Assembly (NCBI GenBank): GCA_017510405.1
Contig: JAFWNG010000015.1
Coordinates: forward strand, 1 to 64,000
From: Solobacterium sp.
GTDB taxonomy: Bacteria > Bacillota_I > Bacilli_A > Erysipelotrichales > Erysipelotrichaceae
DNA length: 64,000 bases
Reading direction: 5' to 3'
In this document: positions 1 through 64,000 of the stretch, in pieces
Layout of the letters: each line of letters opens with the position of its first letter
Position numbering within the stretch: position 1 is the stretch's first letter
Program-made: the position numbers and the translations under genes
The notes under the pieces: generated by a model
The model's database searches: none
The model's input: only the letters and a program-made list of their open reading frames with translations
What the model was told of the DNA's origin: nothing

Positions 1-330
1 TCTTGTGATTCCGGAAAATGCAAGTACCAACAAGTACGTGTTCAGAGTCAATATCAAGCAGCTGAGCAATCTGATTCGTGATGAAGGATTGTGCAGAGCC
101 ATACGCACAGGAAATACCGGGAAAATGGAAAATATATTCATGCTGGCAGTGCTGTTCATTCACAAAATAAAAGTGTCTGTCCGCCCCGACAGACGCGAAA
201 AACGATGGGGTAAGGTGGTTTCGTCCGGCCATCCTACCCGCTTCAGGCTTGATGGAAGAAACTGGCCTAACACTGTCAGAGTCAACGGCCGGCTTCAAAC
301 AATCAAACCCCAATAACCATTCTTATATTA
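1..330. other. unresolved left edge, possible mobile-element end
   Basis: This stretch is open on both strands. A plus frame runs 5-316. On the minus strand one frame stays open from about 322 to the left edge (possible ATG at 232), and a second minus frame starting at 102 is also open to the edge. None has a convincing ribosome binding site. A hairpin with a 7-bp GTCTGTC/GACAGAC stem lies at 175-194. The minus translation near the edge faintly recalls the N-terminus of an ISL3-type transposase, but this is a weak impression. It could be the terminal part of an insertion element or of a gene continuing outside the window. I cannot choose a frame. Confidence 0.2.
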
Positions 331-450
331 GCACGTTCGCAGGAAACTTCTGAAATAAATGGCAAGTAATCAATGCTTTAATATACGCTTTTTTACTCTT
401 TGCGCGTGACTGGTCCTGTAGTTAAGCAGTCTTAGGTGTTATCCTTCATA
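331..450. other. intergenic, nothing recognised
   Basis: This AT-richer spacer between the unresolved left edge and the terminator of the ECF/DUF62 operon shows no open frame, promoter or RNA that I can support. Confidence 0.5.
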
Positions 451-451
451 G

Positions 452-484
452 AAAAAGCGCCAACCTGTACTTTAGGTTGACGCC
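452..484 (-). terminator. intrinsic terminator of ECF/DUF62 operon
   Basis: On the minus strand a hairpin with arms GGCGTCAACCT and AGGTTGGCGC and a 7-nt loop is followed by TTTTTC. It lies 35 bases past the stop of the last DUF62 gene and closes the operon that begins near 5.4 kb. Confidence 0.8.
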
Positions 485-518
485 ATTGGGAACCTCAGCA
501 GTTCCTCTTTTTCAATTG

Positions 519-1361
519 CTATTGTCTGACAGAAAGCACAATGCGCCATGGTTCCCGGGTGCCGATGTTGTACGCACGGGCGAAGTTGCCCTGGTTGATG
601 GCAAGACCGACATGATCCATGGAATTGATATAGAGAAGCGGTTCCCCGACTTCCACGTCTGCGAACGTGTGGAAGAAATCCACGAAGGAATGATATACGT
701 GCGTTCTGCCGTTATAGATCGATACGTCCACGGAATCGCCGCTCTGTACGCCGAGCGCCTCAAAGTCCGTACGGGAGATATTCGTCCACAGGGAGCCGAA
801 GCGCACGTCCAGCGTTTCGATCATGCCCCGGATCGTATTTCCTTCCCGTTTCGGATACATGCCTTCCAGCATGACGAGTTCCTCTTTCGGAAAAACTTCC
901 CCGATCTGTTCAAACGTGATCTTTCCGGACGCCAGCAGCGCCCCGGTATACGCGAAGACATCGCGGCCGTGGAACGTATGCGAACGCTCGCTGTTGCGGC
1001 GCCGTCCAACTGCTTCGGAGATCTCACGCACTTCTCTGATCCCGATCACACGGGATATATGGGAGAGCGAGCCATTGTCCGGTGAGATGATATACTGGCC
1101 GCTTTCCGTTAACGCAGCACAGCTGCGGCGGGTGCTGCCGACACCGGGGTCGACCACCGTCACGAAGACGGTTCCTTCCGGCCAGTACGGGACAGCCTGC
1201 AGAAGCCGGTACGAAGCTTCAAACGTATCGAACGGCGGGATCTCATGGGTCAGATCGTAGATGCGCAGTTCATCGTCTACCGACAGCGCTACGCCGTACA
1301 TGGCGGATACCGCGCCGTCCACCAGACCGAAATCACTCTGGAATACAAGCAGCTTACGCAT
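519..1361 (-). CDS. SAM hydroxide adenosyltransferase (DUF62), paralogue 2
   Basis: This 280-residue protein belongs to the SAM chlorinase/fluorinase-like DUF62 family. Characterised members without the halogenase loop hydrolyse S-adenosylmethionine to adenosine and methionine using an Asp-Arg-His triad. The equivalents here are D71 in VVDPGVG, R78, and H131 in FHGRD, so the hydrolase reaction is the best guess. An ATG 27 codons upstream is open, but the family N-terminus (MRKLLVFQSDFG) fits a start at 1361, which overlaps the stop of the preceding paralogue by 8 bases and suggests translational coupling. It is the last gene of the ECF transporter operon. The substrate of the pair is not proven by sequence. 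Confidence 0.85.
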   Translation of the reverse strand: MRKLLVFQSDFGLVDGAVSAMYGVALSVDDELRIYDLTHEIPPFDTFEASYRLLQAVPYWPEGTVFVTVVDPGVGSTRRSCAALTESGQYIISPDNGSLSHISRVIGIREVREISEAVGRRRNSERSHTFHGRDVFAYTGALLASGKITFEQIGEVFPKEELVMLEGMYPKREGNTIRGMIETLDVRFGSLWTNISRTDFEALGVQSGDSVDVSIYNGRTHVYHSFVDFFHTFADVEVGEPLLYINSMDHVGLAINQGNFARAYNIGTREPWRIVLSVRQ

Positions 1362-2211
1362 TAGTCTTTCCGATCCTGATGATATGGTCGGCACCGAAGC
1401 CGATGCCGTATGTCTTTTTGAAGCTTCCCCTGCATACCGCAAGAGAAAGATTCATCTGTTCGTTGTTGTACAGAACGGGCTTTCCTTCCGCCACGTTTCC
1501 GAATGTCCGGTCAAAGCGCACGATCTCATCAAAGGCGGTCTGTCCGCCGACTTCGATCGTGATATGCACGTCTTCCCCGAATGCATAGCCGGCATTCTGG
1601 AATTCCTTCAGCGGGATATTCGTCCATACATTTCCGAAGTTGGGATCATCGATCTCAATGATCCCGCTCACGTCTGTTCCCCGGAATACCGGTTCCGCCA
1701 CCGGCATCGTCACGATCTCCTGTACCGGATATGCCGGACCGACTTCTTCAAAGGTGATCTTTCCGGATGCCAGCTTCGCGGCGCAGTAGCCGAACAGATC
1801 GCGGCCGTGGAATACCGATGTGCCTCTGGTCGAAGCCAGACGGTTGACCGTCTCGTCGATCTCACGCACCTCGGCAATGCCGTGCTTCCGAAGGATGTGC
1901 GTCAGGGAGCCGTTGTCCGGGGTGATGATGTAATAGCCGTCCTCCGTGCAGGCAGCGCAGGCTTTCCGCTCTGTTCCGACGCCGGGATCGACCACGGAAA
2001 CAAATACTGTTCCCTTCGGCCAGAACTCCACATACTGCTGAAGCCGGTAGGATGCGCTCCAGATATCATACTGGGGCAGGTCATGTGTCGCCGTGATGAT
2101 CTCCACATCGCGGGATACGCTGCGCACAACGCCGTACATAGACGCTACCGCCCCTTCCATATAGGTAAAATCCGTCTGAAATACCAGTAACGGCAATACT
2201 TCCTGCATCAT
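1354..2211 (-). CDS. SAM hydroxide adenosyltransferase (DUF62), paralogue 1
   Basis: This 285-residue DUF62-family protein is paralogous to the gene immediately downstream. The putative catalytic triad is D75 (VVDPGVG), R82 and H135 (FHGRD). A Shine-Dalgarno AGGAGG lies 8 bases before the ATG. The two copies diverge clearly in the middle and C-terminal parts, so they are not a recent duplication and may form a hetero-oligomer or use different substrates. Position directly behind ecfT suggests that the imported compound, or SAM-derived adenosine and methionine, is linked to the transporter; that link is inferred from context. Confidence 0.85.
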   Translation of the reverse strand: MMQEVLPLLVFQTDFTYMEGAVASMYGVVRSVSRDVEIITATHDLPQYDIWSASYRLQQYVEFWPKGTVFVSVVDPGVGTERKACAACTEDGYYIITPDNGSLTHILRKHGIAEVREIDETVNRLASTRGTSVFHGRDLFGYCAAKLASGKITFEEVGPAYPVQEIVTMPVAEPVFRGTDVSGIIEIDDPNFGNVWTNIPLKEFQNAGYAFGEDVHITIEVGGQTAFDEIVRFDRTFGNVAEGKPVLYNNEQMNLSLAVCRGSFKKTYGIGFGADHIIRIGKTNA

Positions 2212-2250
2212 TGTTCTTACCTCCTGTTTTCCTGTTTCATTCCCGTATGC

Positions 2251-3084
2251 TTACACGAACGGGTTGTAGAACATGCTGTGATTGATGGCAAAGCGTACGT
2301 ACAGTGATCCGATCAGGATCAGAAGCGATACGATCATCGAGACGTAATCGGCTTTTTTCAGCGGCCGGCGGGAATACCACGTACGCTTTTTATTCTTTCC
2401 GTAGCCGCGCAGATCCATGGCGTTGGAGATCAGTTCGATGCGGTCCATCGTTGTCATGATCAGCGGGATCAGGATCGAAGCGACCCGTTTCAGCCGCTCG
2501 GTCATTTTCGCTTTTCCGGACATTTCGATGCCGCGCGCCTGCTGGGCTAGCGAGATCGTGTTGTAATCCTGGGCGACGTCCGGAAAGTAGCGCAGCGTCA
2601 GGGACAGCGCCGTACAGATCCGGTAGCTGATCCCGATGCCGTTGAGAGACGATGCAAACTCACTCGGATTCGTCGTCAGGATGAACGAGATGCCGAGCGG
2701 AATGACGGACAGGTACTTCATCAGCTTCGTGATCTGGTAGAACAGCTGTTCCAGCGTTACAGTATAGGGTCCGAAAAACGTAAACAGCAGGTGCTTCGTA
2801 CCGTAGATCTTCACGCCGTATTCCGGTTCAAACAGATAGGTCAGCACAAAGTTGAAAGCCAGGAAGATCCCGACATAGATCAGCATGAGACGGATCTGTT
2901 TAAACTGTATTTTCGCGACCCGGATCATGACAAAGGACAGCACGGTGATCGCCAGAATGACGCGGATATCGTACGTCAGCATGATCGCGGTGGTCAGAAG
3001 CAGGAAACACACCAGTTTGGAAAGACCGGACAGCCGGTGCACGAACGTGTCCAGACGGCTGTAGGAAAAGACTTTAAGCTTCAT
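2251..3084 (-). CDS. ecfT: ECF transporter transmembrane protein EcfT
   Basis: This 277-residue protein is the coupling (T) subunit of an energy-coupling-factor importer and joins the ATPases to the substrate-binding S component. It has hydrophobic segments at about residues 20-60, 70-90, 105-130 and 240-265. A cytoplasmic helical region includes AQQARGIE near residue 183, resembling the EcfT coupling-helix Ala-Arg-Gly signature, and a second LRGYGK near 225. It overlaps the end of the ATPase gene by 11 bases, so translation is probably coupled. Confidence 0.88.
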   Translation of the reverse strand: MKLKVFSYSRLDTFVHRLSGLSKLVCFLLLTTAIMLTYDIRVILAITVLSFVMIRVAKIQFKQIRLMLIYVGIFLAFNFVLTYLFEPEYGVKIYGTKHLLFTFFGPYTVTLEQLFYQITKLMKYLSVIPLGISFILTTNPSEFASSLNGIGISYRICTALSLTLRYFPDVAQDYNTISLAQQARGIEMSGKAKMTERLKRVASILIPLIMTTMDRIELISNAMDLRGYGKNKKRTWYSRRPLKKADYVSMIVSLLILIGSLYVRFAINHSMFYNPFV

Positions 3085-4786
3085 TGGATCTCACCTCCCG
3101 GTCATAGTGGATAAAGCATTCCACGAAGCCGAGCGGATCGTTGATGCCGCATTTTTCGGCCAGTGCGAACAGTGATGTTTCTTTCAGGTTTGCTTTCTCC
3201 GTCAGTTCCTGACTGCACAGCAGTTCAAAGGAACGCATATCTGCCAGCTTCTCGCCGCCGGTGATGACGACGGCGCGGTCGGTATATTCCAGCATCAGAT
3301 GCATGTCATGGGTGATCAGAATGATCGTCTGTCCGTTCTCGTTGAGCTTCTTCAGGAACTCCATGATCTCGGAATAATGCCGGTAGTCCTGGCCCGCAGT
3401 CGGTTCATCCAGGATCAGGATCCGCGGCGACGGCACGAGGATGGACGCGATGGTGACGCGCTTTTTCTGTCCGAAGCTCAGAGCGCTGTTCGGCCAGTTG
3501 CGGAACTCATGGAGACCGCACACCTGCAGAGCTTCATCGACCCGCTTCCGGATCTCTTCTTCCGGCAGTCCGCGCGCTTTCAGGCCGAGCGATACTTCGT
3601 CAAAGATCATCGTCTTGGAGATCATCTGGTTCGGGTTCTGCATGACGATGCCGATCTTTTCGCCTCTTTCCGCAATGGAATACCGCGACAGGTCTTCCCC
3701 GTCCAGGGTGATGCGGCCTTCATCCGGATCCATGAAGCCGCAGATGAGGGATGCCAGGGTCGTCTTGCCGGCACCGTTCTTTCCGACGATGCTGATCATC
3801 TCCCCTTCGTATACATCCACGCTGACGTTCTTCAGGATCTGCCGGACGCCGTCATAGGAGTAGCTGACATTTTCGATCTTCAGCATTTCCCGCTTCTTTT
3901 CCGCATGGGTGCGGACATAGCTGTCTTCGAACCATCTGCGGATATACGGGGCGCATGTTTCTGTATCAAATGTATTCAGGGATGCCGGACGCATTTCCGC
4001 TGTGACCGGCACGCCGGCATAGCGGGCAGCGGTCAGATAGAGCGGTTCCCGGACGCCGCACTCCGTCAGGATGCCGGAAGCCAGCACTCTGTCCGGCGTA
4101 TCGTCGGCGACGATGCGTCCTTCGCTGATCAGAACGATGCGGTCAACGGCACAGTGCAGGACATCCTCGATCCTGTGCTCGATGATCACGACCGCCCTGT
4201 CTTCGGCGGCGATGCGGCTGATCAGTTCGACCGCGGTCTTTCCGGTCTTCGGATCCAGGTTGGCAAGCGGTTCGTCAAACAGCAGGATATCGACATCATC
4301 GACCATGACGCCGGCAAGCGAAACACGCTGTTTCTGACCGCCCGAAAGTTCATGGGGATCCTGCGCGAGGTAGTCCTCCATGTCCACGATCGACGCGATC
4401 GTCTGCACGCGCTTCTTCATCTCTTCCTGCGGCATACAGTCGTTCTCCAGGGCAAAGGCAATATCCTCACCGACATTCAGTCCGATGAACTGGCCGTCGC
4501 TGTCCTGCAGGACAGTACCGACATTCATTGACATCTTGAACAGCGAAGATTTCCTGGTCTCCTGTCCGTCCACTTTCAGCGACCCGGTCATCGTTCCCTT
4601 ATAGACGAACGGGATCAGACCGTTGATGCAGTTTCCGAGTGTGCTCTTTCCGCACCCGGACGGACCTGCGATCAGGATCTTCTCTCCCTTATGTATTTTC
4701 AGATCGATATCGTACAGTGTCGGTTCCTTCTGGGAGAAATACTGAAAACCGAATTTACTGAATTCAATAATGCATTCCTGGTCCAT
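3074..4786 (-). CDS. ECF transporter fused double ATPase (EcfA1-EcfA2)
   Basis: One 570-residue chain carries two ABC ATPase domains. Domain 1 has Walker A GPSGCGKST (41-49), signature LSGGQKQR (146-153) and Walker B ILLFDEP. Domain 2 has Walker A GKNGAGKTT (334-342), signature LSFGQKKR (435-442) and Walker B ILILDEP. The linker around residues 225-300 corresponds to the extra region seen in fused ECF ATPases (DUF3744 type). The fusion replaces the separate EcfA1/EcfA2 genes of the shared housekeeping module, so this is probably a dedicated transporter. AAAGGAGG lies just before the ATG. A terminator-like hairpin separates it from the S-component gene. Confidence 0.9.
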   Translation of the reverse strand: MDQECIIEFSKFGFQYFSQKEPTLYDIDLKIHKGEKILIAGPSGCGKSTLGNCINGLIPFVYKGTMTGSLKVDGQETRKSSLFKMSMNVGTVLQDSDGQFIGLNVGEDIAFALENDCMPQEEMKKRVQTIASIVDMEDYLAQDPHELSGGQKQRVSLAGVMVDDVDILLFDEPLANLDPKTGKTAVELISRIAAEDRAVVIIEHRIEDVLHCAVDRIVLISEGRIVADDTPDRVLASGILTECGVREPLYLTAARYAGVPVTAEMRPASLNTFDTETCAPYIRRWFEDSYVRTHAEKKREMLKIENVSYSYDGVRQILKNVSVDVYEGEMISIVGKNGAGKTTLASLICGFMDPDEGRITLDGEDLSRYSIAERGEKIGIVMQNPNQMISKTMIFDEVSLGLKARGLPEEEIRKRVDEALQVCGLHEFRNWPNSALSFGQKKRVTIASILVPSPRILILDEPTAGQDYRHYSEIMEFLKKLNENGQTIILITHDMHLMLEYTDRAVVITGGEKLADMRSFELLCSQELTEKANLKETSLFALAEKCGINDPLGFVECFIHYDREVRSNEA

Positions 4787-4809
4787 TCCGGCCTCCTTTC
4801 ACCAAAAAA

Positions 4810-4831
4810 GGGAGAAGACAGATCTTCTCCC
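4810..4831 (-). terminator. hairpin between S component and ECF ATPase
   Basis: A perfect 9-bp stem (GGGAGAAGA/TCTTCTCCC, 4-nt loop) is followed on the minus strand by six T (4804-4809). It looks like an intrinsic terminator inside the operon. Partial read-through would give more S component than ATPase and EcfT, which is an inference. Confidence 0.7.
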
Positions 4832-4840
4832 GCGTGCTGA

Positions 4841-5401
4841 TCAGTTGTCTCTGGACAGCGTTCCTTTTCCGGTCTTTGTGGAAGCGTAGGCTTTCAGCAG
4901 AACGGAACCGAGGATTCCGGAAACGATCGCATCCATAGCGGCAGCGGCGATGCCCTGAACGAAGACTGTCTTGACCGGTTCAGCATACATGACGATGTCC
5001 AGCACCGGTGCGACGACGAGCCATGCGGCGACATTCGCAACTGCGACCCACAGCAGGAAGTAGGACAGTTCCTTGGTCGAGAACTCGCCTTCCTCCACTG
5101 CCGGAGCAATCTTGCCGGCTGCGAAGCCGGTGATCATGGCAGCGACGCCGGAAGCGATGACCCAGCTCCACCATGGGGAACCGTAGCCGATGAAGTCAGA
5201 AAGCGCGTGACCGATGAACGCGATCAGGAAGCCTGCCAGCGGGCCGAAGATCGCAGCGAAGAAGCTGGATACGCCGTACGCTGTCTGCAGACTGGTCTCC
5301 GGGATCGGAGACGGTACTTTTACATACGTGAACAGGACAAAGAACACAGCAGCGCCGAGACCGGTCGCAACGATCGTCCTTGTGGAAAACTTTGAATTCA
5401 T
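4841..5401 (-). CDS. ECF transporter S component (UPF0397 family)
   Basis: This 186-residue membrane protein has about five or six hydrophobic segments and the family hallmarks STRTIVATGLGAA, PIPETSLQ, FGPLAG, GHALSDF and GSPWWSWVI. UPF0397 proteins serve as substrate-binding S components and are often labelled riboflavin-type, but the real ligand is uncertain. I chose the ATG at 5401 because AAAGGGG precedes it and the family starts MNSKFSTRT; an upstream ATG at 5425 is less likely. Pairing with a fused ATPase, EcfT and SAM hydrolases suggests a ligand tied to SAM, adenosine or methionine metabolism, which is an inference. Confidence 0.85.
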   Translation of the reverse strand: MNSKFSTRTIVATGLGAAVFFVLFTYVKVPSPIPETSLQTAYGVSSFFAAIFGPLAGFLIAFIGHALSDFIGYGSPWWSWVIASGVAAMITGFAAGKIAPAVEEGEFSTKELSYFLLWVAVANVAAWLVVAPVLDIVMYAEPVKTVFVQGIAAAAMDAIVSGILGSVLLKAYASTKTGKGTLSRDN

Positions 5402-5431
5402 GATAGATCCCCTTTCAATTCTCAATACTCA

Positions 5432-5463
5432 ATTATTGTCGTAAGAATCCTGCTTTTTGTCAA
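5432..5463 (-). promoter_or_regulatory. possible promoter for the ECF operon
   Basis: A perfect -35 TTGACA (5458-5463, minus strand) precedes an AATAAT element (5432-5437). The 20-base spacing is long, so the -10 is uncertain. No riboswitch fold is possible in the short leader. Confidence 0.35.
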
Positions 5464-5470
5464 TAAACAT

Positions 5471-5484
5471 CCTGTACGTACAGG
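5471..5484. promoter_or_regulatory. perfect palindrome CCTGTACGTACAGG
   Basis: A 14-bp perfect palindrome sits 7 bases upstream of the -35 element of the ECF operon and 5 bases past the ROK kinase stop. It has the form of a dimeric repressor operator. The nearby GntR/HutC-type regulator is one candidate ligand, but no second copy was found at the regulator's own promoter. Confidence 0.35.
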
Positions 5485-5489
5485 CATTC

Positions 5490-6395
5490 TCACGCCTTTT
5501 TAAATTCGTAAAGATAATGGTAGAGCGCGCCGATCAGATTGGCGTCGTTGCCGAAGGTGCAGGAAACGATCTCCGGCTGGGCTGCCGGTGTGTGCGGCTG
5601 TCCCGCGAACAGCTCCGTCATCTTCCGGTTGATGCCTTCGATCAGTTCCGGCTGCTTCGAGATGCCGCCGCCGATCGCCACTTTCTGAACGTCCAGCGCC
5701 AGCTGCAGGGAATACAGGCCGGTGGCCAGTCCCGTGCAGAATTCATCGAGGACCTGCAGCGCTTCCGGTTCGCCTGCGTGCACGCTGTCAAAGAACGTGC
5801 GTCCGGTGACTTCCTCTTCATTGAGTCCGCGCACCTCGGCATAGCGGGCGACCAGTCCCCTTGTGCTTTCCCTTTCGCACCACGCGTCTTTTTCATCGTA
5901 GGTGCTGTTCCAGGCCGTGCTGATGCCGGAGAACTCGCCGGCCGCGAACGTCGTGCCGCGGTACAGCTTTCCGTTAATGATGACAGCGCCGCCGATGCCG
6001 GTGCCGAGTGTCATGACGATGCCGTTTTCAATGCCCTGCATCGAACCTTTCCAAAGTTCCGCGAGCGCAGCCGCCTTGGCGTCGTTCTCCATGCAGAAAT
6101 CCACCGGGCAGCGTTCCTTCATGACTTCCGTCATGTCGCGCGGCGCGATATACCGCAGTGCTCCGCTTGTGTAGAAATACCCCTTATCGGCGTCGATCCT
6201 TCCCGGTGCGCTCATTGCGATCGCTTCGATCTCATCCGCATACCGGTCATAGATCTCTCCGACGGCATTGAGAAACTCATCGAAATCCGTCTGCGGCGTC
6301 GGTACCGTCCCCTGTTCGAGGATCTCCGCTTCCCCGTTCATCAGCGCGTATTTTATGTTTGTGCCGCCGATGTCGACCGCAAGATACTTTGCCAT
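5490..6395 (-). CDS. ROK family sugar kinase
   Basis: This 301-residue ROK protein likely phosphorylates a hexose or a beta-glucoside sugar. The N-terminal phosphate-binding motif is DIGGTNIKY, and a second is GTGIGGAVI. The usual ROK zinc motif CxCGxxGCxE is absent: the corresponding stretch (TAWNSTYDEKDAWCE) keeps only the last Cys-Glu. Such loss is seen in some ROK beta-glucoside or N-acyl-sugar kinases. The ATG at 6395 is preceded by AGGAGG and replaces an in-frame ATG 9 codons upstream. It is divergent from a GntR regulator, which probably controls it. Confidence 0.85.
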   Translation of the reverse strand: MAKYLAVDIGGTNIKYALMNGEAEILEQGTVPTPQTDFDEFLNAVGEIYDRYADEIEAIAMSAPGRIDADKGYFYTSGALRYIAPRDMTEVMKERCPVDFCMENDAKAAALAELWKGSMQGIENGIVMTLGTGIGGAVIINGKLYRGTTFAAGEFSGISTAWNSTYDEKDAWCERESTRGLVARYAEVRGLNEEEVTGRTFFDSVHAGEPEALQVLDEFCTGLATGLYSLQLALDVQKVAIGGGISKQPELIEGINRKMTELFAGQPHTPAAQPEIVSCTFGNDANLIGALYHYLYEFKKA

Positions 6396-6530
6396 ACTAA
6401 AACCTCCTGTGTTCTTATCCACTTATCGATATTATAACCTGAGAAAGCGCCGGCTTCCCATCGAACTGCCCTTTCGGGACACGGTAAACGCTGCCCTCCC
6501 GAAAAAACGTGCGTGCATGTATGAAAATCG

Positions 6531-6559
6531 TTGTTTTTGAAGTCTGTTTCCGCTACAAT
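6531..6559 (+). promoter_or_regulatory. promoter of the GntR regulator
   Basis: A -35 TTGTTT (6531-6536) and -10 TACAAT (6554-6559) are separated by 17 bases, 24 bases before the start of the regulator. Confidence 0.5.
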
Positions 6560-6583
6560 TCTCACATATAAAAGAGGAATTCT

Positions 6584-7297
6584 ATGCCCAGATACCAGGA
6601 AATCTTTTTGGAACTGGCAGAGCGGATCCGCTCGGGAGCGTATCTGTCAGGTACACTGCTCCCCGGAGAACACCGCCTCATGGAGGAATTCGGTGTGTCC
6701 AGGGACACTGTACGCAAAGCCCTTTCACTACTTTCGCGCTTCGGGTATATTGAGAAATCCCGCGGCCGCGGCTCCACTGTTATTAATCCCGCCTCTTCGA
6801 TCACTGTATCCGGTTCCATGGGTTTTACCGAATATGCCGCGCAGAACGGCTACAGCGCCCGTACCGACGTCCTGCAGATCGGCAGTGTCCTGCGGGAACC
6901 CGGAATACGTGAGATACTCGGCATATCCGCCGAAACACCGGTATACCGGATCGACCGGATCCGGTGGCAGAACGGCGTTCCTTTTGCGGCGGAGACCGAC
7001 TACCTTAACGGCTCCCTGCTGACCTGTCCCTCAAGTGAAGCTGCCGCGGGCTCTCTGTACGGCTTTATGGAAAAGACATGCGGACAGAAGATCACCGGCG
7101 TGCGCCGGAAGACTTCCGGCATAAAGGCATCGGCTGCTGACGCGGAAAGTCTGCACCTGCCGGAAGGTTCCGTACTGATCCAGGTCACTTCCTCCGCCGT
7201 GAACAAAAGCGGCAGTATTCTGCTGTACAGCATCAGCCGCTACTCGCCGGAATTATATGTATATGAGGAATTCCTTCAGAGATCTCTGAAGCTCTGA
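6584..7297 (+). CDS. GntR/HutC-family regulator with UTRA domain
   Basis: This 237-residue transcription factor has an N-terminal winged helix (residues 3-68, with SRDTVRKALSLL as the recognition region) and a C-terminal UTRA ligand-sensing domain (about 75-230). UTRA proteins usually bind a sugar or sugar phosphate and control a neighbouring catabolic gene. The divergent ROK kinase is the natural target. GAGGA precedes the ATG and a terminator follows directly, so it is monocistronic. Confidence 0.88.
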   Translation: MPRYQEIFLELAERIRSGAYLSGTLLPGEHRLMEEFGVSRDTVRKALSLLSRFGYIEKSRGRGSTVINPASSITVSGSMGFTEYAAQNGYSARTDVLQIGSVLREPGIREILGISAETPVYRIDRIRWQNGVPFAAETDYLNGSLLTCPSSEAAAGSLYGFMEKTCGQKITGVRRKTSGIKASAADAESLHLPEGSVLIQVTSSAVNKSGSILLYSISRYSPELYVYEEFLQRSLKL

Positions 7298-7304
7298 ACA
7301 CTCT

Positions 7305-7330
7305 GCCGGAACATTTCCGGCTTTTTTTTT
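7305..7330 (+). terminator. terminator of the GntR gene
   Basis: The stem GCCGGAA/TTCCGGC with a 3-nt loop is followed by a run of T. It ends the regulator transcript before the DegV promoter. Confidence 0.85.
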
Positions 7331-7351
7331 CATCAGAGCACAGAAAAGTAA

Positions 7352-7380
7352 CTGAGACAGGCATAAATACAGTGTATAAT
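7352..7380 (+). promoter_or_regulatory. promoter of degV-ABC operon
   Basis: A perfect -10 TATAAT at 7375-7380 lies 20 bases before the DegV start, with a CTGAGA -35-like hexamer (7352-7357) at 17-base spacing. Confidence 0.5.
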
Positions 7381-7400
7381 GCTAACTGTCGGAGGAAAAT

Positions 7401-8279
7401 ATGAACGATTTTATACTGGCCACCGTTTCCACGTCGGATCTGCCGCGGAAATGGATGGAAGAGCATGATATACCCTTTCTCCCGTATACATTTGTCATAG
7501 ACGGAAAGATCTATGAAGATGACTGCCGGGAAGAAACAAAGCAGAACGTATACAAAGCCATGCGGGAAGGCAGTATGCCGAGCACGTCGCAGATTCCCCT
7601 GTTCACCTACGAGGAATTCTTCCGCGAACTGCTGGAGACCGGAAAAGACGTCCTGTTCCTGGATATGGCGCGGCCGATGTCGTCTTCCATCGCCAACTGC
7701 GAGGAAGCGATCCGCCGCATCGAGAAGAAATACCCGGAACGCCGCATCGTTTTCTTTGACACGGCGTGCATCACCGGCGGTCTTGCCATCCTGATCATGA
7801 AAATGCAGGAACTGCGGGAGACCGGCGCGTCTCTCGATGAAGTATACGCGTACGGACAGGACCTGTCCAAGCGCATCAGCCACCGCTTCATGGTCGATGA
7901 CCTGCAGTGGCTGCGCCGCGGCGGCCGTCTTTCCAACGCGTCGGCGATCGTCGGCACGCTGCTTTCCATCAAGCCGCTCATCTACGTCAAACAGGACGGC
8001 ACGCTGTTCGCCTATGAGAAAGTGCGCGGCAGAAAGAAAGCGGTCCACCGCCTCATCGAAACGATGGCGGATGAGATGGATCCCCAGGATCCGCCAAAAG
8101 AAGCGTGGATCTGGCATGCGGACTGCGCGCAGGACGCTGAAGACACCGCTGCCGCCATCAAAGAGAAATATCCTTCTGTCAAAGATGTTCATATCTATAC
8201 AGAAGGACCGGTCATCGGCGCTCACGTCGGACCGGGCTTCCTTGCCGTACTGCATATCGGCACCGGCCGGCCGGAATAA
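7401..8279 (+). CDS. DegV family fatty-acid-binding protein
   Basis: This 292-residue DegV protein belongs to a family that binds fatty acids and, as FakB, presents them to a fatty acid kinase. Visible hallmarks are STSDLP near the N-terminus, the SMPSTSQIP loop (about 58-66), ARPMSSSIANC, and RRGGRLSNASAIVGTLLSIKPL with the conserved Arg and Ser of the lipid pocket. No FakA kinase is in the window. The ABC exporter begins 24 bases downstream, so both are probably co-transcribed, perhaps linking lipid supply to envelope export; that is inference. Confidence 0.9.
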   Translation: MNDFILATVSTSDLPRKWMEEHDIPFLPYTFVIDGKIYEDDCREETKQNVYKAMREGSMPSTSQIPLFTYEEFFRELLETGKDVLFLDMARPMSSSIANCEEAIRRIEKKYPERRIVFFDTACITGGLAILIMKMQELRETGASLDEVYAYGQDLSKRISHRFMVDDLQWLRRGGRLSNASAIVGTLLSIKPLIYVKQDGTLFAYEKVRGRKKAVHRLIETMADEMDPQDPPKEAWIWHADCAQDAEDTAAAIKEKYPSVKDVHIYTEGPVIGAHVGPGFLAVLHIGTGRPE

Positions 8280-8303
8280 GCCGGAAAAGAGATATCACAA
8301 ACT

Positions 8304-10682
8304 ATGCTGGAACTGAGGGAAATTACCAAAACCTACTACACTTCCGAAACACCTTCCCAGGTTCTCAAAGGCATCGACATCAGCTTCCGCAGGAACGAAT
8401 TCACTTCGATCCTCGGTCCGTCCGGATGCGGCAAGACCACCCTTCTGAATATTATCGGCGGCCTTGACAAGTACACCACGGGCGATCTGCTGATCGACGG
8501 CATTTCCACAAAGAAATACAGCGAACGCGACTGGGATACGTACCGCAACCACCGGGTCGGATTCATCTTCCAGAGCTACAACCTGATCATGCACCAGACG
8601 GTGCTTGCCAACGTTGAGATTGCGATGACGCTGTCCGGCGTATCCAAAAGAAAGCGCCGCAAGAAGGCAAAAGAACTGCTCGAAAGAGTCGGTCTCGGCG
8701 ACAAGCTGAACAAAAAGCCGAACCAGCTCTCCGGCGGACAGATGCAGAGAGTTGCCATCGCCCGTGCCCTGGTCAACGATCCGGAGATCATCCTGGCCGA
8801 CGAACCGACCGGCGCGCTCGACTCTGTCACAAGCATTCAGATCATGGATCTGCTCAAGGAGATCGCAAAAGACAAGCTTGTCATCATGGTCACCCACAAC
8901 CCGCAGATCGCCGAGCAGTATTCCTCACGCATTATCGAACTCAAGGACGGTCTCATCGTCAATGACTCCCATCCGTTTGACGGCAACGAGGAGACGCCTG
9001 CCGAAGAGCGTTCCATGAAGCGCACTTCGATGTCCTACCTGACTTCCCTCTCGCTGTCGCTGAACAATCTTCTGCGGAAGAAAGGACGCACCCTGCTGAC
9101 TGCGTTTGCCGGTTCCATCGGCATCATCGGCATCGCGCTTGTCCTGTCGCTGTCCAACGGCGTGCGTCTGTATGCCGACCGGCTGGAACGGGAAGCCCTG
9201 ACCGATTATCCGATCTCGATCGAACGAACGAGCTTTGACCTCCTGGGCGGCCTCTCCTCGATCATTTCGGAAGATCATAAATGCGAGGAAGGAAAGGTAT
9301 GCTCGGTGGATGACATCGTCCGCGAGATGACCGTTTCTTCCGACAACAGCCTCATCGTTGTCAATGATACGAAGACCTTCCGCGAGTTCGTCATGAACAG
9401 CGAAGAGCTTGCCGCGAACCTGGCCGGCGTCACCTACAAGTATTCCGTGATGCCGTATGTATTCCAGGAAGATCTGGAACAGATCAGCCCGAGCAGCCTG
9501 ACGCCGGGTGAATCGAAGAACCTCTTCCGTGAACTGGAGACCGGCTCAATTGGTCTGCAGGAAGCCTGCACGGTCATCAGCGGCCGCCTGCCGGAGAACT
9601 ACAGTGAGGTCGTGATCGTTACGGACAGCGACAATGCCATCCCCGACAGCATCAGCTACGCGCTGAACGTCAAAGACAAGAGCCAGCTGGCAAAAGACAT
9701 TGCCGCAGCCGGAAAAGACAACACCTATAAAGTGGAAAGCACGGAGCTCGATCCGGAAGCGTTTCTCGGCAGAAAAATGCGCATGACCGTAAAAGCAGCG
9801 TTCTTCCGCGAGGAAAACGGCGTTTACGCTGACGCGTCCAATGATCCGGAATTCCGCAGACAGCTGGTGGATGCCGGCACAGAGCTGACCGTCGTCGGCG
9901 TCGTGTCCCTCTCCAACAGCAGTTCGGCATACATCGGCTATACGCCGGAACTGACTTCCTACATGCTGGAACAGACCGCGATGACCGACGCATACCGCGC
10001 GCAGCACGCTTCCCCGGATGTCAATATCATGACGCTCGAACCGTTCGACGGCATGTTCAATACATTCGACAGCGCTGCCGAAGAACTCGGCATCGCCGAC
10101 GCGGACAACCCGGATACCATTCAGCTCTATCCGAAGAACTACGAGTCCAAGCAGAAAGTCCAGGAGATCATCGACCAGTACAACAAGGATGCCGAGGCAG
10201 CCGGAAAACCGGAACAGAAAGTATCCTACAGCGATATGATCCGCACGCTGGTCGGCAATATCACGAATATTATCAATATCATCTCCTATGTACTGATCGC
10301 GTTCATTGCCATCTCTCTGATCGTTTCCTCGATCATGATCGGCATTATCACCTACATCAGTGTTCTTGAACGCACGAAGGAGATCGGCATCCTGCGCGCC
10401 ATCGGTGCGAGCCGGAAAGATATCGTACGTCTGTTCCGCGCCGAGACCGTGATCGAAGGTCTTACCGCCGGCGTCATGGGCATTGTGCTCACGCTCCTGC
10501 TGAATCTTGCGATCAATCTGATCTTCAACGCATTCACCGGAGAATCCATGATCGCCAGTCTGCCGCCGATCAGCGCCGTCATCCTGATCGCCCTGAGCGT
10601 AGTGCTCAACGTCATCGCCGGTACGATGCCGTCCCGCATCGCCGCAGGGAAAAACCCGGTCGAAGCACTTCGGACCGAATAA
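8304..10682 (+). CDS. MacB-type ABC transporter, fused ATPase and FtsX permease
   Basis: The 792-residue chain has an N-terminal ABC ATPase with Walker [10 protein letters not shown] (38-46), signature LSGGQMQR (142-149) and Walker B ILADEP. A first transmembrane helix follows at about 255-280, then a large extracytoplasmic domain (about 285-640), then three helices of an FtsX-like permease domain near the C-terminus with [16 protein letters not shown]. This topology is typical of exporters or mechanotransmitters for peptides, lipids or antimicrobials. The extracellular part contains a Cys pair (CEEGKVC). No membrane-fusion partner or two-component system is adjacent. The terminator follows two bases after the stop. 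Confidence 0.9.
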
Positions 10683-10683
10683 C

Positions 10684-10720
10684 AAAATGCATGCCGCTGT
10701 ATCAAAACGGCATGCATTTT
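10684..10720. terminator. bidirectional terminator
   Basis: A 13-bp perfect stem (AAAATGCATGCCG and its complement) is flanked by A and T runs on both sides. It serves the convergent ABC exporter (plus) and the Nudix operon (minus). Confidence 0.85.
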
Positions 10721-10723
10721 TTC

Positions 10724-11257
10724 TTATCTGTACGGCTTTGCCGGATATTCAGGGAAGTGATATTCCCCGTCCATCCATCCGAGCAGGAACGCTTCGGCCA
10801 GGCTTCCGTGACGGATCGCCTTCCGTGCCTCTTCCCGCGTGAACCATCCCCAGGAATCCACTTCGCTGTTGACGTGCACATCGGTGTCGCGGACAACAGC
10901 GGTGAAATTGAGCATGAGCGTATTGCTCGGCGGAAAGTAATGCGAACGGTTGAAATGCACCGATACGGCTGTCAGCCCCGTTTCCTCACGGATCTCGCGG
11001 GCAGCGGCGTCTTCCGCGTCTTCCCCCTTGTTCACGTAGCCGGCCGTCAGGATATGTTCCTGACCGCCGTACTGACGGATGAGAAGGATCTTCTCCCGGT
11101 CCGGGGAACAGACGATCATCGACACCGCGGTATTGAAGATCTCAAAGCGGAAATCCTGACAGGTGTCGCAGTACGGGATGTCTTTTCCTTCCGATGCAAG
11201 ATACCTGGGACGCAGTTTCGTACCGCAGGCAAAGCAGTGGGTCATCGGGATCGCCAT
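10724..11257 (-). CDS. NudC-like Nudix hydrolase with zinc ribbon
   Basis: This 177-residue protein has an N-terminal zinc ribbon (CFAC at 8-11 and CDTC at 30-33) and a Nudix box (GYVNKGEDAEDAAAREIREE) at about residues 73-92 that keeps the metal-binding Glu residues. The arrangement is that of NAD+ diphosphatase-type enzymes but much shorter, lacking their N-terminal domain. It probably cleaves a nucleoside diphosphate-linked compound. It starts 2 bases after the M32 carboxypeptidase stop and is last in a four-gene operon. Confidence 0.82.
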   Translation of the reverse strand: MAIPMTHCFACGTKLRPRYLASEGKDIPYCDTCQDFRFEIFNTAVSMIVCSPDREKILLIRQYGGQEHILTAGYVNKGEDAEDAAAREIREETGLTAVSVHFNRSHYFPPSNTLMLNFTAVVRDTDVHVNSEVDSWGWFTREEARKAIRHGSLAEAFLLGWMDGEYHFPEYPAKPYR

Positions 11258-11259
11258 GG

Positions 11260-12759
11260 CTATTTCAGACCGTAGAGACGGCTGTACTTGTCTTCCAGAT
11301 AATCCAGATAGATATTGACGTCAAACGGCTTTCCCGTCGCTTTCAGCATGACTTCTTTTGCGTTGTACCGGCATCCGTAGCGGTGGATGTGCTCCTTCAG
11401 CCAGTCCATGCAGAGATCGTAGCGGCCTTCCGCCAGCGCCTTGTCCACGTCGAGATCACGGCGCATGGCATCGGTGAACTGCGCCGCGAAAGCACTGCCG
11501 AGCGCATAGGTCGGGAAGTAGCCGAAGCTGCCGCCGGACCAGTGAACATCCTGCAGGATTCCCTCGGAGGGATCCTCTGCCTCAATACCGAGATACTCTC
11601 TGTATTTCGCGTTCCATACTTTGTCGAGGCCTTCCGTGGAGATCTCGCCCGAGAACAGACCCTTCTCGATCTCATAGCGGATCAGAATGTGGACCGGATA
11701 GGTCAGTTCATCCGCTTCGGTGCGCACAAGCGACGGTCCCGCCGCGTTGACTGCCCGCATCCACTGCGCCAGCGTCACACTGCCGAGCTGTTCCGGGAAG
11801 TGCTTCTGCAGACGCGGAAAATTGTATTCCCAGAACGCGTCGGTGCGGCCGAGATAGTTCTCGCACAGGCGCGACTGCGACTCATGCATGCCGGAGGAAA
11901 TGCCGTCCGACAGGATCATGCCGTCGTAGCGGGGATCGCACTGATGCTCATAGGTCGCGTGGCCGACTTCATGCACGGTGGAGAAGATCGCGGATACCGG
12001 GTTGTCCGGCAGATATTTCGTCGTTGTCCGGCAGTCGTTCTCGCACGTCCAGGACGTGAACGGATGTTCGGTCTCATTCTGGTAGCCCCAGGAAGGATCG
12101 AAGCGCAGGTACTGCAGCAGTTCATCGGTGAACTTCTTCTGTTCCTCAACGGAATATTCCTGATACAGGAAATCATCTTCCGGCTTTTCCGCGTCGCGTA
12201 TTTTCGCGATCAGCGGCAGAAGACGTTCCTTCACCGCCGCAAAGAACGCGTCATAATCGGCGATGCGCATGCCCGGCTCATAGTCGTCCAGCATCCGCTC
12301 ATACAGCGGCAGTTCGCTGTCCCGGTAGCCGTACAGCTTCTTCTGCGCTTCGATGACCTGTTTCAGATACGGTTCAAAGATGCTGTAGTCCTTCTTCTGC
12401 TTCGCTTCCAGCCACGCGTCGTAGGAACGATTGGACAGTTCCTCAAACGCGATGTATTCCGCCTTCGGGATGCACAGGCGCTTCTGTGCTTCTTCGTAAT
12501 AGAGCTGGATGCCCTTCGCGGTGTCCGCATCAACAGCCGGATCATCCTTCAGTTCCTTCAGGACTTCCAGGATCGCCGGGTCGGTGTCGATGGAGAACAG
12601 TTCGCCGGAGAGATATGCCGTTCTTGCGTCACGGTAGGCATTGCCCGCCGGCGGCGCCACGGTCAGCTTGTCGATTCCGATGATGGACAGCGCCATCTGG
12701 TAGGCAGAGCGCCGGAAAAGCCATTCTTCATATTGTTTCAGCCGCTCTTCAGTTGTCAT
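11260..12759 (-). CDS. M32 family metallocarboxypeptidase
   Basis: This 499-residue thermostable-carboxypeptidase (Taq) family enzyme should release C-terminal amino acids from peptides in the cytoplasm. The zinc site HEVGH lies in VHEVGHATYEHQ, with the family blocks EHPFTSW, HESQSR, RYEIE and GGSFGYFPTYALG also present. The ATG at 12759, with AAAGGA upstream, matches the family N-terminus; an in-frame ATG 20 codons earlier would overlap the reductase gene. The spacing to the reductase is 22 bases. Confidence 0.92.
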   Translation of the reverse strand: MTTEERLKQYEEWLFRRSAYQMALSIIGIDKLTVAPPAGNAYRDARTAYLSGELFSIDTDPAILEVLKELKDDPAVDADTAKGIQLYYEEAQKRLCIPKAEYIAFEELSNRSYDAWLEAKQKKDYSIFEPYLKQVIEAQKKLYGYRDSELPLYERMLDDYEPGMRIADYDAFFAAVKERLLPLIAKIRDAEKPEDDFLYQEYSVEEQKKFTDELLQYLRFDPSWGYQNETEHPFTSWTCENDCRTTTKYLPDNPVSAIFSTVHEVGHATYEHQCDPRYDGMILSDGISSGMHESQSRLCENYLGRTDAFWEYNFPRLQKHFPEQLGSVTLAQWMRAVNAAGPSLVRTEADELTYPVHILIRYEIEKGLFSGEISTEGLDKVWNAKYREYLGIEAEDPSEGILQDVHWSGGSFGYFPTYALGSAFAAQFTDAMRRDLDVDKALAEGRYDLCMDWLKEHIHRYGCRYNAKEVMLKATGKPFDVNIYLDYLEDKYSRLYGLK

Positions 12760-12781
12760 ATGTTTTATCCTTTCTGATCGA

Positions 12782-13699
12782 TCACGGCAGCTGTCTTCCC
12801 GCTGCCTTGTAGAGTTCATACCATTCCTTGCGCGTCAGGGTGATGTCCGCAGCCAGTGCCGCGTTGTGCAGACGCTTCGGATCGGTCGTGCCGGTGATGA
12901 CCTGCATCTTTGCCGGCAGCCGCAGGATCCACGCGTAGGCGATGACATCGGCGCTGACGCCGTACTTCTCAGCCAGTTCGTTCAGCAGGCTGTTGAGTTC
13001 CGGATAGTCCGGGTCATTGAGGAACACACCGCCGAAGAAGCCCTTCTGCAGCGGTGACCATGTCTCGAGCACCATGTCGTTCATGCGGCAGTATTCCAGC
13101 ACGCCGGCAGTGCGCACGACGCCACCGTCAAATGCCGTATTCACGTTGATGCCTTCCTCGATCATCGGCGCATGCGCGATCGACAGCTGCATCTGGTTGG
13201 CGGCCAGCGGCTGTCCGCATCCGCTTCCCAGCAGTTCGATCTGCCAGCGGTTCATATTGGAGACGCCGAACTGCCGTACTTTGCCGGCCTTTTTCAGTTC
13301 GGCAAATGCCTCACCGACTTCTTCCGGTTCCATGAGAACGTCCGGACGGTGGAGCAGAAGCGCGTCAAGATGATCGGTCTTCAGACGGGCAAGGATGCCG
13401 TCCACGGACTTCAGGATATAGTCTTTTGAGAAATCGTACATGCCGTCATGGATCGCGCACTTGGACTGAATGAACATCTGATCGCGCAGTGACGGATCCG
13501 CCGCCAGCACCGTGCCGAAGATCTCTTCCGAACGGCCGCCGCCGTAGATATCCGCGTGATCGAAGAAATTGATGTTCTCCGCCAGTGCCGAACGGACGAA
13601 TGTGTCTGCCTGCTGCGGGTCCATTCCCGCAATGCGCATCGTTCCGACGCCGACAGCAGATACCTGCGGTCCCTGTTTACCGAATGTAATATACTTCAT
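12782..13699 (-). CDS. aldo/keto reductase
   Basis: This 305-residue NADPH-type oxidoreductase has an eight-stranded barrel fold. The catalytic tetrad is visible as D48 and Y53 (in DHADIYGGG), K84 (in SKCAI) and a His in LLLHRPD. It most resembles the YdhF-like branch. The start overlaps the metallophosphatase stop by 4 bases, indicating translational coupling. The substrate cannot be told from sequence. Confidence 0.9.
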   Translation of the reverse strand: MKYITFGKQGPQVSAVGVGTMRIAGMDPQQADTFVRSALAENINFFDHADIYGGGRSEEIFGTVLAADPSLRDQMFIQSKCAIHDGMYDFSKDYILKSVDGILARLKTDHLDALLLHRPDVLMEPEEVGEAFAELKKAGKVRQFGVSNMNRWQIELLGSGCGQPLAANQMQLSIAHAPMIEEGINVNTAFDGGVVRTAGVLEYCRMNDMVLETWSPLQKGFFGGVFLNDPDYPELNSLLNELAEKYGVSADVIAYAWILRLPAKMQVITGTTDPKRLHNAALAADITLTRKEWYELYKAAGRQLP

Positions 13700-14415
13700 A
13701 CCAGTAATTCTCCTTTCCTGCTGATATAGAATTTCCTGCCGTTATCAAGACAGTAGACGCCGAGCGCGCCGCCGAATACACAGCCGCAGTCGACGCGGAT
13801 CTGCATGTTTTCCTCCACGATCCTGCCCTTCCTCTCATCCCCGTACAGCAGCGTCGGGGTATGTCCGGTCACGAGATACCGTTCGGTATCATAGACGCGC
13901 TCCGGATCGGCGTTGTGAAAGATCAGTTCGTAGACGTTATAGTCTTCGAGCGGCCGGTATGGGCTGTAGTTGTCCAGCCCGGCATGAACGAGGATATACT
14001 CCCTTCCGCCCGCCGATACTTCTTCATACAGGGAAAACTCCATGAGATACTCCAGCACGGCTTCTTTCTCTTCCGCGTCCAGAGCGGCGAACTGCCGCAG
14101 CGTGACGTCGCCGCCGTCGGATGTCCAGTGCATGTATGCGGTCAGATCCTCTTCCTTCAGCGCCGCCAGCGATTCTTCCGTGATCTCACGGGAGAATACC
14201 GACAGTACCTGCACTGCCATATACTCATGGTTTCCCAGCACCGGGATGACATTATCCATAACCATCATATCCTGCAGTACGCCGATAGGATCTTCCCCGC
14301 GGTCGACCGCATCCCCCAGTACATACAGCGTATCACGCGCCGAAAAATCAATCACTTCCAATGCTTTCCGAAATGCCGTCCGGCATCCGTGAATATCGCT
14401 TATGACATACTGCAT
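13696..14415 (-). CDS. calcineurin-like metallophosphatase
   Basis: This 239-residue phosphoprotein-phosphatase-type enzyme has the metal-binding motifs DIHG (7-10), GDAVDRG (34-40) and GNHEY (61-65), plus VHAGLD and TGHTPT. It is close in layout to PrpE/PrpA-type serine/threonine or diadenosine tetraphosphate phosphatases. It leads the operon of reductase, carboxypeptidase and Nudix hydrolase. GGAGG precedes the ATG. Confidence 0.88.
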   Translation of the reverse strand: MQYVISDIHGCRTAFRKALEVIDFSARDTLYVLGDAVDRGEDPIGVLQDMMVMDNVIPVLGNHEYMAVQVLSVFSREITEESLAALKEEDLTAYMHWTSDGGDVTLRQFAALDAEEKEAVLEYLMEFSLYEEVSAGGREYILVHAGLDNYSPYRPLEDYNVYELIFHNADPERVYDTERYLVTGHTPTLLYGDERKGRIVEENMQIRVDCGCVFGGALGVYCLDNGRKFYISRKGELLV

Positions 14416-14444
14416 GAGGTCCTCCGAATCGTCCTGTTACGCAT

Positions 14445-14453
14445 ATTCTAACA
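14445..14453 (-). promoter_or_regulatory. extended -10 for the metallophosphatase operon
   Basis: The minus strand shows TGTTAGAAT (TGn plus TAGAAT) about 30 bases upstream of the metallophosphatase start. No clear -35 is seen. Confidence 0.4.
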
Positions 14454-14468
14454 TTCTCTCCGGAAAGG

Positions 14469-14505
14469 AAAAAGCGGCACATATACCGTACTGTATACAT
14501 GCCGC
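14469..14505 (-). terminator. terminator of tldD-tldE operon
   Basis: A hairpin with arms GCGGCATGTATAC and GTATATGTGCCGC (two mismatches or wobbles) is followed by TTTTTCC on the minus strand, just past the TldE stop. Confidence 0.8.
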
Positions 14506-14511
14506 AGTGTA

Positions 14512-15789
14512 TTATTTGCCGGTGACTGTCGCGCCGTCGATGCGCGTGACTGCCGGTACGCGGGCGCTGTCATACTGCTTTGTCTCCGCAGACAGCGTCA
14601 TGTGCTTCATCAGTTCTTTCAGATTGCCGGACACACTGCCGCCGCTGACCGGACGGCGTCCGTTTTCATCATAGAGATACGCCAGACGGATCTCGCCGAA
14701 CAGGTCGCCGGTGACCGGATCTGCCTGGAAATCGGAGAATTCCACGACTTCCAGTGTTCCCGGCGTACGGATCTCTGCGGCCGGCGTCTTTCCCGGGAGG
14801 ACTTCCCAGTTCGTGACGCGGAACGTATCTTCCAGACCGAGATAGCTGCAGAACTGCCGGTCGCCCCAGTATGCCTTCGGGACGCTGTTTTCCAGAATCG
14901 TAAGATCTCTTACCGGCGCGCCTTCGCTGTCATACGCATGGTTGGCGGAAGAGTTTTCCAGCGTGCGCAGAGCCCGCAGAGTGATCGTATCGCCTTCGAT
15001 GCCGTCCGCGATCGGGGTGCCGATCTGCCAGTCGTTCATCCGGCGGAAGACAAAGCGGGAACTCATATTGTTGAGGAAGTAGCGGTAGATCGGCAGAACT
15101 GCGTCGGTGGAGAAGATCACGGACGCATTCGTCATCTGCGGCGTGGACTCTGCCCTCAGGCGGTCCTTGCCGAACTGCAGGGTATCTTCGATCTCCTGCC
15201 GCAGGCCGTTCCGGTCGCATGTTCCGGAATGATACAGACGGTACAGCTCGATCTCATGTCCTTCGCTGCGGGCGTTGACGACGACCTCCGTCATCGACTT
15301 CGGATACTGTTCCGTAAGATCCGCGCCGGCGGAGTTCACATAGCGGCGTTCCACGACGCTTGTAAAGATCTCATAGCTGTTCAGATCTTCGGTGTCTGTC
15401 TCATGAACGCTGTTCAGCGTCTCGAGGAATGCTTTGGCTGTTTCCGCGACCGGACGTACAACCGCTGTACCGGCCTCCGCTTCCTTCTTCGGATTCAACT
15501 CATAGCTTCTGCTCTGTACAAGCGAAGCGCGGTAGATCAGATCGTCGATCGAACGGCGTACGTTCTCTTCGCTCTCGGTCGGCGCGAATTCCATGGACGC
15601 CGAACCCATCGCGCTGCCGTCTTCGTTTTTCTTATAGACGGTCACATGGATATGTTCCGTCTTTTTGGCACGGTTCTGGTCGAGATCATGCCGGATAAAG
15701 TAGAATTCCCATCCCTCTTCCTTCAGGGAGGTCACTTCCCACGCGTCCGCGCCGGAGTGTTTCAGCAGTTCAATGATCCTGTCTGTCAT
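14512..15789 (-). CDS. pmbA: TldE/PmbA-type subunit of modulator-of-gyrase protease
   Basis: This 425-residue protein is the non-metal subunit partner of TldD, with which it forms a heteromeric metalloprotease that trims peptides or proteins (known from microcin B17 maturation and CcdA turnover). It lacks the HExxxH motif, as expected. The ATG at 15789 shares a base with the TldD stop (TAATG), and an ORF extension 19 codons upstream is discarded. The sequence is divergent from the E. coli protein, so confidence in the subunit role comes partly from the partner. Confidence 0.82.
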   Translation of the reverse strand: MTDRIIELLKHSGADAWEVTSLKEEGWEFYFIRHDLDQNRAKKTEHIHVTVYKKNEDGSAMGSASMEFAPTESEENVRRSIDDLIYRASLVQSRSYELNPKKEAEAGTAVVRPVAETAKAFLETLNSVHETDTEDLNSYEIFTSVVERRYVNSAGADLTEQYPKSMTEVVVNARSEGHEIELYRLYHSGTCDRNGLRQEIEDTLQFGKDRLRAESTPQMTNASVIFSTDAVLPIYRYFLNNMSSRFVFRRMNDWQIGTPIADGIEGDTITLRALRTLENSSANHAYDSEGAPVRDLTILENSVPKAYWGDRQFCSYLGLEDTFRVTNWEVLPGKTPAAEIRTPGTLEVVEFSDFQADPVTGDLFGEIRLAYLYDENGRRPVSGGSVSGNLKELMKHMTLSAETKQYDSARVPAVTRIDGATVTGK

Positions 15790-17222
15790 TATCCGAGCCA
15801 TCCTTTCGTTTTCAGATACGGTCCGCCGTCCGCGACCTTGACCCATTCCTTATGGCCTTTGCCGCAGCCGCCGCAGCCGAATACTTCACGGTCTTTCGAT
15901 ACCATCGTGACATTGCCAAGCAGATCCGGCACATAGCCGGTCATGATCACCGGTGCGACGACGCGTCCGGTCAGCTTTCCGTCTCTGATCTCTCTTGCGT
16001 GATCGATGATGCACTGAATGCCCCAGTGCTTCGGATCTTCCATGCCGCTCTGCATGCCTTCCAGCAGCCAGCCGTATTTTACCGACGCGATCATGTCTTC
16101 GGCAGTATCGGTGCCGGAGTCAAACATCGTGTTTGTCATGCGGGTGTATACCTTGTGTTCATAGTTCTCGCGCTTGCCGTTGCCGGTCGGTCTGGTGCCG
16201 AGCCGCTTCGCGCTTAACGCGTCGCAGATGCCGGTCTTCAGGATGCCGTGATCGATCTCGGTCACATCGCCTGCCGGTACGCCTTCGTCGTCGAACGCAT
16301 AGCTCGTGACATTCTCCGCACACAGCGCGCCTTCGTGCATCGTGACGAGGTCACTGCCGACCCGCTTTCCGATGTATTCTTTGCCAAGCGCTCTCTCTTT
16401 GACGAACATGTCCATCTCTACGCCGTGGCCGAATGCCTCGTGGGCGATCAGTCCGGAGACTTCCGGCGTGCAGATGATCTCATACTCGCCCGGTTCGATG
16501 CGGTCGGCATCGAGCAGAACAAGCGCCTGTTCCACGGCTTCTTCCGTCTTGTCCGAAAGACCGGCAAAGATCTCCGGTCCGGCCAGTCCGGACAGGGACG
16601 CACGGCCGGCGCGCGTACTGCCTTCCCGGTTGACCACAGCCTGGATAAAGCCTTCGGAATAGACGTAGCTCTGCGCCATGTGGCGGTTCTTCGTGAGGAA
16701 GAGCTTACTGATGTGGGTGGACTGGGCTACTGCCATGCAGTCGATCATGTACTCGGACAGTGTCATGCCCTTTTCGCTGATCGCCGTCAGCCGTTCCACA
16801 AGTGCTTTGACGTCGCAGTCTTCCGGCAGTTCACCGGTCTCCTTCTCCACAAAGAGCTCACACGGTTCATCGTCCAGAACACCTGTCTCATAGACCGGTG
16901 TGTTCAGGGAAGCGAGCAGCGCCAGCTGAGCGTCCAGCTGTTCCTTCAGACGTTCTGCCGTCGCTTCGGGATGTTCCGCGTCAAAATCGTTGAACGCGTA
17001 CTCGCTGTACAGGCCGTTCTTTGCGACCCGGACGACGGTTCCGCGTTCTGTTGTCATCGTCTCTGAACCGACGGAACGGGCATGGCGCGTGATCATTACG
17101 CGCAGGCCCTTGGAGTCGGTGCTGAGAATACTGACATAATCATATTGTTCTGAAAGGATCGATACGAGCTTCTTAAGACCCGGTTCGATCGTCTTCAGAT
17201 AATCCGAAAAAAATGCCTTCAT
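15789..17222 (-). CDS. tldD: TldD metalloprotease subunit
   Basis: This 477-residue protein is the catalytic subunit of the TldD/TldE protease. The zinc motif HEAFGH (HExxxH) lies in the SGLIAHEAFGHGVEMD region, and a glycine/cysteine-rich tail GCGGCGKGH occurs near the C-terminus. The ATG at 17222 is preferred over one 7 codons upstream because AAAGGA sits at proper distance. It is co-transcribed with TldE. No RiPP precursor is visible nearby, so a role in housekeeping peptide turnover is as likely as toxin maturation. Confidence 0.9.
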   Translation of the reverse strand: MKAFFSDYLKTIEPGLKKLVSILSEQYDYVSILSTDSKGLRVMITRHARSVGSETMTTERGTVVRVAKNGLYSEYAFNDFDAEHPEATAERLKEQLDAQLALLASLNTPVYETGVLDDEPCELFVEKETGELPEDCDVKALVERLTAISEKGMTLSEYMIDCMAVAQSTHISKLFLTKNRHMAQSYVYSEGFIQAVVNREGSTRAGRASLSGLAGPEIFAGLSDKTEEAVEQALVLLDADRIEPGEYEIICTPEVSGLIAHEAFGHGVEMDMFVKERALGKEYIGKRVGSDLVTMHEGALCAENVTSYAFDDEGVPAGDVTEIDHGILKTGICDALSAKRLGTRPTGNGKRENYEHKVYTRMTNTMFDSGTDTAEDMIASVKYGWLLEGMQSGMEDPKHWGIQCIIDHAREIRDGKLTGRVVAPVIMTGYVPDLLGNVTMVSKDREVFGCGGCGKGHKEWVKVADGGPYLKTKGWLG

Positions 17223-17248
17223 GTTTTTCTGATTCCTTTCCAAACGGA

Positions 17249-17257
17249 ATTATACCA
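17249..17257 (-). promoter_or_regulatory. extended -10 promoter of tldD
   Basis: The minus strand reads TGGTATAAT (TGn plus a perfect TATAAT), 27 bases upstream of the TldD start. The -35 would fall at the end of the upstream MBL gene and is weak. Confidence 0.55.
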
Positions 17258-17272
17258 GAAAACAGGAGGCAT

Positions 17273-18016
17273 TTATCTCTGAGTGATCGTATATGTGTTG
17301 GGATTGCAGCGGACGGTGACGGTTCCGTTGACGGTCTGCCATGTTTTCACGCCGTATTCCCGGAGCACTGCCAGCGTAGCGGTGATCTCTTCCTTCGGCG
17401 GATCGCCGCGGCCGTTGGTAATGACCGCGTCCGAGGGGCCGACCGACTGCAGAAGGTCCTCCAGCGCCGTCAGGTAATAGCCGTGATACGGTACTTTCAG
17501 GAAATCCGCATGCATATCATAGCTGTCGAGGAACTCCTCGATCCGCTCGTTATGCGCGTCGCCCATGAACAGGTATTTGCATTCCCCGTAGCGGACGGCC
17601 GTGATCAGCGAGGAATTGTTCGACATTTCAGTGCTGTAGGCGCGGGAAGCTCCGATGATCTGGTACGTGACGCCGTCCAGCGTGAATACTTCCTCGTCCC
17701 GGATGATGACCGGTGTGATGTTGTTTTTCTGCAGCACGCGTACATACGGACGCAGATCGGTGCTCTGGCGGGTGACATAGCTGGAGAAGATCTCCCATAC
17801 TCTGAAATTCTTCAGTACTGCCTCCGCGCCGCCGACATGATCGCGGTCGAAGTGGGTGATGATCAGCCGGTCGATCGTTTTTACGTTCATTCCTTTCAGC
17901 CACGCTGTCACCTCGCGGGCGGTGCTGTCGTGTCCGGTATCGATCAGGACAGCGCTGCTGTCGGTGCGAAAGAGGATGACGTCAGCTTTCCCGGCATTGT
18001 AAAGATCGATGCGCAT
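17273..18016 (-). CDS. ComEC-like metallo-beta-lactamase fold hydrolase
   Basis: This 247-residue soluble protein has the metal-binding signature ITHFDRDHVGG (about 53-63), the form found in the MBL domain of ComEC and its stand-alone relatives. It has no transmembrane segment or signal peptide. Later metal ligands are probably D in FMGDAH and H in VPYHG. The substrate is unknown; a nuclease or phosphodiesterase role is plausible. GGAGGAG precedes the start. Confidence 0.82.
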   Translation of the reverse strand: MRIDLYNAGKADVILFRTDSSAVLIDTGHDSTAREVTAWLKGMNVKTIDRLIITHFDRDHVGGAEAVLKNFRVWEIFSSYVTRQSTDLRPYVRVLQKNNITPVIIRDEEVFTLDGVTYQIIGASRAYSTEMSNNSSLITAVRYGECKYLFMGDAHNERIEEFLDSYDMHADFLKVPYHGYYLTALEDLLQSVGPSDAVITNGRGDPPKEEITATLAVLREYGVKTWQTVNGTVTVRCNPNTYTITQR

Positions 18017-18086
18017 ATCTCCTCCTTTCCGACAACGATAGGATACAACGTTTTTGCAGAGACGGGAATAATCGGCCTGCTAAAAG

Positions 18087-18095
18087 TGCTATAAT
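18087..18095 (+). promoter_or_regulatory. extended -10 promoter of LysR gene
   Basis: TGCTATAAT (TGn plus TATAAT) lies 22 bases before the regulator start, with no good -35. Confidence 0.5.
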
Positions 18096-18116
18096 AGTTC
18101 TATACGAGGCCGTTCT

Positions 18117-19013
18117 ATGAACCAGAAACAATTGGAAACATTTGTCGCTGCCGTCCGCAGTGAATCTTTTCTCACACCCACAGGTGACCATCACCGCTAC
18201 GCGACTTCCGCCGCTCCGGAGATCCTGGAACTGGAAGAAGAACTCGGCGTCCTGCTTTTTATCCGGGAAGGACTCAATACCGGCATCCTGACGGAAGCCG
18301 GCCAGCTGTTCGCGGTCGACGCGGAGCGCATCCTGCATGACATGCGTGTGGCCAGACGGCGCATTGATCGGTATCTGCCGGATGATACGCGTACTGTCTG
18401 CATCGGCACCCTGCCGTTCCTGCGTCAGTACCGTCTGAACCGCGTCTTCACACGCTTTACGGAAGATCATCCGGAAGCCCGCTTCGTCATGGAACAGAAT
18501 GACGGCAAACAGCTCGTGGACGGTCTGAAGAGCGGCTATTACGACGGTGTCGTCCTGCGTAAGAACATGGTCAATTCCAAGGGACTGGAGACGATCCGCC
18601 TGGCTTCCGACGAGATCGCGGCGATCGTATGGGAGGGACATCCCCTCGCCGACGAACCGAGCATCGAGCTGTCTGACCTGAAGAACGAATACTTCTTCCT
18701 GGCGCCGCCTTCCTCGCCTTCCTACGGCATCTGCCGCAAGCTTCTGATCGACCGCCACATCTCCACCGAAAACGTGCACACGGCGCCGATCGAACAGATC
18801 CTGAAGGCAGCGGCCGAGAACCGCGGCGTCGCGCTTCTGCCGATCTCCAACCTGATCGTATACGAGCAGACCGATACCGTACCGGTGCCGCTTCTGCCGA
18901 AGGCTGTCGTCGAAGTTGTCTTTGCCTATAAAAAAGACGCGGAACGCTGCTCACTGATGAGCGAGCTGATCCGCGTACTGGAATCCCGAGCAAGAGCAGT
19001 GCCCCGCCTGTAA
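18117..19013 (+). CDS. LysR-type regulator with degenerate HTH
   Basis: This 298-residue protein follows LysR architecture: an N-terminal winged helix (1-60) and a periplasmic-binding-like effector domain (about 90-295). The start MNQKQLETFVAAVRSESF and ELEEELGVLLF fit the family, but the middle of the HTH lacks the usual alanine-rich helix and QPALS-type recognition motif. DNA specificity may therefore be unusual. Its flanking genes (MBL and GNAT) are on the other strand, so the regulated target is not obvious. Confidence 0.8.
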   Translation: MNQKQLETFVAAVRSESFLTPTGDHHRYATSAAPEILELEEELGVLLFIREGLNTGILTEAGQLFAVDAERILHDMRVARRRIDRYLPDDTRTVCIGTLPFLRQYRLNRVFTRFTEDHPEARFVMEQNDGKQLVDGLKSGYYDGVVLRKNMVNSKGLETIRLASDEIAAIVWEGHPLADEPSIELSDLKNEYFFLAPPSSPSYGICRKLLIDRHISTENVHTAPIEQILKAAAENRGVALLPISNLIVYEQTDTVPVPLLPKAVVEVVFAYKKDAERCSLMSELIRVLESRARAVPRL

Positions 19014-19019
19014 TAACCG

Positions 19020-19038
19020 GCGGCGCACCGCTTTTTTT
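19020..19038 (+). terminator. short terminator after LysR gene
   Basis: A 4-bp GCGG/CCGC stem (extendable only weakly) is followed by seven T. The T-run borders the stop of the convergent GNAT gene. Confidence 0.4.
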
Positions 19039-19510
19039 ATTTCAGAATGATCTCCATGCAGGTCTTCTGTATGCCGAACCCGGCCTTTTCATAGAACTTC
19101 CGGGCATTGTCATTGCCTTCCCACACATTGAGCGTGACGTTGTAGCAGCCGGCTTCTTTCGCAAAAGCAAGCACGTGTTCGTACAGCATCGTGCCGATGT
19201 GCTGTCCGCGGTATCGTGCATCCACGCACAGATCATCGATATACAGGGTGAGAATATCGGTCATGTTGTCGGTATGGGGCGGTCTCTGCAGTTCGCAGAA
19301 GCAGTATCCGGCTGTGATCCCCTCATCGTCCTCCGCCACGAAAACGGCGTGCATCGGATCCCTGAACAGTTCCTTCAGTTCCTCATCGCTGTATTTTTTT
19401 GTGCCGGGTATGAATATATCCGGGCGTATATCCGCATGAATGGCAAGTACCTGGTACAGCAGTTCATCCACGCGCGGAATGTCTTTGTCCTGTGCTCTTC
19501 GTATCTGCAT
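19037..19510 (-). CDS. GNAT family N-acetyltransferase
   Basis: This 157-residue protein of the GNAT fold transfers an acetyl group from acetyl-CoA. The pyrophosphate-binding turn is RYRGQHIG (about 98-105), followed by NARKFYEKAGF near the C-terminus. The acceptor is unknown. It lies alone between convergent and co-directional neighbours. Confidence 0.88.
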   Translation of the reverse strand: MQIRRAQDKDIPRVDELLYQVLAIHADIRPDIFIPGTKKYSDEELKELFRDPMHAVFVAEDDEGITAGYCFCELQRPPHTDNMTDILTLYIDDLCVDARYRGQHIGTMLYEHVLAFAKEAGCYNVTLNVWEGNDNARKFYEKAGFGIQKTCMEIILK

Positions 19511-19535
19511 CGCGCACCTCCTGCGTGCAAGTATA

Positions 19536-20588
19536 CTATAAAGTCAGATCGCCGTCATGGATCCAGCCTGCGCGGCGGCACGGAAGAGCGAATAACAGCG
19601 TGAGGACCGCTGGGAGAACGAACGCGATCAGTACGAGTCCGGTCCAGTCCATGGCGCTGATGCCGGCCTTTACACCCGCTTCGATATCGCTGATCCAGCC
19701 GGTATAGACGCCGATCGGTCCGACAAGACCGCACGTGCCCATGCCGGAAGATACCGGCGTGCCGTTCATCTGCAGGCGGAATACGCATGTCGCAAGCGGA
19801 CCGGTCACTGCCGATGCGAGGATCGGCGGGATCCAGACCTTCGGATTGCGGATGATATTGGGCATCTGCAGCATCGATGTGCCGAGTCCCTGGGATACCA
19901 GGCCGCCGGCACCATTTTCTTTATAGCTCATGACCGCAAAGCCGATCATCTGCGCACAGCACCCGGCTACGGCAGCGCCGCCGGCAAGACCGGTCAGCGA
20001 CAGAGCCGCGCAGATCGCCGCGGAAGAAATGGGCAGCGTAAGAGCGATCCCGACGACTACGGAAACGATGATGCCCATGAAGAACGGCTGCAGTTCGGTC
20101 GCCCACATGATCACGGCGCCGAGGGAACTTGCGGCTTTTCCGATCGCCGGCGCCAGCAGGACGCTGAGTCCCGCCCCGACCAGCACGGTGACCGCCGGTG
20201 TTACAAGAATATCGACTTTCGTTTCCTTTGAGACCGCCTTGCCTGCCTCACAGGCCGCGATCGCGATCAGATAGACAGCCAGCGGACCGCCTGCCCCGCC
20301 GAGACTGTTGGCGGCAGCGCCGACGGCAGCCAGTGAGAACAGTACGAGCTGCGGTGCGTGAAGCGCGTATCCGATCGATACCGCCATGGCCGGACCGGCC
20401 ACGGAAGACGCGAAGTTTCCGGCATCCACGAGAAACGGTATATTGAACTGCCGACCGGCTGTCGAAAGGATCGTACCGATCAGCAGTGAAGCGAACAGAC
20501 CCTGCGCCATGGCGCCCATGGCATCGATCCCGTAGCGGGAAAGCGAGAAATGAATATCTTTTTTATCCAGGAATTCATTACGTGTCAT
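19536..20588 (-). CDS. PfoR-type membrane protein (PTS EIIC-like family)
   Basis: This 350-residue protein has eight to ten hydrophobic segments and strong similarity in pattern to the PfoS/R family, now placed with a PTS EIIC-like superfamily (GYALHAPQLVLFS, GGAGGPLAVYL, CCAQMIGFAV and SSGMGTCGLVGPIG). PfoR was named as a regulator of perfringolysin in Clostridium, but a transporter role is likely for the family. No EIIA or EIIB is adjacent. AGGAGG lies upstream of the ATG, and a palindrome lies farther upstream. Confidence 0.82.
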   Translation of the reverse strand: MTRNEFLDKKDIHFSLSRYGIDAMGAMAQGLFASLLIGTILSTAGRQFNIPFLVDAGNFASSVAGPAMAVSIGYALHAPQLVLFSLAAVGAAANSLGGAGGPLAVYLIAIAACEAGKAVSKETKVDILVTPAVTVLVGAGLSVLLAPAIGKAASSLGAVIMWATELQPFFMGIIVSVVVGIALTLPISSAAICAALSLTGLAGGAAVAGCCAQMIGFAVMSYKENGAGGLVSQGLGTSMLQMPNIIRNPKVWIPPILASAVTGPLATCVFRLQMNGTPVSSGMGTCGLVGPIGVYTGWISDIEAGVKAGISAMDWTGLVLIAFVLPAVLTLLFALPCRRAGWIHDGDLTL

Positions 20589-20637
20589 CTTCTTCCTCCT
20601 TAGGACATATCCGTTATAGCATACTTTTCAAAATATG

Positions 20638-20656
20638 TATAGTCATTTTGACTATA
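20638..20656. promoter_or_regulatory. operator-like inverted repeat TATAGTCA-TTT-TGACTATA
   Basis: A perfect 8-bp inverted repeat with a 3-base centre sits between the divergent PfoR-type gene and the RluA-type gene, 50 bases from the former. It has no adjacent T-run, so an operator is likelier than a terminator. Confidence 0.45.
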
Positions 20657-20712
20657 TCTTGTATCTGTCTTTTTGTCCGGCTTTGTGGTATTGTGACCAC
20701 GGGTAATCAATC

Positions 20713-21621
20713 ATGCACTATGAGATCAAAGACAGTTCGGTAACCATGACGATCGACGGACAGTATGCCGGTAAGCCTCTTTCTTTCCTGGCAGACCGTC
20801 TTTTTCTGAATTCCCGCACGGTAAACCGGAAGCTGCAGGAGAGAGCGATCCTGCTGAACGGTACGCCTGTCCGGGATATTTCGGAGGTCCTTCCGAAGCA
20901 CAGCACTCTGATGATCCGGCTGGAAAAGCAGTCCCCGGACTGGCCGCCTTCCCAGACGCCGTGTACGATCGTATACCGCAACGCCTTCCTGGCAGCGGTG
21001 CATAAAGACGCGGGAAGGATCATCCATGAAGAAGGATTCGGAACCGAGTGCCTGAACGCCGACATGGCAGCGCGGCTGCTTATGGAAGAGATCCCGGCGC
21101 CGGTGCGTCCCCTGCACCGCCTTGACCGCGAGACCGAAGGACTTGTGCTCTATTCCCTGATCCCGCTGTTTCAGCCCTGGTTTGACAACGCCCTGGCGGA
21201 GCACCGCATACAGCGCACCTATCTTGCATTGACGAAAGGCATCTGCACGCCCGGGAAAACGATGACGATACATAAGTCCATCGGCAAAGACCGGCACGTA
21301 AACGGAAAATACCGCGTCTCTGCGACCGGCAAAAACGCCCTGACGGAAGCCGAGTGCATTGCCTCTGTAAACGGATATTCCCTCTTCCGCTGTCAGCTCG
21401 GCACCGGACGCACGCACCAGATCCGTGTTCATCTCGCCGATGCCGGCTACCCGATCGTCAACGATCCTCTTTACGGCGTTCATACCCGGACGGTACAGGG
21501 CATGGGACTCTGGGCATGCGAAGTCACGGTGCGCGACCCCCTCTCCGGCGGAAAACACCGGATCAGAGACCCGCTGGCACCGGAATGGTACAGGCAATTC
21601 ACACACATGACCGAACAATGA
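20713..21621 (+). CDS. RluA-family pseudouridine synthase
   Basis: This 302-residue enzyme should isomerise uridine to pseudouridine in rRNA or tRNA. The catalytic motif HRLDRET (about 134-140) carries the active Asp, and RTHQIRVH near 236 matches the family. The N-terminal part (about 15-75) resembles an S4-like RNA-binding region. No strong ribosome binding site is seen before the ATG at 20713. Confidence 0.9.
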   Translation: MHYEIKDSSVTMTIDGQYAGKPLSFLADRLFLNSRTVNRKLQERAILLNGTPVRDISEVLPKHSTLMIRLEKQSPDWPPSQTPCTIVYRNAFLAAVHKDAGRIIHEEGFGTECLNADMAARLLMEEIPAPVRPLHRLDRETEGLVLYSLIPLFQPWFDNALAEHRIQRTYLALTKGICTPGKTMTIHKSIGKDRHVNGKYRVSATGKNALTEAECIASVNGYSLFRCQLGTGRTHQIRVHLADAGYPIVNDPLYGVHTRTVQGMGLWACEVTVRDPLSGGKHRIRDPLAPEWYRQFTHMTEQ

Positions 21622-21624
21622 GCG

Positions 21625-21630
21625 TATAAT
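21625..21630 (+). promoter_or_regulatory. -10 element of the patB-like gene
   Basis: A perfect TATAAT lies just after the RluA stop and 22 bases before the aminotransferase start. The -35 is not recognisable. Confidence 0.4.
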
Positions 21631-21651
21631 ATCCAGAAAAGGAGCTACAGT

Positions 21652-22866
21652 ATGAAGTACGATTTCACCTCTCATCTTGACCGCGCCGGCAAAGATGCCA
21701 TCGCCGTCGATCTGCCGACGAACCGTGTTGGCAACTACAGCGACATGAACCTGCGCGAAGGCTTTGATATTATTCCGATGTGGGTGGCGGATATGAACTT
21801 TGCGACATGTCCGACGATCCCGGAAGCGATCATCGGCCGTGCCCAGCATCCGGCATACGGCTACTACGCCGTCCGCGACGAATACTATGACGGCATCATT
21901 GAATGGCAGCGCCGCCAGCACGGCGTCACCGGTCTTGCCAGAGAGCACATCGGCTATGAAAACGGTGTTCTCGGCGGTGTCGCGAGCGCTCTGCGCATCC
22001 TGTGCAGCCGCGGCGACAGCATCCTGGTGCACTCCCCGACGTATATCGGATTCACGATGGTGCTGACCAACAACGGCTACAACATCGTGCATTCACCGCT
22101 GAAGAAAGATGAAAACGGCGTCTGGCGCATGGACTATGAGGACATGGAAAAGAAGATCGTCGACAATCATATTCATACTGCCATCTTCTGTTCGCCGCAT
22201 AACCCGTGCGGACGCGTCTGGACCAGGGAAGAGATCGAAAAAGCCATGGCGGTATACGAAAAACACGACGTATACGTCATCAGCGACGAGATCTGGAGCG
22301 ACCTCATCCTCTATGACAACAAACACATCCCGACCCAGACCGTCAATGACTGGGCGCATGAACATACGATCGCGTTCTACGCACCGAGCAAGACCTTCAA
22401 CCTGGCAGGTCTCATCGGCAGCTACAGCATCGTCTACAGCAAGCGCCTGCGCGACCGTCTCGACAAAGAGGAAAGTCTCTGCCATTACAACAGCATGAAC
22501 GTTCTCTCCATGTATGCGCTGATCGGTGCGTACAAAGAAGAAGGCTATGAATGGCTGGCGGAGCTGAAGCAGGTCCTGTCTGGCAACGTCAGCTTTGCCT
22601 GTGACTATATCCGCGATCATTTCGAAGGCGTCACCCTTTCCCGTCCGGAAGGCACATACATGCTGTTCCTGCAGTGCGAAGACTGGCTCAAAGCCCATGA
22701 CATGGATCTCAATACGCTGATCCACCTCGGCTGGGAAGTCGGCGTCATGTGGCAGGACGGCAGCCAGTTCATCGAACCGCATTCCATCCGCATGAACCTC
22801 GCTCTGCCGCTTGACCGCGTGCAGGAAGCCTTCGCGCGCCTCGACAAATACGTATTCAACCGCTGA
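21652..22866 (+). CDS. patB: PatB/MalY-type C-S beta-lyase (PLP aminotransferase fold)
   Basis: This 404-residue fold-type I PLP enzyme matches the MalY/PatB branch, which cleaves cystathionine or cysteine to a thiol, pyruvate and ammonia. Visible marks are PMWVADMNF (about 42-50), SPHNPCGR, SDEIWSDL and the PLP lysine in SKTFNLAG (about 245). A plain aminotransferase activity cannot be excluded. AAGGAG precedes the ATG. Confidence 0.88.
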   Translation: MKYDFTSHLDRAGKDAIAVDLPTNRVGNYSDMNLREGFDIIPMWVADMNFATCPTIPEAIIGRAQHPAYGYYAVRDEYYDGIIEWQRRQHGVTGLAREHIGYENGVLGGVASALRILCSRGDSILVHSPTYIGFTMVLTNNGYNIVHSPLKKDENGVWRMDYEDMEKKIVDNHIHTAIFCSPHNPCGRVWTREEIEKAMAVYEKHDVYVISDEIWSDLILYDNKHIPTQTVNDWAHEHTIAFYAPSKTFNLAGLIGSYSIVYSKRLRDRLDKEESLCHYNSMNVLSMYALIGAYKEEGYEWLAELKQVLSGNVSFACDYIRDHFEGVTLSRPEGTYMLFLQCEDWLKAHDMDLNTLIHLGWEVGVMWQDGSQFIEPHSIRMNLALPLDRVQEAFARLDKYVFNR

Positions 22867-22870
22867 GACC

Positions 22871-22895
22871 CGGCACCGTAACGGTGCCGTTTTTT
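22871..22895 (+). terminator. terminator of patB-like gene
   Basis: The stem CGGCACCG/CGGTGCCG with a TAA loop is followed by six T. Confidence 0.85.
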
Positions 22896-22930
22896 CTTGA
22901 AGCGGGAAGATGCGGGTGTAAAATGGCTGT

Positions 22931-23662
22931 ATGAGTGCTCTGATATTGAAACTGATCGCGATGACGACGATGCTCATCGATCACGTCGGTCTTGTCTTTT
23001 TCCCGAAACTGCGGTGGCTGCGCCTGATCGGCCGGGTCTCCTTCCCCCTCTATGCGTTCATGATCGCGGAAGGATTCGAACATACGGAACAGACCGGTCA
23101 CACGCGGAAATACGCCCTGCGGCTGGCAGCGCTGTTCCTGCTGTCCGAACTGCCCTATGACTTCGGCTTATACGCAGCGGTGCCGCGCCTGGACCATACA
23201 AACGTCATCCTGACGCTGTTATGCGGCCTGCTGATGCTGGCGGGAATAGAACGCGTTAAACCTGTCTACATGAAGATCGGCATCATTGCGCTGGCAGCGT
23301 TTGCGGCGGAACTGTCCCATGCCTCCTACGGGTATGCGGGCGTCCTGCTGATCCTGCTGTACCATCTGTATCTGCGCCATGTGAAAGAGAAAAGCACCGG
23401 CCTGCGACTCGCCGCGCTGCTTGGCATCGGCGCTCTGTTTGCCGGCTACTATCTGTGCACAAACGCGCATTCCATGGATCCCCATGTGGTGTACCGCGTC
23501 TTCCGGCGCTTTACTTGGACGCAGACCGGTGTGCTTGTCAGCGCGCCTCTGCTCACGCTCTACAACGGAAAAAAAGGACGATACAGTCCGGTATTCAAAT
23601 GGGTCTACCGTCTGTTCTATCCTCTTCACTTAAGCGTATTCTCACTGATGCGGATCCTGTAA
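22931..23662 (+). CDS. TraX-family membrane protein
   Basis: This 243-residue polytopic protein has about seven to eight hydrophobic segments and TraX marks: MLIDHVGLVFFP near the start, GRVSFPLYAFMIAEGFEHT, and SELPYDFGL. TraX of F plasmid acetylates pilin; chromosomal homologues in Bacillota are of unknown function and may acylate a surface component. No conjugation genes are present, so this is not evidence of a plasmid. Confidence 0.85.
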   Translation: MSALILKLIAMTTMLIDHVGLVFFPKLRWLRLIGRVSFPLYAFMIAEGFEHTEQTGHTRKYALRLAALFLLSELPYDFGLYAAVPRLDHTNVILTLLCGLLMLAGIERVKPVYMKIGIIALAAFAAELSHASYGYAGVLLILLYHLYLRHVKEKSTGLRLAALLGIGALFAGYYLCTNAHSMDPHVVYRVFRRFTWTQTGVLVSAPLLTLYNGKKGRYSPVFKWVYRLFYPLHLSVFSLMRIL

Positions 23663-23675
23663 GATCCCGCATTTT
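23649..23675 (+). terminator. terminator overlapping the TraX stop
   Basis: A stem ATGCGGATC/GATCCCGCAT with one bulged base is followed by TTTTTC; the stop codon lies in its loop. Confidence 0.6.
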
Positions 23676-23679
23676 TCAT

Positions 23680-24621
23680 TTACCGGATCCGCTGCCAGAG
23701 TGAGCCGTCCTCACTGCTGTATATTTCCGCTTCCTGGTCCTCCGTGTCCCAGTGTACAGCATAGTATTTTTCGGCATCGCCGCTGACCACGGCATAGATG
23801 ATGCACATGTCATCCTGTACCAGACCGTCGCCGAACGCCGACAGCTGTGCGCCGCTGTTCACGGCCTCTGCGGCCTCCGGGACTGCCAGGAGGCTGTCCA
23901 GACAGATCTGTCCGTACATTGGTATATCGAGGTTGGTAAAGAGATCGTACGGCGTCACGTCCGCGAATCCCATATGCTGTTCCGTGCGCAGACGTCCGTA
24001 GAGAGCGTCCGTACCGGACAGGATCAGATCCGCGTCGCCGTTCGGTCTGCGGGCGCAGATGACCGACGGTGCGTCCATCTCATCCCCTTCCTCGACAAAG
24101 AAGAACGGGCCGTCGTCCGCCGCTTCATAATAGATATCGCCGACAGTCTCAATACTGCCTTCCCGCTCCCAGATCATGACCTGTACGCCGCGGCTGGGAA
24201 TGATCAGATATACATTTTCCCGGACCGTGCTGCGGTCTCCGTAATACACCCGGTCAGTGCCGGTCTCCTGCAGGAAACCGAACTCCGGCCAGCCGGATGC
24301 CCGCGTCAGTACGTCTTCGAGACTGTGTTCGCTGTCGACCTGACCGATGAACGCGATATCGGCGAGCGGTCCGTCCATTCGGTCACGGTATTCCGTCAGC
24401 TGCGATCCCTCGTCATAGGACTGTGCCGGGGATACCGAAGCCGGGAAGACCGGTGCCGGCGGGATCTCCGCGTCCGGGGGAGGCGTCTCAGCCGGTTCCG
24501 GCGTGGCGGTAGGCTTCGGGCTTACCGAAGGAACAGGACTGGGCGCGGCCGAGGAAGACGGTTTGGAAGAACAGCCGCAGAGCATTGCCAGCACACAGAG
24601 CGTGCCAAGATATTTTTTCAT
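23680..24621 (-). CDS. proline-rich lipoprotein, unknown function
   Basis: This 313-residue protein has a short signal peptide and lipobox LCGC (Cys17), followed by a Ser/Pro/Thr-rich linker to about residue 65 that would span the cell wall. A folded domain of about 245 residues has no family I recognise. AAGGA precedes the ATG within the end of the nucleotidase gene, only 9 bases away, so it is the last gene of the transketolase-nucleotidase operon. Confidence 0.8.
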   Translation of the reverse strand: MKKYLGTLCVLAMLCGCSSKPSSSAAPSPVPSVSPKPTATPEPAETPPPDAEIPPAPVFPASVSPAQSYDEGSQLTEYRDRMDGPLADIAFIGQVDSEHSLEDVLTRASGWPEFGFLQETGTDRVYYGDRSTVRENVYLIIPSRGVQVMIWEREGSIETVGDIYYEAADDGPFFFVEEGDEMDAPSVICARRPNGDADLILSGTDALYGRLRTEQHMGFADVTPYDLFTNLDIPMYGQICLDSLLAVPEAAEAVNSGAQLSAFGDGLVQDDMCIIYAVVSGDAEKYYAVHWDTEDQEAEIYSSEDGSLWQRIR

Positions 24622-24630
24622 GTGGATTCC

Positions 24631-26091
24631 TTACTCCAGGATCACGATGCGCCCTTCCACATGGGCATCGAGTCCCTGGTGCGTCGAGAAGTACTCCTCG
24701 ACAATGTTATTGACCGACGTCATGACGATACGCGGTTTCATGTTCTTTTTCACGTCCTCCAGCGGTACGCCGAAGAACGCGTCAAAGTTTTCAAAATGAT
24801 AGTGCTGCATCGCGATCAGGAATGTATCGCTGTCTTCCACCGGTTTTCCGCGGAAGCTCAGTTCCTCCAGCGTGTGCGTGCTTTTACGGTATACGATGCG
24901 TACACCTTTGGAATACTGGTAGAACTCCGTATGCCCTTCCCACGCTTCGTCGCGCATGATATGCATGATCATCTGCCGGAACTGGGCACCTGTCACTTTC
25001 AGCATGTGCACGACGTCGTCAAACGGCGTGTTCTCCATCATATCCTGGTATTCCACGATCGGACCGAGTTCCTTCTTTCTCAGCGCCCCGGATCCCATCA
25101 GCATAATGTCAAAGCTGGAGTCTTCCTGCAGGAGGTCGGCATAGAGATTGCCGATCTCCGTCTCCTGAATGCGGGAAGGATGCGTCAGTTTGCGGGCAAA
25201 TCTTGTGACGATGCGCTTGTACTTGGCATCGGTCTCGGTCTGGTAGCGGGACAGCAGTTCCTCCATGACCGGATCGTTTTCACACAGGTCTTCGTTGACT
25301 TCAAGGCACTGCCATCTGAGTTCGGAGATCTTGTTGCGCCATGTATCGTACGTGATGTCAAAGCGGCCGATCACGCCGGTGCCGGTGCCCGCCTGCACGA
25401 TGGGAATGTTATTGACGATCTCCATCCCGTCCATGAACGTATGCGAATGCCCGCCGATGATCAGATCGACGCCGAAATCCGGTTTCAGAAGCGCGGCCAG
25501 TTCCCGGTCCTTCTCAATGCCGATATGCGTCAGAAGGATCGTCATATCGGTATCCTTTGTCCGGTAGTTGTCGCAGATAATGCCGACTTCCCGGGCAGCC
25601 TCCTCGATGTCAATAAACGAGCCGATGACCTTTTCCATCTTCGTACTGGCAAGCACTTCATCCGTCAGGATACCGATAAACAGGATGCGCATGCCGTTTA
25701 CTTCCAGATTCATATACGGACGGAACATGCGTGCATTATTCAAGGTAACGAACAGGTTGGCATTGATGATCGGGAACGTCGCGCATTTTTCCAGAAACAG
25801 CAGATGCGCGATGCCGTAGTCCACCTCGTGATTCCCGATGGTGGCAATGTCGGGATCCAGCTGGTTCACCAGGTCGATCGTCGAAAGACCGAGATACTCG
25901 GAATCGATGACCGATCCCCGGAACATATCGCCGGCCATGGCATAAATGACATTGTTTTCTTCCTTGCGTATTTTGTTTACATAGCCGGAAAGCCGCGGCA
26001 GACCGCCGCATGATTTCCCGTCTTTCACCGACGGCAGGAAATCTCCGTGCATATCATTCGAATGCAGCAGCACAAGTTTCTTTTTCGTCAT
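24631..26091 (-). CDS. cytoplasmic 5'-nucleotidase/2',3'-cyclic phosphodiesterase family
   Basis: This 486-residue UshA-type enzyme has an N-terminal metallophosphoesterase domain (HSNDMHGD at 10-17, AGDMFRG, GNHEVDYG and GGHSHTF) and a C-terminal 5'-nucleotidase domain. There is no signal peptide, unlike the secreted enzymes, so it resembles the YunD-like cytoplasmic branch. The substrate is probably a nucleotide or nucleotide sugar. It lies 22 bases after the transketolase C-terminal subunit, which fits salvage of ribose phosphates. Confidence 0.87.
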   Translation of the reverse strand: MTKKKLVLLHSNDMHGDFLPSVKDGKSCGGLPRLSGYVNKIRKEENNVIYAMAGDMFRGSVIDSEYLGLSTIDLVNQLDPDIATIGNHEVDYGIAHLLFLEKCATFPIINANLFVTLNNARMFRPYMNLEVNGMRILFIGILTDEVLASTKMEKVIGSFIDIEEAAREVGIICDNYRTKDTDMTILLTHIGIEKDRELAALLKPDFGVDLIIGGHSHTFMDGMEIVNNIPIVQAGTGTGVIGRFDITYDTWRNKISELRWQCLEVNEDLCENDPVMEELLSRYQTETDAKYKRIVTRFARKLTHPSRIQETEIGNLYADLLQEDSSFDIMLMGSGALRKKELGPIVEYQDMMENTPFDDVVHMLKVTGAQFRQMIMHIMRDEAWEGHTEFYQYSKGVRIVYRKSTHTLEELSFRGKPVEDSDTFLIAMQHYHFENFDAFFGVPLEDVKKNMKPRIVMTSVNNIVEEYFSTHQGLDAHVEGRIVILE

Positions 26092-26113
26092 CCCAAATAC
26101 CTCCTGATGATGA

Positions 26114-27067
26114 TCACACTGCTGTATGTTCCAGCATCATATCCCGGACCGTCTCCGCGATCGTATCGGCGGTAAGACCAAACTCATTCAGCAGCTCCGC
26201 CGCGCTGCCCGAATGCCCGAATTCATCCTGAACGCCAAGCCGGATGACCGGCACCGGTTCATGGGCAGACGTCACGGCGCTCACCGCGTCGCCGAGTCCT
26301 CCGATCACGGTGTGTTCCTCAACGGTAACGATCTTCCCGCATTCCCTTGCGCAGCGCAGGATCAGTTCTTCATCGACCGGCTTCAGGCTTCCCATATTCA
26401 CCACCCGGATCTGTATGCCTTCCGCCGCCAGTTTTTCCGCTGCCTTCAGCGCTTCACTGACAGGGAGTCCGACTGCAATCACAGCCGCATCTCTTCCGTC
26501 TCTCAGGACCTCGCCTTTTCCGATCGTGAATGTATACGTTTCATCGTGGATCAGCGGCGAAGCAGCTCTGGAAAAGCGCAGGTATACCGGTCCTTCCTGT
26601 TCGTATGCGGCTTTGACCATGGCTTTTGCTTCAATATCGTCCGCCGGACAGAGAACGGTCATGCCCGGGATGGAACGCATCAGTGCGAAATCCTCGCAGC
26701 ACTGGTGGGAAGCGCCGTCTTCACCGACGGAAACGCCGCCGTGGGTTGCCGCGATCTTGACATTGAGATGTCCGTAGCCGATCGTATTGCGCACCATTTC
26801 AAAAGCGCGCCCGGCCGCAAACATGGCAAACGTGGACGCAAACGGCACCAGTCCTGTCGTCGACAGGCCGGCCGCCACGTTCATCATATTCTGTTCCGCC
26901 ACCCCGCACTGGATATGGCGTTCCGGAAACTCTTTCCGGAAGATATCTGTTTTCGTCGCACTGGAAAGATCGGCATCGAGCACGACGATGTCATTGTGTT
27001 CGCGCGCCAGTTCCGTGACTGCTTCTCCGTAGCTGACTCTGGTCGCTTTGCTTTTCACTTCACTCAT
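26114..27067 (-). CDS. transketolase, C-terminal subunit
   Basis: This 317-residue protein holds the pyrimidine-binding and C-terminal domains of transketolase (catalytic Glu region in VAEQNMMNVAAGL and the GEDGASHQ loop). Split transketolases are common in Bacillota and archaea. Its start overlaps the stop of the N-terminal subunit by 4 bases. Together they interconvert pentose phosphates. Confidence 0.92.
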   Translation of the reverse strand: MSEVKSKATRVSYGEAVTELAREHNDIVVLDADLSSATKTDIFRKEFPERHIQCGVAEQNMMNVAAGLSTTGLVPFASTFAMFAAGRAFEMVRNTIGYGHLNVKIAATHGGVSVGEDGASHQCCEDFALMRSIPGMTVLCPADDIEAKAMVKAAYEQEGPVYLRFSRAASPLIHDETYTFTIGKGEVLRDGRDAAVIAVGLPVSEALKAAEKLAAEGIQIRVVNMGSLKPVDEELILRCARECGKIVTVEEHTVIGGLGDAVSAVTSAHEPVPVIRLGVQDEFGHSGSAAELLNEFGLTADTIAETVRDMMLEHTAV

Positions 27068-27915
27068 ATGACCTCCAGCGCTGCCCGGTGGGCTTCCAGT
27101 TCCATCATGGCGATCTTATACTGCCGGTCGTTCGGTGCCTTGCCGTGCCATCCGGCTTCGTTTTCCATATAGGCCACGCCCTTGCCCTTCACGGTGCTCA
27201 GCAGTAATACCGTCGGCATTCCCGTGCCTTTTCCTTCCCGGAAGAACTCGAATGCCTCTTCCAGATCCTCCAGTTCATGTCCGTTCCGGCTGATCACACG
27301 GCAGCCGAACGCTTCGAATTTCTGATCCAGCGGGTCCGTATTCATAACGTCTTTTGTCCGTCCGTCGATCTGCAGGCCGTTGATATCCACCATGATGCAG
27401 AGATTATCCAGCTTGTACTGGGCTGCGAACATGACCGCTTCCCAGATGATGCCTTCTTCCATTTCGCCGTCTCCGCACAGGGCAAAGACGCGGAAATCCC
27501 GGCCGGTCAGCTTTGCGCCTTCCGCCATTCCCGCCGCCGTCGACAGCCCCTGTCCCAGCGATCCGGTGGACATGTCCACACCCGGTGTCGTCCGCATATT
27601 CGGATGTCCCTGCAGATGCGATCCGCTGTGCCGCAGCGTCGTCAGATCCTCGCGCGGAAAGTATCCCTTCAGGGAGAGCGCACTGTATAATGCCGGCGCC
27701 GCATGTCCCTTGGACAATACAAAGCGGTCGCGGTCAGGATCGCGGGGATCCTCCGGCGACACGTTCATCTCATGGAAATACAGATATGCCAGGATATCTG
27801 CCGCAGAGAGACTTCCGCCCGGATGGCCGCTTCTGGCATAGTAAGTCGATGTCATGATACCCTTGCGGATATCTGCCGCAGCGATCTTCAGTCTTTTCTT
27901 TTCTTCTCTTTCCAT
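27064..27915 (-). CDS. transketolase, N-terminal subunit
   Basis: This 283-residue thiamine-diphosphate-binding half has the motif GDGEMEEG starting near residue 149 and ending in DINGLQ, and the early RSGHPGGSLSAADIL and LSKGHAAPALY blocks. It forms an active enzyme with the overlapping C-terminal subunit. It leads an operon with the 5'-nucleotidase and a lipoprotein. Confidence 0.92.
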   Translation of the reverse strand: MEREEKKRLKIAAADIRKGIMTSTYYARSGHPGGSLSAADILAYLYFHEMNVSPEDPRDPDRDRFVLSKGHAAPALYSALSLKGYFPREDLTTLRHSGSHLQGHPNMRTTPGVDMSTGSLGQGLSTAAGMAEGAKLTGRDFRVFALCGDGEMEEGIIWEAVMFAAQYKLDNLCIMVDINGLQIDGRTKDVMNTDPLDQKFEAFGCRVISRNGHELEDLEEAFEFFREGKGTGMPTVLLLSTVKGKGVAYMENEAGWHGKAPNDRQYKIAMMELEAHRAALEVI

Positions 27916-27969
27916 TATCGTATCGTTCAGGCATAGCGCTGTACGCAGTACCTGCCTTTCTTAATTTTC

Positions 27970-27975
27970 ATTATA
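27970..27975 (-). promoter_or_regulatory. -10 element of transketolase operon
   Basis: A perfect TATAAT on the minus strand lies 55 bases upstream of the transketolase N-terminal subunit start. No -35 match is seen. Confidence 0.4.
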
Positions 27976-28002
27976 GTATGCCGGCAGATGCCGTACCACC
28001 GT

Positions 28003-28028
28003 AAAAAGCCATGCAGTTTCTGCATGGC
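28003..28028 (-). terminator. terminator of the second lipoprotein gene
   Basis: A perfect 9-bp stem GCCATGCAG/CTGCATGGC with a 3-nt loop is followed by TTTTT on the minus strand. Confidence 0.85.
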
Positions 28029-28063
28029 CCTGTCAGTTCTTCGCTTCTGTTATGATCGGTCGG

Positions 28064-28735
28064 TCATTCAGCAGCCGGCTGCACGCTCCGGATCAGGGAA
28101 TTCAGAATATCCTGGAGATCCGCCGAGAAGTCATACGCGGTGTCCGTCGGTTCATAGGCGATCACATAGGCGATCTGCGTCGGATCGCTGCATAGCGCTG
28201 CTTCGATATACATCGTGACCGGCGCTTCGCCGCGGCTGGTGCTGATCACTGCCCGCCGGCATGTCATGCCGTTGACCGTGACGGCGCCGTCGCTTGTCGG
28301 ATCGTAGGTACCGCCGGTAAAGAGTCTGCCGAATATAGACGGATCGTTCAGCAGGTATTCATCGGACGCCTCTTCCGTGCCGGACGCATCGAGTATGACG
28401 GAAACACCGGCTTCCGCCGTGCCGTTCCTCATCGCGTACCAGCCGTCATTTCCCTCTTTCCATTCATGCGGGATCTGCAGCTGGAACTCGCCGAACGAGA
28501 TCACCTGATTGGTAGCCGGATCGAACTCATGGACGACCTCCGGCTCCGGTTCGGGCGTCGGTGTCGGTTCCGGCGTCGGTGCGGGAGTGGTTTCCGGGGT
28601 CCGCGCCGGTTCTGCTGTTTTTTCCGGTTCTGTATGCTGCGATGCGGACTCTTCGCTCTTTTTCGCGCTGCATCCCGCTGCCAGGATCACTGCAAGAAGC
28701 GCCGCTGCTGTCTTTTTCCAATATGCTTTTTTCAT
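28064..28735 (-). CDS. lipoprotein with Thr/Pro/Glu-rich linker
   Basis: This 223-residue protein has a signal peptide and lipobox LAAGC (Cys22), then a linker to about residue 70 rich in TPEP-type repeats, then a folded domain of about 150 residues. The folded part is not a family I can name. The ATG at 28735 gives the clean signal peptide MKKAYWKKT; the longer ORF 40 codons upstream would overlap the terminator and promoter. It is monocistronic and shares its architecture with the lipoprotein at 24.6 kb. Confidence 0.82.
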   Translation of the reverse strand: MKKAYWKKTAAALLAVILAAGCSAKKSEESASQHTEPEKTAEPARTPETTPAPTPEPTPTPEPEPEVVHEFDPATNQVISFGEFQLQIPHEWKEGNDGWYAMRNGTAEAGVSVILDASGTEEASDEYLLNDPSIFGRLFTGGTYDPTSDGAVTVNGMTCRRAVISTSRGEAPVTMYIEAALCSDPTQIAYVIAYEPTDTAYDFSADLQDILNSLIRSVQPAAE

Positions 28736-28759
28736 AAAACCTCCATGTTTTACACCCCT

Positions 28760-28768
28760 ATTATAGCA
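28760..28768 (-). promoter_or_regulatory. extended -10 promoter of lipoprotein gene
   Basis: TGCTATAAT on the minus strand lies 24 bases before the lipoprotein start and directly after the mgl terminator. Confidence 0.55.
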
Positions 28769-28791
28769 AAAGGCCGCCCTGTGGGACGGCC
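28768..28791 (-). terminator. terminator of mglBAC operon
   Basis: The stem GGCCGTCCC/GGGCGGCC with a short loop is followed by TTTT on the minus strand, 26 bases past the mglC stop. Confidence 0.75.
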
Positions 28792-28817
28792 CTGTATGAA
28801 TCGTGGTATAGAGAATC

Positions 28818-29828
28818 TTACTTCTTCTGCAGGTTCTTGCGGATGTCGAGCGCAACTGCAGTGATAATAACGATACCCTGAACGATGAAGTTGTAGTACG
28901 GGTTAACGCCGAGGAACTGCAGAACGATCTTCAGAAGTTCGAATACGAGGACACCGACGAGAACGCCGCCGACAGTACCGATACCGCCGGTCGTGGAGAT
29001 ACCGCCGATCGTACATCCGGCAATGGCTTCCAGCTCATAGCCCTGTCCCATAGCGGAAGAGGAACCGCCGGACTTCGCTGCAAGCAGCCAGCCTGCAACT
29101 GCGTACATGATACCGGCAGTCATGTAGATCATTGTGATGGTCTTCTTTGTGTTGACGCCGGAAACTTCCGCTGCGACTTCGTTGCCGCCGATCGCATACA
29201 TGTATTTGCCGTGACGCATCTGGTTGTACAGCACCCAGAAGAATATGCCGAACAGCAGCGCAATAATCATCAGATAAGGAATCTGGAAACCATTGGTCGA
29301 CCCTATTTTTCCTGCCACGAAGCTTGTGTAGGCACTCTGGAATCCGCCGACCGGCTGCGCATTGGTAGAAATCAGCGCGAGACCGTAAACGATCGTCTGT
29401 GTACCAAGAGTTGTGATGAAAGGCGGAACTTTCAGACGGGAGATGATCAAACCGTTTACCATACCAATGACTGCTCCGACAGCTACAACGATCAGAAGGA
29501 CGATCCAGATATTCATTTCCGGCATATTTGGCAGTAACTTACCGCTGTAGTCGCCGCGCTGGCACAGAATACCGGCAAGGCACGCTGCCAGACCAACCTG
29601 ACGGCCTGCCGACAGGTCAGTTCCCTTTGTGATCAGACAGCCGGAAACACCGAGAGCGATAATGAAACGAACCGCTGTGTTGCTGACGAGGTTATTGAAG
29701 GTGTTCCAGGAGAAGAAGTTCTTCGTCGTCAGTCCAACGATAATAGAAACGATTACCAGCAAAATAACGATCGGATTCGATTTTCCGTAATCGAGCAGTT
29801 TTGCTCCAAAATTTTTGTTTTCTTTCAT
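28818..29828 (-). CDS. mglC: galactose/methyl-galactoside-type ABC permease MglC
   Basis: This 336-residue permease of the ribose/galactose importer class has about eight to ten transmembrane helices, including the family block TKGTDLSAGRQVGL (about 67-80) and GGNEVAAEVSGV. It works with the ATPase and binding protein encoded just upstream. The gap to the ATPase gene is 19 bases. Confidence 0.92.
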   Translation of the reverse strand: MKENKNFGAKLLDYGKSNPIVILLVIVSIIVGLTTKNFFSWNTFNNLVSNTAVRFIIALGVSGCLITKGTDLSAGRQVGLAACLAGILCQRGDYSGKLLPNMPEMNIWIVLLIVVAVGAVIGMVNGLIISRLKVPPFITTLGTQTIVYGLALISTNAQPVGGFQSAYTSFVAGKIGSTNGFQIPYLMIIALLFGIFFWVLYNQMRHGKYMYAIGGNEVAAEVSGVNTKKTITMIYMTAGIMYAVAGWLLAAKSGGSSSAMGQGYELEAIAGCTIGGISTTGGIGTVGGVLVGVLVFELLKIVLQFLGVNPYYNFIVQGIVIITAVALDIRKNLQKK

Positions 29829-29847
29829 ATTCTTTCACCCTTTATGA

Positions 29848-31359
29848 TCAAGATTCAAACTGTGTTGCCAGTTCCATGATATTTTCCTGTGTTGCATCTT
29901 TACCGTCGATGAATCCTGTAATGCGGCCGTCGCACATGACCATGATCCGGTCGGACATACCGATCAGTTCCGCCATTTCGGAGGAGATCATGATGATGCT
30001 CTTGCCCTGCTTTGCCAGGTCCGCGATGATGCAGTAGATCTCATACTTGGCGCCGACGTCAATACCTCTGGTCGGTTCATCCAGAATGAGTACATCCGGA
30101 TTATTTGCCAGCCAGCGTCCGATCAGGACCTTCTGCTGGTTACCGCCGGAAAGTGATGCGATCGGTGTTTTCGAAGACGGCGTCTTCGTATTCATCTGGC
30201 GGATGTTTTCCTGAACCAGTTCCTCGATCTTTTTATTATTCAGAAGGAAACCGTGTTCAAGATACTGGTTCAGCGATGCAATGGAGATATTATCCGCAAC
30301 GGAGAGGACACCGAGGATACCGGATCCGCGGCGGTCTTCCGTTAACATTGCAACACCGTTGTCAATTGCGTCTTTCGGCTGATTGATCTTCATTTCCTGA
30401 CCGCGCAGGCGGACGGTTCCGCTGACCTTGGAGCGAATACCGAAGATACCTTCCATAAGCTCAGTTCTCTGCGCACCGACCAGACCGGCTACGCCGAGGA
30501 TCTCGCCTTTGCGTACATTGAAGGAACAGTGGCGGAAACTCTTCGGGTTGATGGATGTGAAGTCTTCCACTTCGAATTCCACATCGCCCGGGACATTCTC
30601 ACGCGGCGGATACAGATTTGTCAGTTCACGGCCTACCATCTTTGTGATGATGAAATCGGTCGTCAGCTGTTTTGCATCCCACGTACCGATATACTGACCG
30701 TCACGCATGATCGTGACTTCGTCCGAAATACGCAGGATCTCATCCATCTTGTGGGAGATATAAACGATAGCAACGCCTCTTTGCTTCAGATCATTTACGA
30801 TCGTGAACAGCGCCTCAACTTCATTCTGTGTCAGTGAAGATGTCGGTTCGTCCAGAATCAGAACGCGGCAGTTAGCGGAAACAGCTTTTGCGATTTCCAC
30901 AGACTGCATCTGTGAGATGCTGAGTTCTCCGAGTTTCATCTTCGGGTCGAAGTCCATACGGACTTCTTTCAGTACAGCAGCGGCATCGCTGTACAGTTTG
31001 TCATGGTCGACCACCTTGATTGGGCCGTAGTTCTTCAGCGGATACCGGCCAAGATAAATGTTTTCACCGATGGTGCGCGCCGGAATGGGCTGAAGTTCCT
31101 GATGAACCATTGCAATTCCCTTGTTCAGTGCATCCATCGGATTATGGATCTCTACCTTTTCACCGTCGATAAAGATTTCCCCCTCATCCATGGTATAAAT
31201 ACCGAACATACATTTCATCAATGTCGATTTGCCGGCACCGTTTTCACCCATCAGAGCATGAACGGTTCCGGGTTTCAGCTGCAGTTTGACATGATTTAAT
31301 GCGATGACACCGGGGAAAGCTTTATAGACATCTTTCATTTCCAATACAAATTCGGACAT
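29848..31359 (-). CDS. mglA: galactose/methyl-galactoside-type ABC ATPase MglA
   Basis: The 503-residue protein contains two fused ABC domains. The first has Walker A GENGAGKST (about 38-46), signature LSISQMQ and Walker B LILDEPTSS. The second has a degenerate P-loop (GLVGAQRTE) but an intact signature LSGGNQQK and LILDEPTRG, as usual in monosaccharide importers. The ATG at 31359, with GGAGA upstream, fits better than one 9 codons earlier. Confidence 0.92.
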   Translation of the reverse strand: MSEFVLEMKDVYKAFPGVIALNHVKLQLKPGTVHALMGENGAGKSTLMKCMFGIYTMDEGEIFIDGEKVEIHNPMDALNKGIAMVHQELQPIPARTIGENIYLGRYPLKNYGPIKVVDHDKLYSDAAAVLKEVRMDFDPKMKLGELSISQMQSVEIAKAVSANCRVLILDEPTSSLTQNEVEALFTIVNDLKQRGVAIVYISHKMDEILRISDEVTIMRDGQYIGTWDAKQLTTDFIITKMVGRELTNLYPPRENVPGDVEFEVEDFTSINPKSFRHCSFNVRKGEILGVAGLVGAQRTELMEGIFGIRSKVSGTVRLRGQEMKINQPKDAIDNGVAMLTEDRRGSGILGVLSVADNISIASLNQYLEHGFLLNNKKIEELVQENIRQMNTKTPSSKTPIASLSGGNQQKVLIGRWLANNPDVLILDEPTRGIDVGAKYEIYCIIADLAKQGKSIIMISSEMAELIGMSDRIMVMCDGRITGFIDGKDATQENIMELATQFES

Positions 31360-31393
31360 ACGTTTCTCCTGTCTATCCCAAATCAATTATGAA

Positions 31394-31426
31394 TAAAAAG
31401 AAGGGCAAGTCCCAAAGACCCGCCCC
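31394..31426 (-). terminator. attenuating hairpin after mglB
   Basis: The stem GGGCGGGTC/GGACTTGCCC (imperfect) is followed by TTCTTTTTATT on the minus strand. It lies between the binding-protein gene and the ATPase gene and probably lets the binding protein be made in excess. Confidence 0.6.
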
Positions 31427-31448
31427 ATAAACACATCTTGCGGCGAAA

Positions 31449-32477
31449 TTACTCGGTAACCGGCAGATAATCTACCCAATAGTAGTTCTTGATTTCCTTG
31501 CCGTTGAGAAGATCGATTGCAACATCAACTGCTGTATGAGACTGTCCGATGTGGTCGTTCAGAACTGTACCAGTCATCTTACCCTGGGCGATCAGATCAA
31601 CAGCATCCTGGATTGCATCGACACCGACGAGATAAATATCTTCACCGACTTTACGGCCATATTTCTCGATAGATGTTGCAGCGCCGCATGCCATATCATC
31701 GTTGTTGCAGAAGATAACTTCGAGGTCATTACCAAACTGAGCCAGCGCGTTATCGGAGATCTGTGCACCTAAGTCACGCTTCCAGTCGCCTAACTGCGGA
31801 TCGCTGTAAAGGTTATTTACTTTGATGCCTGCATCTGTCAGAGCTTTGATGGAGTATTCTGTACGATACTGTGCATCACTGTTTTCTTTCTGACCCTGGA
31901 TCATGATGTAGTTGACAACACCGTCGCCGTTGACGTCGCCATGATTTTCGAGGTTAACGATGATCTCACCCTGGATCGTACCGGACTGACGAGCATCTGC
32001 ACCGACATAGCAGACAGTCGGGTTGTCTACGATACCCGGATATGCTTCATCTACATCGCCTTCTTTCGGTTCACGGTTGATCAGAACGACCGGAATGCCT
32101 GCGTCAACGAGTTTCTGAATTACTGTGTCAGCAGAAGAAGTCATTGCGAGGTTCAGGATAACAACGTCCATCTTCTGAGCGATGAATGTGTCGATCTGGT
32201 TGCCCTGTTCGCCCTGGTCATTCTTTCCGTCAACCATCTTGATGTTGTACTGAACACCATCTTTTCCTGCACGTTCTGCAAAGTAGGATTCGATCTCGTT
32301 TCTGTAAAGTGTCATGAATGCGTCGTTGTAGTCATAGATTGCAACACCGACGTTGTAAGTCTTGGCGTCATCGCCTGCCGGAGCTGCCGAACCGGAACCT
32401 GCAGGTTCACTGCTGGAGCAGCCAGCGAGCATACCGACAACAAGAGCGGATGCTAAGAGTTTCTTAAAAGTTTTCAT
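31449..32477 (-). CDS. mglB: galactose-type sugar-binding lipoprotein MglB
   Basis: This 342-residue periplasmic-binding-protein type 1 lipoprotein has lipobox LAGC near residue 19. An EF-hand-like calcium loop DVNGDGVVNY, as in E. coli MglB, and NNDDMACGA near the hinge support a galactose or glucose specificity rather than ribose. The ATG at 32477 follows GGAGGG. It is first in the operon and lies behind a cre-overlapped promoter. Confidence 0.92.
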   Translation of the reverse strand: MKTFKKLLASALVVGMLAGCSSSEPAGSGSAAPAGDDAKTYNVGVAIYDYNDAFMTLYRNEIESYFAERAGKDGVQYNIKMVDGKNDQGEQGNQIDTFIAQKMDVVILNLAMTSSADTVIQKLVDAGIPVVLINREPKEGDVDEAYPGIVDNPTVCYVGADARQSGTIQGEIIVNLENHGDVNGDGVVNYIMIQGQKENSDAQYRTEYSIKALTDAGIKVNNLYSDPQLGDWKRDLGAQISDNALAQFGNDLEVIFCNNDDMACGAATSIEKYGRKVGEDIYLVGVDAIQDAVDLIAQGKMTGTVLNDHIGQSHTAVDVAIDLLNGKEIKNYYWVDYLPVTE

Positions 32478-32522
32478 TGTTCCCTCCACTTAATTTGCAC
32501 CGAAGTGCGAACTCCTAGACTT

Positions 32523-32551
32523 AATATATACCTTAATGTAACCGTTTTCAA
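32523..32551 (-). promoter_or_regulatory. mglBAC promoter with overlapping cre box
   Basis: On the minus strand TTGAAA (32546-32551) and TATATT (32523-32528) are 17 bases apart. The sequence TGAAAACGGTTACA (32537-32550) overlaps the -35 and matches the CcpA cre consensus at all but one position, so glucose repression is expected. A small UUCG-capped hairpin lies in the leader. Confidence 0.7.
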
Positions 32552-32660
32552 TATTGACATTTCACGATTCTATCACCATTCAACATCCGCGGAAAAATGT
32601 CTGAAACCAACTTGTCATATGCACTTTTCACAGTGTTCATTTGCATCATAGCAAGCATAT

Positions 32661-32690
32661 TTGTTGAAAATAAAACGAAAGAACTATAAT
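32661..32690 (+). promoter_or_regulatory. promoter of the amino-acid ABC operon
   Basis: TTGTTG (32661-32666) and a perfect TATAAT (32685-32690) are separated by 18 bases, 31 bases before the permease start. No T-box or other riboswitch is seen. Confidence 0.5.
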
Positions 32691-32721
32691 ATGTTTTAGC
32701 ATTTCGGGACCGGAGGAATAT

Positions 32722-33399
32722 ATGACAGCTGCGACGTGGGAACTTATTCTGGAGTCTTTTACTAAAATACTGATACCGGGGCTTCTGATGACGATTCCGC
32801 TCACCCTTCTGTCATTCGGCATTGCCATGGTGATCGCCGTTACGGTCGCCCTGATCCAGTACGCGGACATACCGGTACTGAAGCAGATCTGCCGCTTCTA
32901 TATATGGGTCATCCGCGGTACGCCGCTTCTGGTACAGCTGTATATCGGTTTCTTCGGACTCAACAACATCGGGATCTCCATCGGACCGTTCGCCGCTGCC
33001 GTGCTTGTCTTCAGCATCAATGAAGGAGCCTACTGTGCGGAAACGATCCGCGGTTCCCTGGAAGCCGTCCCGAAAGGCCAGCTGGAAGCGGGTTACTGCT
33101 GCGGCATGAACTTTCTGCAGATCATGACGCACATCGTTCTGCCCCAGGCATTCCGCTCCGCCTTCCCTGCTCTGTTCAACAGTCTGATCGGGATGGTCAA
33201 GGATACTTCCCTCGCATCCAATATCACGGTAACGGAAATGTTCCAGAAAACGATGCAGATCGCCGGCAGGACCTATAAGTTCATGCCCCTGTATCTGGAG
33301 CTTGCCTTCATCTATCTGATGTTCTGCACTGTCCTGACGTGGGTGCAGAGATGGAGTGAGAAGAAACTCAGTCATTATGAGACACAGGGAGGCAGGTAA
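32722..33399 (+). CDS. polar amino-acid ABC transporter permease
   Basis: This 225-residue HisM/GlnP-type permease has five hydrophobic segments and the EAA loop ([17 protein letters not shown] region around 112-128). It pairs with the ATPase that begins 1 base after its stop and the downstream binding lipoprotein. The amino acid carried cannot be fixed; cystine or a polar residue is likely. Confidence 0.9.
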
Positions 33400-33400
33400 T

Positions 33401-34150
33401 ATGACAGTACTGGAAGTAAAAGGAATCGAAAAGTCCTTCGGTGAGAGTCACATCCTGAAAGGCCTTGATCTGACCGTCGAAAAAGGAGATGTCATCGCCG
33501 TGCTCGGACCGAGCGGAAGCGGCAAGACCACCCTGCTTCGCTGCATCAACTTTCTCGAAAAAGCCGACAAAGGAACGCTCGTGTTCGGCGGCCGGGAATA
33601 TGATCTTGCCAACATGACAAAAAAAGACATCGCCGCTGTGCGCCGGCGTACAGGCTTTGTCTTTCAGAACTACAACCTGTTCGCCAACAAGACGGCGATC
33701 GAAAATGTCACGATGGGACTGACCGTTGCCCGTAAAATGGACAAAGCGAAGGCACGTACGATCGGAATGGATCTTCTGGAGAAAGTCGGGATGGCCGACT
33801 GGCATGACCGCTATCCGAGCCAGCTGTCGGGCGGACAGCAGCAGCGTGTTGCCATTGCCCGCGCCCTGGCCAGTGATCCGGAGATCATCTACTTTGATGA
33901 GCCGACGTCCGCCCTCGATCCGGAGCTGATCGGCGAAGTGCTCGCCGTCATGCGCAGGCTGGCAGAAGCCGGCATGACCATGATCGTTGTAACGCATGAA
34001 ATGGACTTTGCCCGCAATGTTTCCAACCGCACCCTGTTCATGGAACACGGTGTGATCGTGGAACAGGGACCGTCCAGAGAAGTATTTGAACATCCGAAAG
34101 AAGAAAGGACCCGCGAATTCCTCCGTCTGGAGGATTCGCCGCATGTATAA
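33401..34150 (+). CDS. polar amino-acid ABC transporter ATPase
   Basis: This 249-residue GlnQ-type ATPase has Walker [10 protein letters not shown] (about 34-42), signature LSGGQQQR and Walker [13 protein letters not shown]. The start at 33401 directly follows the permease stop; an ORF extension 15 codons upstream lies inside the permease gene. Confidence 0.92.
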
Positions 34151-34160
34151 GGAGGAATAT

Positions 34161-34973
34161 ATGAAAAAATCAATTACTGCAGCTGCTGCAATTACCCTCG
34201 CTCTTACGCTTGGGGCATGCTCGAACAAAGGATCTTACGCCTCGGTTATGGATATAGACCATCTTTCCCGCATCAAAGAATCCGGCAAACTGGTCATCGG
34301 TCTGGAAGGCGTATGGCAGCCGTTCTGCTACCATGATGCCGCAACAGATGAACTGATCGGCTTCGATGTGGAAGTATCCCGCAACATCGCGGAACGCATC
34401 GGCGTGGAAGTAGAGTTCAAAGAAGGCGCATGGGAAGGCCTGTTCATGGGTCTGGACGCCGGCCAGTACGACCTGGTCGTCAACGGCGTAGACGTTACGG
34501 AAGACCGCAAGGCAGCCTATAACTTCTCTGATCCGTACCTGTTTGACAACACGGTACTGGTCGTACGTGCTGACAATAACGAAATCAAATCGTTTGAAGA
34601 CCTGAAGGGAAAGAAAACAGCCAACTCCACCGGTTCCACATATGCAGAAATCGGTGCGGAGTACGGCGCAGAAGTTTCCGGCGTGAGCGATCTTGCCAAG
34701 ACGATCCAGATGGTTTTGAACGGACAGGTCGACGCAACGATCAATGCCAGCCTTTCCATCGTTGACTACCAGATCACGACCGGTGAGACAAACATCAAAG
34801 TCGTTGCCGAGCTTCCGAGTGAAACCGGCTATGCGATCCCGATGGTCAAAGGAAAAGACAATGACACTCTGCGCGCCGCCATCAATGACGCACTGAAATC
34901 CATGCGTGAAGACGGCACTCTGAAGGAACTGTCCATCAAGTATTTCGGTTCCGATCTGACAGAAATCAAATAA
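34161..34973 (+). CDS. amino-acid-binding lipoprotein
   Basis: This 270-residue type 2 solute-binding protein has lipobox LGAC (Cys20) and family blocks such as GFDVEVSRNIAERIGVEVEF (about 75-94) and YNFSDPYLFDNTVLV. It delivers an amino acid to the permease and ATPase encoded upstream. GGAGG precedes the ATG at 34161; the longer ORF into the ATPase gene is rejected. Confidence 0.92.
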   Translation: MKKSITAAAAITLALTLGACSNKGSYASVMDIDHLSRIKESGKLVIGLEGVWQPFCYHDAATDELIGFDVEVSRNIAERIGVEVEFKEGAWEGLFMGLDAGQYDLVVNGVDVTEDRKAAYNFSDPYLFDNTVLVVRADNNEIKSFEDLKGKKTANSTGSTYAEIGAEYGAEVSGVSDLAKTIQMVLNGQVDATINASLSIVDYQITTGETNIKVVAELPSETGYAIPMVKGKDNDTLRAAINDALKSMREDGTLKELSIKYFGSDLTEIK

Positions 34974-34980
34974 CAGTGTA

Positions 34981-35000
34981 AAGACACCGCGAGGTGTCTT
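34981..35000 (+). terminator. terminator of the amino-acid ABC operon
   Basis: The 8-bp stem AAGACACC/GGTGTCTT with a GCGA loop is followed by a T-rich tail (TTCTT). Confidence 0.75.
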
Positions 35001-35003
35001 TTC

Positions 35004-35174
35004 TTATTCACTTTCAAGCAGTTCATACGAACTGACATCGATGCCCGGCAGACACCTGCGGATGATCTCTTTTGTGATCTCCGGATTTCGTTTCAGCACT
35101 TCTTTAAAGATCAGATCTTCTGTAAACTTTGCATGTTCCAGGAGATATGGGACACTGATTTTCGGTTTATTCAT
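35004..35174 (-). CDS. 56-residue protein, possible N-terminal remnant of Rpn-type nuclease
   Basis: GAGGAGG lies 7 bases before the ATG at 35174, so translation is likely. The pattern FTEDLIFKEVLKRNPEITKEII followed by a short tail recalls the first ~55 residues of Rpn/PD-(D/E)XK transposase-like nucleases, which normally continue for over 200 residues. Here a TAA ends the frame. It may be a decayed copy or a genuine small protein. The longer 170-codon frame upstream overlaps the next gene and is rejected. Confidence 0.5.
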   Translation of the reverse strand: MNKPKISVPYLLEHAKFTEDLIFKEVLKRNPEITKEIIRRCLPGIDVSSYELLESE

Positions 35175-35312
35175 GAAAAACCTCCTCATATGTCCTGTTG
35201 CCTTTTTTCGTCCGATCCCCCTGTATGCAGTAAGTGTTTTCACGGGTCCATGGTAGAATATAGAAAACGAACTGAAAGAATTACGCAGCAGACCTGCCGG
35301 CAGGAGTGAATT

Positions 35313-36950
35313 ATGACAGCGAACCAGAGAATCACAGATATCCACTGTCTGAAATGCGGCGCCCCCGCAGCTTTTGATATTGTTTCTCAGAAATACGTGT
35401 GCAGTTACTGCGGCGGTTCCGTAGGCATTCAGGAAGCCGTACAGGAAAAACAGGTATTCCGGAAGATACAGAGAGATAAGATCAGGAACACTATCACGGA
35501 ATACAGCCTGTTCCATGCGGAGTGCACGGGATGCGGCGCCGATATCGTCTTCGAAGAAAACGAAGCGCTGGCGGACTGTCCATTCTGTTCCCGGGCGCTG
35601 GTGCGGAAAGAATATCTGAATGCGGAGAATATGCCCGAATGCATCATTCCTTTTGCCGTGACGCCGGAAGAAGCGGAACAGCTTCTGCTGGACTGGTGCG
35701 GAAACAGCCGGAAGCCCGAAGCCCGTCAGCTGAAAAATCTTTCCGGCAGGATGACCGGGATCTACCTCCCCTATGAACTGATCGAGGGACCGGTATCCCT
35801 GACAGCAGAGAGAATGGACGGTTCCCGTGAATACAGATGCGAAGGATATATCCGGGAAGAATTTGTAAACCGTTCCCGGCAGTTGGACAATATCCTGCTG
35901 GACGGCATGGAGCCGTTCGATACATCTGCCATGAAGGAGTTTGATTTTGCGTACGCTGCCGGACAGCGCATCAAAACCGCAGACCTGCCGGAAGATGCAC
36001 TGGAAAAGCGCATTCGGGAAGAAGTCTCCCTTTCCTATACGCCGGCCGTCCGGAAAGTACTGCAGACAAAAGCAGTGCAGACGGACGCTTTCGTCAGCGG
36101 CGTCATCCGGCTGCCGGTGCTTCTGCCGGTCTATTACATCGCAGACGGCGAACTGATGGCCGCGGTAAACGGGCAGACCGGAAAAGTCAGTGTGCGGGCA
36201 CTGAAGAAAACAAAGTACTACTTCCTGCCGTGGTGGTTAAAAGCCGCCGGAGCGACGATGATCCTGTCGCTGCTGCTGTTTGGAGCACTCTGCCTTTTCG
36301 GCATGAACGCGCAGGAAAGCATGGCTGTATCCGGCATGACCGGATTCTTCTTCCTGATCGTGACCATGTGCCTGTACAGCGATACGCAGCATAATGATTT
36401 TGCCGTGGAATCGGGAAGAGAGATCTACACTTCCGGTGAAAAGACTTTTGTGCGGGAACGCGGACGTCTGGTGCTCAGGGATAAGATCCTGGAACGCAAA
36501 GCCGGCGAACCGGTATTCTTTGAAACGCTGGACGGAAAAAACGTGCCGGTCGAACTCAGGTTTGCGACGGTTCCGCGCATTCTGTATATGCTTCTGACGG
36601 CAGCGGCCGTGATATTCCTGCCGGTGATCATCGCGCTGTTTCTGAACGGATTTGATTTCCGGAGACTGACCCTCGGCGGTTCGGCGGTATGGTTCTGCAT
36701 CACAGTGCCGGTCGTTCCCATCGTGTTTCTCAAATACGGCGCTGCAGAGCTGTACAGCAATCCATGGATCTATGAGATCCGGGATGACGGCACAAGAAAA
36801 AGATACCGGAAGAAACCCGATATCTCATTTATGAAAACGATCCTTCCGGATCTTCTGGAGAACCTGTATACGCCGCCGCAGTGCTTCGGCATCTGGGCAT
36901 GTATCGGCGTATTCTGCTTCATGTGCTGGCTCACAGCGTTCGGTTTTTAG
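35313..36950 (+). CDS. membrane protein with two N-terminal zinc ribbons
   Basis: The 545-residue protein begins with two zinc ribbons: CLKC/CSYC (about 12-33) and CTGC/CPFC (about 71-92). A soluble region to about 300 follows, then hydrophobic segments at about 310-330, 340-360, 425-450, 460-485 and 520-545. Similar proteins are sometimes mislabelled as PriA-like because of the ribbon. The function is unknown; a sensor or scaffold at the membrane is possible. Its stop overlaps the stop of the convergent VTT-domain gene. Confidence 0.75.
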   Translation: MTANQRITDIHCLKCGAPAAFDIVSQKYVCSYCGGSVGIQEAVQEKQVFRKIQRDKIRNTITEYSLFHAECTGCGADIVFEENEALADCPFCSRALVRKEYLNAENMPECIIPFAVTPEEAEQLLLDWCGNSRKPEARQLKNLSGRMTGIYLPYELIEGPVSLTAERMDGSREYRCEGYIREEFVNRSRQLDNILLDGMEPFDTSAMKEFDFAYAAGQRIKTADLPEDALEKRIREEVSLSYTPAVRKVLQTKAVQTDAFVSGVIRLPVLLPVYYIADGELMAAVNGQTGKVSVRALKKTKYYFLPWWLKAAGATMILSLLLFGALCLFGMNAQESMAVSGMTGFFFLIVTMCLYSDTQHNDFAVESGREIYTSGEKTFVRERGRLVLRDKILERKAGEPVFFETLDGKNVPVELRFATVPRILYMLLTAAAVIFLPVIIALFLNGFDFRRLTLGGSAVWFCITVPVVPIVFLKYGAAELYSNPWIYEIRDDGTRKRYRKKPDISFMKTILPDLLENLYTPPQCFGIWACIGVFCFMCWLTAFGF

Positions 36951-37657
36951 GACTTCCGTTCGCTGTTCAGGATCTTTTCGCGGTTGCCGGCGATCACCAG
37001 CAGAAGCACGATCTGCACGATGATCGCGAAGATCGTAAAGGCATACTGTCCGCGGACAAGGAAGTGCCCGGCAATGCAGTTGAGCAGGATCTGGATCCAG
37101 CAGGAACCTGCCACCGCCGGCACGAATTCGCTCAGATACAGTTTCGTGCGCGCCGCGATGTACGGGACGATGCCGTTGGGCACACCCGGGATCATACACG
37201 CAAGCGCAGTAACAAACGCAGGATCATGCTGATTCATCTGGCGTACGAGCCAGGTGTTTTTCTTTTCAGTGCTGAGAACTTCCGTCAGCTGCTTTCCGGT
37301 GATGCGGGCGGCGCAGAAGACCAGCGCGTTGCCGGCAACGAAGCCGAGCCAGCAGACGATGAAGGACTTCCACCAGCCGAAGATCAGCGCCCCGGACACC
37401 TGGATCAGCATGCCCGGCAGGACGATACTGACGACCTGCAGAAGAGACATGAAGAACAGGATGGTCAGACCGCCCAGCTGCGAACGCCGGGACAGATAGG
37501 CCATCAGTTCCTCCTGACTGCCGCGGCGCAGTACTGTGATAAGTTCCCCCAGGAATGCCCCGACTGTCTGAAACAGCAGAAAAAGCGTCATTACTGACGC
37601 CCATGCCATGATGATATACAGCGTATATTTGATCGGTTTACGCAGATGTTTCGCCAT
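36947..37657 (-). CDS. TVP38/DedA-like VTT-domain membrane protein
   Basis: This 236-residue protein has about six hydrophobic segments and SNARE-associated (VTT) family blocks such as PGMLIQVSGALIFGWWKSF and MIPGVPNGIVPYIAA. Relatives act in lipid scrambling or undecaprenyl phosphate recycling. The stop codons of this gene and the convergent zinc-ribbon gene overlap, so no terminator lies between them. Confidence 0.85.
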   Translation of the reverse strand: MAKHLRKPIKYTLYIIMAWASVMTLFLLFQTVGAFLGELITVLRRGSQEELMAYLSRRSQLGGLTILFFMSLLQVVSIVLPGMLIQVSGALIFGWWKSFIVCWLGFVAGNALVFCAARITGKQLTEVLSTEKKNTWLVRQMNQHDPAFVTALACMIPGVPNGIVPYIAARTKLYLSEFVPAVAGSCWIQILLNCIAGHFLVRGQYAFTIFAIIVQIVLLLVIAGNREKILNSERKS

Positions 37658-37704
37658 GAATAGCAGTGTATACGATTCGATCAGAATGTCAACCGGTTAT
37701 ACTT

Positions 37705-39333
37705 CTACACAAGTTCTTCCCTTACCAGATCAAGGATCGTCCGGTCAGCCCCGAGCCAGTCGACGCTGTCCAGCTGTTCGTACGAAAGCCATCTCGCCGC
37801 TTCGTGTTCCTTCAGTACCGGCGTACCGGCTGTAATGCGCGCCAGCCAGCATTCCATGGAAAGATGGAATGCCGGATAATCGTATTCGATGACCGTGATC
37901 AGTTTCTCCGGTTCGATGGTCATATCCAGTTCTTCCCGGATCTCGCGGACGATCGCTTCGCCGCCGGTCTCCCCTGCTTCGATCTTTCCGCCCGGGAACT
38001 CCCAGCCGTCCTTGGCTGCCCCGTATCCCCGCTGGGTGGCAAGCACGCGGCCGTTTTCAATGATCACGGCTGCGGCCACGCGGATCACCCGGCGCGGTTC
38101 GATCAGTTCCATAAGATCATCGTCAAGTTTTGTCCCGGAGCGCAGGACATCGGCATAGAGACGGGCGCGGACTTCCGGCGCTTCGGACGCTTTGATATGC
38201 CGCAGTGCCCGGACAGCTTCGGCATAATATGCTTCAGCCGCGCCGCGGTCGGCGGCCGTACCGGTTCCTTCTTCCGTATATCTCCCAAGCAGTTCTTCGG
38301 TCTCCGCATACAGTGCGCCGGAGCGCGTCATTTTCGATTCCGCTTCTTTCAGCAGCCGCAGGGACTCTTCCGGATCACTTTCACGATACAGATCCGCCAG
38401 TTCCAGGCAGGCTTCCGATATACCGAGCCGGACAGCCTCTTTCAGATACGCTTCGGCTTTTTCGATATCCGGTTCCTCAATGCCTATTTTATACAGGATG
38501 CCGAGATCCAGTGCCTTGTCTTTCCTTCCTTCGGCATACAGTTTCAGCAGTAACTCCTCCGCAGTACTCAGATCCGGTTCCGTCAGTGCGTTGCCGCGGA
38601 AGAATGCCTCTGCTTTGTGTTCGACAGCCCGCTGATCATTTTCATTCACCAGTTCGTCCAGAAGCCGGTGATACACCCGGGCGGACTCTTCATGGACCGT
38701 ATGCATATCCGCCGCGTGCAGGATCCGCTGCAGCATATCCCACCGGTACCTGGCAGGAAGACGCATGCCGTCTGCCGGACGGTGACGCGAATAGCGGTAA
38801 TCCTCCCACAGTTCCGCCGCGGAAGTCAGTTCATCCTTTTGCGGATCATATTCCCTGAGCACATTTTTCAGGCACTGCCACAGGAATGCCAGTGAGAAGC
38901 CGGCGGGATCGGTATCGGGACAGTAGACATGCCCGCGGGTAAGGAATTCTTTCCGCCAGGTTTCCAGCCGTACGTGATCAGCGCCCGGGATCTTGTCCAG
39001 AAGACGCTCCACATCCTGTTCCGACAGTTCAAATGTTCCGCCGTCATCCGCAAACGGATACCGTTCCAGACGCACCAGATGCCATGGGTCTATTTCCATG
39101 CGGAAGAACGTACGCAGTACATCCGGTTCGCTGATCCTGTCCTGAAGCGGCTTTACCTCGCTGTAACCGACATAGTAAATACCGGCAGAGACATCATCAA
39201 AGAGCGGATTCTCGATCAGTCCGGCATTTTCCTCCAGCAGTCCGATCTTCCCTTCTTTTCCCGTGATATCCTCCGCAAACATCAGTTTTCCCTGGCACCA
39301 TACCAGATCTGCATATGCGTAATGATGTGTCAT
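37705..39333 (-). CDS. fusion of SEL1-like repeats and MutT-type Nudix hydrolase
   Basis: The 542-residue protein has an unrecognised N-terminal domain (about 1-200), helical SEL1/TPR-like repeats (about 230-390, for example AEAYLKEAVRLGISEACLEL), and a C-terminal Nudix domain of 130 residues with the box GGKIEAGETGGEAIVREIRE typical of 8-oxo-dGTP diphosphatases. The ATG at 39333 with GGAGG upstream is preferred over one 13 codons earlier. The fusion suggests nucleotide-sanitising activity coupled to a protein-binding scaffold; this is an inference. Confidence 0.82.
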   Translation of the reverse strand: MTHHYAYADLVWCQGKLMFAEDITGKEGKIGLLEENAGLIENPLFDDVSAGIYYVGYSEVKPLQDRISEPDVLRTFFRMEIDPWHLVRLERYPFADDGGTFELSEQDVERLLDKIPGADHVRLETWRKEFLTRGHVYCPDTDPAGFSLAFLWQCLKNVLREYDPQKDELTSAAELWEDYRYSRHRPADGMRLPARYRWDMLQRILHAADMHTVHEESARVYHRLLDELVNENDQRAVEHKAEAFFRGNALTEPDLSTAEELLLKLYAEGRKDKALDLGILYKIGIEEPDIEKAEAYLKEAVRLGISEACLELADLYRESDPEESLRLLKEAESKMTRSGALYAETEELLGRYTEEGTGTAADRGAAEAYYAEAVRALRHIKASEAPEVRARLYADVLRSGTKLDDDLMELIEPRRVIRVAAAVIIENGRVLATQRGYGAAKDGWEFPGGKIEAGETGGEAIVREIREELDMTIEPEKLITVIEYDYPAFHLSMECWLARITAGTPVLKEHEAARWLSYEQLDSVDWLGADRTILDLVREELV

Positions 39334-39381
39334 AGAGCGCCTCCGTTCCTGCACTGTTTTTGTTTTCTTCATTATAAAGCA

Positions 39382-39417
39382 AAACCGGCCGGATGCTGAA
39401 AATCATCCTGCCGGTTT
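39382..39417 (-). terminator. terminator of the rpiB operon
   Basis: A long imperfect stem (AAACCGGC-GGATG with its complement) ends in GGTTTTGC on the minus strand, just past the rpiB stop. Confidence 0.5.
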
Positions 39418-39425
39418 CTGCAGAT

Positions 39426-39887
39426 TTACTCCGCCGCTTTCAGATGTCCTGTCTCTTCGATCTCACTGAGCATGGCAACGCGCTCTGCGTGTCTGCCGCC
39501 TTCGTATTCCGCATTGATCCACTCGTCAACGATCATCTTGGCCAGTTCAACGCCGATCACGCGGGCGCCGAATGCGATGATATTGGAATTGTTATGCATC
39601 TTGGAAAGCTTTGCGGTATACGGCTCCGAACATACGCATGCACGGACGCCTTTTACTTTGTTCGCCGCGAGCGAAATACCGACGCCGGTGCCGCAGATCA
39701 GCACGCCGCCGTCGACTTCACCGGAAGCCACCAGCTTCGCCGCCTTGTATCCGGCTACCGGATAATGGAAGCGGTCTGTCGTGTCGGTACCGACGTTGAT
39801 GACCTCATGTCCCTTGCTCTCCAGATATGCCTTGATCTCATTTTTCATTTCCACTGCGGTATGATCGTTTCCGATAACCAGTTTCAT
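39426..39887 (-). CDS. rpiB: ribose-5-phosphate isomerase B
   Basis: This 153-residue RpiB/LacAB-family enzyme interconverts ribose 5-phosphate and ribulose 5-phosphate, or a related aldose phosphate. It shows GNDHTAVEMK (6-15), the catalytic Cys in GGVLICGTGVG and NKVKGVRA. AAGGAGG precedes the ATG. The gene follows the Gfo/Idh fusion by 14 bases, so the true sugar substrate could be the one handled by that oxidoreductase. Confidence 0.9.
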   Translation of the reverse strand: MKLVIGNDHTAVEMKNEIKAYLESKGHEVINVGTDTTDRFHYPVAGYKAAKLVASGEVDGGVLICGTGVGISLAANKVKGVRACVCSEPYTAKLSKMHNNSNIIAFGARVIGVELAKMIVDEWINAEYEGGRHAERVAMLSEIEETGHLKAAE

Positions 39888-39901
39888 CTTTATGTCCTCC
39901 T

Positions 39902-41341
39902 TTATCCGATCGATTTGATGAAGTGTGTATATGCTCTGTTATTCTGCCATGCGGACAGTGCGCGCACGATCAGTTCGTGGTCTTTTCCTTCGTGGAGACC
40001 GGACACCTGTACGATGTATGTGATCTCCCCGTTTACATACAGCGGGAAAGCACCGCCGCTGACCGCATGCACCCCGTCGTTCAGCCAGTAGTCGTATGTA
40101 CCGTCTTTCACGGTTTTCGCATAGACCCAGGCACTGCTGTGACCGCTGTCCCGGACGCAGGCTTTCTTGCCTTCCGCGTACATGAGATTGGCAGCCTTCT
40201 TGTCGTCCATGACATACTGGAACACCGTCGTGTCGTCGCTGCACCGGGTGATGCGCACGGCAACGCCGCGGTCATATTCTTTTGCCAGAGCCGCAATGGC
40301 ATTGCCAAGCGCCAGTGCGTCCGCGGAAGTGAACGATGCCGGCGCCAGTTCCTCCTCCTGCCTTTCCAGGATCTTCAGATCGCGGTCATCGTAGCGGGCG
40401 ATCTGGCTGAAGATCACATCGGTGATATGCGCTTCCCGAATCATGGCGTCATACGTCATGACATCGCTTTCCTTTCTGCCTTCCTGCAGAAGCGAAACAA
40501 AGTGACGGATCTCGGAATAGAAATCATCTTTATCATACGGGATCGTAAATGTCTCTTCCCCGCTTTGCGTACATACCGTGAATGTAACGGGACGATGCAG
40601 GTCTTTGACGATGATCATCCCCTTCGTACCGGTGAATACGGCATCACGCGGCTCCGTGCGGTCAAATCCGGCGATGATCCGGGCTGTACCGTTGTCAAAG
40701 CGCAGCGTACTGTCTGTGTAGATATCAAAGCCGCGGTAATTCGCATATGTCTGCACCGGTACCGGTTCGCCCTTCAGGAAGTCTTCGGCCAGCGACACGC
40801 AGTAGATGCCGCTGTCAAGAAGCGCCCCGCCGCCTTCCGGTACAGTATGATAGGATTTCCCGTAAGCTTCTTTCGGTACGGTAAAGCACTGGGATGCTCT
40901 GATACTGACAAGTTCGCCGATCACGCCGTCTCTGATCAGCTGTTTCAGCTTCGCGTAGGCAGGCACGAAGCGCGGCTTCATGGCTTCCATGAAGAGCGTA
41001 TCGTTCTCCTTTGCGCAGGCAGCGATCTCCCGCATCTCTGCTTCACTGAGCGAGGCAGGCTTTTCGCACAGCACCGCTTTTTTCTTTTTCAGCGCCTTCA
41101 GTGCCCACTCCCTGTGCAGGACGTGCGGCAGAGAAAGATAGACGGCGTCGATCTGTACGTCGTCCAGCATTTCGTCATAACCGACATAGATCTTTTCACA
41201 CGGATGCTTTGCTGCAAAAGCTTCCAGTTTTTCCCTGCTTCTGCCGCTTACCGCATATAAAACACTGTCCGGATCTTTGGCAAGACTGTCCGCAAAGCGG
41301 TTGGCAATTTTTCCGGCTCCGAGAATTCCCCAGCGTATCAT
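39902..41341 (-). CDS. fusion of Gfo/Idh/MocA oxidoreductase and UPF0303 domain
   Basis: The 479-residue chain has a Gfo/Idh/MocA dehydrogenase at residues 1 to about 325 (nucleotide motif GILGAGKIA at 5-13, catalytic-region EKPAS near 93). A C-terminal domain of about 145 residues matches the UPF0303/HbpS-like pattern (FTSADALALGNAIAALAKEY, and GGAFPLYV). Typical Gfo/Idh proteins end near residue 330-390. The tail domain is usually a separate protein that binds haem or small molecules. It probably oxidises a sugar or cyclitol and is co-transcribed with RpiB. Confidence 0.85.
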   Translation of the reverse strand: MIRWGILGAGKIANRFADSLAKDPDSVLYAVSGRSREKLEAFAAKHPCEKIYVGYDEMLDDVQIDAVYLSLPHVLHREWALKALKKKKAVLCEKPASLSEAEMREIAACAKENDTLFMEAMKPRFVPAYAKLKQLIRDGVIGELVSIRASQCFTVPKEAYGKSYHTVPEGGGALLDSGIYCVSLAEDFLKGEPVPVQTYANYRGFDIYTDSTLRFDNGTARIIAGFDRTEPRDAVFTGTKGMIIVKDLHRPVTFTVCTQSGEETFTIPYDKDDFYSEIRHFVSLLQEGRKESDVMTYDAMIREAHITDVIFSQIARYDDRDLKILERQEEELAPASFTSADALALGNAIAALAKEYDRGVAVRITRCSDDTTVFQYVMDDKKAANLMYAEGKKACVRDSGHSSAWVYAKTVKDGTYDYWLNDGVHAVSGGAFPLYVNGEITYIVQVSGLHEGKDHELIVRALSAWQNNRAYTHFIKSIG

Positions 41342-41367
41342 GGCACTCTCCTTCCTGCTTCATATGT

Positions 41368-41373
41368 ATTATA
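41368..41373 (-). promoter_or_regulatory. -10 element of the Gfo/Idh-rpiB operon
   Basis: A perfect TATAAT on the minus strand lies 26 bases upstream of the dehydrogenase start, immediately after the terminator of the small protein gene. Confidence 0.45.
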
Positions 41374-41374
41374 C

Positions 41375-41403
41375 AAAAAACAGGGCATGTTTCGATGCCC
41401 TGT
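41375..41403 (-). terminator. terminator of the 60-residue protein gene
   Basis: The 9-bp stem ACAGGGCAT/ATGCCCTGT is followed by six T on the minus strand. Confidence 0.8.
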
Positions 41404-41456
41404 TCATCACCTGTTTCGCTTCTGATCCTGTCTCTTCCTCAGCAGACAAATCCGGC

Positions 41457-41639
41457 TTACAGAATACGCCATTTGTGATTGTGGAAAGAATCCAGCGTAC
41501 GAAGATCTTCACAGTCATCGCCGTAAAGCGCCTGGATCTTGCGGTACAGTCTTTCCAGCTGTTCTTTCTCACCGTATTTGCAGATATCTTCGATCTGTTC
41601 ACGGTACTTGTAATACTCATCTCTCGGAATGCTTGCCAT
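41457..41639 (-). CDS. 60-residue small protein, unknown
   Basis: AGGAGG lies 7 bases before the ATG and a good terminator follows, so this is a real monocistronic gene. The product is highly charged and helical (YYKYREQIEDICKYGEKEQ, then LERLYRKIQALYGDDCEDL) with two Cys, and ends in HNHKWRIL. I do not recognise a family. It has no signal peptide or membrane segment. Confidence 0.7.
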   Translation of the reverse strand: MASIPRDEYYKYREQIEDICKYGEKEQLERLYRKIQALYGDDCEDLRTLDSFHNHKWRIL

Positions 41640-41780
41640 TTTCAGTTCCTCCTCTGTGATAACTATATCATTTCATTTTTTTATGTATGACGGGGGTGTT
41701 GATCTCACATTTCGACATTATTATATACATCTTTCCCCAGCGCTGTCCGCAGAAACAGTGTCTGCAAAAGACATCCGTGA

Positions 41781-42449
41781 TCAGCTGTTTTTCTGCAGGT
41801 ATTCTTCCAGCGTCAGTCCCTGATCCATGATCTCTTTAGCGATCTTCGGATCATCGACATAGCGGAAATGCCATACTTCCGAACCGTAGCCGGTAATTGC
41901 TTCCTTGCCGACCGGATAGCGCAGGATGAATCCGAATTCCGCCAGTCTTGCGTGAATTCTGTCGAATAACTCTTTCTCTGTAGTCATGTCATCATTGTCG
42001 TCGATGATGACGCCGTCTTTGACCAGTTTGACGTCGATCGCCAGGCCGGTATGATGCTCGCTGGTACCCGGAACAGCAACATATTTTTTCGTATACTCTT
42101 CCCCGTACTCCTCCATGAACTCATCCCAGATCTCCTGCTGTTTCTCCACAGTACGGTACGTACTGTCCAGTTCGATGATGATGTGGTCTTCCGCCAGCGC
42201 TGCCCTAAGTTTCTGATACGCTTCGGCAGCTTTCTTTTCCACCTGGTACGTTTCATCGAGACCGGTATATACATCTACCAGTTCGATGCGGTCTTCCCAG
42301 TCTTCCGGCAGCTTGCTCTGCTTGTTTACCAGAACCATATAATCTGTCTTACTGCTCTCTTTATTCATTTCCTCTTCCTTACAGCCGGTCATGAACACCA
42401 GACCGGATACCGCGGCTGCAGTAATAAATGTCCTTATACTATTTTTCAT
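41781..42449 (-). CDS. VanY-type D-Ala-D-Ala carboxypeptidase lipoprotein (M15B)
   Basis: This 222-residue lipoprotein has lipobox MTGC (Cys23) and the zinc peptidase motifs SEHHTGLAIDV and EVWHFRYV near residues 135-200, which hold the metal-binding His and Asp residues. It trims the terminal D-Ala of peptidoglycan stem peptides at the membrane surface. The ATG at 42449, with GGAGG upstream, is used instead of one 8 codons earlier. It is divergent from a VanZ-domain gene but has no vanHAX neighbours, so this is not a vancomycin resistance cluster. Confidence 0.88.
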   Translation of the reverse strand: MKNSIRTFITAAAVSGLVFMTGCKEEEMNKESSKTDYMVLVNKQSKLPEDWEDRIELVDVYTGLDETYQVEKKAAEAYQKLRAALAEDHIIIELDSTYRTVEKQQEIWDEFMEEYGEEYTKKYVAVPGTSEHHTGLAIDVKLVKDGVIIDDNDDMTTEKELFDRIHARLAEFGFILRYPVGKEAITGYGSEVWHFRYVDDPKIAKEIMDQGLTLEEYLQKNS

Positions 42450-42594
42450 GATGAAACCTCCAATAGTATGCATGTTAAGAGTATCACGATGTATAAATGA
42501 AATCTGCGGGAATGATGCGGAATTGCATATTCGGAATACCGTTTTTCCCCCTGCTGTAATATATTTATGATAGTTTCAGAAAGAAGTTGAGAAT

Positions 42595-43680
42595 ATGAGA
42601 TTAAGTGCCAGCAGTCTTTCTGTCAATATCTTCGTGACCGTCATGGTGATCGTCATGATCTTTGCCATGCCCGCTCTCGACCGGTATGAATGCAGGAAAA
42701 GAAATATCAACCTTCATGACGCATACAGCACCAATAAGAACACCGACAGGATCCTTGCCCTGCGCCAGGTCATCCTGATCGCTGTATTTGCCATTTATGT
42801 AGCGGAAGTGCTGTATCTGACGCTGTTTTCCCGCGGCGCGTCCGATGACTACCGGATCCATGCGGCGCTGTTCCAGGACCTTGCCAGTTCCTTCCATATC
42901 GATCTGGGTTTCCTGGATTTCTTCCGTCTTCTGTTCAAGGAAGGCTTCTCCTCCGCCGCATCCCACGTCTCGATCGACAAGTATTACAACATCGCTCAGG
43001 TATATCTGAACATCGCGCTGTTCATACCGATGGGCTACCTGCTTCCGTATATCTTCAGATGGTTCCGGGAAAAGGTGCATATCCGTCCGGTGGTCGCCTG
43101 CCTGCTGATTTCCTTCGCAATCGAAAATGTGCAGCTGATCACCAGACGCGGCTTCTATGATCTGGACGACCTTGTTACCAACACGCTGGGCGGTTTCATC
43201 GGCCAGCAGATGTACATCACGGTAGCGTATGTGCTCAGCCATCCGGACTGGCGGAAAGAACTGCGGAAATACAGAAGATGGCGGTGGAACGCGCGCAAAA
43301 GCGTCCTGTTCCCGTTCATGAAAAAGATGAACGTATCCCGGGCAACCATCTATGCCGGAGATGAAACAGCCATCTGGGACTTCTACGTTACCAAGCTCGG
43401 CTTCCGTGTTCGAAGGCAGCTGGTCCCCGAAGACTCCATCTCCACTTCGTTCCTGCTGGAAGTCGGCGGCGAGCAGATCGAGATCATCTGTCTCAATGAA
43501 GAGCGTGATTTCCCCGAACAGCATCTTACCTTCTCCTGCAAAAATCTGAACCGGGTCCGGAAAAGACTGCAGAAGATGGGCATCGACGACGGCGAGTACC
43601 AGAAGGACGCCTACACCGATGTGCGCACGCTGAAATTCAGCGGACCGGACAACGTCGTCATCACCCTGCTGGAACAGTAA
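42595..43680 (+). CDS. fusion of VanZ-like membrane domain and VOC/glyoxalase domain
   Basis: The 361-residue protein has about five hydrophobic segments in a VanZ-like domain (residues 1-220, with VYLNIALFIPMGYLLP and IENVQLITRRGFYDLDDLV), a basic linker (225-245), and a C-terminal VOC/glyoxalase-fold domain (about 246-361: RATIYAGDETAIWDFYVTKLGF). VanZ domains give low-level teicoplanin resistance in one known case. Coupling to a soluble VOC domain is unusual. The start has only a weak AGAAGTTGAG site. Confidence 0.82.
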   Translation: MRLSASSLSVNIFVTVMVIVMIFAMPALDRYECRKRNINLHDAYSTNKNTDRILALRQVILIAVFAIYVAEVLYLTLFSRGASDDYRIHAALFQDLASSFHIDLGFLDFFRLLFKEGFSSAASHVSIDKYYNIAQVYLNIALFIPMGYLLPYIFRWFREKVHIRPVVACLLISFAIENVQLITRRGFYDLDDLVTNTLGGFIGQQMYITVAYVLSHPDWRKELRKYRRWRWNARKSVLFPFMKKMNVSRATIYAGDETAIWDFYVTKLGFRVRRQLVPEDSISTSFLLEVGGEQIEIICLNEERDFPEQHLTFSCKNLNRVRKRLQKMGIDDGEYQKDAYTDVRTLKFSGPDNVVITLLEQ

Positions 43681-43683
43681 AAC

Positions 43684-43713
43684 AGGCAGTTCAACGCGAA
43701 CTGCCTTTCTTTA
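43684..43713 (+). terminator. terminator of VanZ-VOC gene
   Basis: The stem AGGCAGTTC/GAACTGCCT with a 5-base loop is followed by TTCTTT. It may also slow transcription arriving from the convergent TIR operon. Confidence 0.7.
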
Positions 43714-43730
43714 TGGAGCGGATCTCTTTC

Positions 43731-45581
43731 TTACTCCGGATTTTTCTGTTTTACGTCGTTCGCTCTGTTCTGATTCCATGTTTCCAGAACATTTGCTGCA
43801 AACCCGTCCAGTTTCTCATTGAGCGGTCGTTCCAGCGCAAAGATCATCTCGTGACGACCGAGATAATGCTGGAGGAAATCCGACAGCACAAGTTCATCGA
43901 TCACCAGCGGCATGAGCACCAGGCCGTCTTTCAGCATCCTTGCGGCGTTTCCGACCTCGTTGTACACTTCTTCGGATTCATTGGACGTTCTCGAGATCAC
44001 GATCACGAAGATCTTTGTCCGCTTGAGTGCTTTCATGATCTCCTGCGGATAGGATCCAGCAATGATATCCCGCTCGTAGTACCATGCCTTCAGACCGCTC
44101 TCTTCCAGCTTTCCGGCAAGATACTCTGCGATCTGCATATCCATGTGATTATGACTCAGGAAGATCAGATCCCGTTCATATTTCTGCGGTACGATGGCAT
44201 CTGCCATACTGCCGGCGTATTTCTCAATGACTTCCGTCAGGGTGATATTGCTTTCTTCCAGTGCCAGTTTATCCTGTTCCAGTTCATATATTCTCTGTTT
44301 CAGCGCACTGATCTCTTCTTCCGGCGAACTTACGGAATAGCCCAGAACTTTCGCAAGCCATCCGGGATATTCAATACTGTCGTCATCGTCGGATAAATAC
44401 TCATCCCATTCCTCAACCGGATCAGACCGATCTTCAATATAGCTGAGTTTATCCTTCAGACTGTCGATCATGACATCCAGCATAGCTGTCATACTGCGCT
44501 TGTTGTCCAGCAGTCCTTCCGGCGCTTCATCTTTCCGCAGGCACAGGCATACGGATGCCGAAGCAAGCACGCAGTCACAGACGACGGTCAGGAAATCACC
44601 GGTAAACGGGAGTGTGAACGCAGCCGGGGCGCGCAGGTAGAATACCAGGCAGAACATGAAGACGCGCATGGCAAACCAGGAAGACGTTCCCAGCGCAAGA
44701 TGCCGGGCGTAGCTGTTCACAGCATAATACGCTGATCTGCGGATCAGCCCGCAGAAGACGGACGCCGCCGCCACTGCCGCTGCCACCGGGATCCATCCGA
44801 GATACAGCGCCGATGCGAGTCCGATATACGCGTAGCCGAGATCTGCATAATAGACATATGCCGGCTGCTCAAAGCGCATCAGCGGCGAAGTGCCGAGCAG
44901 TTTCACAGACTTCAGGATCTCCAGCATGTCTTCGGCATACGGACTGTCGAAACGGTACGATTCGATCCCGCTGATCCTTAACATCCACGGGACCCAGAAC
45001 GGTGCCGCAAGCAGTGCTGCAACGATCAGAACAAAGTACGTCCTGGCCAGTCCTTTCAGCTGTGAATCCACCCTTCCGTCTGTGGAAAGCCGCACCAGAT
45101 ACAGGATCACTGCCAGCCCCATCGGCATCATTGTCAAAGTCGATCCGTTCTCAATGCATGCAATTGCCGGCACAAGCAGAAGAAGGATCAGAGGCCAGAG
45201 CAGATTCCGCATCCGGTAGACCTCATATTTACTGACACAGTATGCCCCGGCAAACCAGATCAGTCCGATCAGCGATATCAGCCGGATATAATAGCCGCCG
45301 ATGACCGCATATGTTCCGCGCAACCGGAAGAATGCCGGGACCAGCAGAAGCGCACCGATCAAAAGCAGATACAGCGGCATGGAGCCCTGTATGATCCGCT
45401 TCAGAGGCATCTTTGCGAACAGCAGCACCGCGCACAGCGCCGCGGCTGCTTCGGCAGTGATCATCATTACCGGTTCCGTGCTCCTGTGCACCGGCAGGAT
45501 CAATGTGAAAAAACCCGCTGCCATTAACAATATCCAGCAGATCACAGACACCAGGATGATTTTCCGGTTCGATTTCTTCAT
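43731..45581 (-). CDS. polytopic SEDS-like membrane protein with C-terminal TIR domain
   Basis: The 616-residue protein has about nine to ten hydrophobic segments (residues 8 to about 350). Their order and the motifs LLVPAIACIENGST, DLGYAYIG and LPFTG recall, in degenerate form, FtsW/RodA-type (SEDS) polymerases. A linker with a coiled coil follows (about 425-460, EEEISALKQRIYELEQ). Residues 471 to about 590 form a TIR domain: FLSHNHMD at its start, ERDIIAGS in the BB-loop region, and a candidate catalytic Glu at 542 (VYNEVGN). TIR domains often cleave NAD+ in immunity. Its operon partners are the unknown and SHOCT proteins upstream, 18 bases away. Confidence 0.8.
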   Translation of the reverse strand: MKKSNRKIILVSVICWILLMAAGFFTLILPVHRSTEPVMMITAEAAAALCAVLLFAKMPLKRIIQGSMPLYLLLIGALLLVPAFFRLRGTYAVIGGYYIRLISLIGLIWFAGAYCVSKYEVYRMRNLLWPLILLLLVPAIACIENGSTLTMMPMGLAVILYLVRLSTDGRVDSQLKGLARTYFVLIVAALLAAPFWVPWMLRISGIESYRFDSPYAEDMLEILKSVKLLGTSPLMRFEQPAYVYYADLGYAYIGLASALYLGWIPVAAAVAAASVFCGLIRRSAYYAVNSYARHLALGTSSWFAMRVFMFCLVFYLRAPAAFTLPFTGDFLTVVCDCVLASASVCLCLRKDEAPEGLLDNKRSMTAMLDVMIDSLKDKLSYIEDRSDPVEEWDEYLSDDDDSIEYPGWLAKVLGYSVSSPEEEISALKQRIYELEQDKLALEESNITLTEVIEKYAGSMADAIVPQKYERDLIFLSHNHMDMQIAEYLAGKLEESGLKAWYYERDIIAGSYPQEIMKALKRTKIFVIVISRTSNESEEVYNEVGNAARMLKDGLVLMPLVIDELVLSDFLQHYLGRHEMIFALERPLNEKLDGFAANVLETWNQNRANDVKQKNPE

Positions 45582-45599
45582 TGCGTTCCTTTCCGCTGT

Positions 45600-46253
45600 T
45601 TATGATTCCCGCGGCGTGATATGCCACAGTTCGCCGTTCTTACGGCGTACGATATCCCCCGCTTTTCTCTCTGTGATATCACCGGTATGAAGATCCCGGA
45701 TGATCGTTTCTTCCCGGTAATCCGGATCTTCTTCCCAGCTGGAAAGATACAGACGGTCCTCATCCCGCATATAGAAGGATTCATGGAGACCGATATGGAT
45801 CCGGCGGTCTTCCGGCCACAGAAGATGCAGTACATCATTTTTCTGGCGGGACAGTGTCAGCGGCTCTGTGAACAGACGCAGGTTGCAGCAGTCTTCCGCT
45901 TTTCCCAGACCGATCATATCGATCTCACGGACCTTGTCCGGAACGACGGGATCCCATGCCAGGATCGAGATCGTCCGGGTCACAAAATCCACTGCCGGAA
46001 CATACAGCTTTCTCCAGCTGTATACCGGTTCTCCTAATGCTGTCCGCTCTTTCTTTTCGATCGGAGAAAACGTCTTTCCGTCGCGTCCTCGTACAAATAC
46101 CAGCGTATCGCCGGGATACGGTCTGCCGCTGTTTTCGATCTCTTCAGCATCGTACAGATCCCCGTACGGCTCATTCAGCGAATAATACCACCTGCCGAAG
46201 CTTTCCCGCACTTCATTCATGGCTGTATTGCCATGCAGCACGATCTTCTTCAT
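45600..46253 (-). CDS. 217-residue protein of unknown function
   Basis: This soluble, mostly beta-type protein is rich in short strands and turns (GDTLVFVRGRDGKTF, GLHESFYMRDEDRLY) and ends in HITPRES. I cannot place it in a family. It has no signal peptide or membrane segment. Its start overlaps the stop of the SHOCT-domain gene by 4 bases and its stop lies 18 bases from the TIR gene, so the three are almost certainly one operon. Confidence 0.75.
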   Translation of the reverse strand: MKKIVLHGNTAMNEVRESFGRWYYSLNEPYGDLYDAEEIENSGRPYPGDTLVFVRGRDGKTFSPIEKKERTALGEPVYSWRKLYVPAVDFVTRTISILAWDPVVPDKVREIDMIGLGKAEDCCNLRLFTEPLTLSRQKNDVLHLLWPEDRRIHIGLHESFYMRDEDRLYLSSWEEDPDYREETIIRDLHTGDITERKAGDIVRRKNGELWHITPRES

Positions 46254-47047
46254 TCTTTACCGCCGAGCAGCTGCTTCTTTAGCATCTCGTATTCGCTCTC
46301 ACTGATCGCACCTTCGTCCAGAAGGTCTTTCAGTTCGCGCAGCTGGGCAAGCAGATCGGAGCGGGAAGCAGAAGAAGCCTCCGCCCTTTTATTCACATTG
46401 ACCGGCACATCGATGTACTCCGGTTCCCTGCCCATATCTTCGTATACGACGCGTCCCCATGTGCTTTCCGGGATCTCCCGCGGCTTTTCTCCGCTGTCGA
46501 TATACATGCCGTCCCCATAATCCGCGTCAAGATTCAGCGTGATATTGTTGCGGATGCGCGCGTCGATGCCCGCTGTGCACGGGAATGAGATCGTCACATG
46601 TTCGTCGGTGAACAGATCCCGCAGACGCATATACGCTGTGACCGGAATCTCCTGTGTTTCGATATGCGAACGGGTATGTCCGCGCGTATCCGACACCTCG
46701 CGTCTTCCGGTTCCGACAGCCGCGCCGATGATCGTTCCGACGCCGGGCATCAGGATCGTTCCGATGAGCGCGCCGGCAAGACGTCCCTTGCGCTTTCCCC
46801 GTGTCTCGGTATTGGATACCTGGTCATGGACCACAACGTCCTGATAGCGCGGTCCGTCCCACTGGTATTCCAGGACTTCATATTCTCTCGAATGGCGGCG
46901 GTCAAACCACACGATCCCCGGTATTCCCTCACCATAGTACATCGTGACGGAACCGGACCTGCGGTCGGTTACGATATCCTGCCATCCGTTCACTCCGGAC
47001 AGTTCCACTGACTGTACCGGATCATTAAAACTCTGTAAGAATGACAT
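46250..47047 (-). CDS. SHOCT-domain protein with glycine-zipper segment
   Basis: The 265-residue protein has an N-terminal beta-rich region (1-85), a glycine-zipper hydrophobic stretch at about 92-115 (ALIGTILMPGVGTIIGAAVG), a second soluble region, and a C-terminal SHOCT motif (last 35 residues: LAQLRELKDLLDEGAISESE). SHOCT segments are thought to promote oligomerisation. The ATG at 47047 has AGGAGG upstream. It leads the operon with the unknown protein and the SEDS-TIR protein, and could be the sensor or assembly part of that system; this is an inference. Confidence 0.8.
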   Translation of the reverse strand: MSFLQSFNDPVQSVELSGVNGWQDIVTDRRSGSVTMYYGEGIPGIVWFDRRHSREYEVLEYQWDGPRYQDVVVHDQVSNTETRGKRKGRLAGALIGTILMPGVGTIIGAAVGTGRREVSDTRGHTRSHIETQEIPVTAYMRLRDLFTDEHVTISFPCTAGIDARIRNNITLNLDADYGDGMYIDSGEKPREIPESTWGRVVYEDMGREPEYIDVPVNVNKRAEASSASRSDLLAQLRELKDLLDEGAISESEYEMLKKQLLGGKE

Positions 47048-47199
47048 ACAGTCCTCCTGTTTCCTCATCCCTCATTATACGGCAAAACACTGCAAATCCT
47101 GAACCGGGATGCGAAACACCGCGATAATGCGCAAAATGAAAGCCGCATTCCGGACAAAGACTCGGATATGCGGCAGTATAAAACGTTTTCTGATATTGG

Positions 47200-48423
47200 T
47201 TATGCGGCTTTCTTCTGATAGGCAATGACGACTGCAGCAGTACAGACTGCCAGCATTCCCAGCATCAGAAGCAGTGTTCCGGTGTAGTTTCCGGAGAAAT
47301 CGTACAGGAAGCCGATCAGCGAAGAGAACAGCGCGTTGGCGATGGTTCCTGCCAGAGAGATCGTCGGATAGGTGCGGCCGTAGTTTTCCAGACCGAACAT
47401 ATCTTTCGTGATCATGACGACACCGACCGTGCCGAGCGAATACGTCAGACCGTAGAGGACCGCACCGGCATACATGGATGCCGGGATGCGCACCAGCCAC
47501 AGCAGCACGACTGCAGCGATCGTCAGTGCGCAGTAGATCATCAGCGAAAGACGGGCACCGAGTTTATCCGCCATGGCACCGAGAACGATCTTGCCGATAC
47601 TGTTGGCAGCCATGCATACCGACAGCATCAGAGCGCCGACGGAAGCAGCCATGCCGTAAGAACCGGCAATGCCCGGGAAGTGCTGCGGAAGCGCCGTAGC
47701 ACCGCAGCCGAGGAACGAATACAGTACGACCATTGCGAATAACGCCATGGAGATCCTGACCGCATTGGATTTCTTCGTGTCAGCGGCTTCAGCTGTATCT
47801 GCTCTGCTTTCCGTATAGCCGAGTGCGGTCATTCCCTTTGTCTTCGGATCGAGGCACGGAACGAACAGGATCGCCGGCAGATTGAGCACTGCCATCAGTA
47901 CCGCCACGGCAAGATAGCCGGTACGCCAGCCGCTGCTTTCGATCACCGAGGAGATGACCGGGGAGAACAGTGCGCCGGCAACGCCGCTGCAGCTCATGGC
48001 AATGCTTGTGGCCAGACCGACTTTCGCGACAAACCAGTTATTGATGATCATCGTGACGCAGACAAAGCCGAGAACGCCCGCTGCGAAGCCTCTGACAGCG
48101 TTCAGCACATACATCATCGTGATGTTCTGCGACAGTGCCAGCAGTGCCGTGCAGCCTGCGATCAGCGCTGTGCCGATGATCAGGAGCGGCTTCAGCCATT
48201 CCTCTTTCAGCAGCTTCGGAGCAAACATGCCGCCGGCTGCGAAAACAAGGTTGCAGATCGTCAGGGTCATGCTGACCTGCCCTTTCAGAACGCCGAATTC
48301 ATCTGCGACCGGTGTGAAGAAGAGACCTGCCACATTGGTCGTCAGGCCGACCGAAGTAGCGATCATGCCGGCCATGGCGATCAGTATGAGCAGATATCTT
48401 CCTGAAATACGTGTGTTGTTCAT
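47200..48423 (-). CDS. MFS transporter
   Basis: This 407-residue major facilitator has twelve predicted helices and resembles the oxalate/formate-antiporter-like branch (VRGFAAGVLGFVCVTMIINNWF, SYGMAASVGALMLSVCMAANSIGKIVLG). The ATG at 48423 lies 2 bases after the GH1 gene stop, so both are co-transcribed. It probably imports the glycoside or its aglycone, or exports a product. Confidence 0.87.
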   Translation of the reverse strand: MNNTRISGRYLLILIAMAGMIATSVGLTTNVAGLFFTPVADEFGVLKGQVSMTLTICNLVFAAGGMFAPKLLKEEWLKPLLIIGTALIAGCTALLALSQNITMMYVLNAVRGFAAGVLGFVCVTMIINNWFVAKVGLATSIAMSCSGVAGALFSPVISSVIESSGWRTGYLAVAVLMAVLNLPAILFVPCLDPKTKGMTALGYTESRADTAEAADTKKSNAVRISMALFAMVVLYSFLGCGATALPQHFPGIAGSYGMAASVGALMLSVCMAANSIGKIVLGAMADKLGARLSLMIYCALTIAAVVLLWLVRIPASMYAGAVLYGLTYSLGTVGVVMITKDMFGLENYGRTYPTISLAGTIANALFSSLIGFLYDFSGNYTGTLLLMLGMLAVCTAAVVIAYQKKAA

Positions 48424-48425
48424 GC

Positions 48426-50177
<1,752 letters not shown>

Positions 50178-50199
50178 ATGCTGAAAAAAATTTTTTGCT

Positions 50200-51081
50200 A
50201 TGACTTTATCCGGACTGATGCTTGTAACAATGAGCGCCTGCTCAGGAACAGACAGCGCCAAAACGGATTCCGGCTCTTCCGGCAGTACCGCGCCTGATTC
50301 TGCACAGCAGGAAGAACAGTCTCAGAAACCCGAAACACCGGTAAACGAGTATACCATTCATGATGAAGTCGTCTTTGAAAATGATGTGATAAAGGTCACA
50401 CTGACTGACGTTGAAAACACCGGGAAGACAATCGATTTTGGATTTGAAGCAGTCAACAAATCTTCCAATCCGGATCATCCGCTTGTTGCGATCGGAAACT
50501 TAACTGCAAATGGATGGGGCTGTTACAGTCAGTCGTTTGCTGAAAATGTCAGCGCCGGCGAAACGAAGACTGGTAAGGTGTCTGTTATGACAGACTATCT
50601 GAAGATGTCTGGAATTGAGACGATCGACCAGTTACTGATGGCAATAGTTGTGGATATGGACACCTATTATGTTACTGTTTATCCGACCGGAAAACAGGAA
50701 AGCGATATTGTGATCCCGGAAAGAAAAAAGACTGCCAGTGAAGCCGTTCTGCTGGACAATGAAGAGTGTACAGTTGTTGCACTGGACGTGACGAAGGAGC
50801 AGGATGGAAACAGGTTTGAGCTCTACATGGAAAACAAGAATCCAACTGATGGCCGGTGGTTCAGGATTCCTTCTGTTCTGGTCAATGGCAAGACATTTGA
50901 AAATTATGATCTAGGCGCTTCCTTGTGCCCGGGTACGAAAGCATATTATCCGTTCATATATATAAGCGACGCGGATCTTTCAGCGGCCGGCATTAATGAA
51001 ATTGAAGAAATCAGCTTTGATCTGCTGGTCACCGGAAGTACGTATGAGCAAGAGGAAACACTTACTTATAAAGTAAAATAA
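50200..51081 (+). CDS. low-GC lipoprotein with signal peptide interrupted by homopolymer frameshift
   Basis: The open frame from 50200 encodes 293 residues starting MTLSGLMLVTMSACSG with the lipobox Cys14, a Ser/Thr/Gln linker, and two similar beta-rich halves (about 55-165 and 185-293). The only good ribosome site (GGAGG) lies before an ATG at 50178 in another frame. That frame runs through CTG, seven A and six T and then out of phase. Removing one base from the tract gives a complete signal peptide (MLKKIFAMTLSG). So the gene is either switched off by slippage or affected by a sequencing error. Codon and base use are more AT-rich than in neighbours. The family is not recognised. Confidence 0.7.
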   Translation: MTLSGLMLVTMSACSGTDSAKTDSGSSGSTAPDSAQQEEQSQKPETPVNEYTIHDEVVFENDVIKVTLTDVENTGKTIDFGFEAVNKSSNPDHPLVAIGNLTANGWGCYSQSFAENVSAGETKTGKVSVMTDYLKMSGIETIDQLLMAIVVDMDTYYVTVYPTGKQESDIVIPERKKTASEAVLLDNEECTVVALDVTKEQDGNRFELYMENKNPTDGRWFRIPSVLVNGKTFENYDLGASLCPGTKAYYPFIYISDADLSAAGINEIEEISFDLLVTGSTYEQEETLTYKVK

Positions 51082-51113
51082 CAGACTCAGATACTTCATA
51101 CTGATACTGTGCG

Positions 51114-51146
51114 AAAGCCGCCGATTCAAAGAAACCGGCGGCTTTT
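51114..51146. terminator. terminator between lipoprotein and LysR genes
   Basis: The 10-bp stem AAAGCCGCCG/CGGCGGCTTT is followed by T on the plus strand, with A residues at its other edge, so it may act for both convergent genes. Confidence 0.8.
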
Positions 51147-51166
51147 TCTATATGAAATCTGATGGA

Positions 51167-52051
51167 TCAGTAATTGCCGGACAAAGCGGATAAGACTTCA
51201 AGGAATTTCTCCTTTGCGGCATTCTGTACAAGATCTTTTTTCCATGCGATGACGGTACCGGACTCCAGTGCCGGCGACAGCGGCCGTTTGACAAGAATAC
51301 TCTGATCCAGATAATCCAGCGCACCGTCCAGGATCAGCGCCGCGGCATCCGTGCACATGACTGCTTGCGCCGCTGTTGTGGACAGATTGCTTGTATAATC
51401 CGCATGCAGCTTCCGGATATCGCAGTCAAACCAGTTCAGAACCTCCGAGCGCGCGCCGCTGCGTTCCGGCAGAACCAGTGACCGTTTCCTGAGGTCTTCC
51501 CGCGTTACAGCTTCTTTCTGTGCCAGCGGATCATCCGCCTTCAGCAGTACGCACCAGCGCTCTTTCTGTTTTAATCGTATAAAGTTGTACTTCTCCACGT
51601 TCACCGGCTCCAGCAGGACACCGAAGTCGATCAGTCCCCTGTCCATTCTCTCCTGCACGAGATCTGCCGTTCCGGTATAGACCGAGAACTGCACTTCCGG
51701 ATATTTCTGCCGGAATTCCTGTGCCATACGCAGAATGACCAGGTTTGCGGCAAGGCCGCCGGTACCGATGGATACCGTCCCGAAAATATGATCCTCCCGC
51801 ACCTGCAGATCCTCCATTGTCTGGTCTGCCAGTGCCAGTATTTCTTCCGCCCGGTGTTTCAGAAGCAGACCTTCTTCCGTCAGAGTGATCCGCCGGGATC
51901 CTCTGGTAAAAAGCTGCACGCCGGTCTCTTCTTCAAGCAGCGCCAGCTGCCGGCTCAGTGTCGGCTGCGTGATATGCAGCAGTTCCGCCGCTTTTGTAAT
52001 ATTCTCTTCCCTTGCCACAGTGAGATAATAGCGCAATACCCGTAATTCCAT
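51167..52051 (-). CDS. LysR-type regulator at the end of the molybdenum hydroxylase cluster
   Basis: The 294-residue regulator has a canonical HTH (ENITKAAELLHITQPTLSRQ) and an effector-binding domain (about 90-290). The ATG at 52051 follows GGAGG; an earlier in-frame ATG 15 codons upstream is less likely. It lies 51 bases downstream of the methyltransferase gene on the same strand, so it may be the last gene of the operon and its regulator. Confidence 0.87.
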   Translation of the reverse strand: MELRVLRYYLTVAREENITKAAELLHITQPTLSRQLALLEEETGVQLFTRGSRRITLTEEGLLLKHRAEEILALADQTMEDLQVREDHIFGTVSIGTGGLAANLVILRMAQEFRQKYPEVQFSVYTGTADLVQERMDRGLIDFGVLLEPVNVEKYNFIRLKQKERWCVLLKADDPLAQKEAVTREDLRKRSLVLPERSGARSEVLNWFDCDIRKLHADYTSNLSTTAAQAVMCTDAAALILDGALDYLDQSILVKRPLSPALESGTVIAWKKDLVQNAAKEKFLEVLSALSGNY

Positions 52052-52102
52052 GATACCTCCGCAGTTCATTGACCTTTTTCTGTCATTATATGGCAAACTG
52101 TT

Positions 52103-52801
52103 TCATGCGATTTCAGAAGAATAACTGTCTTTTCCACCTGCAAAGTGTATTATCTGTTCTTCTTTTTTCGCAGCAAGAAGCATATATGAAACACTTTTCA
52201 TCTCTTCCGGCGGCAGGCAGATGCCAATCTGACGCTGTGCCGCTTCAATTCCCTGATCCATGATCATCTGTATGTACATTTCGGTCAGGGCATCACGGGC
52301 ATCTGTGAAGCCTGTGATCAGAAAGCCTGCCCCGGTGATCATGTCTTCCCATGTATCCCGGGAATAGATGTTCCGCACCATCCCCCTTCCGGCTGATTTT
52401 TTCCCGTGCTTCCACAGATCACTCAGCAGCAGTATTCCATCTTTGGAAAGAACCCGGTACGCTTCCCGCAGTGCCTTCCGTGGATCAGAGAAAACGGAAA
52501 AGCAGCATTCGGATACCAGAATATCAAAAGAACCGTCCGCGAACGGAAGTGCCTCCGCATCAGCCGCGACAAAAGGGATCCCGGGATACTTCTTCCGGCA
52601 TTCGCTGATCAGTGCTTCCGAAATATCCGCACCGGTGACTGCCGCACCGTATTCTTCCGCGAGCAGAGCTGCGGTTTCACCCCTGCCGCAGCCAAGATCC
52701 AGTACTCTGTGATGTTTCATTTCGCCGCCCATGGAAAGCAGTTTCTTCGTCAGAAGTGCGCCGCCGGGCTTAAGCGGTGTATATCCATGCGGATACTCCA
52801 T
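52103..52801 (-). CDS. class I SAM-dependent methyltransferase of the hydroxylase cluster
   Basis: The 232-residue protein has the SAM-binding motif VLDLGCGRGE (about 33-42), an acidic GADIS turn, and the post-I motif ADAEALPFADGSFD typical of UbiE/Methyltransf_11 enzymes. From memory, a similar methyltransferase is conserved next to molybdenum hydroxylases in Desulfovibrio (around DVU_1556). The substrate is unknown and may be the product of the radical SAM or ligase enzymes. It begins 1 base after the ligase stop. Confidence 0.82.
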   Translation of the reverse strand: MEYPHGYTPLKPGGALLTKKLLSMGGEMKHHRVLDLGCGRGETAALLAEEYGAAVTGADISEALISECRKKYPGIPFVAADAEALPFADGSFDILVSECCFSVFSDPRKALREAYRVLSKDGILLLSDLWKHGKKSAGRGMVRNIYSRDTWEDMITGAGFLITGFTDARDALTEMYIQMIMDQGIEAAQRQIGICLPPEEMKSVSYMLLAAKKEEQIIHFAGGKDSYSSEIA

Positions 52802-52802
52802 A

Positions 52803-54071
52803 TCACTCCTCCTGTCGGACGGTCATGCGTTTTTTTGGGCTCCGCTCCGGCAGAAAGCCCAGGGCAGTCTCTTCTTCGATGATGACAGCAGTATTTTCCG
52901 GCAGGACTTCCCTCCTCAGTATTTCCTGCAGGGCTTCTGTATCCGTTTTTTCCTGCGGAAGTGTACGGACCGTCAGCCGCAGAGTGTCACCGTCTGCTGT
53001 GCATTCCAGATCAATAACGGCATTGTCCCCGTATACAGCTTCTTCGATCTCCCGGAGGAACACGCGTTTCCCGCCGATCGTGCAGCTGTTGGAAAGTCTT
53101 CCGCGGATCGTTTCCAGCCTGGGAAGCACTCCGCCGCAGGGGCATCGTTCCGTGCTGATCCTGGCAATATCTCCGGTACGGTAACGGATCAGAGGCATTG
53201 CTTCCCGGCCGAAAGGCGTGACTGCCAGTTCCCCGAATCCGTCCGGATCCGGATCAAGGATCTCCGCATACATGTCACAGGCACGCAGATGATAGCCGCG
53301 GTGTGCACAGCAGTCCACGCCGCCGGCAAGTCCCGTTTCGGTCAGTCCGTAGTGCGAATAGACTTCTGAACCCCATAACTGTGAGATCCTTGAGCGGATG
53401 GCATCCGGTACGTCATCTGCACTCAGAAGCACACACCGCACTCCCTGCGGAAGACCATGTGTCCGTGACCAGGCTGCCAGGGCTGCAATCTGATACGGAA
53501 TCCCCACAATAACATCCGGTGCAAATTCCAGCACAGCATTCCAGGCAGTTTCCAGATCTGTCACCTGCCCGAATACATGTGTGATCACGCCTATGGGAGA
53601 AAGCGAACGGTCAATGGTGTCTCCGACACTTCCTTCTGCCGTGCCTCCCATCATGACCAGAAGACGATCACCCGGGCGGATGAAAGTGAGAAATGCATGG
53701 TAATAGAACTCCACGGAAGGTGCCAGGTCGGCTGCGGTGAAACATATCCGCTTGCGGTCCCCGTGCGTACCGGTCGTCGGAACGGTAAAGATTCGGTCCA
53801 CGCTCCCCGGCGCAATACAGAGAAATGCGTTTTCCTGTCCGGCCACATCAAGTTCCGATGTGACGTCGATACGTCGGATATCCGCCGGTGTCTGTATGGA
53901 ATCCGGACAGGTGTTTCCGAGTCTTTCCGCGTAGAAAGGACTGTGTTCTGCCGCATAGCGCACGGTTTCCCGGAACCGTTTCAGCTGGTATGCTTCCAGC
54001 GCTTCTGCTGTCAGTTCCTCCAGAGGGATACCCAGTCTTGATGCAATCCAGGCGTCGGTCGGTGTTCTCAT
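52803..54071 (-). CDS. PaaK-like adenylate-forming enzyme of the hydroxylase cluster
   Basis: The 422-residue protein resembles phenylacetate-CoA ligase: phosphate loop TVPTTGTHGDRK (about 97-108), the YGLTETG block, and IRYRTGDIA. It has a CPCGG insertion near residue 310, as in PaaK. It would activate a carboxylate as an acyl-adenylate. No phenylacetate pathway genes are present, so the substrate is probably specific to this cluster. It overlaps the radical SAM gene by 4 bases. Similar ligases are recalled from the Desulfovibrio DVU_1553 region. Confidence 0.82.
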   Translation of the reverse strand: MRTPTDAWIASRLGIPLEELTAEALEAYQLKRFRETVRYAAEHSPFYAERLGNTCPDSIQTPADIRRIDVTSELDVAGQENAFLCIAPGSVDRIFTVPTTGTHGDRKRICFTAADLAPSVEFYYHAFLTFIRPGDRLLVMMGGTAEGSVGDTIDRSLSPIGVITHVFGQVTDLETAWNAVLEFAPDVIVGIPYQIAALAAWSRTHGLPQGVRCVLLSADDVPDAIRSRISQLWGSEVYSHYGLTETGLAGGVDCCAHRGYHLRACDMYAEILDPDPDGFGELAVTPFGREAMPLIRYRTGDIARISTERCPCGGVLPRLETIRGRLSNSCTIGGKRVFLREIEEAVYGDNAVIDLECTADGDTLRLTVRTLPQEKTDTEALQEILRREVLPENTAVIIEEETALGFLPERSPKKRMTVRQEE

Positions 54072-55441
54072 TGCTGTTCCTCCTTCCGTCCGGCAGGATC
54101 AACCGGCGTGAGATACTCTGCACAGAGCGGGACAAGTTTCCCTTTCCTGTACACATGAAGACTGCAGTTTCTGAGCCGCTCCGCATCCAGATTCATCGCA
54201 TCCTGAAACGGCATGCAGGAAACGGTAAAGGACTGCGAACGGACTTTTCTCAGGAATACGTCCATATCTGTCACGTCGCTGTTTTCCATCGGCAGCCGCA
54301 GCGGATGATTCACTGCCCTGCAGGAAGCGGCAGTATACTGCTCCGGAGTATGTACAGAAGCGTTTTCCGCTTTCAGTTCCGTATTCTGCCGCAGCCAGTG
54401 CTTTGCCACGAACTCCCGGTTTTCTCCTGCTGTGATCATTGTGCGCGGTGCCGCATTGCCATGAGTCAGCGGAATCAGAAGGCCTTTTTCGGCAATAAAG
54501 GATCCATGGAAACCACACAGAGGATGGTCACACCGTGAGGGAACAAAATCAGTAAAGACAAGACCGGTCTGCTCACAGAGTGAAGCAAGAAGTTCATCCA
54601 TCGTACAATGTTCAGGACTTACCGGTCCATTCTCCGGCACCCGGCCGAAATAAGATACCGGCTGAAAATGAACACCGCGAACAACAGGGGAGCGGTCGGC
54701 TGCATACTTTACGATGTCCCCTAATATACGCAGATTCACGCCGGGCACCACCGTCGGCACAAGCGTTACTCCCAGTCCTGCCGCACCGCTGTTTGCGATC
54801 GCCTTTTCTTTGATCTCCAGCATACTGCGTCCACGCAGCGTCCGGTAAATACGGTCATCTGTTCCGTCAAACTGAAGGAACACGAAATTCAGTCCTGCAT
54901 CCGCCAGAGCTTGTGCCAGGTCAGGTTCCTGCGCCAGCCGGATCCCGTTGGTATTCACCTGGACATAAGGAATCCCGGCTTCTCTGGCTGCGCGGATCAG
55001 ATCAGGAAGATCATTACGCAGTGTGGGTTCCCCGCCGGAAAGCTGCAGCATAGGCCGGGATGCAGTGTGCGCGATGTTCTGTACGGCATCCAGCAGTTCC
55101 GTAAGCGGCGGTTCGCTGTTTTTTCCCGCGTCCGCAAAGCAGAAACGGCAGCGGAGATTGCATCGTTCTGTTACTTCCAGCACCACGCAGCAGCTCCCCT
55201 GCACATGTTCACTGCAGAGACCGCACGCCTCCGGACAGTGAAGTCCCTCGCTTCCCGCTAACGGGGCAGTGCCGGAGATCCAGCGTGAAAACGGGAGCCG
55301 TCCCCGCCAGACAGTCGTTTCCCATGTTCCGTGCTGCGGGCATGTTTTTGTCATGACAACGCTGCCGTCCGGACGCTGATCCAGAACGGCAGGTATATTG
55401 GCAAGACATACAGGGCAGACGGATCTTGTCTCTCGAATCAT
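54068..55441 (-). CDS. radical SAM enzyme with N-terminal cysteine motifs
   Basis: The 457-residue protein has the radical SAM cluster CNLRCRFC (C94, C98, C101). Before it lie CPVC (9-12), CPQHG (from C34) and CPEACGLC (C69, C73, C76), an arrangement like the MJ0619/tetraether-synthase group of radical SAM enzymes, which act on lipids or pterins. The SPASM-like C-terminal region has scattered Cys (e.g. CDHPLCG, CRAVNH). This is consistent with a radical reaction on a small molecule or cofactor. Related proteins are recalled as selenoproteins in other species; here no in-frame TGA is seen. Confidence 0.85.
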   Translation of the reverse strand: MIRETRSVCPVCLANIPAVLDQRPDGSVVMTKTCPQHGTWETTVWRGRLPFSRWISGTAPLAGSEGLHCPEACGLCSEHVQGSCCVVLEVTERCNLRCRFCFADAGKNSEPPLTELLDAVQNIAHTASRPMLQLSGGEPTLRNDLPDLIRAAREAGIPYVQVNTNGIRLAQEPDLAQALADAGLNFVFLQFDGTDDRIYRTLRGRSMLEIKEKAIANSGAAGLGVTLVPTVVPGVNLRILGDIVKYAADRSPVVRGVHFQPVSYFGRVPENGPVSPEHCTMDELLASLCEQTGLVFTDFVPSRCDHPLCGFHGSFIAEKGLLIPLTHGNAAPRTMITAGENREFVAKHWLRQNTELKAENASVHTPEQYTAASCRAVNHPLRLPMENSDVTDMDVFLRKVRSQSFTVSCMPFQDAMNLDAERLRNCSLHVYRKGKLVPLCAEYLTPVDPAGRKEEQQ

Positions 55442-55460
55442 GAAACGGATCTCCCCTTCC

Positions 55461-56519
55461 TTACTGACTTGTCACCGAAAAGATCATGGTGTCAAGATTA
55501 TGCTTTTTCCCCGCTGCGTCGATGCATGCCTTCATGATCTGCTCTGCAAGCATCGGCGGGCAAAGAAGCCGGGCATTGATCACTACAGACAGTTCTACCG
55601 CCCTGCGGCCGAACAGATGGTCTTTTTCCAGCGGATAATCGATGCCGGTCAGGGAATACTTTGCATAATCCCCATCTTCCCCATAAGCGAAGATCTTCAT
55701 ATGGGGAGTATTCGCATTCATTGCGGCAAAGGAAAAACGGGCAGTCTCCATCAGATCACTGAGATAACTGTCCGGACGGAAATCATCGCAGCAGACTTTC
55801 ACGTAATACCGGCAGTCGTACCATGCAAGTCTGTCTGCCGGGGCAGACAGTTCCCCTCGGTCTCCCAGTCCCTGCGGCTGATTCAGCGGCGCAGAGGAAG
55901 AAAGCAGATAGTCGCCAAGCTCCCCGATCCCGGTGCCGTATCTTGCACTGACGGGAAATACGGGAATGTCCGGACGTACGCTGCGGATCAGATCCACTGC
56001 CTGTCCGGTTTCTTCCGGAGTGAGCAGATCGATCTTATTGAGCACAGCCGCGTCCGCCTCCTGCAGATGGGCACGCAGGATCTCCCCCATGTCGCCGGGA
56101 AGATGGATGCGGTATGAGGCGTCCTCATCGGAAAGAAGAGACAGTTCACGGGGAGAAATGACAGCCGCAAAAGGCGCCAGTTCCGTCTGTCCGCCGGCAT
56201 AGCTGCGGTACACATGATCCAGTCCGCCGATGCCGCAGCCCGGAATATCGCTCAGCACCAGCTCCGCCCCGGACGCAAATGCTTTTTCCAGCACTTCAGA
56301 CAGTTCCTGTGTCCGGAAACAGATGCATCCGCCCGGCATGGCACTTACAGAAGCACCGTGCTTTTCACTGTAAGCCGCATCCACCATATCGCAGTCCCCG
56401 ATATCATTGACGATCAGGGAACAGCGGATCCCTTTCTGTCTGTAATAACTGTCCAGTGCGATCATGGCAGTGGTTTTTCCCGCTCCCAGAAAACCGCTGA
56501 TGATGCCGAATTTCCTCAT
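55461..56519 (-). CDS. CobW/G3E-family GTPase of the hydroxylase cluster
   Basis: The 352-residue protein has a P-loop GFLGAGKTT (9-17), a CobW-like GGCICF motif (C65, C67; canonical CobW has CxCC) and NKID (161-164). COG0523 GTPases insert metals or act as chaperones. Here the likely client is the molybdenum hydroxylase or a metal used by the radical enzyme. The ATG at 56519 is chosen because AGAAGGG lies 9 bases away; ATGs at 56528 and 56624 are less well placed. Confidence 0.82.
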   Translation of the reverse strand: MRKFGIISGFLGAGKTTAMIALDSYYRQKGIRCSLIVNDIGDCDMVDAAYSEKHGASVSAMPGGCICFRTQELSEVLEKAFASGAELVLSDIPGCGIGGLDHVYRSYAGGQTELAPFAAVISPRELSLLSDEDASYRIHLPGDMGEILRAHLQEADAAVLNKIDLLTPEETGQAVDLIRSVRPDIPVFPVSARYGTGIGELGDYLLSSSAPLNQPQGLGDRGELSAPADRLAWYDCRYYVKVCCDDFRPDSYLSDLMETARFSFAAMNANTPHMKIFAYGEDGDYAKYSLTGIDYPLEKDHLFGRRAVELSVVINARLLCPPMLAEQIMKACIDAAGKKHNLDTMIFSVTSQ

Positions 56520-56536
56520 AGTGCGCATCCCTTCTG

Positions 56537-56740
56537 TTATTTGTCTTCCAGCGCGGTCTCCGCGTCGGCGATCTTTCCCTCTGCCAGTTCTTCGGGAATA
56601 TATACAGCGCCGCATTTCGGACACCGCATCACTTCCGTGTGAAAATTATGTCCCAGATATGTAAAGTCTGCGCGGGCAAGTTCCATTCTGACCCTGCATC
56701 TGGAGCAGAGAATATCCTCATAAGAAACAAATTCAGCCAT
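56537..56740 (-). CDS. 67-residue zinc-ribbon or redox protein
   Basis: The small protein has CSRC (12-15) and CPKCG (39-43), a rubredoxin-like or zinc-ribbon pair, and MELARADFTYLGH between. It overlaps the upstream oxidoreductase by 8 bases and ends 17 bases before the GTPase. It may carry electrons or bind metal for maturation; similar small redox proteins are recalled from the Desulfovibrio cluster (DVU_1557). Confidence 0.8.
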   Translation of the reverse strand: MAEFVSYEDILCSRCRVRMELARADFTYLGHNFHTEVMRCPKCGAVYIPEELAEGKIADAETALEDK

Positions 56741-58982
56741 TCTGTCCTCCTGCGATCTCCATACGGTGGGAATACACCTTTACAAGTTCATAGCCTTCCC
56801 CGTTCTTCTGATAATGGATCCAGACCGTAACAACACCTTCTTTGATACTGGCAATGAAGACGCCTTCCTTTTCAAAGCGAACACCGCCGTTTTCCGCCGT
56901 GTACAGCGCTTTCCGCACCGTGTCTTCGGAAATCAGCGTCCGTGCCATTTTCTTCTGCAGTTCTTCCGGTATCTGCAGTTCCATATCCTCCCAGGCTTCC
57001 CGGGGGATCACAAATGTCTGATCGGTGTATTTTTCCATAATGTCCTTCTTCAGCCGGAGCATGTTCTGTCTCCGCATATTGATCGGTACCGGGGGACGGG
57101 TTCCGTCGTCCAGCCCGTATACCGCATCCAGGATGTGCATGGCCTGTTTGCCCCGGGACGCAAATGTTTCCCGGCAGTTGGCACAATAGGTCACATACGG
57201 CAGATCGCTCTCAGATATCCGGTTCCGGGTGATCTCTTCATACAGTTCAGGGTTCGCCGCCTGGATATGTCCGCCGAATCCGCAGCAGCGCGCTTTTTCC
57301 CCGTGCCACGCCAGTTCCTGAACACGGATGCCGGATCTTTCTGCCAGGACACGTACGCTCTGACGCGCCGATGCATCCAAGGAGGACGCACACGGATCAA
57401 ACACAGCGGCATCCGTCTTCACCGGTGTCTCTTCTTTTGGAAACCCGCAGAGGACGCTGTACAGGGAAATGATTTCTGTCTCCGGCAGTTTTTCCCGCAG
57501 GGATCTTTCGCAGGATGTGCAGGCGCAGATCACTTTCGGATTTCCGAGCGCGTGCAGCTGTTCCCGCAGTCTTTCCGCAATGTCGTTTTCCAGTTCTTCC
57601 ATTCCTGCCCATCTTGCCGGAATACCGCAGCATGACAGGATCAGTCCGCACGACAGATCGGCTTCTTCAGCCAGCGAAGCATAGGCTTTTTCCACGTACC
57701 GCGGATCAGAAGCACCCAGCTGGCATCCCGGGAAGAAAACATACTCACAGGTTTCCCCGCTACTTCCTGCCATGACCAGCGATGCATCTTCCATGGCAAA
57801 GCGCATTTCGCGCAGCCAGTGATCATGAAACGCCGGCGGGTAGATACCCATACTGACGCGGTCCCGCCGCGAGTACAGTATGGCGGCACCGGCATCCGCA
57901 TTTTCCGGGCAGATCCTCTCACAGAGACCGCACAGATTGCAGGATGAGACCTCACGCCCGATCGTACGCATGGAAGCACCGGCGACGACCACGGAATCCT
58001 GATAGATCTCCGTTGAGATCCGGAGCGGATCTTTCCGGTATTTCTGCAGCATCTCACACGCGTCCATACAGGCGCTGCAGTCACACTGCAGACACCTGGC
58101 CGCCTCTGCCGCAGCTTCTTCCTTCGTATATGTTCCGCCCGAAGGCAGCACGGCAGGACATTTCTCCATCCCCTCCGTGCTGATATAGTGACCGCAGAAG
58201 CCGGCTTCCTCTTTCTTTGCATGATCCGGCATATTTCCGGAAAGCAGATAACTTTCGATCTGCTGTGCTGCCTTCATGCCGTGAAGACACGCTTCGATAT
58301 CACTGCATCCGGTGACTTTTCCGCCCACGAAGATGCCTTTTGCGGCAGCTGCCAGTGTACCGGGATCCCAGCCATCCAGAAGACCGAAAGTGCTGCCGGA
58401 CGCTCCGGTCGCCACATACACAGCGTCCGCATCCGGCAGATCCGGACTGCCGACCGGATGATCAAAGACAAATTCGATCTTTTCCGGTGACATCTGGGTC
58501 CTGATCTCCGCTTCCATCTTTTCCCAGGAAGGATGATCCTTCAGGGAACCGCCCCAGCTTCCGGAAGCCTCATATACGGTCACGCTGTATTTGCGGATGG
58601 CCAGACGGAGCGCACACACAAGACCGCTCAGTCCGCCGCCGATTACCGCGATCCTTTCCGCTCTTGCCGGCAGACGGTACACTTGGGGTTCCTTTTTCTT
58701 TGTCAGTTCAAAACAGGCGGATTCCAGATCATGGATCCGGACGCTGTCGTCCAGAAACTTCCGTGTACAGACGCCTTCACACGGGGCACTGCACAGCAGT
58801 GATACCGTCTCCGGGAATATCAGTTCACTGCGCAGCTGGCGGTAGGCGCTGCTGAAACGACCTTTCTGCATTTTCTCTGTGAAACTTCTCAGATCCAGAT
58901 GAAACGGGCACGCATTCGTGCAGACAGCAGGTTCACCGCGGAAACAGCCGCTGGTGAAAGCCATAGCCTTTTCTTTATCCAT
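56733..58982 (-). CDS. FAD/NAD(P)-linked Fe-S oxidoreductase with CCG domains
   Basis: The 749-residue protein has an N-terminal GltD-like Fe-S region (C13, C21, C25; C64, C68, C72), a flavin-binding Rossmann motif IGGGLSG (114-120), cysteine clusters CLQCDCSAC and CNLCGLCERICP (4Fe-4S), and two CCG motifs (CCGIPARW, CCGFGGH) of heterodisulfide-reductase B type, plus a C-terminal tail. It likely moves electrons between NAD(P)H or ferredoxin and the hydroxylase or a disulfide carrier. The ATG at 58982 follows GGGGGAGG; 44 earlier codons are discarded. Confidence 0.85.
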   Translation of the reverse strand: MDKEKAMAFTSGCFRGEPAVCTNACPFHLDLRSFTEKMQKGRFSSAYRQLRSELIFPETVSLLCSAPCEGVCTRKFLDDSVRIHDLESACFELTKKKEPQVYRLPARAERIAVIGGGLSGLVCALRLAIRKYSVTVYEASGSWGGSLKDHPSWEKMEAEIRTQMSPEKIEFVFDHPVGSPDLPDADAVYVATGASGSTFGLLDGWDPGTLAAAAKGIFVGGKVTGCSDIEACLHGMKAAQQIESYLLSGNMPDHAKKEEAGFCGHYISTEGMEKCPAVLPSGGTYTKEEAAAEAARCLQCDCSACMDACEMLQKYRKDPLRISTEIYQDSVVVAGASMRTIGREVSSCNLCGLCERICPENADAGAAILYSRRDRVSMGIYPPAFHDHWLREMRFAMEDASLVMAGSSGETCEYVFFPGCQLGASDPRYVEKAYASLAEEADLSCGLILSCCGIPARWAGMEELENDIAERLREQLHALGNPKVICACTSCERSLREKLPETEIISLYSVLCGFPKEETPVKTDAAVFDPCASSLDASARQSVRVLAERSGIRVQELAWHGEKARCCGFGGHIQAANPELYEEITRNRISESDLPYVTYCANCRETFASRGKQAMHILDAVYGLDDGTRPPVPINMRRQNMLRLKKDIMEKYTDQTFVIPREAWEDMELQIPEELQKKMARTLISEDTVRKALYTAENGGVRFEKEGVFIASIKEGVVTVWIHYQKNGEGYELVKVYSHRMEIAGGQNG

Positions 58983-59131
58983 AATGATCAATACCTCCCC
59001 CGCTCTCTTGCGGAAGCAGATGAATTTAACAGTGTCAGAATGTTGAAAAAACAATAACATGACGCTGTTCTTTCCGCAATACAAAGGGCCGGCCGCGCCG
59101 GCCGGCCCTGTCATACGAACAGAGTTCAGAA

Positions 59132-61963
59132 TCAGATCGGGTTATTGATGATCTCCTCGATCTCATCTTCAAAGTCTGTGCCGAAGAAGTATGGCTCCGG
59201 TTTGAGTTCTTCCCCTCTTGCTTTGGCATCCAGCGCAGCCTTGATCTTCTCCGGACGGGCCGGTTCATCATAGATCCGTACGCCGGCAGCGTCTGCGATC
59301 GCATTGATCACGGATACGTGGCCGCTGGCCTGGAATGTTTCGGAGCATCCGGAGGATCCGAACGGTGTCAGTGCCGGATCACGCGGTGTCTCAACATAGA
59401 TCGCGTTGAAGTCATCCGGGATATCCAGAATCGTCGGAACGCCGCAGGCAAGGATACTCTTGTCCTTCATGACATCGAAGTAATCCTCTGTCAGGGCAAT
59501 ACCGATACTGTGGGAAGTACCGCCGAATGCCTGTCCGTCTACAGCAAGCTTATTGCCGATCTTACCGACGTCAGCGACGACTGTGTAGCGTACGACGGTG
59601 GCTTTGCCGGTATCCGGGTTCACTTCCACTTCGCACAGGTTCAGGCCGTACATATAGGCACCGCGCGCTTCACCCTGACCGCGGTTCGGATCCGGTTCGT
59701 GCATGCCGGTATTGAAGTAGTCAGCGTGACCGGTGTACTTCAGATCGATGCCTTCTGCCTTCATCTCATCATAGGTACGGAAGGTTCCGTCCGCCTTGCG
59801 CATGGCATCCATCAGCTTATTGGCACCATTGATGCACGCAAGACCGTACATGATGTGAGAGCGGCTGCCGGCAGCGACGCCGGTATCCGGACAGTACTTG
59901 GTATCACACATGACGAAGTGTACCTGCTCGGGCTTGATGCCCAGCGGTTCGAGTGCTTTTACAGTCAGCGTGACAGTACCGATATCACCGCCCTGGCCCA
60001 TGTCTTCCCAGGTATTGTATACCGTTACGGAATTGTCCGGATTCAGCTCAATGGACATATCCGCACTGTCGATGCCGCCGAGGGTGCACTGGAATCCGCC
60101 GAAGGACACGCCGACGCCGGCAAGCTTGCCTTCTGCCTTCTTCGCCGCAGCCTCTGCCTTATACTTCTCATAGACCGGACGGGCTTTATCGAACATCTCC
60201 TTCATCGGATATTCTTTGTAGTATTCACCGTAGATTGCCTTTTCACCCGGCTGTACCAGGTTGTTGTAGCGGAACTCAAACGGATCGATCCCCATCTTCC
60301 GTGCCAGCATATCCATGAGCGCTTCACTCTGGGCATACGCTTCCGGAGAACCGAATCCGCGGTATGCGACGCCGTGGCTGTGGTTGGAAAGAACCATACG
60401 GCCGAGACCCTTGGCATTCGGCAGTGCATAGCCGTGATACGGCAGACGGATCATAGCAGGCAGTTCAAGGTCTGTCTGGTTGACATACGGACCGGTATCC
60501 ATGACGCTGTCCCACTCTGCCGCAACAAGTTTGCCGTTCTCATCACATGCCAGACGGGCATTGTGATAGGAGGAGGTACGCTTGCCGGAGAAGTGCATGA
60601 ACTCTTCATAACTCATGGTAAGCGCACACGGACGATCCAGATTCTGTACCGCAGTCGCAACGATCGCATAGCTGCCGGTATATACAGAGGAACCGAAGCT
60701 GCCGCCTACCGGGTTGGTAATAACACGGATCTGATCCTGCGGCAGGCCGATACCGCCGGCAATATAGCCGATGACCTGATATGTCGCCTGTGCCTTGCAC
60801 TGAATAGTCAGCTTTCCGTCCGTATCCCAGTAAGCCTGTACGGTATCCGGTTCGATCGGCAGATGCGGCTCATGCTGAGTATGGAAGCTTCCTTTTACAG
60901 AGCAGTAAGCATCGTCGATCACTTCCGAAGCATCCTCTTCACCATGGAGCATCGGAATCGTCAGCATCTGGTTGGGGATGCCGTCAAAGATCTGCATCGC
61001 ACCCGGAGCGAGCGACTCAAGGGCGGTCATGTAAGCAGGCAGGACCTCCAGATTCTGTTTGACCTTCTTAGCAGCGGCACGTGCCTGTTCGCGTGTTTCC
61101 GCACAGACGACAGCTACCACGTCACCGCGGCGGTAGATCTTTCCGCCGTTGATGATCGGCATGTCATTGCTGGAGCCTTTGGTACGCGGATTGTACATCG
61201 GGTTGGGCATGATGTTGGTGCCCTTGACATCTTTCGCTGTCAGCACCTTGATGACACCCGGCATCTTCTCTGCCTCGGATGTGTCGATACTGATGATGTT
61301 CGCATGGGCGACCTCAGACTGTACAATTGCCAGCTGGACGGTGCCCTGCGGCATCTGTTTGATCACATCATCACCGTAGTCGAACATACCGCAGGCTTTC
61401 GCAGCGGCTGTCGGACGCGGCATACTCGAGCCGTATACATCCTCTCCGCCCTTATACATGATGTCTTCCATAGTTGCTTCACCGCGCATGACTTTTGCGG
61501 CTTCCATGACAGCATCAACGATCTGCTTGTAGCCGGTGCAGCGGCAGATATTGCGGTTCTTATAGAACCACTCACGGACTTCCTCTCTGGTCGGGGAAGG
61601 ATTCTCTGTCAGCAGAGCATATGCAGCTACGATAAATCCCGGTGTGCAGAAGCCGCACTGGATCGCACCGCATGTAATGAATGCCTGCTGGATCGGGTGC
61701 AGATGACCCGGTGTGCCGATTCCTTCGATCGTCGTAACAACGGAGTTATCGGGAATACTCTTCATTTTTCTGGTGCAGGAACGTGTAAGCTTTCCATTGA
61801 GGATGATGGAGCAGGCGCCGCATACGCCTGTTCCGCATCCGATCTTGGTTCCCGTCAGACCAATACGCCTGAGGCACTCTGCCAGCGAATCCGCTGCGGG
61901 ATCGTACACGAATGCACGTGGTACGCCGTTGATGACAAGATACTTACGGTCGAGTTGTTGCAT
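59132..61963 (-). CDS. single-chain molybdenum hydroxylase (aldehyde/xanthine oxidoreductase family)
   Basis: The 943-residue protein carries two [2Fe-2S] domains (C43, C48, C51, C63; then C103, C106, C140, C142) followed directly by molybdopterin-binding domains (GGSFGSSVYTG and GSSGCSETFQASGH, which keeps the active-site Glu). There is no FAD domain, so it resembles Desulfovibrio aldehyde oxidoreductase (MOP). It hydroxylates an aldehyde, purine or other N-heterocycle using water. The GSSGCSE active loop differs from the common GVGE, suggesting an unusual substrate. Its partners are the flavin/Fe-S oxidoreductase and maturation genes downstream. Confidence 0.92.
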   Translation of the reverse strand: MQQLDRKYLVINGVPRAFVYDPAADSLAECLRRIGLTGTKIGCGTGVCGACSIILNGKLTRSCTRKMKSIPDNSVVTTIEGIGTPGHLHPIQQAFITCGAIQCGFCTPGFIVAAYALLTENPSPTREEVREWFYKNRNICRCTGYKQIVDAVMEAAKVMRGEATMEDIMYKGGEDVYGSSMPRPTAAAKACGMFDYGDDVIKQMPQGTVQLAIVQSEVAHANIISIDTSEAEKMPGVIKVLTAKDVKGTNIMPNPMYNPRTKGSSNDMPIINGGKIYRRGDVVAVVCAETREQARAAAKKVKQNLEVLPAYMTALESLAPGAMQIFDGIPNQMLTIPMLHGEEDASEVIDDAYCSVKGSFHTQHEPHLPIEPDTVQAYWDTDGKLTIQCKAQATYQVIGYIAGGIGLPQDQIRVITNPVGGSFGSSVYTGSYAIVATAVQNLDRPCALTMSYEEFMHFSGKRTSSYHNARLACDENGKLVAAEWDSVMDTGPYVNQTDLELPAMIRLPYHGYALPNAKGLGRMVLSNHSHGVAYRGFGSPEAYAQSEALMDMLARKMGIDPFEFRYNNLVQPGEKAIYGEYYKEYPMKEMFDKARPVYEKYKAEAAAKKAEGKLAGVGVSFGGFQCTLGGIDSADMSIELNPDNSVTVYNTWEDMGQGGDIGTVTLTVKALEPLGIKPEQVHFVMCDTKYCPDTGVAAGSRSHIMYGLACINGANKLMDAMRKADGTFRTYDEMKAEGIDLKYTGHADYFNTGMHEPDPNRGQGEARGAYMYGLNLCEVEVNPDTGKATVVRYTVVADVGKIGNKLAVDGQAFGGTSHSIGIALTEDYFDVMKDKSILACGVPTILDIPDDFNAIYVETPRDPALTPFGSSGCSETFQASGHVSVINAIADAAGVRIYDEPARPEKIKAALDAKARGEELKPEPYFFGTDFEDEIEEIINNPI

Positions 61964-62017
61964 AATTATAACCTCCTTGATTATTAAATACCGGTTTCCC
62001 GGCTTAAACAGACATGA

Positions 62018-62473
62018 TTATTCTTCTTCCAGCATCTCTTCGACGATATCACATGCGGAACTGATGACCGCAGGACATTTCGCCATGAGATTTCCGGCAT
62101 AGATCGCTGCCTTCTCTTCCGGAACAGCAAACGATTTTCCCAGGATCTCCCGGCAAAGGATGGACCCGTTCCGTTCTTCAAAACGGGAATTGAACTCCTG
62201 AATTTTCTGTTCCAGATTGCGGATCTGTTCCATAGACGGCTGTTCGCTCCAGCCGTATTCCATTGCCAGGACCAGGTTGGCTCCGACAACGGCACCGCAC
62301 GTGCCGCCGTAAAAACTGCCGCCGCCAAAAGGACTGGTCAGCCGCAGGGCCAGATCTTCGTCCACTCCGACTTCCGGAGCAAAACGGGCAAATACACACT
62401 GAGAACACATAAAGCCCCTGCCTGCCAGTTCAGCGGCTTTTTCGACTGTCATTTCTCCTTCACTGAATTTCAT
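62018..62473 (-). CDS. C-GCAxxG-C-C family redox protein
   Basis: The 151-residue protein has CSQC (23-26), GTCGAVVGAN (C59), and later single Cys at about 107 (ILCREIL) and 132 (KCPAVI), the family pattern. Such proteins are thought to bind a metal or cluster. It is first in the hydroxylase operon, 54 bases upstream of the hydroxylase gene, and is co-conserved with it in my memory of sulfate reducers. Confidence 0.85.
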   Translation of the reverse strand: MKFSEGEMTVEKAAELAGRGFMCSQCVFARFAPEVGVDEDLALRLTSPFGGGSFYGGTCGAVVGANLVLAMEYGWSEQPSMEQIRNLEQKIQEFNSRFEERNGSILCREILGKSFAVPEEKAAIYAGNLMAKCPAVISSACDIVEEMLEEE

Positions 62474-62544
62474 ATCGTTTCACCTGTTTCTGATTGCAGA
62501 TCGAATTATGGTAATATTTCCGGAGCATTACTTCACTTCTGTAA

Positions 62545-62573
62545 TAGCATGTGCGTTATAATAGAGTCAACTT
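62545..62573 (-). promoter_or_regulatory. possible promoter of the hydroxylase operon
   Basis: On the minus strand TTGACT is followed after 18 bases by TATTAC, about 70 bases before the C-GCAxxG gene. It overlaps the divergent promoter of the phosphatase gene. Coordinates are approximate. Confidence 0.35.
62557..62562 (+). promoter_or_regulatory. -10 element of the phosphatase-HD gene
   Basis: A perfect TATAAT lies 122 bases before the start, with a weak TTCACT -35 at 62532-62537. The long leader shows no clear riboswitch. Confidence 0.4.
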
Positions 62574-62684
62574 ACACGAAAATAACAATTGCTTTTGAAA
62601 TGACGATGGTAATAATCCCCTGATCTGTACAGACCGCAAAGCATCCGGACATAACATACATACAATGCCGGCCAGAGGTAGATA

Positions 62685-63773
62685 ATGAATGAGAAACGAA
62701 TGGTTTATCTGATCCGTCACGGTACACCTTACGCCGCGGATGAAGCGGTACGCTGTCTTGGCCGCAGTGATCCGCCGCTTTCAGATACCGGCAGGCGGCA
62801 GGCCGGAAAGCTGGCAGAGTGGTTTCAGGACCGCCCTCTGACTGCCGTGTATACAAGCCCGCTGCGGCGGTGTCTGGATACTGCTCAGGCAATTACAGCT
62901 GCTTCGGCGCTTCCTTCCCCCATTGTGCGTACAGACCTGCAGGAGGCGGATACCGGTCTCTGGGACGGGCTTACATTCGCTGAGATCCGGAAAACATATC
63001 CCTTCGAATATGAACAGCGCGGACAGGACCCGGCCCGTATTCCGCCTCCGGGCGGGGAATCCCTGGTCACTGCCGGGAAGCGTTTTTCCCGGTGCATGGA
63101 TGATCTGTTAAAGAACAGTCAGGGGGACATTGCCGTTGTGGCACATGCCGGTGTGATCCGCGCATATATGTGCGGACTCCTGTCACTGGATCCGGACCGG
63201 CTGTTTTCCCTTCCCCAGCCGTACGGGGGCATCTCCATCCTGCGCATGGATGCGGACGGGATCGTTCCGGAAGAGACCGGCATAAAGCCGGAGTGTTTTC
63301 TGGACCGGGATGAGATCCGCAAACTGTACCGCCGTTTTGATACCCCGGAACATATCCGGGCACATATGGAAGCCGTCGCTTCCTTTCTGGAAGATCTTCT
63401 GCCTGCCCTTCCCGCTGCTTATGACCGGGACCGGCTGATCAAAGCCGCCCTGGTCCATGATATGGTTCGCACCCGGCCCTGTCATGCCGAAGAAGCTGCC
63501 GGCATCCTGCGGAAGGAAGGCTATCCGCACATTGCATCCCTTGTGAAAGAGCATCACAGTCCTTTCCTGTCTGCGGAAACGATCCTGACCGAATCAGAGC
63601 TTCTGTTTTATGCAGATAAGTGTGTCGCAGGCATTGAGCGGGTAAGCATCTATGAGCGGTTCGCCCGCAGCCGGGAAAAATGCAAAACGCCGGAGGCTCT
63701 GGAAAACCACCGGCGTCTATGGGAAAAAGCCAGTCTTATTGAACGTAAGATACAGAAAAACAGACTGTACTGA
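62685..63773 (+). CDS. fusion of histidine phosphatase and HD hydrolase domains
   Basis: The 362-residue protein has a phosphoglycerate-mutase-like phosphatase domain (1-200: RHGTP at 11-15, SPLRRCLDTA, and VAHAGVI with the second His) and an HD domain (about 215-355: HIRAHMEA, ALVHDMVR, EHHSP). Both parts are hydrolases that could remove a phosphate or nucleotide from a cofactor intermediate. It is divergent from the hydroxylase operon and convergent with the XdhC-like gene, so it probably belongs to the same system. AGAGG precedes the ATG. Confidence 0.85.
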   Translation: MNEKRMVYLIRHGTPYAADEAVRCLGRSDPPLSDTGRRQAGKLAEWFQDRPLTAVYTSPLRRCLDTAQAITAASALPSPIVRTDLQEADTGLWDGLTFAEIRKTYPFEYEQRGQDPARIPPPGGESLVTAGKRFSRCMDDLLKNSQGDIAVVAHAGVIRAYMCGLLSLDPDRLFSLPQPYGGISILRMDADGIVPEETGIKPECFLDRDEIRKLYRRFDTPEHIRAHMEAVASFLEDLLPALPAAYDRDRLIKAALVHDMVRTRPCHAEEAAGILRKEGYPHIASLVKEHHSPFLSAETILTESELLFYADKCVAGIERVSIYERFARSREKCKTPEALENHRRLWEKASLIERKIQKNRLY

Positions 63774-63776
63774 TCT

Positions 63777-64000
63777 TCAGCGCACAACGTCTTCGATCAG
63801 CACACGCAGCTTCCCGCCGCACGCCATTGCATCATACCGGGAGACATCTCCGGACAGGTCCAGGGAAACCACTTTATAACGACCGCTGCCGATCAGGGCA
63901 AGTGCTTCCCGGATCACTGCCGCTTCCGCCATTCCGCCGCCGGTACTGCCGAAGACCGTACCGTCGGGGCAGACGATCATTCTGGCTCCGGCGCCGCGGG
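63777..64000 (-). CDS. xdhC: XdhC/CoxF-like molybdenum hydroxylase maturation protein, partial
   Basis: The C-terminal part of a gene that runs off the right edge shows FGSTGGGMAE and the tail DAMACGGKLRVLIE, the pattern of the XdhC N-terminal domain that loads sulfurated molybdenum cofactor. The frame stays open to base 64000, so the ATG at 63980 is internal. It stops 4 bases from the phosphatase-HD gene. Neighbouring maturation genes likely continue outside the window. Confidence 0.8.
   Translation of the reverse strand, partial: RGAGARMIVCPDGTVFGSTGGGMAEAAVIREALALIGSGRYKVVSLDLSGDVSRYDAMACGGKLRVLIEDVVR

Follow-up and report, generated by a model that had tools for sequence, protein, structure and literature searches.

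A three-gene locus of Solobacterium encoding a SHOCT protein, a predicted beta-propeller and a putative TIR effector joined to a SEDS-like membrane part

The stretch of DNA analysed here (64,000 nt of a Solobacterium sp. contig, hereafter the window) comes from a gut-type Erysipelotrichaceae genome and carries three tightly packed genes on the minus strand, encoding, in operon order, a SHOCT protein, a small predicted beta-propeller and a protein in which a SEDS-like membrane part precedes a TIR domain (Table 1). The first two genes overlap by 4 nt (ATGA), and an 18-nt gap separates the second from the third, the reading frame being identical on both sides. The original prediction had described a three-gene operon whose upstream genes overlap or abut, and all the ORFs were found at their places on the minus strand. 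A promoter scan upstream of the operon did not find a full sigma-70 site; of such a site, only a TATAAT was seen (about 47074-47079), and it lacks a good -35. The operon is flanked upstream by an MFS transporter/GH1 pair and downstream by converging VanZ-glyoxalase and VanY genes. The former of these (42595-43680, plus strand) is a single ORF with an unusual fusion, of a VanZ-like membrane domain and a glyoxalase-type one. At 39902-41341 (minus strand) a GFO/IDH/MocA oxidoreductase is fused to an HbpS-like domain, and relatives of this protein, many of them full-length, were present in 31 of the 70 genus genomes.

Table 1. Features of the locus (positions in the window; residues are those of the encoding gene's product).
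Feature	Position	Strand	Description
SHOCT/glycine-zipper gene	46250..47047	-	265 aa, operon gene 1; GGAGG precedes the start at 47047
Glycine-zipper segment	46709..46786	-	Residues 88-113, hydrophobic; Pfam models below cut-offs
SHOCT domain	46265..46348	-	Residues 234-261; Pfam E=2.6e-8, above cut-off
Small beta-propeller gene (predicted fold)	45600..46253	-	217 aa, operon gene 2; no Pfam family
In-frame TAA	45600..45602	-	Sole stop between propeller and SEDS-TIR in a shared 840-codon frame
Shine-Dalgarno-like GGAAAGGAA	45586..45594	-	Precedes the SEDS-TIR ATG; no counterpart at the matching place in G043
Pseudo-SEDS/TIR gene	43731..45581	-	616 aa, operon gene 3
SEDS-like membrane part	44538..45560	-	Residues 8-348, about 10 TM helices; hhalign, hydropathy
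Large outside loop	44847..44978	-	Residues 202-245, matches SEDS ECL4/PL4; catalytic Asp lost
Acidic linker and helical segment	44178..44537	-	Residues 349-468, probably coiled-coil; sequence, helices in a low-confidence model
TIR_2 domain	43770..44177	-	Residues 469-604; Pfam match, TIR-APAZ alignment
E542 codon, putative catalytic Glu	43956..43958	-	Aligned with TIR-APAZ E77; kept in G043
Terminator-like hairpin, bidirectional	43684..43706	.	Separates the operon from the converging VanZ gene; consensus match only

A second full copy of the trio was found in G043 (Solobacterium sp. RGIG7085, from sheep rumen), the only other species in which it was found. In this case, the propeller, the SEDS-like part and the TIR domain are one protein of 794 aa, adjoining the SHOCT gene, and the locus is flanked by the same neighbours as in the window. 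The trio was present in 2 of the 70 genus genomes searched, both of them draft assemblies, and beyond these two it was not found in the 273 family, 316 order, 395 class and 392 phylum genomes searched, nor among the roughly 85,000 species covered by a pattern scan. A contig scan with the single window protein as query gave no match, and with the two-sequence alignment as query it gave the G043 contig only. Plasmids, phages and viral contigs searched for the trio gave no match, and in ten other genus genomes, in which the surroundings of the GFO-HbpS marker gene were examined, the trio was not beside this gene (contig edges cut off several of these stretches). Conservation of the trio, which had been proposed as a check, was observed as this recurrence, and we considered the three genes as an operon-like unit beyond chance, because all of them are found again at the corresponding locus of another species.

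The fused gene of G043 raises the alternative that in the window a gene of the 794-aa type is decaying or was mis-sequenced, in which case the TAA would be either a nonsense mutation or an assembly error. The propeller and SEDS-TIR genes lie in one frame with a single stop, homology is recognisable over the junction and the assembly is a draft, as would be expected in such a case. However, the Shine-Dalgarno-like GGAAAGGAA is properly spaced before the ATG and absent in G043, and the 840 codons contain no further stop or frameshift; we consider this alternative very unlikely.

Compared with most of the neighbouring genes, the trio locus is diverging very fast. Between the window and G043, the GH1, LysR-type regulator and MFS neighbours are 95%, 87% and 85% identical, respectively, whereas identity is 65-69% for the SHOCT protein, 55% for the propeller, 54% for the TIR domain and 28% for the membrane part. 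Strong as it is, this contrast is not confined to the trio, because the NUDIX, zinc protein and GFO neighbours are also 56-66% identical. Such rapid divergence would be compatible with a conflict sensor, or with relaxed constraint.

As for the first gene, we read its glycine zipper as an insertion, because the homologue at locus L030 lacks it in the family alignment. The glycine-zipper/SHOCT family was present in 11 of the 70 genus genomes, mostly as lone genes, and some of its members carry an extra zinc ribbon. A PDB profile search with the SHOCT family gave no useful match.

The second gene had been described as encoding a protein of unknown fold, a description that we revise. No Pfam match was obtained for the 217-aa protein; its AlphaFold2 model (built with 15 sequences) had a mean pLDDT of 94.6, and comparison of the model with solved structures (Foldseek, VIA-align, Z up to 10.4) returned mostly beta-propellers, of many families. 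The protein is accordingly predicted to be a beta-propeller, which in G043 is fused to SEDS-TIR. It is probably cytoplasmic, because no signal peptide was seen by eye. Fifteen other genomes of the genus contain relatives, the majority of them lone genes at unrelated positions.

For the membrane part of the third gene, Pfam PF01098 (SEDS) matched neither the window protein (E<=1) nor the G043 relative (E<=10). The own genome has two true SEDS proteins. We compared by hhalign a query profile of two sequences with a reference profile of 30 FtsW/RodA proteins, taken from relatives as well as from the own genome, and the two were co-linear over 284 columns with a score of 42.5 (P=9e-5). The controls scored lower, precisely 19.8 for the reversed sequence, at most 24.5 for 40 block shuffles, 16.4 for MFS and, at best, 30.3 for 150 permutations of the order of the TM units. 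With six random subsets of SEDS proteins, five scores were between 36 and 44 and one was weak (30.0). The window protein and its G043 relative took the top ranks among 27 polytopic ORFs compared with the SEDS profile. Hydropathy of both proteins gave the SEDS layout, with 10 TM helices and, after TM7 and ahead of TM8, the longest outside loop. The distribution of positive charges favours an inside position of the even loops; by the positive-inside rule, both the N and C termini of the membrane part are probably inside. The assignment of the SEDS fold relies on the profile comparison, because the AlphaFold2 model of the 616-aa protein (two sequences) had a pLDDT of only 43.6, and this model was not used in the fold search.

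Two other parents of the membrane part were considered and rejected. O-antigen ligase/Wzy gave a local score of 30.4 over 61 columns and a global score of 8.9, versus 32.7 for SEDS. L019, a variant SEDS protein of the own genome, resembles the window protein by eye in ECL4 and had a profile score of only 15-16. L019 (G000:C19 14999-16114; also in G043:C48 and G067:C18) is a divergent SEDS protein whose gene adjoins a penicillin-binding-protein-like gene in the own genome, and proteins of this type occur alongside canonical FtsW/RodA in a few genus genomes.

Functional residues of RodA include D262, E114 and K117 (PMC10449877). Both the catalytic Asp (the position of RodA D262) and the QPSE/K site are absent from the window protein and from its G043 relative, in which 8 and 9, respectively, of 31 SEDS-conserved columns are kept. 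We consider the membrane part as a degenerate SEDS-like module, not a polymerase, because the catalytic Asp, QPSE/K and most of the conserved columns are lost. This agrees with the original prediction of a degenerate FtsW/RodA-like polytopic part, given a profile score above the controls and a topology of the SEDS type.

The same losses would suit a different explanation, in which the membrane part is a mere anchor, sensing being done by the propeller or the SHOCT protein, and its SEDS descent is functionless, relaxed constraint having led to the 28% identity. Nearly all the SEDS functional residues are lost, no region is less conserved than the membrane part, and in other TIR proteins of the bacterial family the anchors are simple TM segments accompanied by extra domains. 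Nevertheless, both proteins retain the ten-TM layout and the large loop, and the loop region (202-245) is 38% identical between them versus 27% for the helices; a pure anchor is in our judgement improbable.

The TIR domain had been proposed to carry a catalytic Glu, and it bears this out: Pfam TIR_2 (PF13676) matched residues 473-564 with E=1.4e-14 (55 bits versus a cut-off of 28). In an alignment with TIR-APAZ, for which a profile was built from the window protein and the G043 relative, E542 was in register with E77, in the alpha-C position of the TIR catalytic Glu; in TIR-APAZ, E77A is a catalytic mutant (PMC10474274). The best PADLOC match of the SEDS-TIR protein was the SAVED-TIR model (E=1.3e-9), via the TIR domain only. 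Of the ThsB-specific models, PF08937 scored 20 bits on the G043 relative, versus a cut-off of 21.2, and a search with PADLOC gave 22.6 bits for its ThsB model. We read the TIR domain as a putative NAD+-consuming effector (hydrolase or cyclase) that is membrane-anchored.

Another TIR protein is encoded at L057 (G000:C2:4666-5736; also L055 and L056). It is 356 aa long, with a C-terminal TIR_2 (E=4e-21) and a weak ThsA-macro match in its N-terminal part; in both the own genome and G043 the adjoining gene encodes an RpiR-type regulator, but in G025 a TPR-type protein. These loci could be a separate TIR system.

Taken together, the three genes may encode a membrane-anchored TIR enzyme complex with a pseudo-SEDS core, propeller and SHOCT partners and an immune or abortive role, a tentative reading to which we would give slightly less than an even chance. 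In such a complex, the pseudo-SEDS domain, its polymerase active site lost, would hold the TIR domain in the cytoplasm via the helical linker, and a cytoplasmic propeller (separate in the window, an N-terminal fusion in G043) and a membrane-associated glycine-zipper/SHOCT protein would complete it. Sensing of an envelope change or an invader component would fall to the membrane part, perhaps aided by the propeller and the SHOCT partner; the TIR domains would then cluster and, once clustered, would cleave NAD+ or produce an ADP-ribose signal, leading to a growth stop (abortive defence). We infer the position of TIR and propeller inside the cell (by the positive-inside rule), the physical complex, the enzymatic activity, the trigger and the immune role. 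The part given to the propeller and the SHOCT protein rests on adjacency and one fusion, because both families mostly occur alone. No typical defence island surrounds the trio: PADLOC matches among 10 neighbours were limited to NUDIX (PDC-S07) and, weakly, to radical-SAM-type (pVip) models. The functional reading of the original prediction, a role in phage defence or in the sensing of envelope damage, is plausible as a hypothesis.

The same complex might instead be a housekeeping envelope regulator, with lipid II or proteins of wall synthesis as ligands of the pseudo-SEDS domain; the TIR domain would then serve as a scaffold, or give a metabolism-tuning signal under envelope stress. The chromosomal locus is fixed in two species without mobile-element context, and the lone relatives of the propeller and of the SHOCT protein are ordinary chromosomal genes, which both favour such a regulator. 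VanY and VanZ genes are also nearby in the window, but they are away from the trio in G043. Moreover, occurrence in just 2 of 70 genus genomes would be odd for a housekeeping function, the TIR domain and the membrane part diverge fast, and the catalytic Glu is kept in both proteins. We regard a housekeeping regulator as rather unlikely.

A more specific form of the immune complex would make a dead wall polymerase an innate-immune receptor. Precisely, the pseudo-SEDS domain would read lipid II, a wall-synthesis partner or a wall-attacking phage protein and would fire the TIR NADase of the same chain, the propeller and the SHOCT protein being regulators. This form is speculative and, we think, unlikely. 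If it were true, a TIR enzyme built onto an inactive cell-wall polymerase would couple envelope state to self-destruction in a new manner, and SEDS folds would be able to act as receptors.

In the open-access literature searched, no paper combined TIR domain, FtsW and SEDS, and the papers on TIR domain and RodA dealt, in the parts available, with other subjects; the SEDS-TIR architecture is without a described counterpart in the searched papers. Compared with SEDS proteins (FtsW/RodA/SpoVE), the window protein shares about 10 TM helices, the largest outside loop at the ECL4 position and the 284-column co-linear match, but it lacks a Pfam match, RodA D262, the QPSE/K site and an adjoining class B PBP gene, and it has a TIR domain.

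Soluble sensors (for example Argonaute, STING and domains that bind phage proteins) are known from bacterial TIR effectors. The effectors TIR-APAZ (SPARTA) and Thoeris ThsB have, like the window protein, a TIR domain in which the catalytic Glu is aligned. Unlike SPARTA, the window operon has no Argonaute. A Thoeris system is improbable, since a search for a ThsA-type STALD domain gave no score above the cut-off, the best match in this genome (96.6% complete) being 11 bits versus a cut-off of 24. SpbK is a Bacillus TIR NADase of abortive infection (PMC12847820). It resembles the window protein as a Gram-positive TIR protein with the non-TIR part N-terminal and the TIR domain C-terminal, and the PADLOC spbK model matched the window protein weakly (13 bits). 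To our knowledge, SpbK has neither a SEDS-like polytopic part nor operon partners of the window type. In the same bacterial family, the loci L007-L016 and L068-L081 encode many TIR proteins with an N-terminal TIR domain, TM segment(s) and large C-terminal domains, which in several of them are, by eye, repetitive and propeller-like. The L007-L016 proteins differ from the window set in that the TIR domain is N-terminal, the TM segments are simple and the repetitive domain follows the membrane, and no match was seen between this domain and the window propeller; they resemble it in having a TIR domain, membrane segment(s) and, by eye, a propeller-like repetitive domain on one chain.
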